NCBI GenBank assembly: GCA_016219965.1
Contig: JACRJM010000001.1
Coordinates: 1-64,000 of the forward strand
Direction: 5' to 3'
Source of the DNA: Candidatus Schekmanbacteria bacterium
GTDB taxonomy: Bacteria; Schekmanbacteria; GWA2-38-11; J061
DNA: 64,000 nucleotides
The notes under the pieces are model-generated. The model worked only from the letters and a program-made list of their open reading frames with translations, was not told the DNA's origin and did no database searches. Position numbers and translations under genes: made by a program. This document shows, one piece after another, positions 1 through 64,000 of the stretch. Each line of letters begins with the position of its first letter. The first letter of the stretch is position 1.

Positions 1-1
1 C

Positions 2-145
2 ACAATTCCTTCTGGCATATCAGGGAACTACTACATAATAGCCAAAGCAGATGCGGATACCGCTAATCCTGTCGGCCCCGGAACTATTGGAGAAACCAAT
101 GAGAATAATAACGCGAAGTACAAGACCATAAAGATAAACCCGTGA
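2..145 (+). CDS. C-terminal end of a CARDB-like secreted protein (partial)
   Basis: This reading frame is open from the left edge and ends with TGA at 143-145, so only the last 47 residues are visible. They contain the string YYIIAKADAD followed by NENNNAKYKTIKI. An Ile-Ala-Lys-x-Asp strand followed by a Glu-x-Asn-Glu-x-Asn-Asn turn is typical of the closing strands of CARDB (cell adhesion related, Ig-like) domains in secreted bacterial proteins. There is no start codon because the gene begins outside the window. The assignment is by motif resemblance only. An opposite-strand frame over the same bases is not convincing. Confidence 0.6.
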   Translation, partial: TIPSGISGNYYIIAKADADTANPVGPGTIGETNENNNAKYKTIKINP

Positions 146-207
146 TTGTGAATTCGATTAAATAAAAATTGCCGGTGGAAGTAAATTGGCGTAGTGGATA
201 AAATAAT

Positions 208-657
208 ATGAAACAAAGAAGAATTATTCCACCGGTATATTTTTTGATTTCACTTTTATTGATGTTCCTTTTGCACTATCTTTTCCCCATTGCAGACATA
301 ATTCCCAGACCATATAATTATTCAGGGATTGTTTTTATAATTGTTGGAATTATTTTTGGTGCAACACCTCCGCGGCTTTTTATTAAAGCCAAAACAACAC
401 TCCATCCATTTGAGGAGCCGGAGCAATTGGTAACAGAGGGAGTTTACAGATACAGCCGCAATCCTATGTATTTGGCACTTGCACTTGTCCTTATTGGGAC
501 ATCTCTCCTGCAGGGTTGTTTATCTTCTTTTTTCATTATTCCTTTTTTTGTATGGACAATTACGAACCGGTTTATAATCAATGAAGAGAAAAAACTGGAA
601 AGAAGGTTTGGGGGAGATTATCTGAGGTACAAACAAAAAGTGCGAAGATGGATATGA
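208..657 (+). CDS. Isoprenylcysteine/phospholipid methyltransferase family membrane protein
   Basis: 149-residue integral membrane protein with hydrophobic segments near residues 9-25, 38-55 and 88-115. The C-terminal half carries the family signature: Glu-x-Leu-Val-x-Glu-Gly-x-Tyr-x-Tyr-Ser-Arg-Asn-Pro-Met-Tyr (about residues 72-90), then Asn-Glu-Glu-x-x-Leu-Glu-x-x-Phe-Gly near the end. In ICMT/PEMT-type enzymes this region binds S-adenosylmethionine next to the membrane. The substrate of the small bacterial members is usually unknown, so no lipid or protein target is assigned. It starts at ATG 208 and is followed closely by the peroxidase gene on the same strand. Confidence 0.8.
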   Translation: MKQRRIIPPVYFLISLLLMFLLHYLFPIADIIPRPYNYSGIVFIIVGIIFGATPPRLFIKAKTTLHPFEEPEQLVTEGVYRYSRNPMYLALALVLIGTSLLQGCLSSFFIIPFFVWTITNRFIINEEKKLERRFGGDYLRYKQKVRRWI

Positions 658-695
658 TGTTGTTCTGATTGAATTTTTTAACTGAGGAGGATGTC

Positions 696-1748
696 ATGAT
701 GAGAATGATGAGAAAAACTTTAATCCTGTTGTTGTTGTGCATGTTTGTTTTTGCAGTAAATTATTCATATTCATCTGATGAAGTTATGGAGAATGCACAA
801 AAGACATTTAAACCTATACCAAAGACTCCATCTGCAATTTCGGGAAATCCTGCTTCCCCTGCTAAGATTGAACTTGGTAAAGCGCTTTATATTGACCCAA
901 GGCTTTCGGCGAGTGGAGTCTTCAGTTGTAATTCCTGCCACAACATCGGTCTTGCCGGGACAGATTTTCAGGAGACATCTACAGGACACGGCTGGAAGAG
1001 AGGTCCGAGAAATGCACCGACAGTCCTTAATTCAGTTTTTAATCTGACTCAATTCTGGGATGGAAGGGCAAAGGATTTAAAGGAACAGGCAAAAGGACCT
1101 GTGCAGGCTTCGGTTGAAATGAACAATAATCCTGACATGGTCGTAAAAACTCTAAACAGCATGCCGCGTTATATTGAGATGTTTAAAAAAGCATTTCCCG
1201 AACAGAAAGAACCGGTAACATTTGAAAATATGGCGAATGCCATTGAAGTATTTGAGGCTACACTCCTTACTCCTGATTCAGCTTTTGACAAATTTTTAAA
1301 AGGTGATGCAAAAGCGCTGAATTCCGCAGAGAAGGAAGGCTTGGGATTATTCATGGACAAGGGATGTTCAGGATGTCATGGCGGAATAAACATGGGAGGT
1401 GAGGGTTATTTCCCATTCGGCGTTGTCCAGCGCCCTGCGGCTGAAATTATGGCAGGCGATAAAGGCAGGTTTAAGGTGACAAATACCGAGGCTGATGAGT
1501 ATGTATTCAAATCTCCTTCGCTTCGTAATATAGCTCTTACTCCTCCCTATTTCCACTCAGGGAAAGTCTGGAAACTTAAAGAAGCGGTAGGCATTATGGG
1601 CTCCGCACAATTGGGAGCTAACCTTACTGGTTCTGAAATAGATAAGATTGATGCCTTTTTACGGAGCACTACCGGAACTCAGCCCAAAATAGAGTATCCG
1701 ATACTTCCAGCTCCGACAGATGAAACACCGAAACCTAAATTAGATTAA
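696..1748 (+). CDS. Di-haem cytochrome c peroxidase (CcpA/MauG family)
   Basis: About 350 residues. Members reduce hydrogen peroxide in the periplasm with electrons from small cytochromes, or act as MauG-like oxidases. An export signal (basic MMRMMRK, then a Leu-rich stretch) is followed by two haem c motifs, CNSCH at about 78-82 and CSGCH at about 224-228. Family landmarks are visible: LGKALYIDPRLS, GTDF, RNAPTVLN, FWDGRA, and the C-terminal TPPYFHSG. The ATG at 696 is chosen because GAGGAGG lies just upstream and the signal peptide begins there. A TTG about 27 bases upstream is an alternative start. A stem-loop follows the gene and the next gene is convergent. Confidence 0.9.
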   Translation: MMRMMRKTLILLLLCMFVFAVNYSYSSDEVMENAQKTFKPIPKTPSAISGNPASPAKIELGKALYIDPRLSASGVFSCNSCHNIGLAGTDFQETSTGHGWKRGPRNAPTVLNSVFNLTQFWDGRAKDLKEQAKGPVQASVEMNNNPDMVVKTLNSMPRYIEMFKKAFPEQKEPVTFENMANAIEVFEATLLTPDSAFDKFLKGDAKALNSAEKEGLGLFMDKGCSGCHGGINMGGEGYFPFGVVQRPAAEIMAGDKGRFKVTNTEADEYVFKSPSLRNIALTPPYFHSGKVWKLKEAVGIMGSAQLGANLTGSEIDKIDAFLRSTTGTQPKIEYPILPAPTDETPKPKLD

Positions 1749-1760
1749 GAAAACTCTAGT

Positions 1761-1806
1761 GGGAGTTTGTACTTTGCACTTTAAAGGTGCTTCCGTGCAA
1801 ACTCCC
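1761..1806. terminator. Terminator-like stem-loop between convergent genes
   Basis: GGGAGTTTG at 1761-1769 pairs with CAAACTCCC at 1798-1806, with a smaller nested GCAC/GTGC pairing in the loop. It lies 12 bases after the peroxidase stop and just before the stop of the convergent mutase gene. The downstream tract (TGTTTATTTC) is only moderately T-rich, so this could end transcripts from either side but is not a textbook terminator. Confidence 0.5.
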
Positions 1807-1816
1807 GCTGTTTATT

Positions 1817-3418
1817 TCAACCTTTAACAATCCCGCCTTCCCTGTATGCAAGAGCGCGGTAGGTTTTTTCAATCCTGTCCCAGTTTTCTTCGCGGTCAAG
1901 AGACCAGAAACGTCCTATAACATCCACAACTTTTCCTACGCCAAGCATTTTTGCTTTTTCCTCTACCTGCTTTATATAGATGCTTCCGCTTTCGGGGCGT
2001 TCTCCGCGCCGTCCAAGGAAGGAATGAATATAGACTTCATTTAATCCGTTCTCCTTTGCCATTTCCATTAAGGCAAAGAGATGTTTGATTGAACCATGTG
2101 AGCTGTAAAAAGAAACTATGCCGAGCAGATGGAGAGGTTTTTTATTTTCCTTTGATTCCTTCATTGCCTTCAAAAATGCAGGGTTCTTAAAAAAAGCTCG
2201 GTCTTCTATTGACTTATCTATCCTCAAACGATCTGAATAGAGTCTTCTTCCTGCGCCTATGTGAAGATGCCCCACTTCCGAATTTCCCACTGTTCCGTCA
2301 GGCATCCCAACTGCTTCCCCCGCAGCCTTTAGAGTTGTGAAGGGGTAATTGCTGATTAGATTGTCCATGTTTGGAGTGTTGCTTGCGGCAATTAAATTTC
2401 CATGCTTTTCATCCTTATGCCCCCAGCCATCAACAATAAGAAGGAGTACACGGTTTTTATTTTTCCCGGCATTTAAGCTTTTTCCCGCAATGATTGATTT
2501 TCCCGTCATTGATGGTGGAGTTTCAATTCCCATTATATCGAGTATGGTCGGGGCAATGTCTGTGAGTTCGCATCCTTCCCTCAATTTTATGTCATTTAAA
2601 GATTCATCTGATGGAGGAACCAGGATAAACGGTACTGGGCTGTCGGTATGTCCTGTGTCCACAGTACCTTCCGGATAAAACCATTTTTCTACTGTGCCGT
2701 GGTCAGCGGTTATGATGCAGTGATAGCCAGCCGAGCGCGCCGCCCTTATTACTCTCTCGATATTATGGTCAACTGCTTCTACTGCTTTCTTAACTGCATC
2801 TTCATTCTCAATGTGACCTACAACGTCAATGTTTGCAAAATTGATTATAAGGAGGTCAAACTTTTTCTCTCCAAGTCTTTTTTCTGCTTCAGATGCAACC
2901 TCGTCTATGGACATTTCAGGGCATGCATCGTAATTAGTGATATCTTTGCGGGATTGTATGAATATCCTTTCCTCGCCGGGGAAAGGCTCATTTCTTTTTC
3001 CGTTTAAAAAAAAGCTGAGGTGGACTGCCTTTTCCGATTCAACGATTTTGCCGACTTTTAAACCCTTGCCGCATATCACCTCGCACAATGTATCTCCAAT
3101 TTTTTCTTCAGGAGGGAATGCCACATCTGCTTTGAGATTTCTGTCATACTCGACCATGGTGACAAACTTTGCCGTGCGGTTGTCAATGCGTTTGAATTCA
3201 TGGAAGCCTTTTTCAGTGAAGCTTTTTGTGAGTTCTATCTCCCTCTCTCCCCTTATGTCATAAAATATGACGTATTCGCCGTCCCCGATTGCACCGGGCC
3301 TTGCGCCATTGACTTCAAGGACAAGAGGCTCTAATGCTTCATCTTCCTCACCGCGGTTGTATGCACCACGGACCGCTTCGCCCATCGGAAATTCTTTGGA
3401 ATTATTGCCGTCACCCAT
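1817..3418 (-). CDS. gpmI: Circularly permuted 2,3-bisphosphoglycerate-independent phosphoglycerate mutase family protein
   Basis: 533 residues, close to the usual ~510 for this family, which interconverts 3- and 2-phosphoglycerate via a phosphoserine. The order of parts is swapped. Residues ~14-310 match the normal C-terminal part: IRGERE (R56, R59), K130, NIDVVGH (D198, H202), TADHG (D239, H240), GHTDSPVP (H257). A linker (~311-321) follows. Residues ~322-533 then match the normal N-terminal part: LLIVDGWG (D330), GNSEVGH (phosphoserine S380), H441, IGRFW (R503) and LDRE (R509). All metal ligands and the Ser are retained. The normal GRD triplet in HAFLDGRDTPP reads RRG here, so the Asp (D154 in Bacillus numbering) is Gly472 and the substrate may differ. 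AGGAG precedes ATG 3418. Confidence 0.88.
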   Translation of the reverse strand: MGDGNNSKEFPMGEAVRGAYNRGEEDEALEPLVLEVNGARPGAIGDGEYVIFYDIRGEREIELTKSFTEKGFHEFKRIDNRTAKFVTMVEYDRNLKADVAFPPEEKIGDTLCEVICGKGLKVGKIVESEKAVHLSFFLNGKRNEPFPGEERIFIQSRKDITNYDACPEMSIDEVASEAEKRLGEKKFDLLIINFANIDVVGHIENEDAVKKAVEAVDHNIERVIRAARSAGYHCIITADHGTVEKWFYPEGTVDTGHTDSPVPFILVPPSDESLNDIKLREGCELTDIAPTILDIMGIETPPSMTGKSIIAGKSLNAGKNKNRVLLLIVDGWGHKDEKHGNLIAASNTPNMDNLISNYPFTTLKAAGEAVGMPDGTVGNSEVGHLHIGAGRRLYSDRLRIDKSIEDRAFFKNPAFLKAMKESKENKKPLHLLGIVSFYSSHGSIKHLFALMEMAKENGLNEVYIHSFLGRRGERPESGSIYIKQVEEKAKMLGVGKVVDVIGRFWSLDREENWDRIEKTYRALAYREGGIVKG

Positions 3419-3620
3419 CTTCCCTTATCTCCTGTTCTGATTATTGTTAAAAAATGTTACGGCCAATATGATATATTTAAAATGCTTTGTCAAAAGGGGT
3501 CTAAAGATGGATGTTGCTTTTGGTTAGATTAGCCTAAATATTGGTTGTTTTAGCTTAATTGATACTCTGATAGTTATATGAATTTCAGATTGTTAATTTT
3601 AATAAATTTAAAATTTTTTG

Positions 3621-3641
3621 TTGACAATAATTTCTTGTCAA
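3621..3641. promoter_or_regulatory. Perfect 6-bp palindrome, possible operator
   Basis: TTGACA (3621-3626) and TGTCAA (3636-3641) form a perfect inverted repeat with a 9-base AT-rich spacer. It lies about 40 bp upstream of the -24 element of the candidate sigma-54 promoter. It could bind a dimeric regulator. The left half alone also looks like a sigma-70 -35 box, but no well-spaced -10 follows. Confidence 0.4.
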
Positions 3642-3679
3642 GCTATTTTCTGTATAAAATAATCATTGAGGTGCAAACT

Positions 3680-3695
3680 TGGCTTTAATATTGCA
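3680..3695 (+). promoter_or_regulatory. Candidate sigma-54 (-24/-12) promoter
   Basis: TGGCTTTAATATTGCA matches the TGGC-N8-TTGCA pattern of sigma-54 promoters, with GG and GC separated by exactly ten bases. It would start transcription near 3706, about 135 bp before the secreted metallo-beta-lactamase gene. It is less perfect in the middle (TTT instead of ACG) than the two sites found at the PEP-CTERM genes. Confidence 0.5.
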
Positions 3696-3716
3696 ATCAA
3701 TCAATCAATCAATCAA
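3694..3716. repeat. CAAT tetranucleotide tandem repeat (5 full units plus partial)
   Basis: Five perfect CAAT units followed by CAA. The array begins at the -12 GC of the candidate sigma-54 promoter and runs over its predicted start point, so changes in unit number would alter the promoter start region or 5' leader. A four-base unit count is the kind used in phase variation, but this is inferred from position only. Confidence 0.85.
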
Positions 3717-3840
3717 ATTTTCTATCTTACAATAGCTTCTTCTTTCCTTTTCAAAACCACAGTAATACGGAAAAATTCTGCTACATGTCATTTAAGGTAT
3801 TTTATTACACTGGATACTTTATAATTAAGGAGGGTGTTGA

Positions 3841-5352
3841 ATGAATATTTATAAACGTTTAAGCTTCTGTTTGCTGACCTGTTTAATGTTTCTATCATCT
3901 TATATTAATATTTCTCATGCAGACATCACTTGTGAAAGTTTTCAAGACAATGCAATAGTGCCTAAGCCTGACAGGCTTACAATAATGCACTTAGCGCTTA
4001 CTCACGAGACTCAAAAAGGTCAATCAACTTTAATAGTAGGTCCAACAGGTATTACTGCGCTTATGGATGTTGCAGGTGATGCTAATAATAATGATGAGGA
4101 TTACATTGTAAGTAAAATAAGTGCTGTAAATACAATTATAAATAATGATTTTAGAGATGAAAACAATAATACTATTGATAAAGATTTAAATGAAGTTGAT
4201 TATGTTATTATCACCCACATGCATGGGGATCATATGGCGAACTTCGATGATTTGTTTGGTGGTGCAAATCCACGCCTGAAAATATCTAATACTGTTCCCG
4301 GAAAAACATATAAAGGGAAATTAGTTTATCGAGGATTTTATGATTGGTATGATGATTCAGCAGAAAGCGCAAAGTGGGAAATAATGTATGACACTGTTTA
4401 CGGAGGTAATTTCACAGATAAGATTTTCAAATTATGCTCTGGAACGGAAGGAGAGTCTCCATCAAGCTCTGCCCGGTATCCTGCAACCAATTGTTATAAT
4501 TTAGAAAGAGGAGATATTCAGCTTCCAGATGATACTGAAAGCTCAACAAACTTAACAAGTTTTATTGACTTGGGAATGACTAATACGGTGCAGTCAAAAC
4601 TTTACATTTATGGTGCAGACCGTTGGATAAGGACAACAGCTACGAACAATAGCGATTGGCCACATGCCCCTTCAGCAGGGACTAATAAAGAGAATGAAGC
4701 AAGTATTGTAGGCATACTTAACTATGGAAATTTTCGATATGCTTTTGGAGGTGATTTGTTGGGCAATGGTGCCGGTGCCAATACCGAGCAATACATTGTT
4801 AACAATATTGCAGATTTAAGAGAAGAGGGGACCAGCTCGACCTCTCTTATTGGGTATGACAATGCATGTTATGGAGTTGATGTATATTTGGCGCATCACT
4901 ACGGGAAGGATTCAAGTTCTCAAGAAAGTTTTGTTGATATGCTCTTGCCAGATAATACAAGCTCAAAACAAGTCATAGTAGGACTAAAGAAAGGATATGA
5001 TGATGCCCCAGAACGAGCAGCAATATGGAGATTATTGGGTTATTCAGAAACAAATTGCAATGGACTACCAACGAATCCTGATAGATCTACTGGACCGAGA
5101 GTAGATACTTCTGGAAGAGTATGGTTAACGAGAGATGGTGGGAACACAACAGATTGTACTGGAAAACCTTATGTCGACTATGGCTCTATTGTGTGCGCCG
5201 AAAACGCTAGCGGAAATGGAGCAGACACAATAATTCAAACCGAGCCACCGACATCGTATGGTGGAACAAATAACGTGAAAAAATATGTTACTAAGTACTA
5301 TGTAAGTTCTACAAAAAAAGCCTGCAAGGAGACTGTGACAGTTGAGCCGTAA
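3841..5352 (+). CDS. Secreted ComEC-type metallo-beta-lactamase-fold protein
   Basis: 503 residues with a Sec-type signal peptide (about 1-27, ending ISHA/D). Thr-His-Met-His-Gly-Asp-His at about residue 122 is the HxHxDH metal site. Later, NYGNFRYAFGGD supplies the bridging Asp, and YLAHHYGKDSS supplies the last His, in the same wording as the beta-lactamase domain of ComEC/Rec2 (hydrophobic strand, GD, then HHG-like turn). The binuclear metal site therefore looks complete. In ComEC this domain acts on DNA; here it is a stand-alone extracytoplasmic protein without the channel, so the substrate is unknown. AGGAGGG precedes the ATG. It is the first gene of a four-gene block of exported proteins. 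Confidence 0.8.
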   Translation: MNIYKRLSFCLLTCLMFLSSYINISHADITCESFQDNAIVPKPDRLTIMHLALTHETQKGQSTLIVGPTGITALMDVAGDANNNDEDYIVSKISAVNTIINNDFRDENNNTIDKDLNEVDYVIITHMHGDHMANFDDLFGGANPRLKISNTVPGKTYKGKLVYRGFYDWYDDSAESAKWEIMYDTVYGGNFTDKIFKLCSGTEGESPSSSARYPATNCYNLERGDIQLPDDTESSTNLTSFIDLGMTNTVQSKLYIYGADRWIRTTATNNSDWPHAPSAGTNKENEASIVGILNYGNFRYAFGGDLLGNGAGANTEQYIVNNIADLREEGTSSTSLIGYDNACYGVDVYLAHHYGKDSSSQESFVDMLLPDNTSSKQVIVGLKKGYDDAPERAAIWRLLGYSETNCNGLPTNPDRSTGPRVDTSGRVWLTRDGGNTTDCTGKPYVDYGSIVCAENASGNGADTIIQTEPPTSYGGTNNVKKYVTKYYVSSTKKACKETVTVEP

Positions 5353-7666
5353 AATTAAACAATATCTTTTCTTTTTTATTGTTATGTCGGTTGTTAGTAT
5401 TCTTTATACGGAAGCTTCAAATGAATATCTAACCTGTTACTGGGATGAACTTTATCAGGGTTCAGGCTTAACAATCAAATATGGTTGTGAACTATGCCAT
5501 ACCTTGAAAATGCCGGCGAGAAATCCTTATGGCAAGGATATTGAAATAGAGATGCTTAAAACATTAGCTCGCCTCCAAAAGGAAAAAAAGGAAGACGTAA
5601 AAGACATAGTAGTGGAGGCTTTGTTTAAAGTTGAAGGCAAGGACTCTGATGGAGATGATGTTTTAAATATTGCAGAAATCCAGTCTGGAACAAATCCCGG
5701 CGAGGGTGAAAAGGCAGAAACTGATAAGTTTACAGAAGACTGGTTTGAGCCTGCCGGTTTCATGAATGTGCCGCGATATATGTTTTCTATGGAAAAATTG
5801 AATGATGGGATGGTCTTGATAACAGGAGGCATTTCCGGCAGGCTTGCCCCTCTTTCAACTGCTGAACTCTTTGACTCACGTAATGGGAAATTTCTTCCTA
5901 CAGGCAAGTTAAATTCTGTGAGATGGGGACACACTTCTGTTTTATTACATGATGGAAGAGTGTTAATTGTTGGGGGTAGGGGAGACGAGAGTAAGAAAGA
6001 AGAGAAAGCTCTTAATTCTGTTGAAATATATGATCCGGTAAAAGGAGTTTTCAGTTTAACCGGGAAAATGCACTATGGCAGAAGAGGATGCACGGCAAAT
6101 CTTTTACCAGACGGAAGAGTTTTGGTAACTGGTGGAATGGGTTATTCTGATGACGGGAATTTTACCACTCTAAAATCTGCAGAAATATTTGATTCTAAAA
6201 CCAACAACTTCCAGATTTGTGGAGAGATGACTTCAAAGAGAGTTTTTCATAGAGCAATAACTCTTGATGACGGGAGGATATTAATTACCGGTGGCACGTC
6301 TAAATGGGGTGCTGAAGGGATAGATGTATTAAAAAGCTCTGAAATTTATGATCCCAAAACAGGTAAATTTATTGAATCAGCTATGATGAAGAATATGAGA
6401 ATTTCACATGGAATTTCAAAACTCTCTAATGGGAATGTCATGGTTTTTGGGGCAATGAATAATCCATTGGTAAACAGACAGGCATTATCAGTGTGTGAGA
6501 TTTTTGATGTGAAGAAAGGCGAGTTTGAAGATGCACCATCAATGAATGTTCCACGCGACCATTTTAAGCCAGAAGTCCTTGATGACGGACGAGTGCTGGC
6601 AGCAGGAGGCTCAAATCTTTATGATTTCCATTCGTCTGCGGAAATATTTAATCCTGAAAAGAAGCAATTCAACCTTACAGGAAGAATGTCGGTATGCAGG
6701 GATGATCCGGAGCTTGTCTTGCTTGATGACGGAAGGGTGCTGATGGCAGGAGGTATGAGCGCAGATTACTATATCCTACCACATGCGGATTATTTTAATC
6801 CGTCGTTTCTATCGCGAATCAATGGTTTAAAAGAAAAACTGTCAGAAATTAAAGATGACGAGTTTTCGAATGTTCCAATTCAGGGGAATATTTTTAAGAA
6901 ATTATTGTCATGGATTTCCTCCTCTGTGCAGAAAAAATCAGCAAGAGAAATGATAAATGTAAAACTTGATGAGCTGGCCTTAAGCATAAAAAATCATAAG
7001 TCAGAAGAAACAAAAAACCTGATTCAGGGTACATTGAGTTTACTTGATAGAAAAGAAGGGACATTACTTGCATCTTTATTTATTCCACAATTAACTCTTA
7101 TAAAAAACCAGCTAGAAAAGTTACCTGAGGAAACAAATATAGCTTTTGATATTAATTCAGAAACTTCCAATGAGATAGATAATAGGTATTCTTTTAAAAT
7201 TGCTCCTGACAATAATCTTCCAGCCATAAAATCTATTCTCTGGGATTTTGGTGATGGCTCTTTTTCATCTCAGTTAAATCCCGAACATGAATTCTGTTCC
7301 GGAAAGCATGTTGTTATGACAACTGTTATTTTTGATGATGGAAGAAAATCAATTAATCGGGAATTAGTAAAAGTTCCTGGTGGCGAAGCGGGCGTTTCAT
7401 ATCAATGTGATATTCAGCCTCTATTTGATCGCAATTGCATTGGATGTCACGGGACTCTTGGAGGAATATCTTTAACCTCTTATGAAGGATTAAAAAAAGG
7501 AAGTTACAGGCATAAAGATGTTGTTTCAGCAACCAAGCCGGAAGAAAGCCCTTTGATAGACAGTCTGGTAGGCAAGAGCTACCTTATGCCACCATGGGCT
7601 AAATGGGATGATGAAAAAATAGAATTAATAAAAGAATGGATAGAAAATGGAGCAGAAAAGAATTAA
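5342..7666 (+). CDS. Secreted kelch/PKD protein with haem c motifs at both ends
   Basis: 774 residues, exported (hydrophobic segment about 8-22). Domains in order: CELCH haem c motif at 49-53; a calcium-loop type repeat (DSDGDDVLNIAEIQSGTNP) near 100-120; kelch beta-propeller repeats, each with an [hydrophobic]-x-DGRVL-hydrophobic-x-GG core, about 140-500; a helical charged segment about 510-605; a PKD-like domain (WDFGDGS) about 615-683; and a C-terminal cytochrome module with CIGCH at 699-703 and a likely Met ligand in YLMPP. The TTG start overlaps the preceding gene by 11 bases, with AAGGAG upstream, so the two are translationally coupled. Extracellular electron transfer or substrate binding is possible; no function is known. 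Confidence 0.8.
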   Translation: MSRKIKQYLFFFIVMSVVSILYTEASNEYLTCYWDELYQGSGLTIKYGCELCHTLKMPARNPYGKDIEIEMLKTLARLQKEKKEDVKDIVVEALFKVEGKDSDGDDVLNIAEIQSGTNPGEGEKAETDKFTEDWFEPAGFMNVPRYMFSMEKLNDGMVLITGGISGRLAPLSTAELFDSRNGKFLPTGKLNSVRWGHTSVLLHDGRVLIVGGRGDESKKEEKALNSVEIYDPVKGVFSLTGKMHYGRRGCTANLLPDGRVLVTGGMGYSDDGNFTTLKSAEIFDSKTNNFQICGEMTSKRVFHRAITLDDGRILITGGTSKWGAEGIDVLKSSEIYDPKTGKFIESAMMKNMRISHGISKLSNGNVMVFGAMNNPLVNRQALSVCEIFDVKKGEFEDAPSMNVPRDHFKPEVLDDGRVLAAGGSNLYDFHSSAEIFNPEKKQFNLTGRMSVCRDDPELVLLDDGRVLMAGGMSADYYILPHADYFNPSFLSRINGLKEKLSEIKDDEFSNVPIQGNIFKKLLSWISSSVQKKSAREMINVKLDELALSIKNHKSEETKNLIQGTLSLLDRKEGTLLASLFIPQLTLIKNQLEKLPEETNIAFDINSETSNEIDNRYSFKIAPDNNLPAIKSILWDFGDGSFSSQLNPEHEFCSGKHVVMTTVIFDDGRKSINRELVKVPGGEAGVSYQCDIQPLFDRNCIGCHGTLGGISLTSYEGLKKGSYRHKDVVSATKPEESPLIDSLVGKSYLMPPWAKWDDEKIELIKEWIENGAEKN

Positions 7667-7691
7667 ATATTCCATCACTAAGGGGGTAATT

Positions 7692-8204
7692 ATGAAAAAA
7701 AGAATATCAATATTTGAAATTTTGATTTTATTAATAGTCTTTTCTAATATTAATTATAAATGTATGGCGGCGGGGGAAGACCTCATCCCATATCAGGCAG
7801 GACCAATTAAAGAAGAAGATATACAGGGGTATGTAGAAGATGAAGGATTTATGCAGCCCATTATAACTCAGGATGCAAGAGATAGAATGGAAAATGAAAA
7901 CATTGCATTTATTAAGAATCAAATTATAGATAAGTTTCAATGGAAATCTAACACAATCAAGGAAGATTTTATAAAGATTTCAGACGTGATCCCAAAGGCA
8001 TATAAAGTTTCTTTTATGAAGGTAATGTATGAGTACTTGAAGAATGAACTAAAAAACAGCGATTATAAATATGTGGATGAGCAAAAATTAACAGGTTCAG
8101 TTGAGTATTTATTCAAATACTTTCATACATCCCCTGAGAGAGTTGCAAGACATAAGGCTGACATTGAGAAAGCCTTGGGTAGAAGCATTTTTTCAACAAA
8201 CTAA
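7692..8204 (+). CDS. Small exported protein of unknown function
   Basis: 170 residues from ATG 7692, which follows AAGGGGG; an upstream ATG at 7647 would overlap the preceding gene and delay the signal peptide. A signal peptide (MKKRISIFEILILLIVF, cut near CMAAGED) precedes a mainly helical, charged mature part. I recognise no family. Its position, 25 bases after the kelch-cytochrome gene and 39 bases before the LVIVD gene, suggests a partner of these secreted proteins. Confidence 0.7.
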   Translation: MKKRISIFEILILLIVFSNINYKCMAAGEDLIPYQAGPIKEEDIQGYVEDEGFMQPIITQDARDRMENENIAFIKNQIIDKFQWKSNTIKEDFIKISDVIPKAYKVSFMKVMYEYLKNELKNSDYKYVDEQKLTGSVEYLFKYFHTSPERVARHKADIEKALGRSIFSTN

Positions 8205-8243
8205 AATGTGTATATATTTTTGAATTATACCGGAGGGTATAAG

Positions 8244-9515
8244 ATGAACAAAAGAAAAAGTCTTCTTATCCTTTTAATATTTCCCATAAGCTTGTTTCTC
8301 TTAGGGTTTGATTATTCAACAGATAATATAACAGAACTATCTTCAAAGAAACTAATAGGGTCTTATAGTTATAAAGAGAAATACAATTCGTTTGGTACAT
8401 TTGTTATGGTAAACAATATTGCTTATATATCAACTTGGCGCGATGGATTGCTAATTTTAGATATTTCAGACCAAACAAAACCTAAACGTGTGGGAATGTA
8501 TATAGAAAACGATACTAGTATACAAGATGTCTATGTTGAGAATGGGATTGCTTATATTGCAGATTGGAATAATGGACTTCAGATTATTGATGTGTCAAAT
8601 CCTTCAAAACTCATCCTTTTAGGAAGTTATAATACGGGAAATGCGAGCCATGTTTATGTCTCAAATAACATTGCATTTGTGACATTTGGAAGTAATTTAG
8701 AACTTATAGATATTTCAGATCCATCATTGCCATCTTTGTTTGGTAGCATTAATATTGGCAATGAGCCTAGTGGAATATATGTTTCCGGGAATTACGCATA
8801 TGTTGGGGACAAAGCAGATTCCGGTAAAGGTTTTCAGGTAATAGATGTATCAGACCCTTCAAACCCTGTATTAGTGGGGCAAAAAATCCCTGCTGTCTGC
8901 CGCCAGTTGATGTATGTGGATGGCTATATATATGCTTTAATAGGTGTTGATGTATATAAAATTGATATAAGTAATCCAGCAGCGCCATCTTATGAGGCTC
9001 TTTTTGGCGGCGAATCAACTGGTCCTTTCTATATTGCAGATAATAAGGCGTATGTAAATGGAGATTGGGCAGGTGGCATAGACAAGGATGGAATACTTGT
9101 TGTTGATCTAATCTCAATGAAAATCATAGAATTATATACAACGGCAGGGGGAAATTTTCATTTTGAGGATATAAAATTTTCTAATGGGACTCTGTATATG
9201 TCCTTAGCAGGTCGTGGTTTTTATATGTATGATCCGAGCAAACCTGCTGTTATTTCTTCTTTAAGCAAAAGGAAAAGCGAGCCAGGAGGAGTGCTTGCGG
9301 TAAATGGCAAAAACTTCGGGGAATATCAGGGAGTAGTGCTTATCAAACAGAACGACAAAAACCAAAAGGCTGATATCGTTTCCTGGAGTGATGAAAAAAT
9401 AGATATAACATTACCGACAAAACTTAAATCCGGCAGTGCAGTTGTCAGGGTAAAAAAATCTACAGATTTGAAATCCAGGAATTACAAGACTATTCAAATT
9501 AAAAAAAGTAATTGA
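8244..9515 (+). CDS. Exported LVIVD-repeat beta-propeller protein with IPT/TIG domain
   Basis: About 423 residues from the ATG that follows GGAGGG; an ATG 36 bases earlier is possible but lacks a site. After a signal peptide (KSLLILLIFPISLFLLG) come repeats of the form xAYIxxWxxGLxIxDxSDPSxPxxxG at about residues 60-330. These are LVIVD repeats, which fold as a propeller on the cell surface. The last ~85 residues (GGVLAVNGKNFGEYQG ... GSAVVRV) form an Ig-like IPT/TIG domain. It closes the four-gene secreted block; no clear terminator follows. Confidence 0.8.
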   Translation: MNKRKSLLILLIFPISLFLLGFDYSTDNITELSSKKLIGSYSYKEKYNSFGTFVMVNNIAYISTWRDGLLILDISDQTKPKRVGMYIENDTSIQDVYVENGIAYIADWNNGLQIIDVSNPSKLILLGSYNTGNASHVYVSNNIAFVTFGSNLELIDISDPSLPSLFGSINIGNEPSGIYVSGNYAYVGDKADSGKGFQVIDVSDPSNPVLVGQKIPAVCRQLMYVDGYIYALIGVDVYKIDISNPAAPSYEALFGGESTGPFYIADNKAYVNGDWAGGIDKDGILVVDLISMKIIELYTTAGGNFHFEDIKFSNGTLYMSLAGRGFYMYDPSKPAVISSLSKRKSEPGGVLAVNGKNFGEYQGVVLIKQNDKNQKADIVSWSDEKIDITLPTKLKSGSAVVRVKKSTDLKSRNYKTIQIKKSN

Positions 9516-9873
9516 AATTACTGTTAGTAGTATTGATATCAAGAAATTTAAAATAAAAGATGTTTAGTGCAGTAGGAGAAGGTGTGGTTCTTTATGCTGC
9601 GTAGCTTTAATAGTAACTAGCACACTGAATAAGTCGGAAAAGGAAATATGATTCTGTAACCTCGATTATAAGTTGCAGGCAAGATGCAATAAGTAAAATT
9701 TCAACTTACCTTCTTAACAAAGAAATAAATCCTGAATTATTAATTACTGTAAGAGAATGCTTTCCCCTGTTTTTTTCAAGTTGACAATGGTGCCTTTTAG
9801 ACTGTAATCTCCGCTATCTTGAGCTATTTATTATTCTTATTATTTGTTCTTAATGAAATGATTGGGTGCGACT
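9516..9873 (+). other. Intergenic region before aspS (358 bp)
   Basis: AT-rich spacer without convincing coding potential. Its last 100 bases hold the sigma-70-type promoter of aspS (9781-9808). No tRNA or other structured RNA was recognised. Confidence 0.6.
9781..9808 (+). promoter_or_regulatory. Sigma-70-type promoter for the aspS operon
   Basis: TTGACA at 9781-9786 and TGTAAT at 9803-9808 are separated by 16 bases. The -35 box is perfect and the -10 box is one base from TATAAT. It would start transcription about 60 bases before aspS. Confidence 0.6.
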
Positions 9874-11661
9874 ATGGATAATCTTGAAGGTTTGGCAAGA
9901 ACTCATTACTGCGGTGATCTTCGCGGCAGTGATAAGGAAAAGAATGTTACCCTTATGGGGTGGGTGCAGAGAAGGCGTGATCATGGCGGTGTGATATTCG
10001 TTGATGTCCGCGACAGGACCGGGATTACACAAATGGTTTTTAATCCGGAAGCATGTGCACAGGCCCATGAGAAGGCAGGCAACCTCCGCTCTGAATATGT
10101 AATTGCAGTTAAAGGCAAAGTCAGGCCCCGGCCTGAAGGGACTGTGAACGCGTCAATGCCTACCGGAGAAATAGAGGTTATCGCCGATGAGCTGAGGATA
10201 TTGAATACGGCACAGACTCCGCCGTTCCTTATAGAAGATGATTCGACGGTAAATGAAGATGTAAGGCTTAAATACCGCTATCTTGATCTTAGAAGACCAT
10301 CGCTTCAAAAGAAAATAATACAGCGTTACAACATCACAAAAGTCGTGCGCGAGTATCTTGACAAGGAAGGTTTCCTTGATATTGAAACCCCGTTCCTTAC
10401 AAAGAGTACTCCTGAAGGGGCCCGTGATTATCTTGTTCCAAGCCGGGTTAACCCGGGAAAGTTCTTTGCTCTGCCGCAGTCTCCTCAGCTTTTTAAGCAG
10501 ATATTAATGGTGGCGGGATTTGAAAGATATTACCAGATAGTAAAATGTTTCAGGGATGAAGATCTGAGAGCAGACCGCCAGCCTGAGTTCACACAGATAG
10601 ATATCGAGATGTCATTCATTGACAGGGAAGACATTTACCGGGTTATGGAAGGACTTTTCAAAGATATATTCAAGAGAGTTATGGGAATAGACATAAATAC
10701 GCCATTCCCTAGACTTTCATACGCAGACGCCATGAGCCGTTACGGCAACGACAAGCCTGACACAAGGTTTGAAATGGAGCTTAAAAGCCTGACCGACATC
10801 TTCAAAGGTTCTGGCTTCAAGGTTTTTAACCAGACGGTTGAATCTGGAGGCATAATCTGCGGGCTCAATGCAAAGGGTTGTTCCGGCATGACACGTAAGG
10901 AACTTGATGACCTTACGGCATTTGCGATATCTGAGGGAGCCAAGGGACTTGTGTGGATGAAGGTTCTTGAAAATGAACTTCAGTCCCCTGTGACCAAATT
11001 TTTAAATGCTGAAGAGATTGCGAAACTGAGGGAAAGGCTTGATGCAAAGCCGGGCGATGTGCTTTTTATCGAGGCTGATTCGTCTGGCATTGTTTATCCC
11101 TCCATGTCATCGCTTCGTCTTAAGATTGCGAAGGACAAGGGTATGATTGACAGCTCAAAGTACAGCTTCCTCTGGGTAACGGATTTCCCTCTGCTCGAAT
11201 ACAGCCCTGAGGAGAAAAGATATATGGCGATGCATCATCCTTTTACATCTCCCGTTGACGCGGATATCGAATTGTTTAGCTCCGATCCCTCAAAGATAAG
11301 AGCCAAGGCTTATGATATGGTCCTTAACGGCTCCGAGGTCGGAGGAGGAAGTATCAGGATCCACCGCAGGGATGTGCAGGAAAAGATGTTCGATGCTTTA
11401 GGCATAGGACCTGATGAAGCGCGGCTGAAATTCGGATTTCTCCTTGATGCACTTCAATACGGCGCCCCGCCTCATGGCGGTATAGCCTTCGGGCTTGACA
11501 GGATAGCCATGATCCTCTCCGGGGCAAATTCAATAAGAGAGGTAATCCCATTCCCGAAAACTCAGAAGGCAACGTGTCTTATGACAGACGCACCGTCCGA
11601 TGTGGACAAGAAACAGCTTGATGAACTTGGAATAAAAATAATATCGAGGAGTACAAAGTAA
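9874..11661 (+). CDS. aspS: Aspartyl-tRNA synthetase, probably non-discriminating type
   Basis: About 595 residues, the usual bacterial length. It charges tRNA with aspartate in the cytoplasm. N-terminal OB-fold anticodon domain (THYCGDLR, GWVQRRRDHGG); class II core with motif 2 (FRDEDLRADRQPEFTQ, about residue 212) and motif 3 (GIAFGLDRIAMIL, near 545); the bacterial insertion domain lies between. The RRRDHGG wording has His where discriminating enzymes such as E. coli have Leu. This is known from non-discriminating bacterial enzymes that also make Asp-tRNA(Asn) for GatCAB. ATG 9874 is chosen over TTG 9862 because homologues begin near THYCG; no strong ribosome site is visible. First gene of a long co-directional run. 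Confidence 0.96.
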   Translation: MDNLEGLARTHYCGDLRGSDKEKNVTLMGWVQRRRDHGGVIFVDVRDRTGITQMVFNPEACAQAHEKAGNLRSEYVIAVKGKVRPRPEGTVNASMPTGEIEVIADELRILNTAQTPPFLIEDDSTVNEDVRLKYRYLDLRRPSLQKKIIQRYNITKVVREYLDKEGFLDIETPFLTKSTPEGARDYLVPSRVNPGKFFALPQSPQLFKQILMVAGFERYYQIVKCFRDEDLRADRQPEFTQIDIEMSFIDREDIYRVMEGLFKDIFKRVMGIDINTPFPRLSYADAMSRYGNDKPDTRFEMELKSLTDIFKGSGFKVFNQTVESGGIICGLNAKGCSGMTRKELDDLTAFAISEGAKGLVWMKVLENELQSPVTKFLNAEEIAKLRERLDAKPGDVLFIEADSSGIVYPSMSSLRLKIAKDKGMIDSSKYSFLWVTDFPLLEYSPEEKRYMAMHHPFTSPVDADIELFSSDPSKIRAKAYDMVLNGSEVGGGSIRIHRRDVQEKMFDALGIGPDEARLKFGFLLDALQYGAPPHGGIAFGLDRIAMILSGANSIREVIPFPKTQKATCLMTDAPSDVDKKQLDELGIKIISRSTK

Positions 11662-13548
11662 ATGCTTGATTTAATGCGAAAGCACCGCAGATGGATTTCA
11701 CCTGTTTTCTTTATAATAATAGTTTCTTTCGTTGCATATTACGGCTTGAGCAGTAAGGATGCTGCTAAAGGGGGCATGGTAGCTGAAGTCAATGGGAAGA
11801 TAATTTCCTATGATGCATACAGACAACAGCTCGCACAGACTGAAAATTATTTTCGCAGCCAGCTTAAAGATAAAGCTGATGAATTCCTTGCACGCATGGA
11901 TCTCAAAAAGATGGTACTTAACAATATAATAAACAAAGAGGTAATGGATCAGGCAGCCGTTGATATGGGCATTAAGGCAAGCGATTCAGAACTTGTTGAG
12001 AAACTTAAATCCTATGAAGTGTTCAGGGATTCTTCGGGCAATATAGATAAAAACCAGATGATAGCTATTTTAAAAAGAAACCGCATTGATCCCAAGAGCT
12101 TTATCGAGGATCAGAAAAAAGAGATAGCTTCTGAAAAGCTAAAAAGGATGGTTGAAGATTCCGCTGTGGTAAGCGATACCGAGCTGTGGGAAGAATATGT
12201 TAAGGAGAATGAAAAGGCGGAAGCCCAATACTGTTATTATCCACCTGATTTTTATATGGCTTCCCAGACTGTTCCCGAGAATGAACTGAAGAAATATTTT
12301 CAAGATAACGTGAGCAAATATAAACTTCCAGACGGCGCTGATATTGAATACGTTCTGGTAACGCCCAAAGATATAAACAGCAAAATATCAGTCACGGAAC
12401 AGCAGGCAAGAGAATATTATAACTCCAATCAGAATGATTATAGCTCTGAAGATGAACAGATAAAAGCAAGTCATATTCTTTTCATTGTAAAGCCGGGAAC
12501 AAAACCTGATGAAGAGGAGATGATCAAGCGCAGAGCGCAAAAGGTTCTTGATGAAGCAAAAAAAGGAAAGGATTTCAAAGCACTTGCCCAGTTACATTCC
12601 GAGGAGCCTCTTGCAACAGCAACCGGCGGTGATTTGGGATTTTTTGGAAAAGGAGAGATGGATCCTGAATTTGAGAAATCAGCTTTTTCATTGGCGGAAG
12701 GGGAAATAAGCGGCCTTGTAAAATCATCGTTCGGGTACCACATAATAAAGGTAGAAAAGAAAATTAAACCCGGGGAAGCTGAACCTTTTGAATATGTCAA
12801 AGATGAAGTAATAGACAGAATGAAAAGAGAAAAGGGTAAAGATGAGGTGCTTGCAAAGGCTTCTGAAATAAGGAAAGAATGGACTGGAGGTAAATCAGAA
12901 GCATCGCTTGAAATCAGACCGGTACGGACCAAGATCTATCAGGATGAAGATATCGAGGGGATAGAAAATGCGAAGAAATTTTACACTACAGCTTATGCCC
13001 TTAAAGATGGAGAAATAAGCGAGCCTGTAAGGCTAGGTGCATCATGCGCTGTTATAAAGCTTATTAAGAAAGAAAGCGCCCATGACCCCAAGTTTGAAGA
13101 GGTAAGGGTAAGGGTCGAGAAAAGATATAAGAGTGAGAGAGGAATGGCAAGCCTTGATTCCCATATAAAGGAGATAGTGTCGCGAATTAACAAAGGAGAG
13201 TCGGTTAATGATATTGCCTCCGCTGACAAGGTAACTGTAGAGACAACTGGAATGGTTTTGAGAAGCAATGTTTCTTCTGATATAAAGAATAGAGGTGCTT
13301 TTACAGCAGCGATGTTTGCTCTTAATAGTACAAAGAGAGCAGGATATGTAATTGATAAAAACGGAGCATACGTTATTGTTCTGAATAATAAACTCCCTGT
13401 AAGCCGGTCGGACTTTGAATCTCGCAAGAGCTCTATGAGAGCGTCTGTAATCCAGAATCAGACTGAGATGATTTTAAACAGGATTGTGGAGAACTATAAA
13501 AAGAAGGGCAGCATCACAGTCAGCAAAGAGTTTGAACAGCTTCTTTAA
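11662..13548 (+). CDS. PpiD/SurA-type periplasmic peptidyl-prolyl isomerase
   Basis: 628 residues. A short cytoplasmic start and a single membrane anchor (ISPVFFIIIVSFVAYYG, about 12-28) are followed by a SurA_N-like chaperone region with the tell-tale 'NGKIISYDAYRQQL' start. Next is one PpiC/parvulin domain at about 265-365 (KASHILFIVKPG ... GGDLGFFGKGEM ... FGYHIIKVEKK), and then a further degenerate repeat. The arrangement and length match PpiD, which helps fold newly exported proteins at the inner membrane. The ATG directly abuts the aspS stop codon, implying coupled expression. Downstream genes also encode exported proteins. Confidence 0.9.
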   Translation: MLDLMRKHRRWISPVFFIIIVSFVAYYGLSSKDAAKGGMVAEVNGKIISYDAYRQQLAQTENYFRSQLKDKADEFLARMDLKKMVLNNIINKEVMDQAAVDMGIKASDSELVEKLKSYEVFRDSSGNIDKNQMIAILKRNRIDPKSFIEDQKKEIASEKLKRMVEDSAVVSDTELWEEYVKENEKAEAQYCYYPPDFYMASQTVPENELKKYFQDNVSKYKLPDGADIEYVLVTPKDINSKISVTEQQAREYYNSNQNDYSSEDEQIKASHILFIVKPGTKPDEEEMIKRRAQKVLDEAKKGKDFKALAQLHSEEPLATATGGDLGFFGKGEMDPEFEKSAFSLAEGEISGLVKSSFGYHIIKVEKKIKPGEAEPFEYVKDEVIDRMKREKGKDEVLAKASEIRKEWTGGKSEASLEIRPVRTKIYQDEDIEGIENAKKFYTTAYALKDGEISEPVRLGASCAVIKLIKKESAHDPKFEEVRVRVEKRYKSERGMASLDSHIKEIVSRINKGESVNDIASADKVTVETTGMVLRSNVSSDIKNRGAFTAAMFALNSTKRAGYVIDKNGAYVIVLNNKLPVSRSDFESRKSSMRASVIQNQTEMILNRIVENYKKKGSITVSKEFEQLL

Positions 13549-13567
13549 AACCTGAGTTACGAAAAAA

Positions 13568-14443
13568 ATGCAGAGTTGGATACGCAATTTTTTTTGCCTT
13601 TTAATTTGCTATTTTTATATAATATTGGTTAATTATAACATCTATGGCGCAACGGCTGCCGGCATATTGCTTGGTTTTAATGGTGTCGTGACTATAAAAG
13701 GTGCCAATGGAGGGATGATTTTGAAGCCTGCATTAAGACAAAGGCTTTATAGCGGAGATAAAATAACCACAGGCAATGGAGGAAGCGCGAGGGCACTTAT
13801 ACGTAACGGCGATGTTGTAATGATTGCTGAAAACTCTCAATTCACATTCAGGGAGTCATTCAGAGATTCAGGGGATGGAGAAATAAAGCACCCTGATATG
13901 CTGGAGCTTGTTGCCGGGAAGGTCAGGATAATTGTGAAAAAAATTTCCGGAGAAGAATCGGATTTCGAGATTGTTACTCCTACTGCTCTATGCGGGGTAA
14001 GAGGGACTGATTTTATAGTATTGGTCCGGAATCCTCAGGAAACTGATGTGCTGGTTATCGAAGGCAATGTTGAAGTCAGGAATAGAGGGGCAACAGGGCC
14101 CGGAGAACCTGTCTATGCATCAGCTGGAGAGATGGCAGTAGTTAAAGAAGATATGAATGTGCCGGAGATTAGAAAAACAGATAAATCAGACATTGAGCAG
14201 TTCCTCGAAGGTGTTGAGCTTTTGAATTTCCGGAGAGAAACAGAAAATCCGGATATGATCTTTCCTGATAACACTCTCTACAAAGGTCTGGCAAAGGCCT
14301 CTGAAAGGGAGTCTCAACATGACGAACAACTTTATATGTATGGACCGTCCAAAGATATGCTTTTGCCCGGGCTCGTAGAGATGATATCGCTTAAAAAAAA
14401 GCTTAAGGCTCCTCCGCCAATTTCACCGCCTCCACCTCCGTAA
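13568..14443 (+). CDS. Exported FecR-domain protein
   Basis: 291 residues. A hydrophobic N-terminus (about 8-25) is followed by a FecR-type beta domain (residues ~35-190): 'LRQRLYSGDKITTGNGGSARALIRNGDVVMIAENS' region and 'TPTALCGVRGTDFIV'. In classic systems FecR is an anti-sigma regulator; stand-alone exported FecR domains of this type are common in large secreted or surface proteins, and no sigma factor gene is adjacent. The C-terminus ends in a proline-rich tail (PPPISPPPPP). It begins 20 bases after the ppiD-like gene. Confidence is high for the domain and low for its role. Confidence 0.8.
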   Translation: MQSWIRNFFCLLICYFYIILVNYNIYGATAAGILLGFNGVVTIKGANGGMILKPALRQRLYSGDKITTGNGGSARALIRNGDVVMIAENSQFTFRESFRDSGDGEIKHPDMLELVAGKVRIIVKKISGEESDFEIVTPTALCGVRGTDFIVLVRNPQETDVLVIEGNVEVRNRGATGPGEPVYASAGEMAVVKEDMNVPEIRKTDKSDIEQFLEGVELLNFRRETENPDMIFPDNTLYKGLAKASERESQHDEQLYMYGPSKDMLLPGLVEMISLKKKLKAPPPISPPPPP

Positions 14444-14451
14444 ATTTCACT

Positions 14452-15033
14452 ATGACAATAACTAGTAAAAACAAGTTTAACATTTATGCTTCATGCCTCT
14501 TGTTAGTGCTGTTACTGTTTATTATTTTCTCCGTTCAATCATACGGCAGAACCCAAAGCTTAACAGAAAATAAATTATGCGGTTCAGCCGGAAGTTTAAG
14601 CGGCAAAACAATTAAGCTTGGCACATTCAGCATAACATTGCCGCGTGGATGGAAAAAAGAATCAGGAGGCGATGACTCCTCTGTCATGTTCATAAAGAAA
14701 AAAGGAACGTCTGTAATATCTCTTTCATTGATGAAGACTACAGAAGAGGGGACAAGCCTTTTGGAGACTGTGAAATTCCTGCGGCATACTGAGCTTGATT
14801 CAGGAAAAATATCCGTGTCATCTATAAGAAAATTTAATACGTGCAATGGAGAATGGGGCTACAGGTTTGCCCTTAGATGCAGTTTGGGAAAAGATGATAA
14901 GTTCTTTGAATGGCATATATATCTTGAAGGGAGTGACGGAAATCTCTTCCACATCATCTTCAGTACAATGTCAAAAAAGAATTTTTACAGGAGGGATTAT
15001 GCTCGCATATTAAAGAGCATTAAATCTTTATGA
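14452..15033 (+). CDS. Exported PsbP/DcrB-like protein of unknown function
   Basis: 193 residues with a signal peptide or membrane anchor at about 9-28. The mature part contains FSITLPRGWKKE, then alternating beta strands (SVMFIKKKGTSVISLSLM ... WHIYLEGSDGNLFHIIFS). This resembles the small alpha/beta fold of PsbP/DcrB-like proteins, in which 'P-x-x-W' opens the domain. The match is by pattern, not firm homology. It sits 8 bases after the FecR gene, and its stop overlaps the start of the next gene by four bases (ATGA), so the three form an operon. Confidence 0.65.
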   Translation: MTITSKNKFNIYASCLLLVLLLFIIFSVQSYGRTQSLTENKLCGSAGSLSGKTIKLGTFSITLPRGWKKESGGDDSSVMFIKKKGTSVISLSLMKTTEEGTSLLETVKFLRHTELDSGKISVSSIRKFNTCNGEWGYRFALRCSLGKDDKFFEWHIYLEGSDGNLFHIIFSTMSKKNFYRRDYARILKSIKSL

Positions 15034-17498
15034 CCGGATTTTTTCAAAATCAGATAAAACTGAAACTTGCTGCGGCAATCTTTTTTCTTGTCATGATTTT
15101 TAATAGTGAAGCCTTTCCATGGACAGGCTTTAACAGATGGACAAATGCGAATCCTCCGGGGCAGGGTTACATCGTATCAGTTGACGTGGATATAAGAGGG
15201 GAGTCTGTATATGCAGCAGATGCGACTGAGGGGCTTTTCAAGAGCTGTGACAGGGGAAAGACATGGGATAATATATTTTACGGAGATACCGGGATAAAGA
15301 ACCGCTCATGTACGGTTAGAACTTCAATCAATGCAGCAGGACTTCTCTATTATTCAACTGAGAGAGCGATTTTTAAAAGCACTGACGCAGGTGCTTCATG
15401 GGAAGAAATATTTTCTTCAGGAAAAGATAAAATCAAATCCTTTGATATTGCCCCTGATGATTCGGGGAAACTTTATATTTCTGCCGGAAAGGCAATTTAT
15501 GAAGTTGCAAGCTACGGCAAAGTAAAACAAATCTATCACTTCAGCAGCAAGAATAGCGCTTCACTTTGCGTTGCAGATATTTACTTTCCGTCACGTATCT
15601 ATGCCGCATTGAGCCGCGGCGGGATGGTTGCATTAGTTGAAGAAAAAAATAGATGGAAAGCAGGAGAAAAAAAATTAAGTGATTTCAAAATAACCTCAAT
15701 TGCACCTGATCCATGGGTGCCGAATAAAATATATGCAGCAGCAGGAAATAATCTCTTTATCAGCGAAGATGGAGGAGAGAACTGGAGTGAAAAGTCCATA
15801 GCACCGCAGTATGACCTTAAAGGTGCGCAGTCAGTTTCAATACTTGTCTCAAAAAAAAAGAAGGGCCTTATCTTTGCCGCAGTTTTAGGTGGAGGGGTTT
15901 TCAGAAGTTATGACGGAGGTGAGAAATGGGAGAAAATAAGCAATAGAGAGCTTTTCATTACATGTCTGGCAGAATATCTTCCCGGTAGCCGGATTATAGG
16001 AGGCTCACTCGGAGACGGCATTTATGTGTGGAATAAGAAAGATATTGAATGGGAAAGACAGAACCTCCTTAAAGGTTATTTAAGAAGTGTTACTCATTAT
16101 GGGAAAAATATTTTTGCAGTCACATATTCAGGGAGGCTTTTCAGAAGCAAAGATAACGGAAAAAACTGGAAGGAGGAAATAATTTCGCAATCGGAGATGA
16201 TAGTCTCAGCAACATCTTTTTCAGCAGCAGATAAGATTTTTTATATTGCAGTAACAGATGACGGAACAGTTTATATAAGAGAGAAAAAAGACAGAGAGTG
16301 GAGAGCAACATCAGCAATCACAAATCCTGACAAGATTTATTCTCTTACGGGGGGAGCAGAAGGAGTATATGCTGTTGCTTCTGATAAGCTGTTGTTCTCT
16401 TCTGATGGTGAAGAATGGCAGGAGGTCATTGTTCTGGACGGTTCCGAAAGTATCAAAGATTTATTAACTTTTGAGTCTTCTTCAGGCGCAGCCTTACTTA
16501 CGGAAAATGGTCTCTATAAAATCAATGGAGAGGATATTGTAAACCCTGTGTTGCCGCCTGAAAGTTGTGAAGGTATTTCATCTGTCTATTTTAGTAAGAA
16601 AGATCGTTTATATGCAGTATGCCCGGATGCAGGGTTTATTTATTCTTTAGGTGATGAACTCACATGGCAAGTCTTTGCAAGCCTTCCTGAAGGAGAGAAA
16701 GTTAGTTCAATTGCTGTTAATGAAACCAGTGAAAATAAAAAAGACATTTATGCAGTCACAGAGAGTAACAAAATCCTCCGGTCATTTTATTACGAGGGTG
16801 ATTACAGCAATAGCTGGTTTGAAGTTTTGAATGATTCAGAGGGTGAAGCCGCTTACAGGATATGGTGCGGGGAAGATGGTGAAATCTTAGCCTATAATGA
16901 AGATTCAGGTCTGATCAAAAGCAATCCTTATTATTCAATTGCGCTTGGCGCGCCTTTGTCAAAGTGGAAGTCAAAGATGGTTTCCTTCCCGGTTAATGCA
17001 GATGAAATGAATAAAGAGAACTCAGTTCTATTAAAAGATTATATCAAAGGGCGCTTCAGGATATACCGCTTTAATGGTGGTGAAACTTCAGAGTATGAAG
17101 AAATAAAAAACATAGGAGATCTGAATTCTAAAGAAGGTTACTGGCTTATGTATTCCGGAAATATCGAAGGTACAATCCCGGGGAATCCTGCTTCATCCTC
17201 AGAGCCATCTTCGATAATTCTTGAGTCAGGCTGGAATCTGGTCGGCAATCCCTTCCCTCTCTCCATATCTGCTGACAACCTCACTATCAGCGAAGATGAG
17301 AAAAATATTCCTGCAAAAAGTATCTTTATATGGAATAACAAACAGCAAAAATATGAATCCGCTGAAACCATAAAATGCGGTGAAGCCTTCTGGATAAAGA
17401 ATACTACAGAAAGAAAAATCAAACTTGTTATTTCCCCTTCCGCACAAAACCCCAATTACATATTCTCTCCTTCAGACCTCCCTCCATCACCCATTTGA
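15030..17498 (+). CDS. Large secreted BNR/YCF48-like beta-propeller protein
   Basis: 822 residues with a signal peptide (LAAAIFFLVMIFNSEAFP). Repeated 'SxDxGxxW' Asp-box motifs (KSCDRGKTWDN, KSTDAGASWEE, SEDGGENWSE, RSYDGGEKWEK, RSKDNGKNWKE) mark a sortilin/YCF48-type propeller covering about residues 35-620. The last ~180 residues include KMVSFPVNADE and the phrase SGWNLVGNPFPLS, a C-terminal beta domain often found on large secreted proteins of environmental bacteria. No catalytic residues are evident. It overlaps the previous gene by four bases and ends the operon that began at aspS or ppiD. Confidence 0.78.
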   Translation: MTGFFQNQIKLKLAAAIFFLVMIFNSEAFPWTGFNRWTNANPPGQGYIVSVDVDIRGESVYAADATEGLFKSCDRGKTWDNIFYGDTGIKNRSCTVRTSINAAGLLYYSTERAIFKSTDAGASWEEIFSSGKDKIKSFDIAPDDSGKLYISAGKAIYEVASYGKVKQIYHFSSKNSASLCVADIYFPSRIYAALSRGGMVALVEEKNRWKAGEKKLSDFKITSIAPDPWVPNKIYAAAGNNLFISEDGGENWSEKSIAPQYDLKGAQSVSILVSKKKKGLIFAAVLGGGVFRSYDGGEKWEKISNRELFITCLAEYLPGSRIIGGSLGDGIYVWNKKDIEWERQNLLKGYLRSVTHYGKNIFAVTYSGRLFRSKDNGKNWKEEIISQSEMIVSATSFSAADKIFYIAVTDDGTVYIREKKDREWRATSAITNPDKIYSLTGGAEGVYAVASDKLLFSSDGEEWQEVIVLDGSESIKDLLTFESSSGAALLTENGLYKINGEDIVNPVLPPESCEGISSVYFSKKDRLYAVCPDAGFIYSLGDELTWQVFASLPEGEKVSSIAVNETSENKKDIYAVTESNKILRSFYYEGDYSNSWFEVLNDSEGEAAYRIWCGEDGEILAYNEDSGLIKSNPYYSIALGAPLSKWKSKMVSFPVNADEMNKENSVLLKDYIKGRFRIYRFNGGETSEYEEIKNIGDLNSKEGYWLMYSGNIEGTIPGNPASSSEPSSIILESGWNLVGNPFPLSISADNLTISEDEKNIPAKSIFIWNNKQQKYESAETIKCGEAFWIKNTTERKIKLVISPSAQNPNYIFSPSDLPPSPI

Positions 17499-17550
17499 CT
17501 TTTCTCAGAATCTCATTGCATTTTTAAAGTCAAGCTGACAAGCTATTGTC

Positions 17551-18375
17551 ATGTTTCCAGCGGATTCGAATAAACTAGGGTATAGAGCGGGCTTAGTTTT
17601 TTTACTATTCACTGCCTTTGCCCTGATTTTATTTTCTGGAATCTCTACTGCAGCAGAGAAGAAAAATGATGTCCCGCAGAGCGCTGAGCAGAAATCTTCA
17701 CAAGAGAAATTGCATGTTGTAACCCATGTTATTGATGGCGATACCATAGTTTTGAATAACTCTGTGACAGTAAGATATATCGGAGTTGACACCCCTGAAA
17801 TCGGCGAGCCATTCTATAACGAGGCGAAAAGCTTCAATGCTTCTTTGGTTTCGGGAAAGAAGGTGAGAATAGATGTTTGTGAAGAGGAACCTTTTGATAA
17901 ATATGGAAGAACACTTGCCTATGTATATTTAGATAATGTCTGCGTCAATGAGGAGCTTTTAAAAAAAGGATTAGCCAGAGCACTTTCCATCCCGCCATGC
18001 GGCATCAAAAAATATAAGGAATATGCGAAACTTGAGGCTCAGACTCGTACACAAGAGGCAGGGTTATGGGCAGATGAAAAAGTCATAAAAGCAGATAATG
18101 CAAATTCAGTTATGGGTCAGAAGGCAAGTGTAAGGGGAAAGATATTGAGCGTACATCGCGGCAAAAAAGCCATATTCCTGAACTTCGGTACAGATTATAA
18201 GCATGATTTTACTGCTGTTATTTTCATAAAAGATCTTCCAAACTTTACCGCCTTCGGGATTAACCCTTTGCTTACATATTCAGGAAAAGATGTGATAGTG
18301 CGTGGAAAAGTAAAAGAGCATAATGGGCCTGAGATAATCCTTTTATACCCTTCCAATATAGAAGTTTTGAATTAA
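17551..18375 (+). CDS. Exported thermonuclease-like (SNase) protein with C-terminal OB domain
   Basis: 274 residues with an N-terminal hydrophobic segment (about 12-28). SNase domain at about 58-175: VIDGDTIVL, VRYIGVDTPEIG (the Arg and Asp of the active site), FDKYGRTLAYVYL, and LLKKGLARAL. The catalytic Arg-Glu-Arg set appears present (the R of VRYIGV, the E of DTPE, the R of YGRTLA). The C-terminal ~90 residues form a second beta-rich part (ASVRGKILSVHRGKKAIFLNF ... VIVRGKVKEHNGPEIIL) resembling an OB fold that may bind nucleic acid. It would cut extracellular or periplasmic DNA/RNA. It stands alone between operons. Confidence 0.85.
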   Translation: MFPADSNKLGYRAGLVFLLFTAFALILFSGISTAAEKKNDVPQSAEQKSSQEKLHVVTHVIDGDTIVLNNSVTVRYIGVDTPEIGEPFYNEAKSFNASLVSGKKVRIDVCEEEPFDKYGRTLAYVYLDNVCVNEELLKKGLARALSIPPCGIKKYKEYAKLEAQTRTQEAGLWADEKVIKADNANSVMGQKASVRGKILSVHRGKKAIFLNFGTDYKHDFTAVIFIKDLPNFTAFGINPLLTYSGKDVIVRGKVKEHNGPEIILLYPSNIEVLN

Positions 18376-18401
18376 TATTATAATATTAGGGGGTAAAGTT
18401 T

Positions 18402-18560
18402 ATGGCTACCGGTCTTGTTTACAGTGATCCGTCTGTTTTATATTTCAGCATCCATGAATATCCCCATTACCCGGGAACAGGATCCAAAGAAGAAAGAGGG
18501 CCGGAGGCTCTAAAGAGCAGTGCAGCAGAACATGTAAAAGCATTATTGGGTGATGGATAA
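18402..18560 (+). pseudogene. Remnant of a histone deacetylase-like (AcuC family) gene
   Basis: A 52-codon frame starting at ATG 18402 after AGGGGGT. It reads VYSDPSVLYFSIHEYPHYPGTGS, the highly conserved core segment of histone deacetylase-like amidohydrolases, which are normally about 300-350 residues. The parts before it (catalytic HH pair, DxDxHHG) and after it are missing, and the tail (KEERGPEALKSSAAEHVKALLGDG) does not continue the family. It looks like what is left after large deletions, though it still has a ribosome site and stop. It overlaps the start of pcm. Confidence 0.7.
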
Positions 18561-19236
18561 GATGGGATTATTCTGGAACAAAAATAGTGGTGAGAAGGAT
18601 TTTGCCATTCTCAGAGAAAAGATGGTAAAGGATCAGATTGCAGCAAGGGGGATACGCGACAGAAAAGTGCTGGATGCAATGCTTAAAGTTGAGCGCCATC
18701 TTTTTATTCCCAATTCATATTGGGAATATGCATACCTTGACCAGCCTGTTTCAATAGGTTACGGACAGACTATTTCACAGCCCTATATCGTTGCTTTCAT
18801 GACGGAAGCTCTGAAGCTTAGAGGTGATGAGAAAGTTCTCGAAATCGGGACCGGCTCAGGTTATCAGTCTGCAATATTATCGCTCCTTGCAGCAAAGGTC
18901 TATTCCATTGAGATAATCAATGACCTTGCTTTGGTAGCTGCGGCAAGGTTGAAAAAACTTAGGTTTCTTAATGTCGAAGTTAAAGCAGGTGACGGATACG
19001 ACGGATGGAGTGAGCACGCCACTTTTAATGCAATTATCCTTACTGCAGCTCCGGAGAAAATCCCTGAACCATTGATCGACCAGCTTGCTGAAAACGGCAG
19101 ACTTGTTGCACCTGTTGGCAGAGTGTTTCAGGACCTTGTACTTCTGGAAAAAGGGAAAAGCGGGAAGATATCAATGAGAACAATAACAGGAGTCCGGTTT
19201 GTTCCAATGACTGGGAAAAGTGAAAAGAATCAATAA
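18553..19236 (+). CDS. pcm: Protein-L-isoaspartate O-methyltransferase
   Basis: About 227 residues. It repairs isoaspartyl residues in aged proteins using S-adenosylmethionine. Family motifs: MVKDQIAARGIRDRKVLDAMLKVERHLF at the start, IGYGQTISQPYIVAFM (about 75-90), the SAM loop EIGTGSGYQSAILS (near 100), and a C-terminal VRFVPMTG. GTG 18550, ATG 18553 and ATG 18562 are all possible starts and none has a clear ribosome site. ATG 18553 overlaps the stop of the deacetylase remnant, so translation may be coupled to that small frame. Confidence 0.93.
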   Translation: MDKMGLFWNKNSGEKDFAILREKMVKDQIAARGIRDRKVLDAMLKVERHLFIPNSYWEYAYLDQPVSIGYGQTISQPYIVAFMTEALKLRGDEKVLEIGTGSGYQSAILSLLAAKVYSIEIINDLALVAAARLKKLRFLNVEVKAGDGYDGWSEHATFNAIILTAAPEKIPEPLIDQLAENGRLVAPVGRVFQDLVLLEKGKSGKISMRTITGVRFVPMTGKSEKNQ

Positions 19237-19331
19237 ATTAGCCCATAATCCAATCCCTCAAGTGTCTATTTTGTGTTTATCACTTCAATGATGAGTATCT
19301 GGGTCCAGATTAAAAAAAATATAAAAAATAC

Positions 19332-19360
19332 TTGTCCACCAAAGCTGTTTGATATATAAG
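19332..19360 (+). promoter_or_regulatory. Possible sigma-70-type promoter of the TPR lipoprotein gene
   Basis: TTGTCC at 19332-19337 and TATAAG at 19355-19360 with a 17-base spacer, about 95 bases before the start codon. Both boxes deviate slightly from consensus. Confidence 0.4.
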
Positions 19361-19454
19361 AGTTTTTTTAATATGTAGATGCTTCAGAGATTGAAGGAAG
19401 AGAATCAGGAATAAAATAAAAAACTGATAAGAACTGTTATTGGAGGATTGTAAG

Positions 19455-20516
19455 ATGTTTAGAGATTGGCGTTTTCTGTTGATTGCGGGCATAATGCTTG
19501 TGGCTTTTGCCGGGTGCGCAACCGGTCCATCTGTGCCAGACCCGACCGGATACTATCTTAAGGCAAAAATTGATTACGACAATAAGAAATATGATCAGGC
19601 TATAGTGTCATACAAAAAGGGTCTCGAGATTAAACCGGACGATCCCGAAGGACACATCGGTGTTGCTCTTTCTTATTTTGAAATAGAAAATCTTGTTGAA
19701 GCAGAAAAGGAGTTTAAAGAGGTATTAAGGTTGAAACCAGATTTTCCTGAGGCCCATTATAATCTGGGTAAGGTTTACGTAAAGCAGAATAAGATGGCTG
19801 ATGCCTTGGCTGAGTTTCAGCAGGAGCTTGCACTTAATCCAAACATGTCAGAAGTGGAATATTTCGTGGCTACAACTGCATATCAGGAAAAGAAATATGA
19901 TATTGCCAGCGTAGCCTTCCAGAAGTATATAGACGCACTCACAAAGAAGATTGATGAGTCGAAAGCTGAGCTTGAAAAGAAAAAGAGTGACAAGGCGGCT
20001 GTTGAGTCGTGGAATAAATATATAGAAGACCTGTCAAAAGAGAGAACTAATTTCCATCAGTATCTTGCTTATTCGTATATCAATCTTGGAAAACTTGATG
20101 ACGCGATTGTAAATCTGAAAAAGGTTCTTGAAGCCAATCCCAATGATATTTATGCAATGCTTAACATTGGCCAGATTTATTTCAGCAAAAGGGAAAATGA
20201 TAATGCTCTCGAGTATTTCAACCGTGCATTAACCGTTGATCCTAAAAACGAAACAGCGCTCTTTAAAGCCGCGTCAGTATATTATGATAAGAGTGATTAT
20301 GATAAGTCTCTGGAACTTTTTAACAGAACTCTTGAAGTAAATCCCAATATGGTTGAAGCGCACAGACTTCTTGGCTGGATATATTTTAAAGAGAAAAAGG
20401 ATTTACCTAAAGCGCTGGAACATCTCAAAGCCATTAAGACGATAGACCCTCAGTACAAGGAAATGGATGAACTTGACAAGCTTATAAAGTTCATTGAAAC
20501 TTCTCAGGACAAATAA
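19455..20516 (+). CDS. TPR-repeat lipoprotein
   Basis: About 353 residues. The ATG at 19455 follows GGAGG and begins a lipoprotein signal ending in the lipobox LVAFAGC. At least seven tetratricopeptide repeats follow (AKIDYDNKKYDQAIVSYKKGLEIKPDDPEGH and similar), broken by a charged coiled stretch near 170-200. TPR lipoproteins often act as assembly scaffolds in outer-membrane or polysaccharide export. The sugar transferase and heptose genes lie just downstream, which would fit, but there is a 260-base gap with a weak hairpin (pairing CTACCAG with CTGGTAG near 20597-20640), so co-transcription is unsure. Confidence 0.85.
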   Translation: MFRDWRFLLIAGIMLVAFAGCATGPSVPDPTGYYLKAKIDYDNKKYDQAIVSYKKGLEIKPDDPEGHIGVALSYFEIENLVEAEKEFKEVLRLKPDFPEAHYNLGKVYVKQNKMADALAEFQQELALNPNMSEVEYFVATTAYQEKKYDIASVAFQKYIDALTKKIDESKAELEKKKSDKAAVESWNKYIEDLSKERTNFHQYLAYSYINLGKLDDAIVNLKKVLEANPNDIYAMLNIGQIYFSKRENDNALEYFNRALTVDPKNETALFKAASVYYDKSDYDKSLELFNRTLEVNPNMVEAHRLLGWIYFKEKKDLPKALEHLKAIKTIDPQYKEMDELDKLIKFIETSQDK

Positions 20517-20777
20517 TAAACGAGAAGTCAAGGGTGAGTTATAGTATATCAATAGACATTAGAAGAGGTTGACTAGGATATAAAATTATCGAAAAAAGTC
20601 TACCAGTAAACTTAAATTTTATTGCCCGTTCTGGTAGTCTGTTTTTCTGTTTCAATGATAATGTCCAATGATCCGGATGTGAAGTTAACCCAGCTACAAT
20701 TCTGACGGACTGTTTGTATAAATATCAAGAAGTGTCTAAAACGGTTGCAGGAAATTATTCTGTGTCTCAGGATTGGA

Positions 20778-22187
20778 ATGAATAATAGCACAATTAGAAA
20801 ATTATTTGTCTTTGATAAACTGATCTTAGACTGCCTTGCAATAACGATATCTTTTATAATAGCCTATATTACAAGATATATCATCCAAATCCCGTTTGTT
20901 TTCCAAAGCATTGACAACTACTATGATGATTTTACTGTAGGAATTATTGCCTGGATTTTTTTCCTGATAAAAGCTGACCTTTACCGCCACAAGGCACAAC
21001 TTTGCAAGTTTGATGAATTTTTTTCAATAGTTGGGGCAGGGATTTTTGCAACACTTTGCATGTTTGCCTACATGTCATTGATTAAGGAGTCAACATATGC
21101 GAGGCTGACTTTCATATACTCAGGTGCGCTCGGGATAATACTTATCCCTATTATGAGGTCTGCTCTGCATTCTGCCCATAACAGGATGAGAAGAGAAGGA
21201 TTCGGGATCATCCATACATTGATAGTGGGAGGCGGCAAATCCGGAGAGATGCTTGAAAACAAAATAAGAAACCATCCTGAGATCGGGTATCGTCTTGTAG
21301 GTACCATAAAAGAGGAACAGGTGACGAACAACCCTGATGCTAGCAGCAGTGGAGCAGATAAATATCCTGAGATGATAAAGAAGCTTTTTAATGCCACATT
21401 TGATTTTGTAAATAAAAACCACGTAGATGAGATCATTTATATCAGGTCGCGTAGCCACAGGGAAGACATGATGAAGATCGTTTATTTTTGCCAGGACAAG
21501 AATATTACTCTTACACTTGTTCCCGATCTTTTTGAGATAATGACAAAGAAGATAGATTATGCTGACCTTGGGAATATTCCTCTGATACGCCTCAAGCAAT
21601 CGCCAATACCTGCATGGCAGAATGCTATTAAAAGGATTATTGATTTTATCCTTTCTCTTGCAGGATTAATAATCCTTTCCCCTCTCATTGGCGCCATAGT
21701 GCTCTTGATCAAGCTTAATTCCCGAGGGCCTGCCATATTCAAGCAGGAAAGAATAGGGAAGGATGGTCACCCATTTATCATGTACAAATTCAGGTCTATG
21801 AAAACATATGCTTCTAACCTGCCTCCTACAAGGGCTGAGGAAGATGATCCAAGACTCACAAGCATAGGCAAGTACCTAAGAAAATTCAGCATAGACGAAC
21901 TTCCTCAGCTTTACAATGTGTTAAAGGGGGATATGACAATGGTTGGCCCCCGCCCGGAAACAGCCCTGTATGTGGACCAATATAACAGTTGGCAGAGAAG
22001 AAGGCTTGAGATGATACCCGGGATTACAGGACTTGCCCAGGTTAACGGAGTGCGCGGGAATATCGACTCTGTGGACGAACGTGTCATGTATGATATTGAG
22101 TATATAGAAAATCAGAATATCTGGCTCGATATTAAGATACTCTTTGCTACGCTTCTGGTTTTCCCATTTCAAAGAAAAGCGGGATGA
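20778..22187 (+). CDS. Polyprenyl-phosphate sugar-1-phosphate transferase (WbaP/WcaJ type)
   Basis: About 469 residues. It starts surface glycan synthesis by moving a sugar phosphate onto undecaprenyl phosphate. Four N-terminal membrane helices (about 10-130), a Rossmann-like CoA-binding-type domain (TLIVGGGKSGEML near 145), a fifth helix (FILSLAGLIILSPLIGAIVLLI near 285), then the catalytic sugar-transferase domain: QERIGKDG, YKFRSM, LRKFSIDELPQLYNVLKGDMTMVGPRPE, PGITGLAQVNG. All catalytic landmarks are present. The hddC start overlaps its stop by four bases, linking it to heptose nucleotide synthesis. Confidence 0.93.
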   Translation: MNNSTIRKLFVFDKLILDCLAITISFIIAYITRYIIQIPFVFQSIDNYYDDFTVGIIAWIFFLIKADLYRHKAQLCKFDEFFSIVGAGIFATLCMFAYMSLIKESTYARLTFIYSGALGIILIPIMRSALHSAHNRMRREGFGIIHTLIVGGGKSGEMLENKIRNHPEIGYRLVGTIKEEQVTNNPDASSSGADKYPEMIKKLFNATFDFVNKNHVDEIIYIRSRSHREDMMKIVYFCQDKNITLTLVPDLFEIMTKKIDYADLGNIPLIRLKQSPIPAWQNAIKRIIDFILSLAGLIILSPLIGAIVLLIKLNSRGPAIFKQERIGKDGHPFIMYKFRSMKTYASNLPPTRAEEDDPRLTSIGKYLRKFSIDELPQLYNVLKGDMTMVGPRPETALYVDQYNSWQRRRLEMIPGITGLAQVNGVRGNIDSVDERVMYDIEYIENQNIWLDIKILFATLLVFPFQRKAG

Positions 22188-22900
22188 AAGCTTTTCTTCT
22201 TGCCGCCGGTCTTGGTACACGCCTGCGGCCTCTTACTGACAATATTCCAAAATGCCTTGTTCCTCTTGAAGGCAAGCCTCTTCTTTATTACTGGATAAGG
22301 CTCTTTGAAAGGTACGGAATAGATGAACTGTTAATCAACCTGCATTACCATCCTGAGGCAGTGAGAGAGTACGTAGAAAATGTTAATACCAGGCTAAAGA
22401 TAAATCTGTTCTATGAAAAGGAGCTTATGGGGAGTGCAGGTACGGTTTTTGCCAACAAGGAATGGATTGGAAATGACACGGAGTTTGTAATTGCCTATGC
22501 TGACAATTTAACCTGTCTTGATGTAGGAAGTATGCTTAGAGCCCATAAAGAACATAAAGGAGTTATGACAATCGGACTTTTTAAAGCTGCAAAACCAGAG
22601 GAATGCGGAATAGTATCCATGGGCTCTGATGGCCTTATAACCGGTTTCCATGAAAAGATAAAAAACCCTCCGGGGAATTTGGCCAATGCAGGAGTATATA
22701 TTGCTGACAGGAAAATATTTGATATAATCGGACAGGAAGGAAAAATGGACTTTGGTTTTGATGTGCTTCCAAAGTTGACTGGGAGGATTTATGGATATAA
22801 AATCAATGAATATTTTATTGATATAGGAACTCCTGAGAATTACAGTAATGCCTGCAGGGAATGGGGAAAAGTACTAGAATCATACAGCTTTTTAAGGTAA
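22184..22900 (+). CDS. hddC: Sugar-phosphate nucleotidyltransferase, probably D-glycero-alpha-D-manno-heptose-1-phosphate guanylyltransferase
   Basis: 238 residues. N-terminal nucleotide-binding signature AAGLGTRLRPLTDNIPKCLVP with the catalytic Lys, followed by the ADN metal-binding motif (about residue 105) and a GAxxx-type 'NAGVYI' strand. Length and domain fit HddC/RmlA-like enzymes without a left-handed helix tail. The substrate is inferred from neighbours: the next three genes supply a heptose 7-phosphate kinase, isomerase and phosphatase. Mannose- or glucose-1-phosphate cannot be excluded from the sequence alone. Confidence 0.82.
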   Translation: MKAFLLAAGLGTRLRPLTDNIPKCLVPLEGKPLLYYWIRLFERYGIDELLINLHYHPEAVREYVENVNTRLKINLFYEKELMGSAGTVFANKEWIGNDTEFVIAYADNLTCLDVGSMLRAHKEHKGVMTIGLFKAAKPEECGIVSMGSDGLITGFHEKIKNPPGNLANAGVYIADRKIFDIIGQEGKMDFGFDVLPKLTGRIYGYKINEYFIDIGTPENYSNACREWGKVLESYSFLR

Positions 22901-22909
22901 TGGATTGAT

Positions 22910-23890
22910 ATGATTATTTCACAGACACCTTTACGTATCAGCTTTGCCGGAGGCGGTACGGATTTTAAGGATTATTATGAGAATTTCGGAGGCGGCATTG
23001 TCTTAAGCTCAGCAATAGACAAGTATATATACGTTATCATAAAAAAACGTTTCGACAAGATGATAAGGATTGGCTATTCGACGACTGAGATGGTGAGCCA
23101 CGTTGACGAGATAAGGCATGACCTTGTTCGGGAAGGGCTTAAGAAAGTGGGGATAGACGGGGGTGTTGAAATATCTACGATGGCTGATATCCCCTCCACG
23201 GGTTCAGGGCTTGGATCTTCAAGCGCTGTTATGGTGGGGCTGCTCAATGCCATGTATGCCTACAAAGGGATTCTTAAAACTGCCGAGGAACTTGCCCGCG
23301 AGGCTTGTGAAATAGAGATAGATATCCTCAAAAAGCCTATCGGCAAGCAGGACCAGTATATAGCTGCCTATGGTAACCTTCGCCAGATAACATTCAAGGA
23401 GAATGGCAGTGTGATTGTTGAATCCGTTGAAATCGATGAGAATGTCAAAGAGCGCTTTAACAGTAACCTGCTTCTTTTCTACACCGGGAAAAAAAGGGAA
23501 GCGAGCAATATCCTCTCGGAGCAGAAAAAAAACATAAACACATTCTGCGACACTCTTAGCAAGATGAAAAATATGGTGTCGGAGATGAAGGAGAGCCTGC
23601 TGGAGGAAAAGATTGACGACTTCGGCCATCTCCTTCAAAAGGGTTGGAATTTTAAGAAGAACCTTGCAAGCAAGATTACCAACAGCTTCATTGATGATAT
23701 TTACAAAAAGGCTCTTGATGCAGGGGCTCTTGGCGGAAAGATAGCAGGCGCGGGCGGAGGAGGTTTTTTACTTCTCTACTGTCCTTATGACAAACAACCA
23801 AAAGTGCGGAAAGCTCTTCCAATGCTGCAGGAGCTGAAGTTTAACTTTGAACGTGGCGGCACAAAGATAATTTTCAATATCAATCATTAG
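22910..23890 (+). CDS. hddA: GHMP kinase, probably D-glycero-alpha-D-manno-heptose 7-phosphate kinase
   Basis: 326 residues. GHMP-family features: opening [14 protein letters not shown], the ATP loop [16 protein letters not shown] at about 94-109, and the C-terminal glycine-rich [16 protein letters not shown] at about 270-285. In the GDP-heptose route this enzyme phosphorylates D-alpha-D-heptose 7-phosphate at C1. It begins 9 bases after hddC. Context makes the heptose substrate likely rather than fucose, which uses related kinases. Confidence 0.88.
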
Positions 23891-23914
23891 AAAAGGAAGG
23901 ACATACCTAAAATC

Positions 23915-24472
23915 ATGGATACAAGAGAATATCTTGAAGATGTTTCTTCAATCATAAAGAAAATACCGGTTGAAAAGATTGAAGAGATGATAACGCTTCT
24001 CACGCAGGCATACAGAAATGACAATACTGTATTCCTCTTCGGGAACGGGGGAAGTGCTGCTACAGCTTCGCATATGGTCTGCGATCTTGGCAAGGGTACG
24101 GTTGTGGACGGAGAAAAAAGATTTAAAGTCATATCTCTTTCCGACAGCATCCCTCTTATGACTGCCTATGCGAATGATTATGATTACCAGTATATCTTTT
24201 CAGAACAGCTTAAGAATCTCGTAAGAAAGAATGATATTGCCTTTGGATTAAGCGGGAGCGGCAACTCCCCGAATGTTCTTAATGCCTTTAAGACGGCACG
24301 GGAGAACGGTGCAAAAACCGTGGGACTCACAGGGTATGAAGGCGGGAAAATGAAAGACCTCTGCGATCTTAGCATAATCGTGCCGAGCAACAATATGCAG
24401 AAAATAGAGGATCTTCATCTGATTATCTGCCATGTGATTTTTTCGCGCATAAGGGATTCCCTTAAATCCTGA
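23915..24472 (+). CDS. gmhA: Sedoheptulose-7-phosphate isomerase
   Basis: 185 residues, the length of GmhA. Single SIS domain with FLFGNGGSAATASHMVCDLGK (about 42-62) and GLSGSGNSPNVLNAF (about 112-126), the two phosphosugar-binding loops. It converts sedoheptulose 7-phosphate to glycero-manno-heptose 7-phosphate, the first step of heptose synthesis. It lies 24 bases after hddA, and its last base overlaps the gmhB start (stop TGA shares its A with ATG). Confidence 0.9.
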   Translation: MDTREYLEDVSSIIKKIPVEKIEEMITLLTQAYRNDNTVFLFGNGGSAATASHMVCDLGKGTVVDGEKRFKVISLSDSIPLMTAYANDYDYQYIFSEQLKNLVRKNDIAFGLSGSGNSPNVLNAFKTARENGAKTVGLTGYEGGKMKDLCDLSIIVPSNNMQKIEDLHLIICHVIFSRIRDSLKS

Positions 24473-25029
24473 TGTTTGTTCTCGTAGACAGAGACGGAGT
24501 AATCAACAGGAATCTCGATGGAAAATATATTTCATCATGGAATGAATTTGAGTTCCTGCCCGGCTCAATAGAGGCGCTGAAACAACTGGCAGAAAACAAT
24601 ATCAGATGTGCCATTGTTTCAAATCAATCCGGAGTAAACAAGGGCGAGCTGTCTGAAAGTGAACTTTATGAGATAGATAGCAGAATGCATGCTGAGCTTA
24701 GGCTTGGCGGATGCAGGGTGGAGAAGACTTTTTATTGTGTCCACAGGGAAGAGGAAGGATGTGAATGCAGGAAACCCAGGCCAGGGCTTCTTATCGCGGC
24801 AAGCCGTGAACTTAACTTCGACCTCTCAAAAACCTTCTTTGTCGGCGACTATATGACAGATGTGGAAGCGGGCGTTGCAGCAGGAACAAAGACTATTCTT
24901 GTCATGACCGGAAGGGGAGAAAAAGCAAATTTGAAAAGAGATGAATGGAAAGCAGAACCTGATTATATTGCTGCTGATCTTAAACATGCTGTAGATATTA
25001 TTTTAAAAATAAGGGAGAAAATGAAATGA
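24472..25029 (+). CDS. gmhB: D-glycero-D-manno-heptose 1,7-bisphosphate 7-phosphatase
   Basis: 185 residues. HAD-superfamily histidinol-phosphatase type: DRDGVIN with the catalytic Asp pair, SNQSGVNKG, and the zinc loop Cys-x-His-x6-Cys-x-Cys (YCVHREEEGCECRKP), which is diagnostic of GmhB-like enzymes. FFVGDYMTDVEAG carries the metal-binding Asp. It removes the C7 phosphate before nucleotide transfer. The start overlaps gmhA by one base, and the stop overlaps the epimerase start by four. Confidence 0.92.
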   Translation: MFVLVDRDGVINRNLDGKYISSWNEFEFLPGSIEALKQLAENNIRCAIVSNQSGVNKGELSESELYEIDSRMHAELRLGGCRVEKTFYCVHREEEGCECRKPRPGLLIAASRELNFDLSKTFFVGDYMTDVEAGVAAGTKTILVMTGRGEKANLKRDEWKAEPDYIAADLKHAVDIILKIREKMK

Positions 25030-25955
25030 AAAGGGCGCTTGTTACGGGTGGTGCCGGCTTTATAGCATCACATGTTGCTGATGGTCTTATTGATGATGGT
25101 TTCGAAGTTTCCATAGTTGACAACCTTGCAACTGGGCATGAAAGGAATCTCCCCCCGAAGGCAAGATTTTACAAGATGGATATAAGGGATGAGAAACTGG
25201 CTGATGTGTTCGACAGGGAAAAGCCTGAAGTGATTTTTCATCATGCTGCACAGATGGACGTGAGGAAATCTGTTGACGATCCACGCTATGATGCTGATGT
25301 TAATGTGCTTGGTTCACTAAACCTTCTCGAGAACTGCAAGAGGACAGGGACAAAAAAAATAATGTTTGCATCCACAGGAGGCGCTGTGTACGGCGAAGTT
25401 CAGAAGTGTCCTGCCGATGAAAGCCATCCTGTCGCACCGCTTTGCCCTTACGGTCTTTCAAAGTTTGTTTTTGAAAATTATCTCTCCCTTTATGGCAGGC
25501 TTTATGGGATGAAATACACAGTGTTGAGATACCCCAATGTTTATGGGCCGAGGCAGGATCCGCACGGTGAAGCGGGAGTTGTTGCAATTTTTTCCCAGCA
25601 GATGCTCACTGGCGTGACGCCGAAAATATTCGGTGACGGGAACAAGACACGCGACTATGTCTTCATTGCTGATATCGTAAGGGCAAACCTGCTTTCATTA
25701 AGCAAGGGGGATTGCGAGGTTATAAATCTCGGCTGGGCTAAAGAGATAAAGGATATAGAAATATTCGAAGCTGTGCGTGATGCCGCAGGAGTTGATATAA
25801 AACCTATATTTGCTGACAAACGGTTAGGCGAGATAGAAAGAATCTGCCTTGATGCCGGGAAGGCTAAAAAAATCCTCGGATGGCAACCGCAGGTTCCTCT
25901 CAAAGAGGGAATAAACAGGGCGGTAGAATTCTATAAGAAACTTTTTAAAAAATAG
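25026..25955 (+). CDS. NAD-dependent sugar-nucleotide epimerase/dehydratase
   Basis: 309 residues of the extended short-chain dehydrogenase type. NAD loop VTGGAGFIASHVAD at about 6-19, acidic D near NLATGHERN, and the catalytic triad with Ser (ASTGGAVYGE) and Tyr-x-x-x-Lys (CPYGLSK). The 'VLRYPNVYGPRQDPHGEAGVVAIF' stretch is typical of GalE-like UDP-sugar 4-epimerases. Because it ends the heptose operon it may modify GDP-heptose, as related enzymes do for 6-deoxyheptose, or make another sugar for the same glycan. The substrate is not set by sequence. Confidence 0.85.
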   Translation: MKRALVTGGAGFIASHVADGLIDDGFEVSIVDNLATGHERNLPPKARFYKMDIRDEKLADVFDREKPEVIFHHAAQMDVRKSVDDPRYDADVNVLGSLNLLENCKRTGTKKIMFASTGGAVYGEVQKCPADESHPVAPLCPYGLSKFVFENYLSLYGRLYGMKYTVLRYPNVYGPRQDPHGEAGVVAIFSQQMLTGVTPKIFGDGNKTRDYVFIADIVRANLLSLSKGDCEVINLGWAKEIKDIEIFEAVRDAAGVDIKPIFADKRLGEIERICLDAGKAKKILGWQPQVPLKEGINRAVEFYKKLFKK

Positions 25956-25977
25956 AAAATTCTATACGCTATTATTT

Positions 25978-26742
25978 TTATTTGATTTCTTCAGGCAGTT
26001 GAGTAAGGTCATCGGTTTCGTAAAATGCTATTACCCGCACATGCTGGTATCTTTGATGTTCATCCATAGTTGCATTTTTAGGACTGTAAGTATCGCCGAT
26101 ACTGAAAATCTTGTAAAACTCGTGTGATACATTAATGAGATACTTGTCAACTATATCGATTGGGAATTCGGAACGCTTCTTGGAGAGAAACTGATTGAGC
26201 TTACTGTCACCAGTTGCCGAAGCGCTTCCTATGGAAACAAGAAGCACTTTTCTGCCTGCGCTTTCTCTTGCCAGATAATCTGTGAAGTTTACAAGGCGCT
26301 CATATTCAAAAGATTTATCCTCTATAGTGCATTCTCTTATGGGGAAAAAAATGGTTATCTCCCCTGTTCCCTGCTTTTTTGATAACTGCTCGATGATGCC
26401 TAGAGCCTTTTGAGCAGTCTCAAAGTTCTTGTTGGTTGTTTCAAGAGTTTTCTTGTTTGACTCTTCAATTCTCTGTGTGGAATCTTTTATTTTCTGGTTT
26501 GATGTTTTCAGGGATTCAAGCTCTTCCATCCCCATGTTATGGGAGTCAACGAAAATCTGGGCGAGCTTACTTGCCTGACCTTTTGATGCTCCTCCAATGA
26601 TAGTTCCATTCGGGAAAGTTATTGTCCTTGTGCCCCCTCCAGTAGTATCAACCATTTGAAGATCTTTTGGTTGTCCTGCACAGCCAATAATAAGACAGAC
26701 AGTAAGCAATAAAGAAAACAGAGCGGCAAATGTCTTAATCAT
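25978..26742 (-). CDS. Lipoprotein with OmpA-like C-terminal region
   Basis: About 254 residues from the ATG at 26742, which follows AAGGAGG; an upstream in-frame ATG adds nine residues before the signal. Lipobox CLIIGC gives Cys21. A central helical segment rich in Asn, Lys and Glu (about 85-135) looks like a coiled coil. The last ~110 residues have the alternation of OmpA/MotB-like domains (VLLVSIGSASATGDSKLNQFLSKKRS ... QRYQHVRVIAFYE), including the Ser/Arg-rich helix start, but the peptidoglycan-binding Asp/Arg pair is not clear. Convergent with the epimerase gene, 22 bases away. Confidence 0.65.
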   Translation of the reverse strand: MIKTFAALFSLLLTVCLIIGCAGQPKDLQMVDTTGGGTRTITFPNGTIIGGASKGQASKLAQIFVDSHNMGMEELESLKTSNQKIKDSTQRIEESNKKTLETTNKNFETAQKALGIIEQLSKKQGTGEITIFFPIRECTIEDKSFEYERLVNFTDYLARESAGRKVLLVSIGSASATGDSKLNQFLSKKRSEFPIDIVDKYLINVSHEFYKIFSIGDTYSPKNATMDEHQRYQHVRVIAFYETDDLTQLPEEIK

Positions 26743-26979
26743 AATTATATTCCTCCTTGAATTCTGCATTATAACATTGACAGTCTGCCAGCTCCAAGTT
26801 TTTTTTTATTTTCCCTTAAAAATAGGTTCACGCTTCTCAAGGAATGCCGTTGTCCCTTCAAGCTTGTCTTCCGTTGCGCAAAGTAGGCTTACGTTGTTTA
26901 TTTCAAATGAAACGGCATCCTGAAATGACATCTCAGAACCTTTAATGATAGTCTCAATCGCATATTTAAGGGCGACAGG

Positions 26980-27005
26980 TGTACTAGCTCAATAATTTGG
27001 TAACT
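26980..27005 (+). repeat. IS left terminal inverted repeat
   Basis: Begins TGTACTAGCTCAATAATTTG and matches the opposite end at 20 of 26 positions; it also encodes the last codons of the transposase. Confidence 0.85.
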
Positions 27006-27943
27006 TTTTGGAGCTTATCAAAAGGTGTTTCATAGTTCACCCCACCATGCTTTCTTAAATGATTATATTCAAATAAAAAGTTTCCAAGGTTCATAATAAG
27101 GTCTTGCTCAGAGTCAAATGAATTAGGATAAAAGAATTCATTCTTGATAATCTTCCAAAAGGCTTCTATCTTGCCATTAGTTTGAGGTCTATAAGGTCTG
27201 GTACAGATGTGTTTTATACCTAATTCATTACACATTGTTTCAAATGGATGCTCTCTTTCAAGTGTTCCTTTGAACTCAGGTCCATTGTCAGACATTATAG
27301 CATCAAACTCAAAATTATATATTTGTTTAAACCATGATAAGGAACGTGCCATAAAGTAAGTCAAAGTTGATGCCTTTTTATCTTTTAGTATCTCAACATA
27401 AGTCAATCTTGTACAATCATCACAAACAGCTGCAGCATAAAGTTCTTTGGTTTTAAAAAAGCACCTTATGTCTTTGGGAACCTTTGTCATATCAATATGA
27501 GCAAGCTCTCCTGGTGCTTGCTTTTCATAACGTTTAATTATCTTTTTCTGTAATTCATTTAGAGGATAACGTGCCTTTATCCTGTCCATTGTAGCAGGAG
27601 AAGGTGTCTTGTCGAGATAGTAAGGCTTGAACAGAAAAACAAGTTCATATCTATTGGATCCAAATCTTCTGTAAGCCTTTACAATATTGCGCTCTATATC
27701 CTTAGGAGTTCTCCTTGAACCTGGTCTGGCGCCTCTCTTTTCTGGCAGAAGCGACTCATCAGATTTCTCTCCTCCATGCCATTTATTATAATAGCGCCTT
27801 AGCTCTTTAGTGCTGATTTGATGTGCTTTGCAAAGGTCTTTTACAAATTTGAAAGAACGCGGAATAACCTTTGCTTTTGTCTTCTCATATTCTTCTAAAA
27901 TTGGTTTCCAACGTTTGACAATAACTTGATTCTTAATTTGCAT
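26984..27943 (-). CDS. IS481-like DDE transposase
   Basis: 319 residues. N-terminal helix-turn-helix region with basic patches (about 1-110), then an rve-type integrase core. The catalytic Asp lies in LAHIDMTK (about 149), the second Asp in IMSDNGPEF (about 215) and the Glu in TNGKIEAFWK (about 262), so the DDE triad is complete. AGGAGG lies upstream of its ATG, inside the element. The stop codon TAG falls within the left terminal repeat. The gene appears functional. Confidence 0.92.
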   Translation of the reverse strand: MQIKNQVIVKRWKPILEEYEKTKAKVIPRSFKFVKDLCKAHQISTKELRRYYNKWHGGEKSDESLLPEKRGARPGSRRTPKDIERNIVKAYRRFGSNRYELVFLFKPYYLDKTPSPATMDRIKARYPLNELQKKIIKRYEKQAPGELAHIDMTKVPKDIRCFFKTKELYAAAVCDDCTRLTYVEILKDKKASTLTYFMARSLSWFKQIYNFEFDAIMSDNGPEFKGTLEREHPFETMCNELGIKHICTRPYRPQTNGKIEAFWKIIKNEFFYPNSFDSEQDLIMNLGNFLFEYNHLRKHGGVNYETPFDKLQKVTKLLS

Positions 27944-27982
27944 TCAGGCCTCCTTTGATTATATATAACATCCTACCAAAAG

Positions 27983-28008
27983 AGTTACCTAATTAGTGAG
28001 CATAAACA
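27983..28008 (-). repeat. IS right terminal inverted repeat
   Basis: Read on the minus strand it begins TGTTTATGCTCACTAATTAG, pairing with the left end. It supplies the stop codon that now ends the truncated crotonase frame. Confidence 0.85.
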
Positions 28009-28656
28009 ACAGGTCCTCTTTTTGATATTGTGCCTGCCAGCATTTGAGCTTCACTCATCAGGGTTTCCTGCTTCACTATGCGGGTTACGAGCGATATCCT
28101 CTGCGCCTCAGTAGAGCTGATTATCTCTCCCGTAAGTATCATCTCAAGGGCTTTCCCTCTTCCCACAGTTCGCGGCAGCCGCAGTGTTCCGCCGTAGCCC
28201 GGGATTATGCCAAGATTTATTTCAGGCAGGCCGAAGCTTGCATTTTGAGATGCAATGCGGATATGGCAGGCAAGGGCAAGCTCGCAACCGCCTCCGAGAC
28301 AAAAACCGTTAATCGCGGCGATGACAGGTTTGCCGAGCATCTCTATGGAATTTAACATATCATGACCGCGCCTGAGATATGCCTGTGCAGAGGAAGGTGT
28401 GAGCGCCATTATTTCTTTAATGTCTGCTCCTGCGGCAAATGCGCGGTCTCCAGCTCCGGTGATTATTACAGTGAGAACAGATGGGTCACTTTTTATTTCT
28501 TCGATGAGAGAAGCAAGTTCTTCAACTGTCTCGGCATTGAGTACATTTAAAACCTGCGGCCTGTTGATGGTAATTATCCCGGTCTTTTCTTTTATTTCAT
28601 AAAGGAGGTTCTTATAAGCCATATTATTATCCCTTCCTCTATTTATAATGTCTTGT

Positions 28657-29202
28657 TTATACCGCCTTGTCCCCTAACACTTCGCTGGTTTTGAAAAGCG
28701 ACGCGAATTTGTAGCCGGCTTTTTCGATATTTTCCCTGCCCCCTTCTTCGCGGTCAATGACTGAGATGACCATTGCAACTTTACCCCCTTCGGCTTCGAC
28801 TGTCTTTATGGCATTGAGGGTCGAACCTCCGGTTGTAACAACGTCTTCGACTACAACGACATTGGCACCTTTCCTGAAGCATCCCTCAATAAGCTTTCCT
28901 GTGCCATGATCCTTTTTTTCCTTGCGGATTAAGAATCCGCCAAGCGGTTTGGAAGAGTTCCCGCTTACCAGGGCAACTCCGCTTACAATCGGGTCTGCAC
29001 CGATTGTAGGACCTCCTATGAACTCAACATCAAGGTCCTTTATAAGCGAAAAGACCAATTGTGATATAAGGTTGATTCCTTCAGGGTGGAGAGCAGTTTT
29101 TCTCGTGTCCATATAGTATTTGCTTTTTTTCCCTGATGCCAGAGTGAAGTCACCGAACTGTAAGGATTCTCGTCTTAGAATTGCCAGGAGCCTGTCTTTC
29201 AT
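28657..29202 (-). CDS. pyrE: Orotate phosphoribosyltransferase
   Basis: 181 residues. It joins orotate to PRPP to give OMP in pyrimidine synthesis. The PRPP motif VVVVEDVVTTGGSTLNAI lies at about 116-133. FTLASGKKSKYYMDTRKTALHPEG near the start and FIGGPTIGADPIVSG (about 60-74) are typical of PyrE. The C-terminal ASLFKTSE is also usual. It lies 34 bases upstream of the crotonase gene on the same strand. Confidence 0.95.
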   Translation of the reverse strand: MKDRLLAILRRESLQFGDFTLASGKKSKYYMDTRKTALHPEGINLISQLVFSLIKDLDVEFIGGPTIGADPIVSGVALVSGNSSKPLGGFLIRKEKKDHGTGKLIEGCFRKGANVVVVEDVVTTGGSTLNAIKTVEAEGGKVAMVISVIDREEGGRENIEKAGYKFASLFKTSEVLGDKAV

Positions 29203-29275
29203 CTCATCATTCCTTTCTTCTTTAACAATTTAGATTGTATTTGACAGGATTACTTATTGTAAATAGGAGTTCAAG

Positions 29276-31141
29276 TCAATTTGATTCAGTCTCAAGCTTT
29301 TCCTCGAATTCTTTGGTTCTTCTTTCACGCTCCTCAAAAAGGACTTCAAGCTCAGCGAAAAGTTCTTCGATCTTTCCCTGCGATTCATGGATTGACTTAG
29401 AGAAATTCTTTATGACTTCGGCATCGCCTTTCTGGCAAGCTTCAAGATATTCATCGTTGTCATGTTTTAACCCTTTTTCAAGGTTCATTATTGTGCTCTC
29501 AATTTTTGAGATCCTGTTTTTCAATGCGCCAAGTATCTTAGAGCGTTCAGCGATTATCTCAGCCCTTGCGCGTCTTTCATCTTTTCTGCTTAACGGCTTG
29601 TTTTGTGATTTCCAGCTTTTTCCGTTGCTGCTTTTTAAGACAGTCTCTTCATCTTCCCATCCGACCCTCTCAAGGAAGTCCTGATAGGTTCCTTCGAAGA
29701 GAGATACCCGTCCCTTATCAAAAACAATGAGTCTTGTAGCTATTGAATTTAGTATGAGTTCGCTGTGTGTTACAACTATCACTGCCCCGTCAAATTCTTT
29801 TATGGCTTCGAGCACCGAGTCAATTGACTGCATGTCGAGATGGTTGGTCGGCTCATCAAGGAGGAGGAGATTTGAAGGGCTTACAAGAAGTTTGCCGAGC
29901 AGGACGCGGCTTTTCTCTCCTCCTGAAAGTACGCTTACTTTTTTTAGCGCCTTGTCGCCGTCAAACATCATTAACCCGCAGATACTGCGTGCAGCCCTGC
30001 GGTCATGGTCAGGGTGAGTATCGAGCAATTCCTCTTCCACTGTTTTTTTCGGGTTCAGACGGTCTATGTTGGTCTGCCCGAAATAGGCAGCCTTCATCTT
30101 TGGATGACTTGTAATAGTGCCGTCAATTGGGGAGAGTTCTCCGGCAAGCAGATTTAAGAGTGTGGTCTTTCCTTTCCCGTTCTTTCCTATTACGCCTATC
30201 CTGTCGCTCTTTGCGACTGAGAAACTCAATCTCTCGATTAACAGAGGAGAATCGGAGTTGAAAGAGAATGATATGTCTTCAACATCCATAAGCCGCTTGC
30301 CAAAAAAAGGAGTTGATTTGAAGTTGAAATCAAGATTTTTTACATCTCTCAATTCTTCAAGCTTTTCTTTCTTGTCAAGCAGTTTGATCCTCGACTGCAC
30401 TGCGCGCGCTTTGCTTGCCTTTGCCCTGAAACGATTTATGAATTGCTCATCTTCTTTCCGTTTTTTCTCTATATTTACCCGTGTCTGTTCGTAAACTTCT
30501 TCCTCCATGACAATCTGGTCATATAGCTTCTGTGTCGAACCAGGAATCTTCTTTATCTTGTTTCTGTGGATTGACATAGTGTGGGTTGTAACACTATCCA
30601 TGAATAGGCGGTCATGTGTGATTAGCATAAGCTCTCCCTTCCATGCAAGAAGAAACCGTGTAAGCCAGCGGACTGAGACGATATCAAGATAGTTCGTAGG
30701 CTCATCAAGAAGTATCATGTCAGGCTCTGAGACAAGAACCTTTGCGAGGTTAAGCCTTATCTGATAACCTCCCGACAGCTCGTAAGGGTTGCGGTCGAAG
30801 TCCTGCGTGGTAAAACCAAGACCGCTAAGAATGGTTTCGACCTTGTAAGTCTCATCCCTGCCGTCATTCTGGCTCTTGAGGCTTAGACATCCTTCCTTGA
30901 GGATAGTGTCTTCAGTGAAACTTATGTGCTGTGAAAGGTGGGCTATCCTGTACCTGCTGGGAATGCTGATTACTCCTGAATCCTCGTTTTCTTCGCCAAG
31001 TATCAGTTTAAAGAGAGTGGTCTTCCCGTGACCGTTTCTGCCTACGAGGCCTACACGTTCGCCCGGATTGATTGCGAAGGTGACGGAATCGAATAGGATC
31101 TGGTCGCCGTAGCTTTTACTTAAGTTGCTTACCTGTATCAT
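29276..31141 (-). CDS. ABC-F family ATPase (Uup/ribosome-associated type)
   Basis: 621 residues with two ATPase domains and no membrane part, the layout of ABC-F proteins that act on ribosomes. Domain 1: Walker A GRNGHGKTT (about 36), signature LSGGYQIRLNLAK, Walker B MILLDEPTNYLD. A linker rich in Arg/Lys (about 235-275) carries the P-site tRNA interaction motif. Domain 2: GKNGKGKTT, LSGGEKSRVLLGK, LLLLDEPTNHLD. A C-terminal coiled coil (about 530-621) resembles the Uup tail. No ribosome site precedes the ATG; a large inverted-repeat element ends 8 bases before it, which may control translation. Confidence 0.9.
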   Translation of the reverse strand: MIQVSNLSKSYGDQILFDSVTFAINPGERVGLVGRNGHGKTTLFKLILGEENEDSGVISIPSRYRIAHLSQHISFTEDTILKEGCLSLKSQNDGRDETYKVETILSGLGFTTQDFDRNPYELSGGYQIRLNLAKVLVSEPDMILLDEPTNYLDIVSVRWLTRFLLAWKGELMLITHDRLFMDSVTTHTMSIHRNKIKKIPGSTQKLYDQIVMEEEVYEQTRVNIEKKRKEDEQFINRFRAKASKARAVQSRIKLLDKKEKLEELRDVKNLDFNFKSTPFFGKRLMDVEDISFSFNSDSPLLIERLSFSVAKSDRIGVIGKNGKGKTTLLNLLAGELSPIDGTITSHPKMKAAYFGQTNIDRLNPKKTVEEELLDTHPDHDRRAARSICGLMMFDGDKALKKVSVLSGGEKSRVLLGKLLVSPSNLLLLDEPTNHLDMQSIDSVLEAIKEFDGAVIVVTHSELILNSIATRLIVFDKGRVSLFEGTYQDFLERVGWEDEETVLKSSNGKSWKSQNKPLSRKDERRARAEIIAERSKILGALKNRISKIESTIMNLEKGLKHDNDEYLEACQKGDAEVIKNFSKSIHESQGKIEELFAELEVLFEERERRTKEFEEKLETESN

Positions 31142-31448
31142 AATAAAAGCAGATGCAAGATTTGGCGTTATGCGTCGTCATCTGCCGACTCACAAATCCT
31201 CACGTACGGGAAGAGTACGCTCCGGTTTGCTCGCCGTCAGCTTCCTCGCCTAACATCCAAATCTTGCATCTGTTAAAAAACTTTTCCTTATTAATAACAT
31301 TGTTGGTTTATTTTAAAAGTTGGGCAGTAATTAAACAAATTTTCTCTATTTTGCAAGGTATTCTCTTATTGTGTTGAAACAGGAGATTGAATTTATAGCT
31401 TTAATAAAAGCTTATGTAAAATTGAGTAGCACGGTTTGAGCTGTTTTA
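31142..31448. other. Intergenic region with inverted-repeat element (307 bp)
   Basis: The first 131 bases hold the inverted-repeat element described separately. The remaining AT-rich 170 bases up to the FRG gene show no coding or clear regulatory signal. Confidence 0.6.
31150..31272. repeat. 123-bp inverted-repeat element with inner hairpin
   Basis: The 16-base arms CAGATGCAAGATTTGG (31150-31165) and CCAAATCTTGCATCTG (31257-31272) are perfect inverted copies, and pairing continues imperfectly inward. The centre holds CGTAC-N7-GTACG (31203-31219). The interior is visibly more GC-rich than its surroundings. Such bounded palindromic units are usually dispersed extragenic repeats; the GGAGCGTAC...GTACGTGAGG core resembles repeats I recall from Geobacter-like genomes, which I cannot check here. 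Only one copy was noticed in this window. On the minus strand it forms the leader of the ABC-F gene. Confidence 0.8.
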
Positions 31449-32243
31449 TTAATCTCTTGTCTGTGGTTTTGAATCAGAATTATTTTTATAATTATCTTCG
31501 TGAACTTTCCCATGTTTCCATTTTAAATGTCTTCCTAAACCATCTGGTCCCGGAAAAAGGGTTTCTCTGTTGATACCTAAGCAGTATAATATCCACTTCA
31601 TTCCTTCTCGATGCTTATATGGTATTATAATTTTCCGTAATGCTGATTTGTCTTCAATGACTTCATTGAAAGGTATATTTGGATTGCCCCAAAAAGCAAA
31701 AACTGACGATTGAACTGCGGCTCGTGAGAAAGTATGGCTTGGTATGAAAATATGGACTTTTTCATCCTGTTTATCAAAACAAATATGATTAAGCGCCTGA
31801 TTGTAAGATGCATTAAATTCATGCAAACGTTCTAAGCTCTGATAATATGCCCATACAACTGCATCCCTGTTTTTTTCTTTATTATCTTCTTCTACAGCAA
31901 AGTATAATGCGGCGAGGGGATTCATCGTCCAATCAAGGAGTCTTGTAGGAGCCTCATAATGCTGAGCTAATATAGCTAATTCTAAATCTGTTAATTCTAT
32001 TGTGTTCTTTGTTAAATCATATTTAGCTGCAAAACTTCGAAAGTCTTCAAGTATATTTTTTTCTTTATTCCTCCAAAGTTCCCCTTCTCCTCGACCTATG
32101 TCGCATGGTCCATTTTTTCGTGATAAAGTCGGTAATAATTGCCAATCAATATCGCTTTGTCCTCGATATATATATGAACCTGTGTGTTCACGTTCAACAA
32201 TCCTTACCAAATCGCTGACTGTAGAAATTGTGGCTACAGTCAT
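31449..32243 (-). CDS. FRG-domain protein
   Basis: 264 residues. The N-terminal half has the FRG signature YIYRGQSDIDWQLLPTLSR (about 23-41) and, further on, AILAQHYEAPTRLLDWTMNPLAALYFAVEE (about 90-120), which is highly characteristic of this domain. FRG proteins are soluble, common in accessory regions, and their biochemical activity is not established to my knowledge. It follows the hicA-hicB pair on the same strand with a 36-base gap, so it may be transcribed with them. No strong ribosome site precedes the ATG. Confidence 0.85.
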   Translation of the reverse strand: MTVATISTVSDLVRIVEREHTGSYIYRGQSDIDWQLLPTLSRKNGPCDIGRGEGELWRNKEKNILEDFRSFAAKYDLTKNTIELTDLELAILAQHYEAPTRLLDWTMNPLAALYFAVEEDNKEKNRDAVVWAYYQSLERLHEFNASYNQALNHICFDKQDEKVHIFIPSHTFSRAAVQSSVFAFWGNPNIPFNEVIEDKSALRKIIIPYKHREGMKWILYCLGINRETLFPGPDGLGRHLKWKHGKVHEDNYKNNSDSKPQTRD

Positions 32244-32279
32244 AGATTTTTTGTAACTGTAATTTGTAATGTTTTTTTA

Positions 32280-32492
32280 CTATGCATAGACTAATTTTCT
32301 GCCTTTGGGCTGAGGAATTGGATCACCAAATTCTTTGGCTGTTTTAATCCATAGGTCAATTGCAGATTTGATATTAGTTAATGCTTTGGCATGTGTTTCT
32401 CCATGAGCCATACATCCCGGAAGCTCAGGGACTTCAGCGATAAACGCTTTGTCATCATCGCTCCAATAAATTATTATTTCATACTTGTCCAT
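32280..32492 (-). CDS. hicB: HicB-family antitoxin
   Basis: 70 residues. Opens YEIIIYWSDDDKAFIAEVPELPGCMAHGETHAKALTNIKSAIDLWI, the classic degenerate RNase H-like HicB fold. There is no long C-terminal DNA-binding domain, so it is the short form. It neutralises HicA by binding. The start codon shares one base with the hicA stop, as usual for this pair. Confidence 0.92.
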   Translation of the reverse strand: MDKYEIIIYWSDDDKAFIAEVPELPGCMAHGETHAKALTNIKSAIDLWIKTAKEFGDPIPQPKGRKLVYA

Positions 32493-32746
32493 TAGTCAGT
32501 GCCTCCAAGTTTGTATTTCAAGATAATGTTGCGTACTTGACGTACCTGATATGGTTTAGCTTTGTTACCATCTCTTTGCAAATTAATCTTTTCTTCAATA
32601 TCCATTCTTCTGAATACATTATGGCTTCCACTTATCCGCTTATCAAAGCCTAAACGATCAAGCAGATGACACAAGTCATCAAATGATATATTTGCATCTG
32701 CCTTGCCGCTTAATATTTGTTCAAGTAGTTTTTCGTACTTGCTCAT
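32492..32746 (-). CDS. hicA: HicA-family mRNA interferase toxin
   Basis: 84 residues, the family size. dsRBD-like fold with the conserved GSHNVFRR motif carrying the catalytic His (about residue 41) and a KPYQVRQVRNIIL C-terminal helix. An N-terminal extension (KYEKLLEQILSGKADANISFDDL) is common in one HicA subgroup. It would cleave mRNA when free of HicB. First gene of the minus-strand hicA-hicB-(FRG) group. Confidence 0.92.
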   Translation of the reverse strand: MSKYEKLLEQILSGKADANISFDDLCHLLDRLGFDKRISGSHNVFRRMDIEEKINLQRDGNKAKPYQVRQVRNIILKYKLGGTD

Positions 32747-32882
32747 AGTGTTATAGTTAAAATTATTTTACAACATTTTAGCATTTTAACTTACTGTTTC
32801 GCAATCTCTTCGAATTATCATCTTAGATCATCAATGCAGATTGGTTTTTGATATCATCACGCGGCATGTTAAGATTGGAAAT

Positions 32883-34427
32883 ATGGAACGTCGTGTAAGT
32901 TATATTAAAGAGTCAGAGGAGCTTTGGGTTAAATCTTTAAAGTATCTCCTGCTGACCATTTCAGTCCTCTTTCTGCTCTCCTACATTGCCACAGCCTGTC
33001 TTCGCATTAACTACAAATATGAGCTTGAATGGATGGAGGGCGGCTCGCTCGACCATGTATTGCGGGTGTTGAACAATCAAGCTCTTTATCCTGAGCCTGA
33101 TGTGGATTTTATCCCTTTCATATATACGCCTCTTTATTATTATATCTCTGCGGTATCGGCAAAGATGTTCGGGTTGAATTTCTTTGCCTTAAGGCTGGTC
33201 TCTTTTATCTCATCGATTCTATGCTTTTTACTTATTTACAAAATGGTATGGCATGAAACAAAAAACAGATTCTGCGCATTTTTATCAGTTTCTCTTTTTT
33301 CTGCTACTTATGGGCTTAGCGGATACTGGCTTGATATTGCAAGGGTCGACACCCTGTTTCTCCTGTTTTTTTTGGCAGGGGTTTATTTTGCGGCCTTTAG
33401 AAAATCATTCTTCGCTTTTTTTGCGGCAGGCATCTTCTTCTCACTTTCATTTTTAACAAAGCAGATTGCCCTCATCATGGTGATACCAATCATAATTTAT
33501 TGCCTCTTTAAAAGCTTGCGGCAGGCAATGTTGTCATCGGGAATTATGCTTGCCGTAATTGGCAGCTCAACGCTGTTCTTTAATTCACAGAGCGGCTGCT
33601 GGTATAATTATTATATCTTTAAATTGCCTTCAGAACACCCTTGGGTGCAGGATGAATTTGCTAGTTACTGGACTGAGGATATATTATCTTTCTTGCCTCT
33701 TGCTTTTTTCATCGGGCTATTCTGTCTTGTGCGCAGGATGTATGTTAACCGCAGACTGGACATCTGGCTTTTTGCGTTTCTGTCTATGATCGGCGGTTCA
33801 TATTTTTCTATGCTTCACAGCGGAGGATGGAAGAATGTGTTACTTCCTGCTTATGCAGTAATATCAATTCTCTTCGGGATAGGGATTAACGAGCTTCTTA
33901 AACTCTCAATGCAATTGACCGGGAATAAACTGCAAGCCGCTAAAGCCTGCATTTACCTTCTCTCTATATTCCAGATGAGCTGGCTTGTCTATAACCCTGC
34001 GGCTCAAATTCCGTCAAAGGAAGATGAACAATGCGGTGAAAAACTGGTTCATTTTATTTCTGAAATAAAAGGGGAAGTTTATATCCCTGCTCATGGATAT
34101 CTTTCGATGTTTGCCGGGAAAAAGGCATATGCACAACGCATGGCAGTTGAAGATGTTATAAGCGGAGATGACAAAAACAGAAGATTATTTGTAAGACATC
34201 TCACCACTGCCATAAGAGAGCAGAGATTTGATTTAATGATATTGGAAGAGGAAGACTCTTTTTTTGAAAAAATAGTGGATGGCAATTACATTTATATAGG
34301 TGATTTTTTTAAAGAACCAGACGGGTTCTTCCCTGTGACCGGAGCAAGAACAAGACCGCTGCGAATGTATATTCCGAGGAAGCTTGTTGAAGGGATTAAA
34401 GGGATGGACCGCCTTAATAATTTATGA
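32883..34427 (+). CDS. Multi-pass glycosyltransferase of the GT39/ArnT-like family
   Basis: About 514 residues with some ten hydrophobic helices. After the first helix comes 'YELEWMEGGSLDHVLRVL' with the acidic pair expected in the catalytic loop of GT-C enzymes (Glu/Asp near residue 42-47), then 'DFIPFIYTPLYYYISA' as in PMT_2 domains. These enzymes use a lipid-linked sugar on the outer face of the membrane; the acceptor is not evident. The ATG at 32883 is chosen because the upstream TTG alternative adds 14 residues without hydrophobic or conserved content. The last six bases overlap the end of the convergent cyclase gene. Confidence 0.75.
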   Translation: MERRVSYIKESEELWVKSLKYLLLTISVLFLLSYIATACLRINYKYELEWMEGGSLDHVLRVLNNQALYPEPDVDFIPFIYTPLYYYISAVSAKMFGLNFFALRLVSFISSILCFLLIYKMVWHETKNRFCAFLSVSLFSATYGLSGYWLDIARVDTLFLLFFLAGVYFAAFRKSFFAFFAAGIFFSLSFLTKQIALIMVIPIIIYCLFKSLRQAMLSSGIMLAVIGSSTLFFNSQSGCWYNYYIFKLPSEHPWVQDEFASYWTEDILSFLPLAFFIGLFCLVRRMYVNRRLDIWLFAFLSMIGGSYFSMLHSGGWKNVLLPAYAVISILFGIGINELLKLSMQLTGNKLQAAKACIYLLSIFQMSWLVYNPAAQIPSKEDEQCGEKLVHFISEIKGEVYIPAHGYLSMFAGKKAYAQRMAVEDVISGDDKNRRLFVRHLTTAIREQRFDLMILEEEDSFFEKIVDGNYIYIGDFFKEPDGFFPVTGARTRPLRMYIPRKLVEGIKGMDRLNNL

Positions 34428-35318
34428 CAAATCAACGGTCACTCTGTTTTTCCCGGTTTTTTTGCTCTCGTACATAAGTTTGTCTGCCCTATTTATTGCG
34501 TCTTCCGGGGTATCATCTGGTTTAATGAGTGTTGCTCCCATTGAAACAGTAACTGAGATATTTGTGCTCTCATTGATTATATAGGAATTTTCTATTAACA
34601 GGCGAAGCTTGTTTGCTACGGATTCTAATTGAGTTTTGTCAACATTATATATAATCCCTATAAATTCTTCTCCTCCCCAGCGTCCGAAAACATCGAAGGG
34701 TCTTGAATTCTTTGTAAGTGTCTGAGAAATTATTTTTAATATCTCGTCTCCTGCATTATGGCCGTACGTATCATTGATGTTTTTAAAATTATCAATGTCT
34801 ATGAAAAGCACTCCCGTAGAAGCCCCATAGCGTTTCATTGCCTGATACTGTGCAAACATAGTCATTTTAATATACCTTCTGTTTGCAATGCTTGTTAACG
34901 TATCAAGAAGAGAAAGCTTCTCCAGTTCTTTATTTCTTTCTATGATTGCTGCTACAGGTGTCTCGTCGTTGAAAAGTTCTGAAGCTCCTATGATGTTCCC
35001 ATTTTCATCCCTGATTGGGGATATGCGGACAGAGACCGGAAGTCTGTGGGAGTCCTTATGATGAAGATAGACCGTTGCTTTCCGCTGTTTGCCGTCAATG
35101 AGTGTTTGAGCCAATGGGCAGAGGCTTTTGCAGAGGTTCACACCATCTTCATTAACATGTTTAAGAATATTATCAGCGCAGCATTTGCCTAAAACCTCAC
35201 TGCTGGAAAAGCCTGTGATTTGTTCTGCTGCGCTGTTCCAGTAAGTGATCTTCCTGTCTTTATCAACAAAATAAAGACCGTCGAACAGGTTGTCCATTAT
35301 GTCTTTATAAATGCTCAT
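34422..35318 (-). CDS. PAS-GGDEF diguanylate cyclase
   Basis: About 298 residues, soluble. PAS domain at about 5-125 (MDNLFDGLYFVDKDRKITYWNSAAEQITGFSSSEVLG), with several Cys (CCADNI, CKSLCPL) that might bind a cofactor. GGDEF domain at about 135-298: DTLTSIANRRY, FIDIDNFKNINDTYGH and the active loop GGEEF. An RPFD sequence sits five residues before GGEEF and forms the inhibitory I-site, so product feedback should work. It makes cyclic di-GMP. A longer start at 35372 is possible; the ATG at 35318 is closer to the PAS domain. Confidence 0.9.
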   Translation of the reverse strand: MSIYKDIMDNLFDGLYFVDKDRKITYWNSAAEQITGFSSSEVLGKCCADNILKHVNEDGVNLCKSLCPLAQTLIDGKQRKATVYLHHKDSHRLPVSVRISPIRDENGNIIGASELFNDETPVAAIIERNKELEKLSLLDTLTSIANRRYIKMTMFAQYQAMKRYGASTGVLFIDIDNFKNINDTYGHNAGDEILKIISQTLTKNSRPFDVFGRWGGEEFIGIIYNVDKTQLESVANKLRLLIENSYIINESTNISVTVSMGATLIKPDDTPEDAINRADKLMYESKKTGKNRVTVDLS

Positions 35319-35456
35319 AAGTTTTTTTAGTTTAACCTTTACAGTATATATTATAATGTTCCCATAGGGCATTACAATAATATTTACTTAATGCCTCTTT
35401 GGTCATAAACATATAAGAGAACTCCATTGGCTATTTTATTGTAGAGGGGAAAACTG

Positions 35457-36806
35457 ATGATACTTCTTATAAATCCTCCGTACTTTGAGCGGGACGAGCT
35501 TAAAGATCGGTTTGAACGTTACCGTGAATGGATAAAAAAAGGGAACATGTATGCCGTAGCCTTTGAGCCGCCCATCGGAATCGCAGAACTTGCCACATTC
35601 CTTCGCTCTAAGGGCAAGAAGGTAGAAATAATGGATATCCCCGGTGATTTTATCTCTGATGCTGAGATTGAAAAAAGGCTTATCAATCTTAAGCCTGAAA
35701 TCGTGGGGATAACAGCCATGAGTTCGACCTTTGCGGAAAGCATCAGGATTGCAGGGATAGTCAAAAAAATACTTTCCGGTACAACCATAGTTTTAGGTGG
35801 TGTCCATCCTACAATTATGCCGGACGAGGTGCTTTCCTGTCCTGATGTTGATATAGTTGTCCGTGGAGAAGGAGAATATGCACTTCTTCAGATTGAGGAA
35901 GTTTTATCGAAAGGTGAGGGCTTTGGCTCTCTAAGAGGTATTGATGGGGTTTGCTTTTCTAATGAAGGAAAGAGAATATTATCAGAGAAAAGCCATCTTA
36001 TTGATAACCTTGATGACATTCCTTTTCCGGATTATAGCCTGTTTCCTGTTGAAACTTACATTAAGTACAATGAGGAGCTCCGGAGCATACGCGGGATTTC
36101 CATGATAGCGGGACGGGGATGTCCATATAACTGCTCATTCTGTGCCGTAAGAAATACTATGGGAACTATTGACAGGAGGAGAAGCCCTAAAAAAGTTGTG
36201 GATAAGATGGAGGAGCTTGTCTCACGTTTTGGTGTTGAGGGGATATGGTTCAAGGACAGCACATTTAACCTTGACTCAGGGTGGCTGAGAGAATTTTGCA
36301 GCGAAATTAAAAAGCGTCTTCCTGAGATGAAATGGCAGATAAATACGCGTGTCGACCTTCTTAAGGAAGACGAATTGATGATGATGAAAGATGCAGGACT
36401 CGTGCAGATTGACGTGGGGATAGAATCGGGTGTTCCTGAAACTTTAAGACTCATGGGAAAACGATACAGCATACAGGAGGTAATTCAAAACATTGCTATG
36501 GCAAGAAAATATGTCAGGGTTGCCGGTTTCTTTATGATAGGACTTCCAGGAGAAGGAGAAAAAGAAATTGATATGACATTCAGTCTTGCGAAACGTCTTG
36601 ACCTTGACAAATACTCTTTCAGTATTTTTCTTCCTCTTCCCGGAACCAAATTGTTTGATGACCTAGCAAATGAAAATAAAATCAACAAAAAAGATTTCAG
36701 GTACGGTACCGGGCATTTTACCAGAACAAATGTTTCTTTTTGTAATATGAGCGCTGAAGATCTCAATAGAAAATATTTCATGATAAATGATTTTTTTGCA
36801 AAGTGA
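35457..36806 (+). CDS. B12-binding-domain radical SAM protein
   Basis: 449 residues. N-terminal cobalamin-binding-like Rossmann domain (about 1-150; VGITAMSSTFAESIRIAG, VLGGVHPTIMPDE), then a radical SAM core with CPYNCSFC (about 221-228) binding the [4Fe-4S] cluster. VGIESGVPETLRLMGK is common to the Elp3-type subgroup. These enzymes modify lipids, cofactors or natural products; nothing nearby defines the substrate. GAGGGG precedes the ATG. A TPR gene follows 12 bases downstream. Confidence 0.88.
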   Translation: MILLINPPYFERDELKDRFERYREWIKKGNMYAVAFEPPIGIAELATFLRSKGKKVEIMDIPGDFISDAEIEKRLINLKPEIVGITAMSSTFAESIRIAGIVKKILSGTTIVLGGVHPTIMPDEVLSCPDVDIVVRGEGEYALLQIEEVLSKGEGFGSLRGIDGVCFSNEGKRILSEKSHLIDNLDDIPFPDYSLFPVETYIKYNEELRSIRGISMIAGRGCPYNCSFCAVRNTMGTIDRRRSPKKVVDKMEELVSRFGVEGIWFKDSTFNLDSGWLREFCSEIKKRLPEMKWQINTRVDLLKEDELMMMKDAGLVQIDVGIESGVPETLRLMGKRYSIQEVIQNIAMARKYVRVAGFFMIGLPGEGEKEIDMTFSLAKRLDLDKYSFSIFLPLPGTKLFDDLANENKINKKDFRYGTGHFTRTNVSFCNMSAEDLNRKYFMINDFFAK

Positions 36807-36818
36807 AGGTTAAATAAA

Positions 36819-37496
36819 ATGTCAAAATTCGTAATTTTTTACATAGTCTGGATTATCACCCGCAGTCCTCTGCTGGCTATTGCAGCAGTGATAGCTGCCT
36901 ATTATTACTTTGATAAAAGATATCTTGGTCTTTTTCCGCGTGTTACCGGTATGTTCAGGGATTCACGAGAACTTGGCGAGCTAATGAAGGAAGTAAGGAT
37001 AAATCCCCATAATGCAGCATCGCATAATGATATTGGGCGCATTCTTGTAAAACGGAAACGATTCAATGAAGGCAATGAACATTTAAAGCTTGCCATAGCG
37101 CGAATGGATGAATCCGCGGAGGCAAATTATTATTATGGCGTTTCCCTTGTCGAAACCGGAGCGACAGATGAAGGCGTTAAGCATATAATGCGTTCTCTTG
37201 AGATAAATCCCCGCTTCGGATATGGTGAACCATACCTCTATCTTGCCAGAAAATATGCTGAGGCAGGTGAAAATGAGAAGTCACTTGATATGCTTAAAAG
37301 ACTTAAACAGGTTCACACATCCAATGTTGAGGGGTTCGTGCTTGAAGGTGAAGTGCTTTCCAGAATGGGGAAAAAGGATGAAGCTGTAAAATCGTATCAA
37401 AATGCCATTGATTTTTACCGAACGTCACCGGCATATAAAAAAAGGGAACAAAGAAAGTGGAGGGTCATGGCAGGTATAAATTTGAAGCGGTTGTAA
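36819..37496 (+). CDS. Membrane-anchored TPR protein
   Basis: 225 residues. An N-terminal hydrophobic stretch (about 2-30) is followed by a soluble part with four or five tetratricopeptide-like repeats (NDIGRILVKRKRFNEGNEHLKLAI, YYYGVSLVETGATDEGVKHIMRSLEINP, and so on). The repeats probably face the cytoplasm or periplasm and bind partner proteins. It lies 12 bases after the radical SAM gene and is likely co-expressed; no specific function is recognised. Confidence 0.75.
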   Translation: MSKFVIFYIVWIITRSPLLAIAAVIAAYYYFDKRYLGLFPRVTGMFRDSRELGELMKEVRINPHNAASHNDIGRILVKRKRFNEGNEHLKLAIARMDESAEANYYYGVSLVETGATDEGVKHIMRSLEINPRFGYGEPYLYLARKYAEAGENEKSLDMLKRLKQVHTSNVEGFVLEGEVLSRMGKKDEAVKSYQNAIDFYRTSPAYKKREQRKWRVMAGINLKRL

Positions 37497-37587
37497 TTGT
37501 ATAGATAAAGAAGAAAATTGCGGGGAAGCTCTTTTATTGTATAAGATATATGAGAATTTTTTTGGATTCTAATTTCATGGAGGCAAT

Positions 37588-38853
37588 ATGAAGAACTTTA
37601 AAAAGCTGATATTTACATTAATGGTTTTTGTTTTTTTCGTAACTGTTTATTCATGGGGAGAAGGCACTCTCAAAAGATCATTTTCTGAAAAGCTGCTGGC
37701 AAATATTGACAAAACTACATGGATAAAAGACAGCACTGTAGTCAGTCCTGATATTAAAAATGTGGCTTACATCATCCGCAAGAATAAAGATGTTGCGGTA
37801 ATGGTGAATGAGAAGGAAGAAAAGGCATATGAAGGTATTGGGAAAGATACCATAGTATTCACTCCTGACAGCAGCAAAGTAGCCTATGTGGCAACAAAAA
37901 GCGGAAAATGGTTTGTCGTTAAAGGTGGTAAGGAAGAAGAACATTTTGATGGAGCAGGAAGCATAATATTTTCTCCTGATGGGAGCAAGATGGCTTATGT
38001 TGCCCAACAGGCTAAAACATTTTTCATTGTTCTTAACGGGAAGAAAGAAAGCACCTATGATTATGTTGGAAAACCGGTTTTTAGTCCTGATGGCAAAAGG
38101 CTTTCCTATCCCGCAAAGAAAGGGAAAGATGCTTTTATCGTAGTGGACGGAAAAAATGGGAAACCCTACGAAGATATAGGAGAGTATCCTGTTATGTTTA
38201 GTCCTGACAGCAGCAAGTTATCTTATGCGATTAAAAAAGGGAGCGGGTGGTTTATGGCTATTGATGATGGCTATACCGATGGTCCCTATGATGGTTTAAG
38301 CAGTATAGTGTTCAGTCCTGACAGCAGACATTTTGCTTACAAAGCTAAGAAAGGAAATACATTTATCCTGGTTATTGATGGCAAAAAATCACAAGTGTAT
38401 GATGCTGTCGGTAATATAGTGTTTAACGCCAATGGCAGTAAAGTTGCCTATACGTTCCGGAAGGAAGGGAAGTGGGGTGTTAACATAGACGGGAAGGAAG
38501 TAAAACCCTATGACCTGGCTGCAGATTTGATATATAGCAATGATGGGAAGCAATATGCCTTTGTTGCTTTTAAGAATGATACATGGGCTGTTGTGGCAAA
38601 CGGCAGGGAAGGAAATAAGTATGATTCCGTAGGAAAATCAATTCTTGCTTTCAGTCCTGACAATAAATATTTTGCCTATAATGCCAAAAAAGGAGACTAC
38701 TGGACAGTGGTGGTTAATAACAATGAAGGCGGTCTCTACAACGGCATCGTCACTCTTGGCGGAGGAGGGATTGCTTTTGATGGTTCAGAAGGGATTCATT
38801 ATATAGCATTAAAAGATGATGCCTACTATCTTGTGGAAGAATCATTCGAATAG
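37588..38853 (+). CDS. Exported WD40/PD40-like beta-propeller protein
   Basis: 421 residues with a signal peptide (LIFTLMVFVFFVTVYSWG). About nine repeats of roughly 38-40 residues follow, each with FSPD(G/S)SK(x)AYxA(x)K ... FxVxxGK, as in TolB/PD40-type propellers. The repeats are strikingly regular and rich in Lys. No catalytic motif is visible, so a binding role outside the cytoplasm is most likely. A GGAGG-like site (CATGGAGGCAAT) precedes the ATG. The gene ends at a strong terminator. Confidence 0.78.
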   Translation: MKNFKKLIFTLMVFVFFVTVYSWGEGTLKRSFSEKLLANIDKTTWIKDSTVVSPDIKNVAYIIRKNKDVAVMVNEKEEKAYEGIGKDTIVFTPDSSKVAYVATKSGKWFVVKGGKEEEHFDGAGSIIFSPDGSKMAYVAQQAKTFFIVLNGKKESTYDYVGKPVFSPDGKRLSYPAKKGKDAFIVVDGKNGKPYEDIGEYPVMFSPDSSKLSYAIKKGSGWFMAIDDGYTDGPYDGLSSIVFSPDSRHFAYKAKKGNTFILVIDGKKSQVYDAVGNIVFNANGSKVAYTFRKEGKWGVNIDGKEVKPYDLAADLIYSNDGKQYAFVAFKNDTWAVVANGREGNKYDSVGKSILAFSPDNKYFAYNAKKGDYWTVVVNNNEGGLYNGIVTLGGGGIAFDGSEGIHYIALKDDAYYLVEESFE

Positions 38854-38872
38854 GAATTAATAAGAGGAAAAT

Positions 38873-38904
38873 AAAAAAGCCCATCGGAAATCGATGGGCT
38901 TTTT
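38873..38904. terminator. Strong bidirectional rho-independent terminator
   Basis: AAAAAGCCCATCG and CGATGGGCTTTTT form a perfect 13-base stem with a 5-base loop. The A-run and T-run at its two sides make it work for both the + strand propeller gene and the convergent PEP-CTERM gene. Confidence 0.93.
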
Positions 38905-38925
38905 GTTTGGTTTGAGTTTTATATC

Positions 38926-39891
38926 TTACTTCTTTCTAAACCTTGCTATTCCTAATCCAGCCAGCGCTGAACCGAGAAGAATAAGTGTTGATGGTTCAGG
39001 GACCGGGTTTTCGACCGGGGGTAATCCTACGCCTTCAAATGCAAATATGAAAGTGTTAGGAATTCCTAAGTCCGGTCCACCGGTAACGTTTGCCTGACCA
39101 AAGGAATAAGTCTGTGCTCCCACTGCTGTGAGAGCTGCATAAGCTGCCGCTTCTGTTGCTGTCGCACCGTAGTATGTGTTGAAAGTCTTGGATTCACCCG
39201 AAGCAAGAAGCCCAAAGTCAAAATCAAATAAAGCACCATGATCATTGGGACCTGCGTCAACAACCGGACCAGGCTGATAGCTTGAGAAACTAAAAGGATT
39301 TGCTGAGTTGAAACCATTCGTATCAGTCCTGATGAGATTGCCGCCGCTGTAATCAGATATTGTTACATATTCATCAAACGGAGTCGGATAAATATCCCAA
39401 TCCATAACGCGTCTGTAGAGAAGGTTTGTTACTGAATCGCCTATGTTCTTTACTGTTACAGTAACTTCGTACAGGTTTGCCGAAGCGCTCGGATGATAAT
39501 CATGCGTAACTTCGTATGTGTTTCCAACCTGCACAACCGATACTGCCGTAGAAGCGGTCTGCGTGAAAGAAATAAGAGTAAGATTTACTGCTCCGCCATC
39601 AGAAGAAACGTTTGCATAACCGGTGGCTCCTGATATTGAATCCGCAGCTCCCCATCCTTCACACTGACAACCTGGCTCAGTTGATGCTGCGCCTGTGGGT
39701 ACATACCTTAATCCCATGTAACCGATGCCAAGCGGGTCGTTTGATATAGGAGTATTCAGATGTCCTTCCTGGTTTACTCCCATTTCGATGTTCCCATTGC
39801 TGATTACAGCACCGCCATTGTCTGAAACATAGGACCATGCAAATGGATTTGCCATAATGATGAATAAAAACGCCAGTAATACCTTTTTCAT
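38926..39891 (-). CDS. PEP-CTERM sorting-signal protein
   Basis: About 321 residues. Signal peptide (MKKVLLAFLFIIMANPFAWS) at the start, then a beta-rich mature region (about 25-290), and a C-terminal VPEPSTLILLGSALAGLGIARFRKK: PEP motif, hydrophobic helix and basic tail. This is the recognition tag for exosortase, which moves the protein to the cell surface or biofilm matrix. Start ATG 39891 follows GGGGGG; an upstream ATG at 39927 would put extra residues before the signal. A sigma-54 promoter and two palindromes lie upstream. Confidence 0.93.
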   Translation of the reverse strand: MKKVLLAFLFIIMANPFAWSYVSDNGGAVISNGNIEMGVNQEGHLNTPISNDPLGIGYMGLRYVPTGAASTEPGCQCEGWGAADSISGATGYANVSSDGGAVNLTLISFTQTASTAVSVVQVGNTYEVTHDYHPSASANLYEVTVTVKNIGDSVTNLLYRRVMDWDIYPTPFDEYVTISDYSGGNLIRTDTNGFNSANPFSFSSYQPGPVVDAGPNDHGALFDFDFGLLASGESKTFNTYYGATATEAAAYAALTAVGAQTYSFGQANVTGGPDLGIPNTFIFAFEGVGLPPVENPVPEPSTLILLGSALAGLGIARFRKK

Positions 39892-39977
39892 TGTTTTACC
39901 CCCCTCTAAATAAATGTTATTTTTCATAGAATTGATATCCTTTAAGTTTTTTCATAATTTCTTACTGTCCAATGTAA

Positions 39978-39993
39978 CGCAAAAATTATGCCA
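39978..39993 (-). promoter_or_regulatory. Sigma-54 (-24/-12) promoter of the 38926-39891 PEP-CTERM gene
   Basis: On the minus strand TGGCATAATTTTTGCG has GG and GC elements ten bases apart, as sigma-54 requires. The predicted start is near 39967, 76 bases before the gene. Paired with two upstream palindromes. The same arrangement exists at the other PEP-CTERM gene. Confidence 0.75.
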
Positions 39994-40099
39994 CATGCAA
40001 TTTTTTTTAAAATAAACTTTTATCATCTTGAATTATAATAACAAAATAAATTATGATTAAAAAAGTCTTGTTTGTGGAATATTTTTTTTCTTTGAAAAA

Positions 40100-40116
40100 T
40101 GTCCAAAAAAACAACA
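40100..40116 (-). promoter_or_regulatory. Proximal TGTC-N9-GACA-type activator site
   Basis: Minus strand TGTTGTTTTTTTGGACA; it matches the site at 50663-50679 at 15 of 17 positions. Its centre lies about 141 bases upstream of the predicted transcription start, a usual distance for a sigma-54 enhancer-binding protein. Confidence 0.65.
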
Positions 40117-40209
40117 TGGATGTTTTATAATTTATTGGTATTTTAATTTGCTAATAGAGTTTAATTTATTAATTAATGTATTTAATTTATTGTTATCAAT
40201 ACAAAATAA

Positions 40210-40226
40210 CGTCCAAAAATCCGACA
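40210..40226 (-). promoter_or_regulatory. Distal TGTC-N9-GAC(A/G)-type activator site
   Basis: Minus strand TGTCGGATTTTTGGACG, the same pattern as the proximal site with an AT-rich 9-base centre. Its centre is 110 bases further upstream than the proximal one. Confidence 0.55.
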
Positions 40227-40302
40227 GTTTGAGGTGAGAATTCTCAGTTCCAACAAACTTATTCAGAAATTCTTGAGTTTTAGTTTATTCATGAAAAAAT
40301 CC

Positions 40303-40329
40303 TTGACAGATGCTTATTATCAATATAAT
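40303..40329 (+). promoter_or_regulatory. Sigma-70-type promoter of the sucC operon
   Basis: Perfect TTGACA (40303-40308) and TATAAT (40324-40329) with a 15-base spacer, two short of optimal. It lies about 79 bases before sucC. Confidence 0.5.
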
Positions 40330-40407
40330 TTCCCGTGGATTTTCAAGGAACTTAGGACGAGTTGCATTCAAACCAGATGTATGAACCAAGTTTAGAGGAA
40401 ATGTGAA

Positions 40408-41586
40408 ATGAGACTCTTTGAATATGAAACTAAAAAGATATTAACGACTAATGGAGTTCCGGTACCAAAAAACGAAGTTGTAGAATCCGCGGCTGAGATT
40501 AAAATAGCAGGGCCGTCTGTCTTAAAAGTGCAGATACCTTCTGGTGGAAGGAAAAAAGCCGGCGGTGTCCTTTTTGCTTCTGATGGAAAGGATGCGGCTG
40601 ATAAAGCGGCATCTCTTCTGGGGAAGGAGATCAAAGGTTATAAAGTAAAGAAAGTGCTTGTAGAAGAACAGCTCAAAATAAAATCTGAATATTTCATGGC
40701 TATAACCTATGATTCAGCAAGGAAACTTCCGGTTGTAATATTTAGTTGCGAAGGTGGGATAGATATAGAGGAGCTTGCAGTAAAGTCTCCTGAAAAGATA
40801 GTACGCAGAGATATTAATACTGCTGAAGGCCTTCATGAACATCAGATGCGGGAAGTGGCTGCTAAAGCCGGAGTTGAATCAAAAGACATCCTGAAAGTGG
40901 GTGGAATACTTTTTAAGCTTTTAAATATTTTCTTCAAATATGATGCAACACTGGCTGAAATAAACCCTCTTGTGAAAACTGAAGGGGGAGATTTTTTTGC
41001 TGTGGATGGTCATATGGAACTTGATGATGATGCTCTTTACCGCCAGAAATCGCTTATTGAGTCCCTTGGGAAAAGGGAGGAATCGAAAGGAAAGGCTCAG
41101 ACGGAGTTTGAAAAAAGAGCCGCAGAGATTGATGAGCTTGACCACCGCGGTGTTGCCGGCCGCATGATCGAGTTTGACGGGAATCTTGGACTTTTAATAG
41201 GCGGAGGCGGTGCAAGCCTTACAGCCTTTGATGCGATAAGAAAACATGGCGGCAAGCCTGCAAACTACTGTGAGATAGGCGGCAATCCGAGCGTTTTTAA
41301 GGTTAAGGAGCTTGTGAAACTGATCCTTTCAAGAAAAGGGATTGATAAGATCGCAGTTATAATGAATGTTGTAAGCAATACCCGTGTTGATCTTGTGGCA
41401 AGGGGTGTGGTTAAAGGTGTTATAGAGAGCGGCAAGAATCCGGCTGATGCAATAACAGTTTTCAGGATTCCCGGAGCATGGGAAGACGAAGGGTTCAGGA
41501 TATTGAAGAAACATGGCGTACAGTATTGCGACAGGACAGTTTCTATTGATGAGGCGGCGCAAATAGCGGTTCAGAAGAGCAAGTGA
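40408..41586 (+). CDS. sucC: Succinyl-CoA synthetase beta subunit-like protein
   Basis: 392 residues, normal length. ATP-grasp domain at the N-terminus (LFEYETKKILTTNGVPVPK; VQIPSGGRKKAGGV) and a CoA-ligase beta domain at the C-terminus. In the ATP-grasp metal site AEINPLV is conserved. The loop that reads NIFGG in the E. coli enzyme is VVSNT here, and GGGAT is GGNPS, so this is a divergent member; malate- or another acyl-CoA ligase is possible. With sucD it converts an acyl-CoA plus ADP and phosphate to acid plus ATP, or the reverse. It stands first in a three-gene operon. Confidence 0.85.
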   Translation: MRLFEYETKKILTTNGVPVPKNEVVESAAEIKIAGPSVLKVQIPSGGRKKAGGVLFASDGKDAADKAASLLGKEIKGYKVKKVLVEEQLKIKSEYFMAITYDSARKLPVVIFSCEGGIDIEELAVKSPEKIVRRDINTAEGLHEHQMREVAAKAGVESKDILKVGGILFKLLNIFFKYDATLAEINPLVKTEGGDFFAVDGHMELDDDALYRQKSLIESLGKREESKGKAQTEFEKRAAEIDELDHRGVAGRMIEFDGNLGLLIGGGGASLTAFDAIRKHGGKPANYCEIGGNPSVFKVKELVKLILSRKGIDKIAVIMNVVSNTRVDLVARGVVKGVIESGKNPADAITVFRIPGAWEDEGFRILKKHGVQYCDRTVSIDEAAQIAVQKSK

Positions 41587-41632
41587 CGGTTGAGTTGAGT
41601 GAAAAATAAAAAAAGTGAAGAGGTAAAATGTT

Positions 41633-42526
41633 ATGGCAATCTTAGCTGATGAGAACACGAAGATAATAATACAGGGCATCACCGGCAGGGAAGCGACAAC
41701 CTTTACAAAAGATCTGCTCGATTACGGGGCAAATGTAGTAGGCGGAATTACCCCGGGCAAAGGTGGATGGGAGGTTTACGGTGTGCCGGTTTATGATACA
41801 GTTAAACAGTGTATTGAGAAAACCCCTGCCAATGCGTGCGTAATCTCAGTGCCGCCAGGAATGGTCAAAGGCGCGGCATTTGAAGCTATTGACAACGGGA
41901 TAAAACTTGTCGTGATAGTAACTGAAAGAGTGCCGCGAAAGGATGTAATAGATATAGTTTCTTTTGCGAGATTAAAGGATGCAAGAGTCATAGGTCCTAA
42001 TTCTCTCGGCCTCATATCTCCTCATAAAGCAAAGGTCGGGATGGTAGGAGGAAGGGCGGCTGATGTAAGAAAAGCATACAGCGAAGGTTCAGTCGGGATT
42101 ATCTCCCGTTCAGGAGGAATGACGACCGAGATCGCAAACCTCCTTACGTTGAATGGCATAGGGCAGAGCACATGTATAAGTATAGGCGGAGATGCCATAG
42201 TAGGTTCCAATTATCTTGATCTGATCCCGCTTTTTGCAAAAGACAAAGGTACAAAGGCTGTAGTGATTTTCTGTGAACCGGGCGGAAACGTTGAGGAATC
42301 ACTTTCTGAACTGGTTATAAGGGAAAAGATAAAACTTCCTATCGTTGCATTCGTGGCAGGAAGGTTTGCCGATGAAATGCCGGGTGTGAGGTTTGGACAT
42401 GCTGCCGCAATTGTTGAAGGAAACAAGGGGACCACAAAGGGTAAGATAGAGAAGTTCAGGCAGGCTGGTATTATGGTTGCTGAAGAATTCAAGGATATAA
42501 TAAAGCACTTAAAGAGCGTAATGTAA
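41633..42526 (+). CDS. sucD: Succinyl-CoA synthetase alpha subunit-like protein
   Basis: 297 residues, typical of SucD. CoA-binding Rossmann domain (IIIQGITGREATTFTKDLLDYGANVVGGITPGKGG), then the ligase domain with the active-site His in RFGHAAAIVEGNKGTTKGKIE (about residue 243), where the phosphohistidine forms. IISRSGGMTTEIANLL is a further conserved loop. It follows sucC by 46 bases and precedes a ferredoxin gene by 25. Confidence 0.93.
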   Translation: MAILADENTKIIIQGITGREATTFTKDLLDYGANVVGGITPGKGGWEVYGVPVYDTVKQCIEKTPANACVISVPPGMVKGAAFEAIDNGIKLVVIVTERVPRKDVIDIVSFARLKDARVIGPNSLGLISPHKAKVGMVGGRAADVRKAYSEGSVGIISRSGGMTTEIANLLTLNGIGQSTCISIGGDAIVGSNYLDLIPLFAKDKGTKAVVIFCEPGGNVEESLSELVIREKIKLPIVAFVAGRFADEMPGVRFGHAAAIVEGNKGTTKGKIEKFRQAGIMVAEEFKDIIKHLKSVM

Positions 42527-42551
42527 CGAGCTTAAATGATGGGAGTGTGAA

Positions 42552-42764
42552 ATGGCAAGTCTCTTTATAAACGTTAAAATAAAAAATGGTTGTCTTGGAA
42601 TTAAAAAATGCGGAGAGTGCGTTAAAGTTTGTCCTGTCAATATATTTGAAGCAAAGGATGACAGCGTTCTCATTGTTGAGGGGAACGAAGATGAATGCAC
42701 TCTCTGTGATCTTTGCCTCCAGAAATGTCCTGTTAATGTAATTGATGTGATAAGGTTGTATTAA
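42552..42764 (+). CDS. 2[4Fe-4S] ferredoxin
   Basis: 70 residues with two cluster motifs: CGECVKVCPVN (the first, with four Cys arranged C-x2-C-x3-C-P plus one Cys from the second motif) and CTLCDLCLQKCPVN. It resembles the delta subunit of 2-oxoacid:ferredoxin oxidoreductases. Direct linkage to sucCD suggests a role in 2-oxoglutarate/succinyl-CoA metabolism, but no oxidoreductase alpha or beta genes are in the window. GGGAGTG precedes the ATG. Confidence 0.93.
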   Translation: MASLFINVKIKNGCLGIKKCGECVKVCPVNIFEAKDDSVLIVEGNEDECTLCDLCLQKCPVNVIDVIRLY

Positions 42765-42832
42765 AACTTGTAACAGGATTCCCCTCGCATCATGGATATG
42801 GTATCATTCCTATTAAATTCTGAGGGCCGTTA

Positions 42833-43576
42833 TTGAATAGTTTTAAAAATCTTGAAAAGATCCATGAAGAGGCAAAGCGATATTTTATTCCCTTTTGTGA
42901 AGACCTTCTTTCATCTATTGGCGGAGAAATAGCTTCCATATCTGTATACGGCAGTGTTGCAAGCGGAGAATTCATTCCGTCCAACTCGGATATAAATTCA
43001 GTTTTTGTTTTAAATAATCTTGATTTCAATTTTCTCAGAAAATCCCATCAAGCTGTAACTGCCGGTATAAAGAGAAAAATCACAGCTCCTCTTTTTTTAA
43101 CCGGACAAATGATCCAGAACTCGTCAGATGTCTTCCCTATGGAGTTTTCTGAAATTAAGGAAAACCATGTCCTGATTTATGGAACGGATTTTTTTAGCAG
43201 CCTTGTTATTTCAGAAAAGGCTTTAAGGCTTCAATGCGAACAGCAGATAAAGGGGAAAATCCTTCTCCTCCGCCAAGCATATCTCGAATCAGGGGGTAAA
43301 AGCAAACAACTTGAAGCAATCATGGTTAATTCCATATCTTCTATATTTCCTCTGTTCCGCTCTGCATTGAGATTAAAGGGACTTATCCCTCCAGTTTCAA
43401 AAGATGAACTGATTGTCAATGTGGGGCGCGAATTCGGCATGGATTCTTCAATATTCATTGACATCCTACGTGATAAAAAAGGAGATGCCAGAATAGGAAA
43501 AAGGGAATGTGATTCCGCGTTTGAGACATATATGGAAGAACTTCAGAAACTGGCGGATATTATTGATGCGCTGTAA
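42833..43576 (+). CDS. Nucleotidyltransferase-fold protein with altered metal site
   Basis: 247 residues. The motif ISVYGSVASGEFIPSNSDINSVFVLNNLDF (about 36-65) is the NTP_transf_2 signature, G-S-x(10-11)-D-x-D, but the second Asp is Asn (SDINS). The rest is helical and resembles no family I can name. It may be a non-catalytic or weakly active member. The start is taken as TTG 42833 because GAGGG lies six bases upstream and no in-frame ATG is near. It overlaps the start of the next gene by 11 bases. Confidence 0.65.
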   Translation: MNSFKNLEKIHEEAKRYFIPFCEDLLSSIGGEIASISVYGSVASGEFIPSNSDINSVFVLNNLDFNFLRKSHQAVTAGIKRKITAPLFLTGQMIQNSSDVFPMEFSEIKENHVLIYGTDFFSSLVISEKALRLQCEQQIKGKILLLRQAYLESGGKSKQLEAIMVNSISSIFPLFRSALRLKGLIPPVSKDELIVNVGREFGMDSSIFIDILRDKKGDARIGKRECDSAFETYMEELQKLADIIDAL

Positions 43577-44345
43577 AAGCATTAAGTGTGCGGCAGGGAT
43601 TGTTTTTTTCCTTGTCATTTTTTGGGTTACTTCAGCCTCCTCGTCTGTTGATTATAATTTTCCATCACCCCGGGGATTTATTAATGATTTTAGCGGAGTA
43701 CTTTCCAGGTCAGCAGTGGCTTCTCTCTCCGGACTGTGTCAGGATATAAAAAATAAGACAGGTGTGGAAGTTTCTGTTGTAGTAATAGACAGTGTTTCTC
43801 CCTTTGAACTTGAAGATTATGCTGTAAAGCTTTTTGAAAAATGGGGTATTGGTGAAAAAAACAAAGATAACGGAGTGCTTTTCATTTTGGCAGCAAAAGA
43901 CAGGAAAATGCGGATAGAAGTAGGATATGGGCTTGAAGGAATTTTAACTGATGGGTATTGCGGTGAAACTCTTGATATGGTTATTCCCTATTTCAAAAAT
44001 GGTGAATTCGATCAGGGAGTGATGACAGGTGTTGCGCGGATCGCTGCACCTATAGGGAAAGAATATAATGTTGAATTTACTCCTCTTCCAACAAACAGCA
44101 GAAATGTTTTGAGAAAAAGGGGAGGAGGAAACCCTTTCCAGTTATTTGGCATAGCAATATTTGTAGTGATATCTTTGCTGAACAGGTTTCTTGTCAGTCC
44201 GGCTCAGCGGAGAAAAGGAAGGGGTTATTGGATGGGAGGAATCGGTTCAGGAGGATTTGGAGGAGGAGGTAGTTTCGGCGGCGGTGGTTTTGGAGGGTTT
44301 GGCGGGGGTATGAGCGGTGGCGGTGGTTCCAGCCGTTCATGGTAG
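43566..44345 (+). CDS. TPM-domain exported protein with Gly-rich tail (YgcG family)
   Basis: About 259 residues from ATG 43566. Signal peptide (AAGIVFFLVIFWVTSASS), TPM phosphatase-like domain (about 30-165; FINDFSGVLS, WGIGEKNKDNGVLFILAAKDRKMRIEVGYGLEGILTD), one membrane helix (FGIAIFVVISLLNRFLVS), and a Gly/Phe-rich tail ending in Ser. This is the usual partner of LemA, whose gene follows directly. The function in bacteria is unclear; it may concern membrane or protein quality control. Confidence 0.88.
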   Translation: MRCKSIKCAAGIVFFLVIFWVTSASSSVDYNFPSPRGFINDFSGVLSRSAVASLSGLCQDIKNKTGVEVSVVVIDSVSPFELEDYAVKLFEKWGIGEKNKDNGVLFILAAKDRKMRIEVGYGLEGILTDGYCGETLDMVIPYFKNGEFDQGVMTGVARIAAPIGKEYNVEFTPLPTNSRNVLRKRGGGNPFQLFGIAIFVVISLLNRFLVSPAQRRKGRGYWMGGIGSGGFGGGGSFGGGGFGGFGGGMSGGGGSSRSW

Positions 44346-44372
44346 TTCATTACAAGTAAGGAGATCTTGATT

Positions 44373-44948
44373 ATGAAAGAAAGCACAAAATATATCCTTG
44401 GGGCAGTTGGAATAATTGTTGTACTTGTCTTGATCGGTGGCAGTTTTATTGTATCGGGAATCAATAAGGTTGTCGGATTCGATGAGAATGTAAAAAAAGA
44501 ATGGTCTCAGGTTGATAATCAGCTTCAGAGACGCTATGACCTGATCCCAAACCTTGTTGAAACAGTGAAAGGCTATGCTTCTCAGGAAAAGGAAGTATTT
44601 ATAAAGGTTACTGAAGCACGCTCAAGGGTGGGACAGGCAAAAAGTATTTCGGAAAAAATTGATGCAAACAATGAGTTGACCGGAGCGCTTAGCAGACTGC
44701 TCGTTGTCGTTGAACGCTATCCGGATCTAAAATCTAATCAGAATTTCATAAGGCTCCAGGATGAACTTGCCGGCACTGAAAACCGCATAGCTGTAGCAAG
44801 GATGAGATATAATGATTCTGTCAATGAGCTTAATGCTCATATAAGAAAAATCCCCGGAGTTGTTTTTGCAAGAATAGCAGGTGTTGAACAAGCGTCTTAT
44901 TTTAAAGCTGTGGAACCTGCTAAAGAGGTGCCTAAAGTGAATTTTTAG
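44373..44948 (+). CDS. lemA: LemA family membrane protein
   Basis: About 191 residues. A single N-terminal helix (YILGAVGIIVVLVLIGGSFIVSGIN) followed by a helical domain with the signature VDNQLQRRYDLIPNLVETVKGYA and the C-terminal NRIAVARMRYNDSVNELN. ATG 44373 follows AAGGAG. It is linked to the TPM gene. A strong terminator follows. Confidence 0.93.
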   Translation: MKESTKYILGAVGIIVVLVLIGGSFIVSGINKVVGFDENVKKEWSQVDNQLQRRYDLIPNLVETVKGYASQEKEVFIKVTEARSRVGQAKSISEKIDANNELTGALSRLLVVVERYPDLKSNQNFIRLQDELAGTENRIAVARMRYNDSVNELNAHIRKIPGVVFARIAGVEQASYFKAVEPAKEVPKVNF

Positions 44949-44976
44949 TCAAAAAAATAATATTGTTAAATGCAGT

Positions 44977-45017
44977 AAAAAAAAGAGGTAGTAAATAATA
45001 TTTTACTACCTCTTTTT
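44977..45017. terminator. Bidirectional rho-independent terminator
   Basis: AAAAAGAGGTAGTAAA and TTTACTACCTCTTTTT form a perfect 16-base stem with a short AT loop, with an A-run and a T-run at its ends. It separates lemA from the convergent HTH gene. Confidence 0.93.
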
Positions 45018-45038
45018 AATTTTTTAGATCAAACTTTT

Positions 45039-45233
45039 TTAAAACTCGTCTAAATTTCCTTCTCTTGTGGTCAGCCACTCATCAATAGAGGTCTGTCTGA
45101 AGCGCCAGCGGTTTCCTACACGGAATGCCGGTATCTTCCCGCTTCTTACAAGACGATAAATAGTCGCAGTGTTCACTCTCATATAGTCTGCTACTTCTTT
45201 TAATGTTAGGATATCTGATTTGCTCGATGCCAT
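45039..45233 (-). CDS. Excisionase-type (HTH_17) DNA-binding protein
   Basis: 64 residues. LTLKEVADYMRVNTATIYRLVRSGKIPAFRVGNRWRFRQTSIDEWL is the classic MerR/excisionase-like winged helix. Despite the name, chromosomal single-domain members usually act as small regulators; no integrase is near. AGGA precedes the ATG. It is a lone gene with a 478-base gap upstream, which might hold its targets. Confidence 0.9.
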   Translation of the reverse strand: MASSKSDILTLKEVADYMRVNTATIYRLVRSGKIPAFRVGNRWRFRQTSIDEWLTTREGNLDEF

Positions 45234-45711
45234 ACTCTTTCCTCTCTACAGTTATAGGTTTTGTTTTTATTGCCATTGCTTGATTCCCTTCTTCCTATTA
45301 AATCATATCATACTTAAAATACTTAACATTCCTATGCAAATATTATTAACCGGAGTATAATTTGTCAACTAATAAATTTCAATTGAATATCTTTTCGTAC
45401 CTTTAAATTGAATCTTAATATAACTTATACTCTGTAATTTTTAAAGTAACTTCTTGATTGTAAAAGGAATGTTGAGTGGTTTTAATCAATATTCTATGAA
45501 ATGTTATCTTATCTGGCATATTTCTTCTTTTTATCTGTATTTAAATCTCAGAGACATGAAACTTATCGTCTATGGAAAATGATTTTGGAAAGATGTTAAG
45601 CTAATTAAGCTCTTGCAATTGTATGTTTTTTTTTATATTAAAAAAAAGCTTTTACTGAGTGCGCTGTCGAAGTTCAAACAAGATAGATTAAACTATATTA
45701 GAGGAGATGTG
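45234..45711. other. Intergenic region between the HTH gene and the acyl-CoA synthetase (478 bp)
   Basis: Very AT-rich, divergent promoter region. I see no well-spaced promoter boxes or structured RNA that I would defend, and no convincing coding frame; an in-frame extension of the synthetase from 45613 lacks conserved content. GAGGAG at 45701 is the ribosome site of the synthetase. Confidence 0.5.
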
Positions 45712-47280
45712 ATGGTTGTAGGAGATATTTTAAGGAATAATGCAAGGAATTACCCAAACAAGACAAGTTTTATTTATGAGAATTTCAGATTTACGTGGTC
45801 GCAGACTGATGAAAGGGTCAACAGGCTTGCAAATGGTCTTCTGTCCATGGGCTTGAAAGTGCAGGAACCTGTTGGTTTACTTTCCAGAAATTGCCACCAA
45901 TGGTTTGAGGCAGCTTTTGCAGTAGCTAAAGCTGGACTTAAGCTTGTTCCTCTCAATATGGCATTTGTCGCAGGCGAAATAGAACAGATAGCCAATGACT
46001 GCGGAATGAAATTTATTATAGCAGAGGATACCAAGTTTGAACTTGTGGAAGCAGTAAGGGAAAAATGTCCTTCCCTTAAGGGTGTCATTGGACTTAGCCA
46101 TGACAAGAAACACAGTTTTGAATTTGATTTTGAAAAAATAATTGAATCCAACCGTTCAACCGACCCTGAGATCCCGGTTTCAAAGGATGACACTTTTCTT
46201 CATATTTACACCAGCGGCACAACCGGTGTTCCCAAAGGTGCATTGCTGACCCATCATAACAATGTAAACCAGGGTCTTTGCGCAGGTTATGAATTCAGGC
46301 TTCTGCCGGACTATGTTGCGATGACAACACTTCCGCTTTACTTTATAGGCGGATGGGGCGGTACGGCACTTCCTGCTCTTGTTAGGGGATGCAGCCATGT
46401 GATAATCAACTTTGACCCGGAGAAATTCCTTTCAACGGTACAGAAGGAAAAAGTTTCCTATACGATCCTTGTCCCCACGATAATCAATGTGCTTCTTAAT
46501 CATCCGACCGTTGAGAATTATGACCTGTCAAGTGTAAGAGTTATCCCGTTTGCGGGTTCACCTCTTCCGGTCCAGCTCTGGAAAAAAGCGATTGTGAAAT
46601 TCGGGGATGTTTTCCAGTCTATATATGGTTTGACTGAAGTTTGTGCCACAATAACTGTGCTTCATCGTGAAGATGTCGCTCTTGACGGTGACGAGAAAAA
46701 AACAGCTAGACTTGCATCAATCGGGAAAGCCATGGTCGGGTCAAGTGCAAGGGTTGTAAACCAGGACATGGATGATGTAAAGCCTGGAAGCGATGAAGTC
46801 GGCGAAGTAGTTCTAAGAGGAAACACGGTTATGAAAGGCTATTGGAATTCCCCTGAGGTAACTGCTGAGGCATTCAGGGGGGGATGGCTTCATACCGGAG
46901 ACCTTGCAAGGGTTGACGAAGAAGGATTTATATTTATAACTGACAGACAGAAGGACCTGATTATAAGCGGCGGAAAGAATATTTATCCCCGTGAAATAGA
47001 GGAAGTCCTATATCGCCACCCGGCAATAATGGATGTATGCGTTGTTGGAGTGCCTGATGAAAAATGGGGCGAGACAGTCAAGGCTGTGGTAGTTCTGAAA
47101 AACGGAATGAGCGCAACTGAAGAGCAGATTATAGATTTTTGCAAGCAGCATCTTGCATCTTACAAGAAGCCGACATCCGTTGACATAGTAAAAGAGCTTC
47201 CGCGTACTTCTTCGGGCAAGATACTTAAACGTAAAGTGCGTGAAAAATACTGGGAAGGAAGAGATTCTAAACTGATTTAA
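45712..47280 (+). CDS. Acyl-CoA synthetase (AMP-forming), long-/medium-chain fatty acid type
   Basis: About 522 residues. ANL superfamily: P-loop-like HIYTSGTTGVPKGALLTH (about 160-180), the IYGLTEVCA motif (about 305), the TGDLARVDEEGF adenylate motif (about 395), and the C-terminal catalytic Lys in PRTSSGKILKRKVREKYW. It activates a carboxylic acid to acyl-AMP and then acyl-CoA. ATG 45712 follows GAGGAG. The crotonase pseudogene elsewhere in the window suggests fatty acid or related acid metabolism, but there is no linkage. Substrate length cannot be read from sequence. Confidence 0.88.
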   Translation: MVVGDILRNNARNYPNKTSFIYENFRFTWSQTDERVNRLANGLLSMGLKVQEPVGLLSRNCHQWFEAAFAVAKAGLKLVPLNMAFVAGEIEQIANDCGMKFIIAEDTKFELVEAVREKCPSLKGVIGLSHDKKHSFEFDFEKIIESNRSTDPEIPVSKDDTFLHIYTSGTTGVPKGALLTHHNNVNQGLCAGYEFRLLPDYVAMTTLPLYFIGGWGGTALPALVRGCSHVIINFDPEKFLSTVQKEKVSYTILVPTIINVLLNHPTVENYDLSSVRVIPFAGSPLPVQLWKKAIVKFGDVFQSIYGLTEVCATITVLHREDVALDGDEKKTARLASIGKAMVGSSARVVNQDMDDVKPGSDEVGEVVLRGNTVMKGYWNSPEVTAEAFRGGWLHTGDLARVDEEGFIFITDRQKDLIISGGKNIYPREIEEVLYRHPAIMDVCVVGVPDEKWGETVKAVVVLKNGMSATEEQIIDFCKQHLASYKKPTSVDIVKELPRTSSGKILKRKVREKYWEGRDSKLI

Positions 47281-47348
47281 ATTTTGGCAATATTTGATTA
47301 TATCATTTATTGTTAATCTGGTTTTTATATTGAATTAAGAATAATTAA

Positions 47349-47945
47349 ATGGAAGACCAGAAAAAGTTACTAATAGTTGAAGACAGCCCATACCTCCTTA
47401 AACTCTATAGTGATGAGTTTGAGGAGGATGGGTATGTTGTGACCGGATGTTTAAGCGGCATTGAAGCCCTTGAGATTGTCGAAAAAGACTCTCAGTTTGA
47501 CGTGATAATCCTTGATGCAAGACTTCCGGTAATGGATGGAATAGATTTCTGCCGCGTTATAAAAAAATATCTTCCCGGTGTTCCTGTAATAGTCAATACA
47601 GCTTATGATCATCTTGAAAATGAATTCAAAGATGCCGGCGTTGATGAATATGTAGTTAAATCATCAGATCTCACTGTTCTGAAGAAACTTGTCAGAAAAT
47701 TTTCAAACCCTGATAAAATTGATCCTGAAGGCCAAGAAGCGATAGTAAGATGTTATGAATTTTTTAATTGCCCGGAGGATATAAAGGCAAAGTGTCCGGC
47801 CTCCAAAGAAGGGGAGTGGAGATGCTGGATGATTAATGGCAATTGCATGAAGCAGTACGAAATTGGGAACAAGGGCTTGCCGAAGGATATTATCTGCGCA
47901 AATTGCGATTACTTCCTCACTTACAAAAATCTGAATAAAAAATAG
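47349..47945 (+). CDS. Response regulator receiver with Cys-rich C-terminal domain
   Basis: 198 residues. CheY-like receiver (about 5-120): LLIVEDSPYL with acidic pocket, phospho-acceptor Asp in VIILDARLPVMDGI (about 57), and the conserved Lys in VVKSSDL. The C-terminal ~60 residues hold seven Cys: CYEFFNC, KC, RCW, NC, ICANC. This resembles the 'two-CW' cysteine domain common in deltaproteobacteria, possibly a metal or redox site. There is no DNA-binding output, so the output may be protein binding or redox sensing. A long stem-loop follows. Confidence 0.8.
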   Translation: MEDQKKLLIVEDSPYLLKLYSDEFEEDGYVVTGCLSGIEALEIVEKDSQFDVIILDARLPVMDGIDFCRVIKKYLPGVPVIVNTAYDHLENEFKDAGVDEYVVKSSDLTVLKKLVRKFSNPDKIDPEGQEAIVRCYEFFNCPEDIKAKCPASKEGEWRCWMINGNCMKQYEIGNKGLPKDIICANCDYFLTYKNLNKK

Positions 47946-47978
47946 TCCGGGGATCCTCTGAATACAGGGATCCCCGGA
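47946..47978. terminator. Strong stem-loop between convergent genes
   Basis: TCCGGGGATCC (47946-47956) and GGATCCCCGGA (47968-47978) pair perfectly over 11 bases with a 11-base loop. There is no T-run after it, so it may act as a transcript 3' end or rho-dependent stop rather than an intrinsic terminator. Confidence 0.6.
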
Positions 47979-47987
47979 TTACAAATC

Positions 47988-48707
47988 CTATTTAAAATCC
48001 TTATTTTCCCATATCTGGTAAGGTGAGTATCCGTTTTTCATGTTTTCGGAGTTAAAGACAATGATTTTCTTGATACTTATCTTCAGCATATCGAAACGTT
48101 TCCTCGACTGATCCATGCTTGTCCTGGCAGGTTTATATTTTATCAATGATTCTTCGAATTCAGCTGTTCCCGGTTCAAGCACTGTTGCCTTTCCAAGAAC
48201 CTGAACGCTTTGCCAGTACCTTTTCTCCGGGGCTTTTGGCCCTTCAATGGAACCTACATAATGGACCATACTGACCCAGGGGTTTTTCATCAGCTGAATG
48301 ACTTTTTCAGTCCCTTTTTCATTTACGCAGAGTAAAACTTTTTCTTCAGGTACGAGGACAAAATCAATAGTTGATGCAGTCGGGATTGAGTCTTCCCCAA
48401 CGGTTGATACTACAAAGCGCTCTCTGTCAGGAAGGAAATCCACTATCCACCGCCAGACTTCTTCTTTTGAGAAGAGTTTATAGTTGTTTATCCACATCTT
48501 CGTGGCATTTGATTCTGCATCATAGCTTACATCATGGCATTCTGCGCATGTGACCTCTGGCGGGACAGGCTTGTGGTCTTTGTTAAGTACTGCGTTTCCG
48601 CTTATCGGGAGGGTAAGTTTTGCTTGTTTTCCTGAACGAGTAGTGCATGAAAATATTATTACGATACACATGAGCAACGGGAACGGGAGCAGGAACTTTC
48701 TCATCAT
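47988..48707 (-). CDS. Lipoprotein fusing a haem c motif to a PNPOx-like flavin split barrel
   Basis: 239 residues. Lipoprotein signal with lipobox VIIFSC (Cys21), then a haem-binding CAECH at 54-58. Residues ~80-235 form a pyridoxamine 5'-phosphate oxidase-like split barrel (ERFVVSTVGEDSIPTASTIDFVLVPEEKVLLCVN ... WVSMVHYVGS ... RYWQSVQVLGKATVLEPG). Such barrels bind FMN, F420 or haem. The combination of an anchored periplasmic haem c and a flavin barrel suggests an electron-transfer reductase outside the cytoplasm. Only one haem motif is present. It lies 85 bases after metF on the same strand but probably in its own unit. Confidence 0.78.
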   Translation of the reverse strand: MMRKFLLPFPLLMCIVIIFSCTTRSGKQAKLTLPISGNAVLNKDHKPVPPEVTCAECHDVSYDAESNATKMWINNYKLFSKEEVWRWIVDFLPDRERFVVSTVGEDSIPTASTIDFVLVPEEKVLLCVNEKGTEKVIQLMKNPWVSMVHYVGSIEGPKAPEKRYWQSVQVLGKATVLEPGTAEFEESLIKYKPARTSMDQSRKRFDMLKISIKKIIVFNSENMKNGYSPYQIWENKDFK

Positions 48708-48792
48708 AGATCCTCCATTTTGGAATTAATGCATCAGGGTCTTTCCCATCTCAACATCAATTTTTTTATATTAATCCTATAGGCATTTCATG

Positions 48793-49665
48793 TCAAATTG
48801 TTAACCCTGCTTTTTCTAATATGTGGGGGACGAGATTATCCCATCCAAGAGGCATGAAATGTATGCCCTGGCACCTGGAGCGTATATTCCTTATGATGGA
48901 GGCGGCTATTTCAACTGACTCATTTTTTTTGTCTTCAGTTTTTTCCATTCTTTTTATGATCTCTTCAGGAACGTTAATACCTGCAATTTTCTCGTTCATG
49001 AAACGTGCCATTTTTGATGATTTAAGAATCACGATTCCAGCCATGACAGGCGTGTTGAATTCTTTCATCCTGTCCATGAAGTCGTTAAATCTTTCCGGAT
49101 CAAAAACAGCCTGGGTCTGAAAAAATTTCGCCCCTGCCCGTACTTTCTTTTCAACTTTTATAAGTTCAAGATCCAGGTTATCTGCGCCGGGATTCACAGC
49201 TGCTCCGAGACAGAATGAGGGGGCTTTGTTGAGATTGTTTCCCGCCATGTCAGTGCCTTCCATCAGCTTTGAAGCAGCCTGAAGGAGCTGAACTGAATCA
49301 AGGTCGAATACAGCCCTCGCATCAGGATGGTCTCCGAGATGAGGATGGTCTCCTGTAATTATAAGGACATTTTCTAGCCCTGATATTGCCGCGCTTAAAA
49401 GATCTGACTGAAGTGCGATACGGTTTCTGTCCCTGCATGCAAGCTGAAATATAGGTTCCATGTTTTTATTTTTCAAAATCGTGCAGCCTGTGAGAGAACC
49501 TGCGTGCATTACTGCGCCCTGCTGGTCTGTTACATTGAAAAAATGAACTTTATTTTTTAATGATTCAGCAGTGTTTATAAATTTTTCTATATCTGTACCT
49601 TTTGGGGGCTCAATCTCGGAACTTAAAACAAAAGTATTCTTGTCAAAAAAATCAGTTATCTTCAT
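48793..49665 (-). CDS. metF: Methylenetetrahydrofolate reductase
   Basis: 290 residues, a TIM-barrel protein. Landmarks: VLSSEIEPPKGTD at the start (catalytic Glu), ITGDHPHLGDHPDARAVFDLDSVQLLQAA (FAD region), and FFQTQAVFDPERF. It reduces 5,10-methylene-THF to 5-methyl-THF. It follows metV by 24 bases, the arrangement of the MetF-MetV form in acetogens and anaerobes, where MetV anchors a partner instead of NADH. Confidence 0.92.
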   Translation of the reverse strand: MKITDFFDKNTFVLSSEIEPPKGTDIEKFINTAESLKNKVHFFNVTDQQGAVMHAGSLTGCTILKNKNMEPIFQLACRDRNRIALQSDLLSAAISGLENVLIITGDHPHLGDHPDARAVFDLDSVQLLQAASKLMEGTDMAGNNLNKAPSFCLGAAVNPGADNLDLELIKVEKKVRAGAKFFQTQAVFDPERFNDFMDRMKEFNTPVMAGIVILKSSKMARFMNEKIAGINVPEEIIKRMEKTEDKKNESVEIAASIIRNIRSRCQGIHFMPLGWDNLVPHILEKAGLTI

Positions 49666-49689
49666 AGGATTTATTATATGGAAGGCCCT

Positions 49690-50358
49690 TTATAACATTG
49701 CATCTTCACGGATTATCTTTCGCGGAAAACCGTTATCCTTTTCTCCTCTTGCTCTTGCAGGCATTATTTCTCTCATAAGGTGAAGCTTGTTCAACTGTTT
49801 CAGCCTCTTGTATATTAGCTGCCACACACAGTCAATATCCTGATTAACTTCACACTTCTCATTTTTACTCCCTCCGCAGGGACCGTTCAAAAGACTTTTT
49901 GAACATCTTGCTATAGGGCATAACCCCCCTGTAAGATCAAGAATACAATCACCGCAGGAACGGCAAGTTTCCATCCAAACGCCATGCTGTGCAGGTGCTC
50001 CCATAAATGTAGTATTTAAGCCGGGATAGGTTATGGTGTGCGGATAATGCTGAGTAAGAGTCTGAACTCCGATGCCGCAGGCAAGAGAGATGATTGCATC
50101 GTGGTTTGGAATAAGAGTCTTTATTTCCTCAATAAACTCTTTTTCACACTGCCTTTCCACTGTTATCTCTGTTACTTTAATTGGCTTTCCACGTAATTTT
50201 CTTGCCAGCCGTAAAGCGCTCGCTATTACGCGAACCTGTTTTTCTCCGCCTGCAAGGCATACTGCTACGCATGTACCGCATCCTGCAACAATCACATTGT
50301 CGCATTCAGCAACCATTTCCATGATTTCTTTTAATGGTTTTCTTTCACCTATTATCAT
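49690..50358 (-). CDS. metV: Methylenetetrahydrofolate reductase-associated zinc protein MetV
   Basis: 222 residues. Similar to the C-terminal MetV-type domain: GCGTCVAVCLAGGEKQVRVIASALRL near the start, ACGIGVQTL, and the Cys-rich ETCRSCGDCILDLTGGLCPIARCSKSLLNGPCGG (about 143-177), which binds iron-sulfur or zinc. It forms a complex with MetF in Wood-Ljungdahl-type metabolism and supports a route linked to ferredoxin or another reductase. It is the first gene of this two-gene unit. Confidence 0.88.
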   Translation of the reverse strand: MIIGERKPLKEIMEMVAECDNVIVAGCGTCVAVCLAGGEKQVRVIASALRLARKLRGKPIKVTEITVERQCEKEFIEEIKTLIPNHDAIISLACGIGVQTLTQHYPHTITYPGLNTTFMGAPAQHGVWMETCRSCGDCILDLTGGLCPIARCSKSLLNGPCGGSKNEKCEVNQDIDCVWQLIYKRLKQLNKLHLMREIMPARARGEKDNGFPRKIIREDAML

Positions 50359-50598
50359 TTGTTTAACCTGTTTTCCTGTTTGCCGGCTTTACTATAGTTG
50401 ATAGATAAAATATTGCTTAAAATCCAGAAGATTTTAAGGTTTGGCGTTTCTAAAACAAGAGGGAAAGTTTGTCAACGGTATTTAAGACGCAGTGTTAATG
50501 ATTAGCGATCACAACCTCAATAGTCCTCAAGAATACCGAGCTTATACCCTTTTGAAACAAATCTGACCCTTGTCTATAACGACAATGAGTTTAAAAAG

Positions 50599-50615
50599 TG
50601 TCTATTTTTAAGACA
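50599..50615 (+). promoter_or_regulatory. Distal TGTC-N9-GACA activator site
   Basis: TGTCTATTTTTAAGACA, a perfect TGTCT/AGACA inverted repeat with an AT-rich centre. It lies 64 bases (centre to centre) upstream of the proximal site. Confidence 0.7.
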
Positions 50616-50662
50616 TATTGAAGCTAAATAAATCAATATGTTAGAGAAAAATGTTATAAAAG

Positions 50663-50679
50663 TGTCGTTTTTTTAGACA
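50663..50679 (+). promoter_or_regulatory. Proximal TGTC-N9-GACA activator site
   Basis: TGTCGTTTTTTTAGACA. Its centre lies about 142 bases upstream of the predicted sigma-54 start, matching the distance at the other PEP-CTERM gene almost exactly. Confidence 0.7.
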
Positions 50680-50787
50680 ATAATGAAGTATCGCTTTAAA
50701 AGTACAGTTATCTTTACTGTTAATTTTATTTTTAAAATACTTAATAAAACAAATGGTTATGCTTTGTTTGTTAAATCTGCTATAAAA

Positions 50788-50803
50788 TGGCATGAAATTT
50801 GCT
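50788..50803 (+). promoter_or_regulatory. Sigma-54 (-24/-12) promoter of the 50863 PEP-CTERM gene
   Basis: TGGCATGAAATTTGCT: one change from the TGGCACG-N4-TTGC consensus, with correct 10-base spacing of GG and GC. It would start transcription near 50813, 50 bases before the gene. Confidence 0.85.
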
Positions 50804-50862
50804 AATTATTTATAACAAGAGTAAACTACAATAACAATTAACTGGTTGGGGTAAATAATTTC

Positions 50863-51717
50863 ATGAGAACTAAATTAAAGGTTTTATTTATAGTTTTAAC
50901 AGTTTCTTTAATCTGCTTTTCGTACGGCAGTTCGGAAGCTACTATACTGGATACACATTTTGGTATTAACCTCAGTGTAAGCGGTACAGAATTCAATAAT
51001 TCCTGGGTACCTGACCCGTTTACAGCTCCGGGAGCAGACTATGTAGTTGCTAACTATAATACAGGTGGCATAAACCCGTCTCCCATGGGTGCAGCTGGAG
51101 AGGCTTTTGATGTCGAAGCCATTTATCTTGATGATGATGGTTTAAATATCTATTTTGCAATTGTAACTTCAATGCCCCAGTCAGGGTATGCCGGTTCTAT
51201 GTTCGGATGGAGCGGATATCATTTTGATCCGGCTGATATCAGAATTGGATTGGGAAGCGGCAGTATATACGAATATGGAATTGAAACAGGTGCATCGACA
51301 AATATAGGGAATCAGGGGATGATAAGGAAGAATGCCTCATGGTCATATACTAAGGGATCAGCCGGTTATATCAACGGCTATCCGAATTCAGGCGGCCCCA
51401 TGTATAATACTATGAACGATAGCTCTGGAACATTACAGGGATATGCAAGCTCATTTTCATATTACGATGCGTCAGTACCGGACAGAGGTTATGCCACTTA
51501 TGTAATCGAGGGAATAGTTGATAAGAACATGCTTGGTAATCCGGCTGCCGGGACAACGATTACGATGTTGTTTTCCCCTGATTGCAACAATGACTGGCTT
51601 CAGCTTAGTGGAGATATAGAACCATATAGCCCGCCTGTTCCTGAGCCTTCGACTCTTCTTCTGCTTGGTCTTGGATTAACAGGCGCAGGTCTGTTACGTT
51701 TCAGGAAAAAAATATAG
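50863..51717 (+). CDS. PEP-CTERM sorting-signal protein
   Basis: 284 residues. Signal peptide (VLFIVLTVSLICFSYGSSEA), a Gly/Asn/Ser-rich beta domain (about 25-255) with 'DTHFGINLSVSG', 'DVEAIYLDDDGLNIYFAIVTSMPQSG' and 'PADIRIGLGSG', and the C-terminal VPEPSTLLLLGLGLTGAGLLRFRKK tag. Exosortase would process it for surface or matrix display. The mature domain resembles calcium-dependent or carbohydrate-binding secreted domains, but no function is recognised. It ends at a strong terminator and is monocistronic. Confidence 0.93.
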   Translation: MRTKLKVLFIVLTVSLICFSYGSSEATILDTHFGINLSVSGTEFNNSWVPDPFTAPGADYVVANYNTGGINPSPMGAAGEAFDVEAIYLDDDGLNIYFAIVTSMPQSGYAGSMFGWSGYHFDPADIRIGLGSGSIYEYGIETGASTNIGNQGMIRKNASWSYTKGSAGYINGYPNSGGPMYNTMNDSSGTLQGYASSFSYYDASVPDRGYATYVIEGIVDKNMLGNPAAGTTITMLFSPDCNNDWLQLSGDIEPYSPPVPEPSTLLLLGLGLTGAGLLRFRKKI

Positions 51718-51747
51718 TAACGATTAAATAAGGAAAATTATTGCTGC

Positions 51748-51784
51748 GGGGCTTTGGAGAAAGTTATCCAAAGCCCCATTTTTA
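51748..51784 (+). terminator. Rho-independent terminator
   Basis: GGGGCTTTGGA (51748-51758) pairs with TCCAAAGCCCC (51767-51777), followed by ATTTTTATTT. It ends the PEP-CTERM transcript. Confidence 0.9.
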
Positions 51785-51941
51785 TTTGTAAGGAACTTTC
51801 CCTTGACTTGGCATTTCTTTTTTGGAAAACTTCAAACCGGTTTAACATTTCTGTTTACAGTTGAACTGTATGTATATCTTCCTGAATAAATAAATATTTT
51901 TTATGGAAACATGGCGCTGAACCCTGAGAGGAATATTCATA

Positions 51942-53042
51942 ATGGCAAAGAATGAGTTTTTAAAAGGAAAAGTAATCAATCCGGATCCTATAACAACTGA
52001 TCTCTCTGTTACAAAGCTGATAGAAGATCATTTCAACGCATATAATGGTGCAAGACTGCAGGAAGCCTGTCTTTTGCTTACTTCTAAAGTGCTTAATGAA
52101 AATGTTACTCTCGGTATGAGTCTGACAGGTGCGCTTACACCCGCCGGACTCGGCAGATCCTGCATAGTTCCTCTCATAGCTAATGGTTTTGTTGACTGGA
52201 TTACATCTACCGGAGCGAATCTCTATCATGATGCACATTTCGGTCTTGGCCTTACCCTGCACAAGGGAAGTCCTTTTACTGATGACGTGGAGCTTAAAAA
52301 GAATAATGTAGTAAGGATATACGATATCCTGATGAGTTTTGAAGTCCTCCTCTCGACAGACAGTTTTTTCAGGGAGATTATCAAGGCACCTGAATTTCAA
52401 AGAAGTATGGGAACTGCAGAATTTCACCACCATGTGGGGAAATATTTAAGAGCAAGGGAGAAACTGGCAGGCTTGCCTCCTTCTACGGTTCTCTCTGCGG
52501 CATATGAATATGGAGTTCCTGTTTATGCGCCGTCACCGGGAGACAGCTCGATAGGCATGAACATTGCAGCATCGTCTTTGACCGGTAATGCGCTAAGAAT
52601 AGACCCGATAGTTGATGTTAATGAAACAGCGGCAATAGTCCTGGATGCTAAAAGAAATAATAGCAAAAGTGCAGTTCTAATTATCGGCGGCGGGGCACCT
52701 AAAAATTTTATGCTTCAGACAGAGCCGCAGATTCAGGAAGTGCTGGGTCTTGAAGAAGAAGGACATGATTATTTCATACAGATTACTGATGCCAGACCTG
52801 ATACCGGCGGGCTTTCAGGGGCTACTCCTTCAGAAGCCGTGTCATGGGGTAAGGTTGCTCCGGAGATGCTTCCAAACGCAATAGTATCTTATATTGATTT
52901 CACTGTTGCTCTTCCTTTAATTACAGCTTATGTTATGGGTAAATGCCGTCCAAGAAATCTTAAACGGATTTATGATCGAAGAGATAAAATAATGGGAAAC
53001 CTGAGAGATGAGTACCTGACGAAAAATGCGAAGAATAGTTAA
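51942..53042 (+). CDS. Deoxyhypusine synthase-like protein
   Basis: 366 residues. NAD-dependent aminobutyl-transferase fold: [72 protein letters not shown], and the active-site region [18 protein letters not shown] with the essential Lys. In eukaryotes and archaea the family modifies eIF5A with spermidine. Bacteria lack eIF5A, and bacterial members are thought to use other acceptors, such as putrescine to make homospermidine. The substrate is therefore open. It overlaps the leader of thrC by a few bases. Confidence 0.88.
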
Positions 53043-53073
53043 CGAACAGCTAACAGCTAAAAGGGATACTACT

Positions 53074-54432
53074 ATGGAATACAAAGCATGGTTCCAGTGC
53101 ATAAACGGTTGTCCGGGCAAACATGAGCTTAATGAGATCATTTATAATTGTCCCACATGCGGGGACCTTCTGGAAGTAGTGCACGACACGAACAAGCTCA
53201 AAAAGAAAAGTGCATGGCAATGGATGAAGCTTTTTGATGACAGGTACAGAAGGACCGACTGGCCTTTCGGAAGCGCAGTATGGGGCAAAAAAGAAATGGT
53301 TTGCCCGGCAGTTGAGACTAAGAACGTAGTTTCAATGTATGAAGGGGGAAGCAACCTCTTCTGGGCTGAAAGATTAGGTCATGCAGTCGGTCTTGAGGAC
53401 CTTTGGGTAAAACAATGCGGGAACAGCCACACAGGTTCTTTCAAAGACCTCGGTATGACAGTCCTTGTCTCCATGGTAAAGCAGATGATATCGGAAGGAA
53501 AAGATATACTTGCCGTCGCATGTGCCTCGACTGGGGATACTTCGGCAGCCCTTGCATCATATTGTGCGGCAGCAGGAATACAGGCAATAGTCTTTCTTCC
53601 CAAGAACAAGGTTTCCACGGCACAGCTTATTCAGCCTATAGCAAATGGAGCGTTAACACTTTCACTTGATACTGATTTTGACGGGTGCATGAAGATAGTT
53701 AAAGAGGTTACATCTAAGAATAATATTTACCTTGCAAATTCGATGAATTCGCTTCGCATAGAAGGGCAGAAGACGGTAAGCATTGAGCTTGTTCAGCAGT
53801 TCGACTGGGAAGTGCCTGACTGGGTCATAATACCCGGAGGGAATCTGGGCAATATCAGCGCCATAGGGAAGGGGTTTCTCATGATGAGAGATTTATCGAT
53901 GATAAATAAATTTCCCCGTCTTGTCTGTGCCCAGGCAGAACATGCAAATCCTCTTTACAGAAGCTATGTCAGCGGTTTTGAGGAATTCAAACCGGTAAAG
54001 GCTAGAAAGACTCTTGCGAGCGCGATTCAGATCGGAGACCCGGTAAGCATTAAGAAGGCGGTAAAGATACTGAAAGAATTTAACGGGATAGTGGAACAGG
54101 CAAGCGAGCAGGAACTCGCGGATGCAGCGGCACTTGCTGACAGGACAGGGCTTTTTAACTGCCCTCATACCGGAGTTGCTCTGGCTGCCCTTTTTAAACT
54201 TGTCAAAAAAGGTGTTATTAAACGTAATGAAAAGGTTGTTGTGATATCAACTGCCCATGGTCTGAAGTTTACTGATTTCAAACGGCGTTATCATGAAAGC
54301 AAGATCAGAGGCATCAAACCTCACTATGTAAATCTTCCTGTAGAGACTTCTGCAAAGTATGACAAGGTGAGGGATGTTATTTTGAGAGAACTTGAGAAGC
54401 GGTCACACTCACTGGAAGATCTGCAAAAATAA
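53074..54432 (+). CDS. thrC: Threonine synthase
   Basis: About 452 residues from the ATG at 53074, which follows AGGGA; an upstream alternative inside the preceding gene is less likely. PLP enzyme converting O-phosphohomoserine to threonine. A Cys-rich N-terminus ([23 protein letters not shown]) resembles a zinc ribbon. [11 protein letters not shown] holds the PLP Lys (about 118), [13 protein letters not shown] the phosphate loop. The length fits the class with this N-terminus. It lies directly downstream of the deoxyhypusine synthase-like gene. Confidence 0.93.
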
Positions 54433-54498
54433 GTTTACGGACGGGTTTATTAATATTCCCGCTGTCAGATGCCCCGCGATCGAGTTGGCTGACAGTGT

Positions 54499-55584
54499 TT
54501 ACAGCACCTTTTTCAGCGCTGATATGAACTTGCGGTTGTCCTTCGCTGTACCGATTGTGACACGAAATGATGTTGGAAGTCCATAACCTGCCATGGGTCT
54601 TACTATTACTCCAAGCTTTAAGAGCTTTAAAAAAATCTCATTGCAGTCAATCCCGCAATCAACAAGTATGAAATTAGCCTCGGTTGGCACATAGTCTAAT
54701 TCCATGCGTTCGAATTCACCGTAAAGATATTCTTTCCCTTCAGCGTTAAGCGTTCTGCTGCTCTCAACATGTTCTTCATCAGACAATGCAGCAAGAGCTG
54801 TAATCTGGCCGGCGGAATTTACGTTGAAAGGCTGTCTTATCTTGTGCATGATCTCGACTATCTCTTCATGTGCAATTCCATAGCCGACCCTCAGTCCTGC
54901 AAGTCCGTATATCTTTGAGAATGTCCTGAGTATCACAAGGTTTTTTCTCATTGAAAAAAGCTCTATTGAGTTCGGATAATCTTCATCCATGACGTACTCT
55001 GCATAGGCCTCATCGAGAACGATCAGTATATCTTCAGGAACTGAGTACAGGAAATCTTCAAACTCCTTGTTCCTGACTATCGTTCCCGTAGGATTATTCG
55101 GATTTGCTATGAATATCATCCGCGTATTATTTTTTACGGCTTTACGCATCGCCTGTAAATCATGGGTGTAGTTTGAGAGAGGAACAATTATTTTTTCGCC
55201 GCCAACGACCTGTACCAGCATCTGATAAACTGCAAATGCCTGGTTTGCAATTACTGCACTCACCCCCGGCCGTATGAATGCCCTGGTCAGTATCTCGATC
55301 AGCTCGTTTGACCCATTCCCGATGATGAGGTTGTTCTCAGAGACTTTGAACCGCAGGGCAAGTTCCCGTTTGAGATAAAAAGAGTGGCTGTCAGGATAAA
55401 AGGACATCTTCTTGAGCTCTCCTTTTAAACTTGCCACTGCCTTTGGCGATGGCCCTATCGGATTTTCATTGGATGCAAGCTTTACCGCATCCCTGATGCC
55501 GAACTCCCTTTCAACCTCTTCAATGGGTTTTCCGGGATTATAGGGACTGATATCCAGTATGTATTGCGGCACAAATTTTTTCAT
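54499..55584 (-). CDS. hisC: Histidinol-phosphate aminotransferase
   Basis: 361 residues. Fold-type I PLP aminotransferase: LASNENPIGPSPKA near 37, NGSNELIEIL (about 95), ANPNNPTG (about 155), DEAYAEYV (about 187), and the PLP Lys in TFSKIYGLAGLRVGYG (about 217). It transfers an amino group from glutamate to imidazole acetol phosphate in histidine synthesis. HisC enzymes may also act on aromatic amino acids. A single gene, convergent with thrC. Confidence 0.93.
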   Translation of the reverse strand: MKKFVPQYILDISPYNPGKPIEEVEREFGIRDAVKLASNENPIGPSPKAVASLKGELKKMSFYPDSHSFYLKRELALRFKVSENNLIIGNGSNELIEILTRAFIRPGVSAVIANQAFAVYQMLVQVVGGEKIIVPLSNYTHDLQAMRKAVKNNTRMIFIANPNNPTGTIVRNKEFEDFLYSVPEDILIVLDEAYAEYVMDEDYPNSIELFSMRKNLVILRTFSKIYGLAGLRVGYGIAHEEIVEIMHKIRQPFNVNSAGQITALAALSDEEHVESSRTLNAEGKEYLYGEFERMELDYVPTEANFILVDCGIDCNEIFLKLLKLGVIVRPMAGYGLPTSFRVTIGTAKDNRKFISALKKVL

Positions 55585-55668
55585 AGCGAAAGGTTTTAAC
55601 TTTTTAAAATCCTTGTTGTCAAGCTCTGTGTTGACATGGATGCAGTTTTACTTTAGCTTTGCTTCGAT

Positions 55669-57252
55669 ATGATTATTTCTTCTTTAAAGCCTTTGAAAAT
55701 TGTCTACGCTGCCGCAAGCAGTGTATGTTTTATTCTTAGCTTCCCTGATTATAACTTATTTTTTCTTGCATGGATTTTTCTTGTTCCTTTGTTCAGGGCA
55801 ATTGATGATGAAACTCCCTTAAACGCTTTTTATATTGGCTGGTTCTCAGGAATACTCGCCTTTGCAGGTACAGTTTACTGGGTTACGAACTCAATGACGA
55901 ATTACGGCGGCATAAACCCTGTTCTCAGTATCTTTTTCCTTTTCCTTTTATCAGCCTACCTCGGGCTTTACACCGGATTATTCTGCCTTGTTTACCGGGA
56001 GTCTGAGATTAAGCTGGGAACATTGCCTGCTCTTTCTTCTGCTCCTTTTCTTTGGGTCTCCCTCGAATATCTGAGAGGGCATCTGTTAACCGGTTTTCCC
56101 TGGTCGCTTATTGGGTATTCGCAGTGGGACATGACTTCTTTTATACAGGTCGCAGATATAACCGGAATCTATGGAATCTCTTTTGCACTTATAGCTCTTA
56201 ATGCGGTCATCTATTATGTTTTTTCCCCGGCGTCATCAATTGTCCATCTTGCAACTCTGAAAAAGCGGGCTCTGATTTTATTTGTTCCCTTTGTCATGCT
56301 TTTATCCTTCTGGATATACGGGAAATCCCTTGAAGGGACTTATAAGGATAGCGCTTTGAAGGATAGAGCTTTGCCTGAAGATTCTGTTAATGTTGCCGTT
56401 GTTCAGGGGAATATAGAGCAGAGCCTTAAATGGGAAAGAGGCGAGCAGATTGAATCCATTGAAACCCATAAGAAGCTTACAGAGAGGAGCCTTGATTGCA
56501 CCCCTTCTCTTGTAGTCTGGCCTGAAACAGCTCTTCCATTTTATCTTGAGAAAGAGCCTGCTTATCTCCAGGCAGTAAGCTCCTTTGCAAAGGAAAGAAA
56601 TATTTATCTTCTTGCCGGAAGCGTAGGTTTCACAAAAAATCAGTCGGGAAGGGATGATGTATATAACAGCGCTTTTCTGATTAGCGCTGATGGTAAAATT
56701 AATGGAAGATATGACAAGAGACACCTTGTCCCGTTCGGCGAATATATACCCCTTGAATGGCTTTTCAGGATAACGTACTTCGACAGGATTATAGGCGACA
56801 TAGGCAGCTTCAGCGTTGGCAGCGAGAGCAGGGTTTTCAAGGTCGACAAAGGTGCGTTTTCAGCCATCATCTGTTATGAACTGATATTCCCTGAGCTGGT
56901 GCGGACTTTTGTTTCCTCAGGAGGAGAGCTTCTTGTGAATATAACGAATGAGGGATGGTTCGGGAGGAGCTCGGCTGCAGAACAGCATTTTACAAATGCA
57001 GTCTTCAGGGCGATAGAGAACAGGGTCTACGTGATCCGGTCTGCAAATACCGGCATATCAGGTTTTATAAGCCCGGCAGGGGAGGTGCTTCAAAAGACGG
57101 AAATGTTTGAACCTGCCTCGTTTTGCAGAAAGGTTTATTTTTCAAAAGTCAGGACTTTTTATACCAGGTTCGGTGATATCTTTGCATTCTCATGTATTGC
57201 CCTTTCTTTGCTCTTCCTGATTTTACCGGCAGGTAAAAATCCTGATAAATAG
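55669..57252 (+). CDS. lnt: Apolipoprotein N-acyltransferase
   Basis: 527 residues. About six N-terminal membrane helices (to ~215), then a nitrilase-like domain facing the periplasm with the Glu-Lys-Cys triad: VWPETALPF (Glu), GRYDKRHLVPFGEYIP (Lys), and AIICYELIFPELVR (Cys). A last helix (IFAFSCIALSLLFLIL) ends the protein. It adds the third acyl chain to lipoproteins, in line with the several lipoproteins seen here. Confidence 0.95.
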   Translation: MIISSLKPLKIVYAAASSVCFILSFPDYNLFFLAWIFLVPLFRAIDDETPLNAFYIGWFSGILAFAGTVYWVTNSMTNYGGINPVLSIFFLFLLSAYLGLYTGLFCLVYRESEIKLGTLPALSSAPFLWVSLEYLRGHLLTGFPWSLIGYSQWDMTSFIQVADITGIYGISFALIALNAVIYYVFSPASSIVHLATLKKRALILFVPFVMLLSFWIYGKSLEGTYKDSALKDRALPEDSVNVAVVQGNIEQSLKWERGEQIESIETHKKLTERSLDCTPSLVVWPETALPFYLEKEPAYLQAVSSFAKERNIYLLAGSVGFTKNQSGRDDVYNSAFLISADGKINGRYDKRHLVPFGEYIPLEWLFRITYFDRIIGDIGSFSVGSESRVFKVDKGAFSAIICYELIFPELVRTFVSSGGELLVNITNEGWFGRSSAAEQHFTNAVFRAIENRVYVIRSANTGISGFISPAGEVLQKTEMFEPASFCRKVYFSKVRTFYTRFGDIFAFSCIALSLLFLILPAGKNPDK

Positions 57253-57351
57253 CCCAAATAAAGAGATTGATAATAGCAGGTCTTTAAAGTATAGTTTTTA
57301 CAAATATTCCCTTCCTCAAAGGGGGGTGGGGGAGATTTAGAAATTATAAAA

Positions 57352-58740
57352 ATGAAGAAAAATAAAATCATAAACAGCAGTCTGTTTTTTCTCCTGGCTT
57401 TTTCGTTTTTTGCGGTTTTCCCGTCTGCTGCAGCCGAGAAACCTCTTACCTTTGTTGAGCTTGCAAAGATAGTCAAACCATCAGTTGTGAATGTCTATAC
57501 TACAATAATAAAATCTGAGTCTGAAGTGAAAAAGAATTTCCATGATGATGAAGAGTTTGAGTCGCAGAAAGATTTTTTCCACAAATTCTTCAATGAGCCG
57601 CCTATGAGGGAATACAACAAGAAAAACCTCGGGTCGGGCGTTATAATTGATAAATCAGGATATATACTTACGAACAACCACGTAGTGGAAGAGGCGACAA
57701 AGATTCGTGTGTCGCTCGCAAACGGCAGTGAATACGACGCAAAGCTTGTGGGGAAAGATGAAAAAACTGATCTTGCACTTATAGAGATCAAAGCCGAGGG
57801 GGATTTGCCTGCGGCAAAGATAGGGAATTCAGATGCGCTCTCCGTAGGGGAATGGGTCATGGCTATCGGGAACCCGTATGGTCTAGAGGAAACTGTTACA
57901 GTAGGAATAGTCAGCGCCAAGGGACGGGTGATGGGAGCAGGACCTTATGATGATTTTATCCAGACAAGCGCATCGATAAACCCGGGCAACAGCGGCGGCC
58001 CTCTTGTCAATATGAATGGGGAGGTAATCGGTGTAAATACACTTATTCTATCCCGCGGCCAGAACCTTGGTTTTGCCATTCCGATAAACATGGCCAAGAA
58101 TATTTTTGAGCAGTTGAAAATAAAGGGAAAGGTTGTGAGAGGATGGCTTGGCGTCTATGTGCAGAAGGTAACGCCGGATATGGTTACTTTCTTCGGACTT
58201 GATTCTCCCAAAGGCGCTCTTGTCTCAGAGGCTACGCCCGGAGGTCCGGCTGCATCGGCAGGCATTTTAAGAGGAGATGTGATAATATCATTCAATGGTA
58301 TACCAATAAACGATGTAAATGAACTTCCCCGAATGGTTGCTGGTTCTCCGGTTGGAACGAATGTAAAAGTCGGTCTCATAAGAAAAGGAAAGAAAATGGA
58401 GATTTCCATTGTCCTTGGAGAATTAAAGGAAGAGCTTTTGACAGAGGCCTATGAAAAGAAACTTCAGACTTTTGGTATGTCTGTTGATTATCTGACTTCT
58501 TCTCAGGTCCAGAAACTTGGCATTGGTGACGAGGCCGGTCTTTATGTCTTAGAGATGCAGCCAGGCCAGGCCAGTGAAAAAGGAATAAAGCGGGGAGACC
58601 AGATACTTGAAGTCAACCGCATTCGTATGAAAAGCATGGAAGATTATGAGAATATTCTTAAAGACAAGAATGCCAATGTGATATTGTTTCTTTTGAAAAG
58701 AGGAGATAATACATTCTTTGTAACCATGGAGAGAGAATGA
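57352..58740 (+). CDS. htrA: DegP/HtrA-type periplasmic serine protease
   Basis: 462 residues. Signal peptide (FLLAFSFFAVFPSAAAEK), trypsin-like domain with His (LTNNHVVEE, about 110), Asp (KTDLALIEI, about 140) and Ser (NPGNSGGPLVNMNG, about 215), then two PDZ domains (about 255-345 and 365-460). It degrades or holds misfolded exported proteins. The following small gene starts within its stop codon (ATGA). Confidence 0.94.
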   Translation: MKKNKIINSSLFFLLAFSFFAVFPSAAAEKPLTFVELAKIVKPSVVNVYTTIIKSESEVKKNFHDDEEFESQKDFFHKFFNEPPMREYNKKNLGSGVIIDKSGYILTNNHVVEEATKIRVSLANGSEYDAKLVGKDEKTDLALIEIKAEGDLPAAKIGNSDALSVGEWVMAIGNPYGLEETVTVGIVSAKGRVMGAGPYDDFIQTSASINPGNSGGPLVNMNGEVIGVNTLILSRGQNLGFAIPINMAKNIFEQLKIKGKVVRGWLGVYVQKVTPDMVTFFGLDSPKGALVSEATPGGPAASAGILRGDVIISFNGIPINDVNELPRMVAGSPVGTNVKVGLIRKGKKMEISIVLGELKEELLTEAYEKKLQTFGMSVDYLTSSQVQKLGIGDEAGLYVLEMQPGQASEKGIKRGDQILEVNRIRMKSMEDYENILKDKNANVILFLLKRGDNTFFVTMERE

Positions 58741-59165
58741 AGATAACTGATGCTAACACTCACAGATTTATAAAGGTATTTTTTGCTCTGTTGCTGATTC
58801 TCATAAGTATTGCACCGGCGACTTCTTTTTCTAAAGAAAAGGGGAGTGCAAAAAAAGGAGCAAAAAATCTCAAGACCGGACAGGGTGAGACCAAGAAAAA
58901 AGATACAAAAAATAACGGCCACAAGAAAGTAAAAGGTATAGTCGAGGACATTGATTTTGATAAAGGGATAATAACCATACGTGATAAGAAGATGAACATC
59001 TATCATCTTGAAATGCAGGGGAGCAAGTGGGTGGATGAAAAGGGAGAGAAGATTGACAGAAAGAACATAAAGAAGGGCGAGAAGATAGCAGTAGATTATG
59101 ATGTGATGAATGAGGGGAAGCTTGAGGCTGTTGAAATAAAGAAAAAACACGGGACCGGGCAGTAA
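58737..59165 (+). CDS. Exported Lys-rich small protein
   Basis: 142 residues. Signal peptide (FFALLLILISIAPATSFS), then a very basic linker (KEKGSAKKGAKNLKTGQGETKKKDTKNNG), and a C-terminal beta domain (KVKGIVEDIDFDKGIITIRDKK ... GEKIAVDYDVMNEGKLEAVEIKKK) resembling DUF5666-type small OB-like folds. Function unknown. Its start overlaps the htrA stop by four bases, so it may assist periplasmic quality control. Confidence 0.72.
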   Translation: MKITDANTHRFIKVFFALLLILISIAPATSFSKEKGSAKKGAKNLKTGQGETKKKDTKNNGHKKVKGIVEDIDFDKGIITIRDKKMNIYHLEMQGSKWVDEKGEKIDRKNIKKGEKIAVDYDVMNEGKLEAVEIKKKHGTGQ

Positions 59166-59181
59166 GTAATAGGGGATTAAA

Positions 59182-60039
59182 ATGAGCGCTATGATTATTG
59201 ACGGGAAGAAAATCGCCGGAGAAATCCGGACTGAAATCAAAAATGAGGTAATGACCTATAAAGCACAGGGGAGAAGAGAACCGGCTCTCGCGGTTGTATT
59301 GGTAGGCGATGACCCGGCTTCATCGATATACGTTTCAGGAAAGGAAAAAGCCTGTATCGAAGCAGGCATAAAATCAATAGTAAAACGCCTTCCGTCAGAT
59401 ATAAGTCAGGAAAAATTGGTTTCCATAGTAACAGCGCTGAATGTTGATGATAGGGTTGACGGAATCCTTGTGCAGCTGCCGCTGCCTCATCATATTAATT
59501 CTGATATTGTGATGAAGTGCATCGACTCGTCAAAGGATGTTGACGGATTCGGAACAGACAATCTTGGCAAACTTGTGCTGAACAAACCTTTTCTTGTTCC
59601 ATGTACGCCTGCGGGAATTATTGAACTTCTGAAAAGAAGCGGCTGTCGTATAGAGGGGACACATTCCGTGATAATCGGCAGAAGCAATATTGTCGGGAAA
59701 CCCGTCGCACTAATGCTTATGCATCTTAATTCCACCATAACAGTCTGCCATTCAAAGACGCAGAATATCTCCGAGATAGCGAGGTCAGCTGATATTCTTA
59801 TAGCAGCAATAGGAAAAGCTAATTTCGTAAGAGGAGATATGGTAAAGCCCGGCGCTTATGTGATTGATGTGGGGATAAACAGGGTGGACGGGAAGCTTTT
59901 AGGGGATGTCTGCTTTGACGAAGCAAAAGATATTGCCACGGCGATCACCCCGGTTCCCGGAGGTGTGGGACCAATGACCATTGCAATGCTCCTCAAGAAT
60001 ACGATTACCGCCTACAAGTCTAATGTAGGGATCTCATGA
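59182..60039 (+). CDS. folD: Bifunctional methylenetetrahydrofolate dehydrogenase/cyclohydrolase
   Basis: 285 residues. Motifs: VLVGDDPASSIYVSGKEKACIEAGI (with catalytic Lys), GILVQLPLPHHI, DVDGFG, GRSNIVGKP, and TPVPGGVGPMTIAML. It interconverts methylene-, methenyl- and formyl-THF in the cytoplasm, feeding the metF-metV step elsewhere in the window. AGGGG precedes the ATG, 16 bases after the previous gene. Confidence 0.96.
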   Translation: MSAMIIDGKKIAGEIRTEIKNEVMTYKAQGRREPALAVVLVGDDPASSIYVSGKEKACIEAGIKSIVKRLPSDISQEKLVSIVTALNVDDRVDGILVQLPLPHHINSDIVMKCIDSSKDVDGFGTDNLGKLVLNKPFLVPCTPAGIIELLKRSGCRIEGTHSVIIGRSNIVGKPVALMLMHLNSTITVCHSKTQNISEIARSADILIAAIGKANFVRGDMVKPGAYVIDVGINRVDGKLLGDVCFDEAKDIATAITPVPGGVGPMTIAMLLKNTITAYKSNVGIS

Positions 60040-60057
60040 TTTCTGATTTGACCGGTA

Positions 60058-61482
60058 TTAAACTATGTTTTGTTTGTCCGGCTTTGCAGGCAGGTAAAAA
60101 AGAAATTTAGTTCCTTCGGCGATACGGCTTTCCACATTTATGACACCACCGTGGGCTTCTATTATTGATTTTGCAATTGCAAGCCCGAGTCCGGTTCCCT
60201 TTATCTTCCCTGATGTCTTTGCTCTGAAATATTTATCGAATAAGAGAGGCAGTTCACTTTCAGATATTCCGCTTCCGGTATCTGAAACGCTTGTGATGGC
60301 TCCTTCCTCCTGAGCTCGCACGTTGATGCTGATTGTGCCTCCCTTCTGGGTGAATTTTATTGCATTGTCGATCAGGTTGCTGCAGACACGCTCGATCTGG
60401 AGATGGTCTATTTCAAGGACAACCGGCTCAGGAGGAACTGTCACTTCAATATTTATCCCCTTGTTTTCCGCCTGTCTCAGGTGATTTTGTATTACATTCT
60501 TTATGAGATCTGCATAATTCACCTTCTGGAGATTGAGCTTTATTATCCCTGCTTCGATGCGTGACAGGTTAAGGAACTCATCAATGAGCTTAAGGATCTT
60601 CTTCCCGCTGTCACTGATCATCTTAAGGAATTTTTCAAAATTGTCTCCCTTGCCTTTCCCGTATTTTTCAATCAAAAAAGTAGAGTTGAGGATTATTGTG
60701 TTAAGGGGGTTCTTGATGTCGTGTGTGACCATTGATATGAAATCCGCTTTGAAACGCTCAATTTCTTTTTCTCTGGTTATGTCGCTCAACACTATTATGT
60801 TTCCCACAAGCTCGTTGGCAGTGCCTGCATTGCCTCCGGGAGGGTCGTCTTTAAGGGGTGAAACAGTCACCTTGTAAATATTCTCATCATTCTCATTTTT
60901 TATTTTAATTTCCTTGGTATGTTTTTGTTCGATTATAGATCCCATGATTTCGCGGATTTCAAAATTAGAAATAAGAGAGAATATGTCTTTCCCTGATGTG
61001 TCGGCGGCAGTGATGTAAAAAATATTCTTTGCCTGTGAATTAATGGTGAGGATCTGGTTTTTCCTGTTAAGTACCAGGATTCCTTCCGCCATGTTCTCGA
61101 TTATTTTTTTTGTCTTCCCCCGCTCATGTATGATTTCCCTTGTGAACCGGTCAGACATCGAGATCTTTTCTTTTTCAAGCTCCGCTATTTTCTTTTCATA
61201 GAATGAGCGTGCCTGAAGCAGGTTGGTCGTATATGAAGCGATTGTTTCCGAGGGATTGTAGCGGTAAAGTGGATGTTGAAGCCCGCCTTCTCTCAGCAAT
61301 ATTCCTTTTTCTGCAAGCTCTTCAAGCTCATTTTCAATCTCAAATACATCCCTGTTTATCCATCGGCTCAAGCCTTCCGGTGAATCTATGGCGGATGGGT
61401 TCTCCTGATAGAATTTCAGGATGTCGAGTTTATTGGTGGATGTCGCCACCTTTTTTACGAAATCTTCGAATGATTTTATCAT
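60058..61482 (-). CDS. Soluble PAS histidine kinase with N-terminal winged-helix-like region
   Basis: 474 residues, no membrane segment. Residues 1-75 (LDILKFYQENPSAIDSPEGLSRWINRDVFEIENELEELAEKGILLREG) resemble a winged-helix domain. A coiled stretch, PAS domain (about 125-235) and HisKA with VTHDIKNPLN (His254) follow. The ATPase domain has N box (SNLIDNAIKF), G1 (VSDTGSGIS), and G2 (GTGLGLAI). It should autophosphorylate. No response regulator is adjacent. It follows the KaiC-like gene by 26 bases on the same strand, so the two may form a signalling unit. Confidence 0.88.
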   Translation of the reverse strand: MIKSFEDFVKKVATSTNKLDILKFYQENPSAIDSPEGLSRWINRDVFEIENELEELAEKGILLREGGLQHPLYRYNPSETIASYTTNLLQARSFYEKKIAELEKEKISMSDRFTREIIHERGKTKKIIENMAEGILVLNRKNQILTINSQAKNIFYITAADTSGKDIFSLISNFEIREIMGSIIEQKHTKEIKIKNENDENIYKVTVSPLKDDPPGGNAGTANELVGNIIVLSDITREKEIERFKADFISMVTHDIKNPLNTIILNSTFLIEKYGKGKGDNFEKFLKMISDSGKKILKLIDEFLNLSRIEAGIIKLNLQKVNYADLIKNVIQNHLRQAENKGINIEVTVPPEPVVLEIDHLQIERVCSNLIDNAIKFTQKGGTISINVRAQEEGAITSVSDTGSGISESELPLLFDKYFRAKTSGKIKGTGLGLAIAKSIIEAHGGVINVESRIAEGTKFLFYLPAKPDKQNIV

Positions 61483-61508
61483 TAATTACCTTAAACTTCC
61501 CTTGGTTA

Positions 61509-63029
61509 TTATTCCTCTGTTATCTTCTCTTTCCTTAAAGCCTTTTCATAAAGAGACATGTTCGCAAGTATTTCTTTTAACTGCATATCGACCTTTTTGG
61601 GAGAACCGCTCATCACTCCTTCGCGTCCTTCGAATTTGGTCATTACCTCGATTCCCCCGTTGTTTATCCTGTACTCGTGTATTCCCTTATCATGATCGGA
61701 GCCGCCGACTTTTATTACCGACAAAGCCCGGCGTATCTCACTTTCAAGTTCAACATAACGGAATGAGATTATTATTGGGATAAGACTGAACATCTCCCTG
61801 TGTCCTGATGCCGAATTTTCAAAAATCTCCTTCAGCTCAAGTGTAAAAAGTGCAGTTATCCTGTTCGTTGAAAAGAAGTCTACCAGAAAAAAAATAAAAT
61901 TTTTAAGATAATTCTCATCCTTGATGGCATCTATGAGGTCATTCAATGAATCGAGCACGACTCTTTTAACCTCCATTTCCCTGCATATCTTCTTTATCGA
62001 ATAGCCGAGCTCATCAACTATAAGGTCCATTGGCGAGCGGTACAGAATCTCGAATGTTCCCTCTCTCAAAGCATGATCGAGGTCAATGGAGTAAGATGTG
62101 GCAGAGTTTATTATCTCCTCGGGACGGTTATGAAGGGATATGAAAAGCCCTTTTTCTCCTTCTTCAAATCCTTCATTGAGAAACTGTATTCCCAGCGTCT
62201 TTTTGCCGGTCCCGCTTGAGCCTGCTATGAGAGCCGTCTTCCCTTCCTGAATGCCGCCGCCCAGCATTCTGTCCAGGCCGCTTATTCCGGTGCTTAAGCG
62301 TTTTATCATTCCTTTTGGTATGTCGCTTAAGTCATAGTTTTTAAGATAACATGAAGGGAATATATTTATTCCGCTTGTATCAAATATAAAAGAATGTTTT
62401 CCTGAAATATAATCCTGTCCGCGTGATTTCAGTATTTCCATGAATCGCTCCCTTTTCCTGTCACCGCTCGGCTCATAGCTCAGCCTGATTACGGTATCGA
62501 CAACATAGTCTTCAACAGAGGAAAGGTTTTCCTGCGGGGACAACAGCAATTCTCTTGTCAATATGGTCGCAGATTCCCTGGCAGAGACTGCATATATGAC
62601 CTTGTTTACCATTTCACGGTAATCGTTCGCTGTCTCCGATATCCTTTTGAACTGTGTTATGGAATCAATGAATATCCTTTTTATGCCGAGCTTTTCGTAT
62701 ATGCTGTTAAGATGGCTTTCAGGGTCTGAAAGCATGTCAAGAAGTGCCTTGGGGGATGTCTGTATTACATGGATGCTTCCTTCGCTTTCAAGCTTCTTCA
62801 GGTCCCATCCATAGTTGACGGCGTCGCGGTAGAGCATCTTCGGCCTTTCCTCAAGGGTGACTATGATACCTTTTTCATTGAATTTGGTTGCGCCGCTGAC
62901 AATGAACTGGAGTCCGAATGTTGTTTTGCCTGAGCCGGCAGGACCTTCAAGGAGTATGCAGTTGTCGCGTGGAACACCGCCGAGGAAGATGTCATCTAAC
63001 CCTGGTATACCTGAATAGAGAACTTCCAT
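61509..63029 (-). CDS. KaiC-like ATPase with two unequal RecA domains
   Basis: 506 residues, about the length of KaiC. Domain 1: Walker A GPAGSGKTT (29-37), catalytic Glu pair in TLEERP (60-61), Walker B RIFIDS (118-123). Domain 2: Walker A-like GSSGTGKKT (270-278), but the Glu pair is replaced by His-Asn (SLHNRP), Walker B VVLDSL. So domain 1 keeps the ATPase Glu while domain 2 seems not to. Cyanobacterial clock phosphorylation sites are not evident and no kaiA/kaiB is near. The ATG is preceded by a run of nine G. The adjacent histidine kinase gene suggests a role in signalling. Confidence 0.9.
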   Translation of the reverse strand: MEVLYSGIPGLDDIFLGGVPRDNCILLEGPAGSGKTTFGLQFIVSGATKFNEKGIIVTLEERPKMLYRDAVNYGWDLKKLESEGSIHVIQTSPKALLDMLSDPESHLNSIYEKLGIKRIFIDSITQFKRISETANDYREMVNKVIYAVSARESATILTRELLLSPQENLSSVEDYVVDTVIRLSYEPSGDRKRERFMEILKSRGQDYISGKHSFIFDTSGINIFPSCYLKNYDLSDIPKGMIKRLSTGISGLDRMLGGGIQEGKTALIAGSSGTGKKTLGIQFLNEGFEEGEKGLFISLHNRPEEIINSATSYSIDLDHALREGTFEILYRSPMDLIVDELGYSIKKICREMEVKRVVLDSLNDLIDAIKDENYLKNFIFFLVDFFSTNRITALFTLELKEIFENSASGHREMFSLIPIIISFRYVELESEIRRALSVIKVGGSDHDKGIHEYRINNGGIEVMTKFEGREGVMSGSPKKVDMQLKEILANMSLYEKALRKEKITEE

Positions 63030-63031
63030 AA

Positions 63032-63040
63032 CCCCCCCCC
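63032..63040. repeat. Poly-C/G run of nine next to the KaiC-like start codon
   Basis: On the minus strand GGGGGGGGG ends two bases before the start codon and stands where the ribosome site should be. Slippage in this run would alter the ribosome-binding sequence and spacing. Homopolymer runs are also places where sequencing can miscount. Confidence 0.85.
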
Positions 63041-63080
63041 GCTACATTAATAACATTTTATAGAAATGAAGACTATAAAA

Positions 63081-64000
63081 TCAAGAGATTATCTTAAGCT
63101 GAAGTACACGAGTGGTTTTATCATCAACTTTGAAATGTTCGCTTATCCTGAAACCACCTACCCATATAATATCATCACCTGAAAGAAAAATGGGTACTTT
63201 ATTCCTTTTGTGACGGGGAAATTTTATGTCCACAAAAAAATCCTGTAGCTTTTTCTTTCCTCTGAATCCGAGCGGGGAAAAAAAGTCTCCTTTTTCCCGT
63301 CCTCTTATTTTTAATGGAAGCTTGAGTTTTCCGAGATCAATGAGAGCTGTATCAGAATCTGTTTTTAATGTCTTAAGGTCTTTCCGCTCTAATATCTTAC
63401 CCTCGATTGTAATGCCCAACTTTTCAAGTGAGGTCTCTCCCGGAGGGGTGAAATAAACCTCAATCCCATTTACAGTTGACTTTCCTGTTTCTGCCGAGAA
63501 CATTATCTTCTCATAATTGTTTGTTACCCTTACTCCTCCCGGCAGGTGGAGCATATCTCCGGGATTGGAATAAGAAATGAAGTCTATAATCTTTTTTATG
63601 TGAGCGCTTGTTATCCTTGTCCACGGTTTTTTGAATGCAGACAGGATACCGGCTACTGCTCTTCCGGCAATCGCTTTATCAACCGATGATAATGCGCTTT
63701 TCTCAACTTCAATCTCAACTTCCCCCTTTGGCTTTATCCAGTCATCTTTAAATCTCTGAGCCTCTTTTTTTATGAATTCATCTTCAATAGATGCAATCTC
63801 CATTGTCCTTTGCATTGATTCGTAAAAAGATGGAGCTAATTCAGAAATGACCGGGATGAGTTTTCTTCTTATCCGGTTCCTGATAAAATTGTCAGACAAG
63901 TTGCTTGAATCTGAGATGAAGTCTATTTTAGCTTCTCTAAGATAACTGCGGATATCATAAGCTCTTATATTGATTAATGGCCTTATTATCTTAAGCGTTT
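63081..64000 (-). CDS. tilS: tRNA(Ile)-lysidine synthase, C-terminal part (partial)
   Basis: Open to the right edge of the window, so the N-terminal PP-loop ATPase domain with the SGGVDS motif is outside. The visible part begins in LKIIRPLINIRAYDIRSYLREAKIDFISDSSN and RNRIRRKLIPVI, the hallmark of TilS just after the ATPase core, followed by the TilS middle and C-terminal domains (e.g. IRGREKGDFFSPLGFRGKKKLQDFFVDIKFPRHKRNKVPI). It converts C34 of a tRNA(Ile) to lysidine so that it reads AUA codons. It lies 51 bases upstream of the KaiC-like gene. Confidence 0.92.
   Translation of the reverse strand, partial: TLKIIRPLINIRAYDIRSYLREAKIDFISDSSNLSDNFIRNRIRRKLIPVISELAPSFYESMQRTMEIASIEDEFIKKEAQRFKDDWIKPKGEVEIEVEKSALSSVDKAIAGRAVAGILSAFKKPWTRITSAHIKKIIDFISYSNPGDMLHLPGGVRVTNNYEKIMFSAETGKSTVNGIEVYFTPPGETSLEKLGITIEGKILERKDLKTLKTDSDTALIDLGKLKLPLKIRGREKGDFFSPLGFRGKKKLQDFFVDIKFPRHKRNKVPIFLSGDDIIWVGGFRISEHFKVDDKTTRVLQLKIIS

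Follow-up and report, generated by a model that had tools for sequence, protein, structure and literature searches.

The gene at 1817..3418 on the minus strand codes for a 533-residue protein that sequence comparison establishes as a circularly permuted member of the cofactor-independent phosphoglycerate mutase (iPGM) lineage. It belongs to a clade that we read, with a probability of about 0.6, as two-metal phosphoserine enzymes derived from iPGM in which the substrate or the outcome of the reaction has changed. The window analysed here is a 64,000-nt stretch from Candidatus Schekmanbacteria bacterium (GCA_016219965.1, contig JACRJM010000001.1, positions 1 to 64,000, forward strand), and the gene was defined by an ORF call together with profile and structure-sequence matches. 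A single uninterrupted frame runs from an ATG at 3418 to the stop at 1817, a Shine-Dalgarno-like AGGAG (3429-3433), read directly from the sequence, lies about 10 nt upstream of the ATG, and the gene is present in a single copy in its own genome.

The similarity to iPGM falls into two blocks that are swapped relative to the canonical chain. Residues 3-211 of the B. stearothermophilus enzyme (PDB 1ejj) align with residues 321-529 of the permuted protein, and residues 218-509 align with residues 14-310 (E 3.4e-120). The TIGR01307 profile gives 486.7 bits, against a cut-off of 330.65, as a sum over two stretches, with profile positions 215-504 at residues 14-310; at the level of sequence, a chance match to iPGM is ruled out. 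The permutation proposed in the earlier note is borne out by these two-part matches, and the motif order that it listed is right, with both 1ejj blocks lying in one open frame. As in natural circular permutants, homologous segments are swapped, the old termini are joined, and one fold is predicted.

Domain boundaries were obtained by running Pfam on separate pieces of the protein, and all parts lie on the minus strand. The chain starts with the C-terminal part of the transferase domain (residues 11-92, 3143..3388; PF06415, iPGM_N, profile 135-216), which holds the new N-terminus and in which Arg56 and Arg59 are invariant in both permuted and canonical proteins. It is followed by the C-terminal part of the phosphatase domain, carrying Lys130 (residues 104-299, 2522..3109; PF01676 profile 65-251), a linker between the two original chain ends (about residues 311-321, 2456..2488), the N-terminal part of the phosphatase domain (residues 323-387, 2258..2452; PF01676 profile 2-60), and the N-terminal part of the transferase domain (residues 400-528, 1835..2221; PF06415 profile 1-129), where the new C-terminus sits. 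The junction between the MTG and DGWG motifs is 22-31 residues long throughout the permuted clade. The earlier note had placed the break at the transferase-to-phosphatase crossover, but the Pfam matches show the chain opened within the transferase domain, after position 129 and before position 135 of the iPGM_N profile. With the break at this site the domain insertion is inverted, and a continuous phosphatase block is inserted in a split transferase. In a canonical reference (L136) given the same Pfam analysis, PF01676 covers 4-499 and PF06415 sits inside it at 81-295; this order, phosphatase first and transferase inserted, is reversed in the 533-residue protein.

AlphaFold2, supplied with a 40-sequence alignment, returned a single confident model (pLDDT 89.0, pTM 0.84) in which both segments are predicted to form one iPGM fold. 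Foldseek matches in the PDB below E 0.001 are to iPGMs only, with about 300 of the 533 residues aligned in sequence order and TM-scores of 0.35-0.53, the pattern expected when a sequential aligner is given a permutant. Canonical iPGM (GpmI; TIGR01307; PDB 1ejj, 4nwj, 5kgn) shares full-length homology and both domains with the permuted protein, and the best PDB iPGM matches have mostly 32-41% identity in structural alignments.

Tandem duplication followed by trimming is the standard model for circular permutations (PMC3320104), and an ancestral iPGM gene was probably duplicated and trimmed in this way, such that the old C-terminus would have been joined to the old N-terminus via a short linker and the chain opened inside the transferase domain. 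No tandem intermediate toward the permuted iPGM was found. A published description of a permuted iPGM was likewise not found in the open-licence literature or in recent permutation surveys, which is a weak absence.

After removal of duplicates, the comparison set contained 46 permuted and 65 canonical proteins. In a tree of both segments in one register, the permuted and canonical proteins are split by one branch with an SH-aLRT of 100, and each segment alone splits them likewise (SH-aLRT 100); the same order thus defines a clade, as the earlier note had considered. The first 1ejj alignment block is ungapped with an offset of 318, and S380, D330, H441, R471, G472, R503 and R509 correspond to B. 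stearothermophilus positions 62, 12, 123, 153, 154, 185 and 191, respectively. Ser380 (codon 2279-2281) occupies the nucleophile position, and by alignment metal site 1 comprises Asp198, His202 and His257, and metal site 2 comprises Asp330, Ser380, Asp239 and His240. In C. elegans iPGM the metal ligands form two sets, Asp/His/His and Asp/Ser/Asp/His, and His, Asp and Arg are named among the phosphoglycerate-binding residues of iPGM (PMC5382265). His441, Arg471, Arg503 and Arg509 of the permuted protein all lie in the N-terminal part of the transferase domain.

The serine nucleophile and both sets of metal ligands are kept in 98-100% of the permuted rows, as expected of an iPGM, and with Lys130 and the arginines included the figure is 96-100%, the few exceptions being gaps in truncated rows where checked. 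Canonical and permuted proteins share the nucleophile, the substrate arginines and the two metal sites, and from this kept catalytic set we infer that the permuted enzyme is catalytic. Assisted by two divalent metals, Ser380 would accept the phosphoryl group of a phospho-hydroxyacid; by analogy with iPGM, the transferase half would hold the de-phosphorylated intermediate.

An unusual feature of the permuted proteins is a remodelled transferase loop, G469-R470-R471-G472-E473 (2000..2014, minus strand, placed from the ungapped 1ejj alignment). Canonical iPGMs, with a split phosphatase, have DGRD at this position (65 of 65), whereas the permuted proteins, with a split transferase, have GRRG (46 of 46). 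In the alignment, G472 stands opposite Asp154 of the B. stearothermophilus enzyme, an Asp to Gly change at what we take, from the 1ejj work, to be the substrate aspartate. Glu473, the next residue after the lost aspartate, is invariant in the permuted clade, and further positions are invariant and specific to it: His386, Arg397, Trp505, Glu510, Asn512, Thr242 and Tyr248.

Most genomes with a permuted gene encode a second mutase. Another recognised phosphoglycerate mutase is present in at least 33 of the 38 host genomes, and the idea that the permuted protein is the sole mutase everywhere was rejected on this count. Second mutases were counted by PRK04135, since PF10143 also takes in the homoserine-kinase-type PRK04200. 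A PRK04135 aPGM is over the cut-off in 27 of the 38 hosts, including all eight with reported completeness (581 bits in the window's own genome), and G412 has one more, split over two contigs; a canonical iPGM accompanies the permuted gene in G386, G388, G404 and G406, and a dPGM does so in G394. No other recognised mutase was found in G391, G396, G397, G402 and G407, which are metagenome bins of unreported completeness, and there glycolysis could depend on the permuted enzyme as its mutase; in G396, G402 and G407 the sole PF10143 member is of the PRK04200, or proposed homoserine kinase, type. The window's own genome also carries a PRK04200-type aPGM relative on contig C2 (L031:1324-2583, plus strand), located between homoserine dehydrogenase and aspartokinase genes, consistent with a role in the threonine pathway.

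The aPGM (ApgM) proteins (TIGR00306, PRK04135, PRK04024), glycolytic mutases by annotation, share the alkaline-phosphatase superfamily with the permuted protein, and the PRK04135 type is usually encoded in the same genome. The permuted protein is only locally similar to them (38.1 bits against a TIGR00306 cut-off of 320) and falls outside that family. PhpG (NF038358), an aPGM-type relative, is by its NCBIfam name, phosphonoformyl transferase, a precedent for a relative of the mutases that catalyses a different reaction; the permuted protein has no meaningful match to it (12.2 bits).

Every member of the clade has a rebuilt glycerate-side loop and a second mutase is present in most hosts, and it is from these two features that a changed substrate or outcome is proposed. 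The earlier designation of the protein as an iPGM therefore holds for its lineage, by homology, and its role as a phosphoglycerate mutase is in doubt. Most likely, the permuted enzyme either uses another, related phosphorylated acid or brings its reaction to a different end (as a mutase on another substrate or as a phosphatase), and is not the main glycolytic mutase. At slightly better than even odds, the clade is an enzyme family not described before, in which a new substrate or reaction came along with the permutation of iPGM and which works elsewhere in metabolism. Several points count against a changed substrate: Glu473 could take over the role of the lost aspartate, five hosts showed no other recognised mutase, gene neighbourhood points to no substrate, and many organisms carry two mutases, neither of which has a changed function.

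These points bear on the main alternative, that of an ordinary 3-/2-phosphoglycerate mutase whose order changed neutrally and in which Glu473 or Arg470 compensates for Asp154. We regard this as possible but clearly less probable: the retained nucleophile, metal and arginine positions, the invariance of Glu473, a TIGR01307 score above the cut-off and the five hosts without another recognised mutase all agree with it, yet it does not sit easily with a loop that is changed in all 46 members, along with several invariant positions near conserved active-site motifs, or with a second mutase in at least 33 of 38 hosts, including all eight of reported completeness.

If a changed substrate or outcome is correct, the clade would be a clean case of a new topology coinciding with new chemistry in a central glycolytic enzyme family. 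Automatic annotation would name the permuted protein an ordinary mutase, and NCBI-style models would then label the whole clade phosphoglycerate mutase on the summed score alone, so that the reaction may be assigned to the wrong gene when the metabolism of Aminicenantes and related bins is reconstructed. Both topologies are present together in some genomes, such as the Cloacimonadota bin G406, making a direct comparison possible; canonical L136 and permuted L058 are one such pair, encoded by a single Cloacimonadota genome.

A further lineage has the same permuted order inside a long protein, and is found in three genomes of one bacterial family (G230, G416 and G417). The protein is about 1450 residues in G230 and G416 (about 1450 residues at L140:3282-7646, minus strand, and at L142; the L141 copy is partial), and the start of the L140 protein resembles a signal peptide. 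These proteins are like the permuted clade in chain order but differ in that the iPGM region is only part of a long protein, the equivalents of Ser62 and most metal ligands are lost, and the DGxD loop is kept. They group beside the permuted clade with an SH-aLRT of 97, on a long branch, so this placement may be spurious; should it be correct, the permutation preceded the loop change. Since these relatives lack the nucleophile and most metal ligands, permuted iPGM folds can evidently persist without catalysis, but loss of catalysis in the window's own clade, leaving a binding or regulatory protein, is improbable, with the whole catalytic set conserved there across deep divergence.

The permuted order recurs in G001 (72% identical) and G043 (56%), and in total at 46 distinct loci that come from many assemblies made independently of one another. 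One of these loci, L050, belongs to an assembled chromosome of 4.35 Mb (CP070750.1); this recurrence excludes misassembly without recourse to raw reads. An assembly artefact or chimeric contig, which has nothing in its favour other than the unusual order itself, is extremely improbable, given that these independently assembled loci have an identical order and a conserved linker length and form one clade. Further permuted members turned up when 84,980 species genomes were scanned with the transferase segment, although the patterns were derived from the permuted clade's own segment and could overlook permuted proteins whose transferase is more canonical. A whole-protein search of 386 genomes, independent of the loop motif, gave at least eight permuted genomes (the window's own included) and the odd case G230; among the matches listed, the other full-length ones consist of two separate pieces, and none is a permuted protein with a canonical loop and an intact catalytic set. 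No relatives were found in viral contigs. The bins with permuted members are labelled Aminicenantes, Deltaproteobacteria, Cloacimonadota, Planctomycetota and Acidobacteriota, labels that can be wrong, and a taxonomy lookup places those labelled Deltaproteobacteria in Myxococcota or Thermodesulfobacteriota.

No conserved operon hinting at a substrate was found around the permuted genes; the neighbours vary between clades and look like synteny rather than a pathway. In the window, the neighbours at 669-1748 and 5342-7666 (both plus strand) include one protein that resembles a di-haem cytochrome c peroxidase and a kelch-like one that has CxxCH motifs, and no link between these and the permuted gene was seen. 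An imperfect inverted repeat (GGGAGTTTG / CAAACTCCC) lies at 1761-1806 between two convergent genes, and on the minus strand a T-rich stretch comes after it; the repeat was not called in the terminator scan. In seven related loci, all labelled Deltaproteobacteria (L043, L037, L092, L053, L044, L055 and L060), the next gene after the permuted one, in the same orientation, encodes a macro-domain protein, and pcm adjoins it in most of them.
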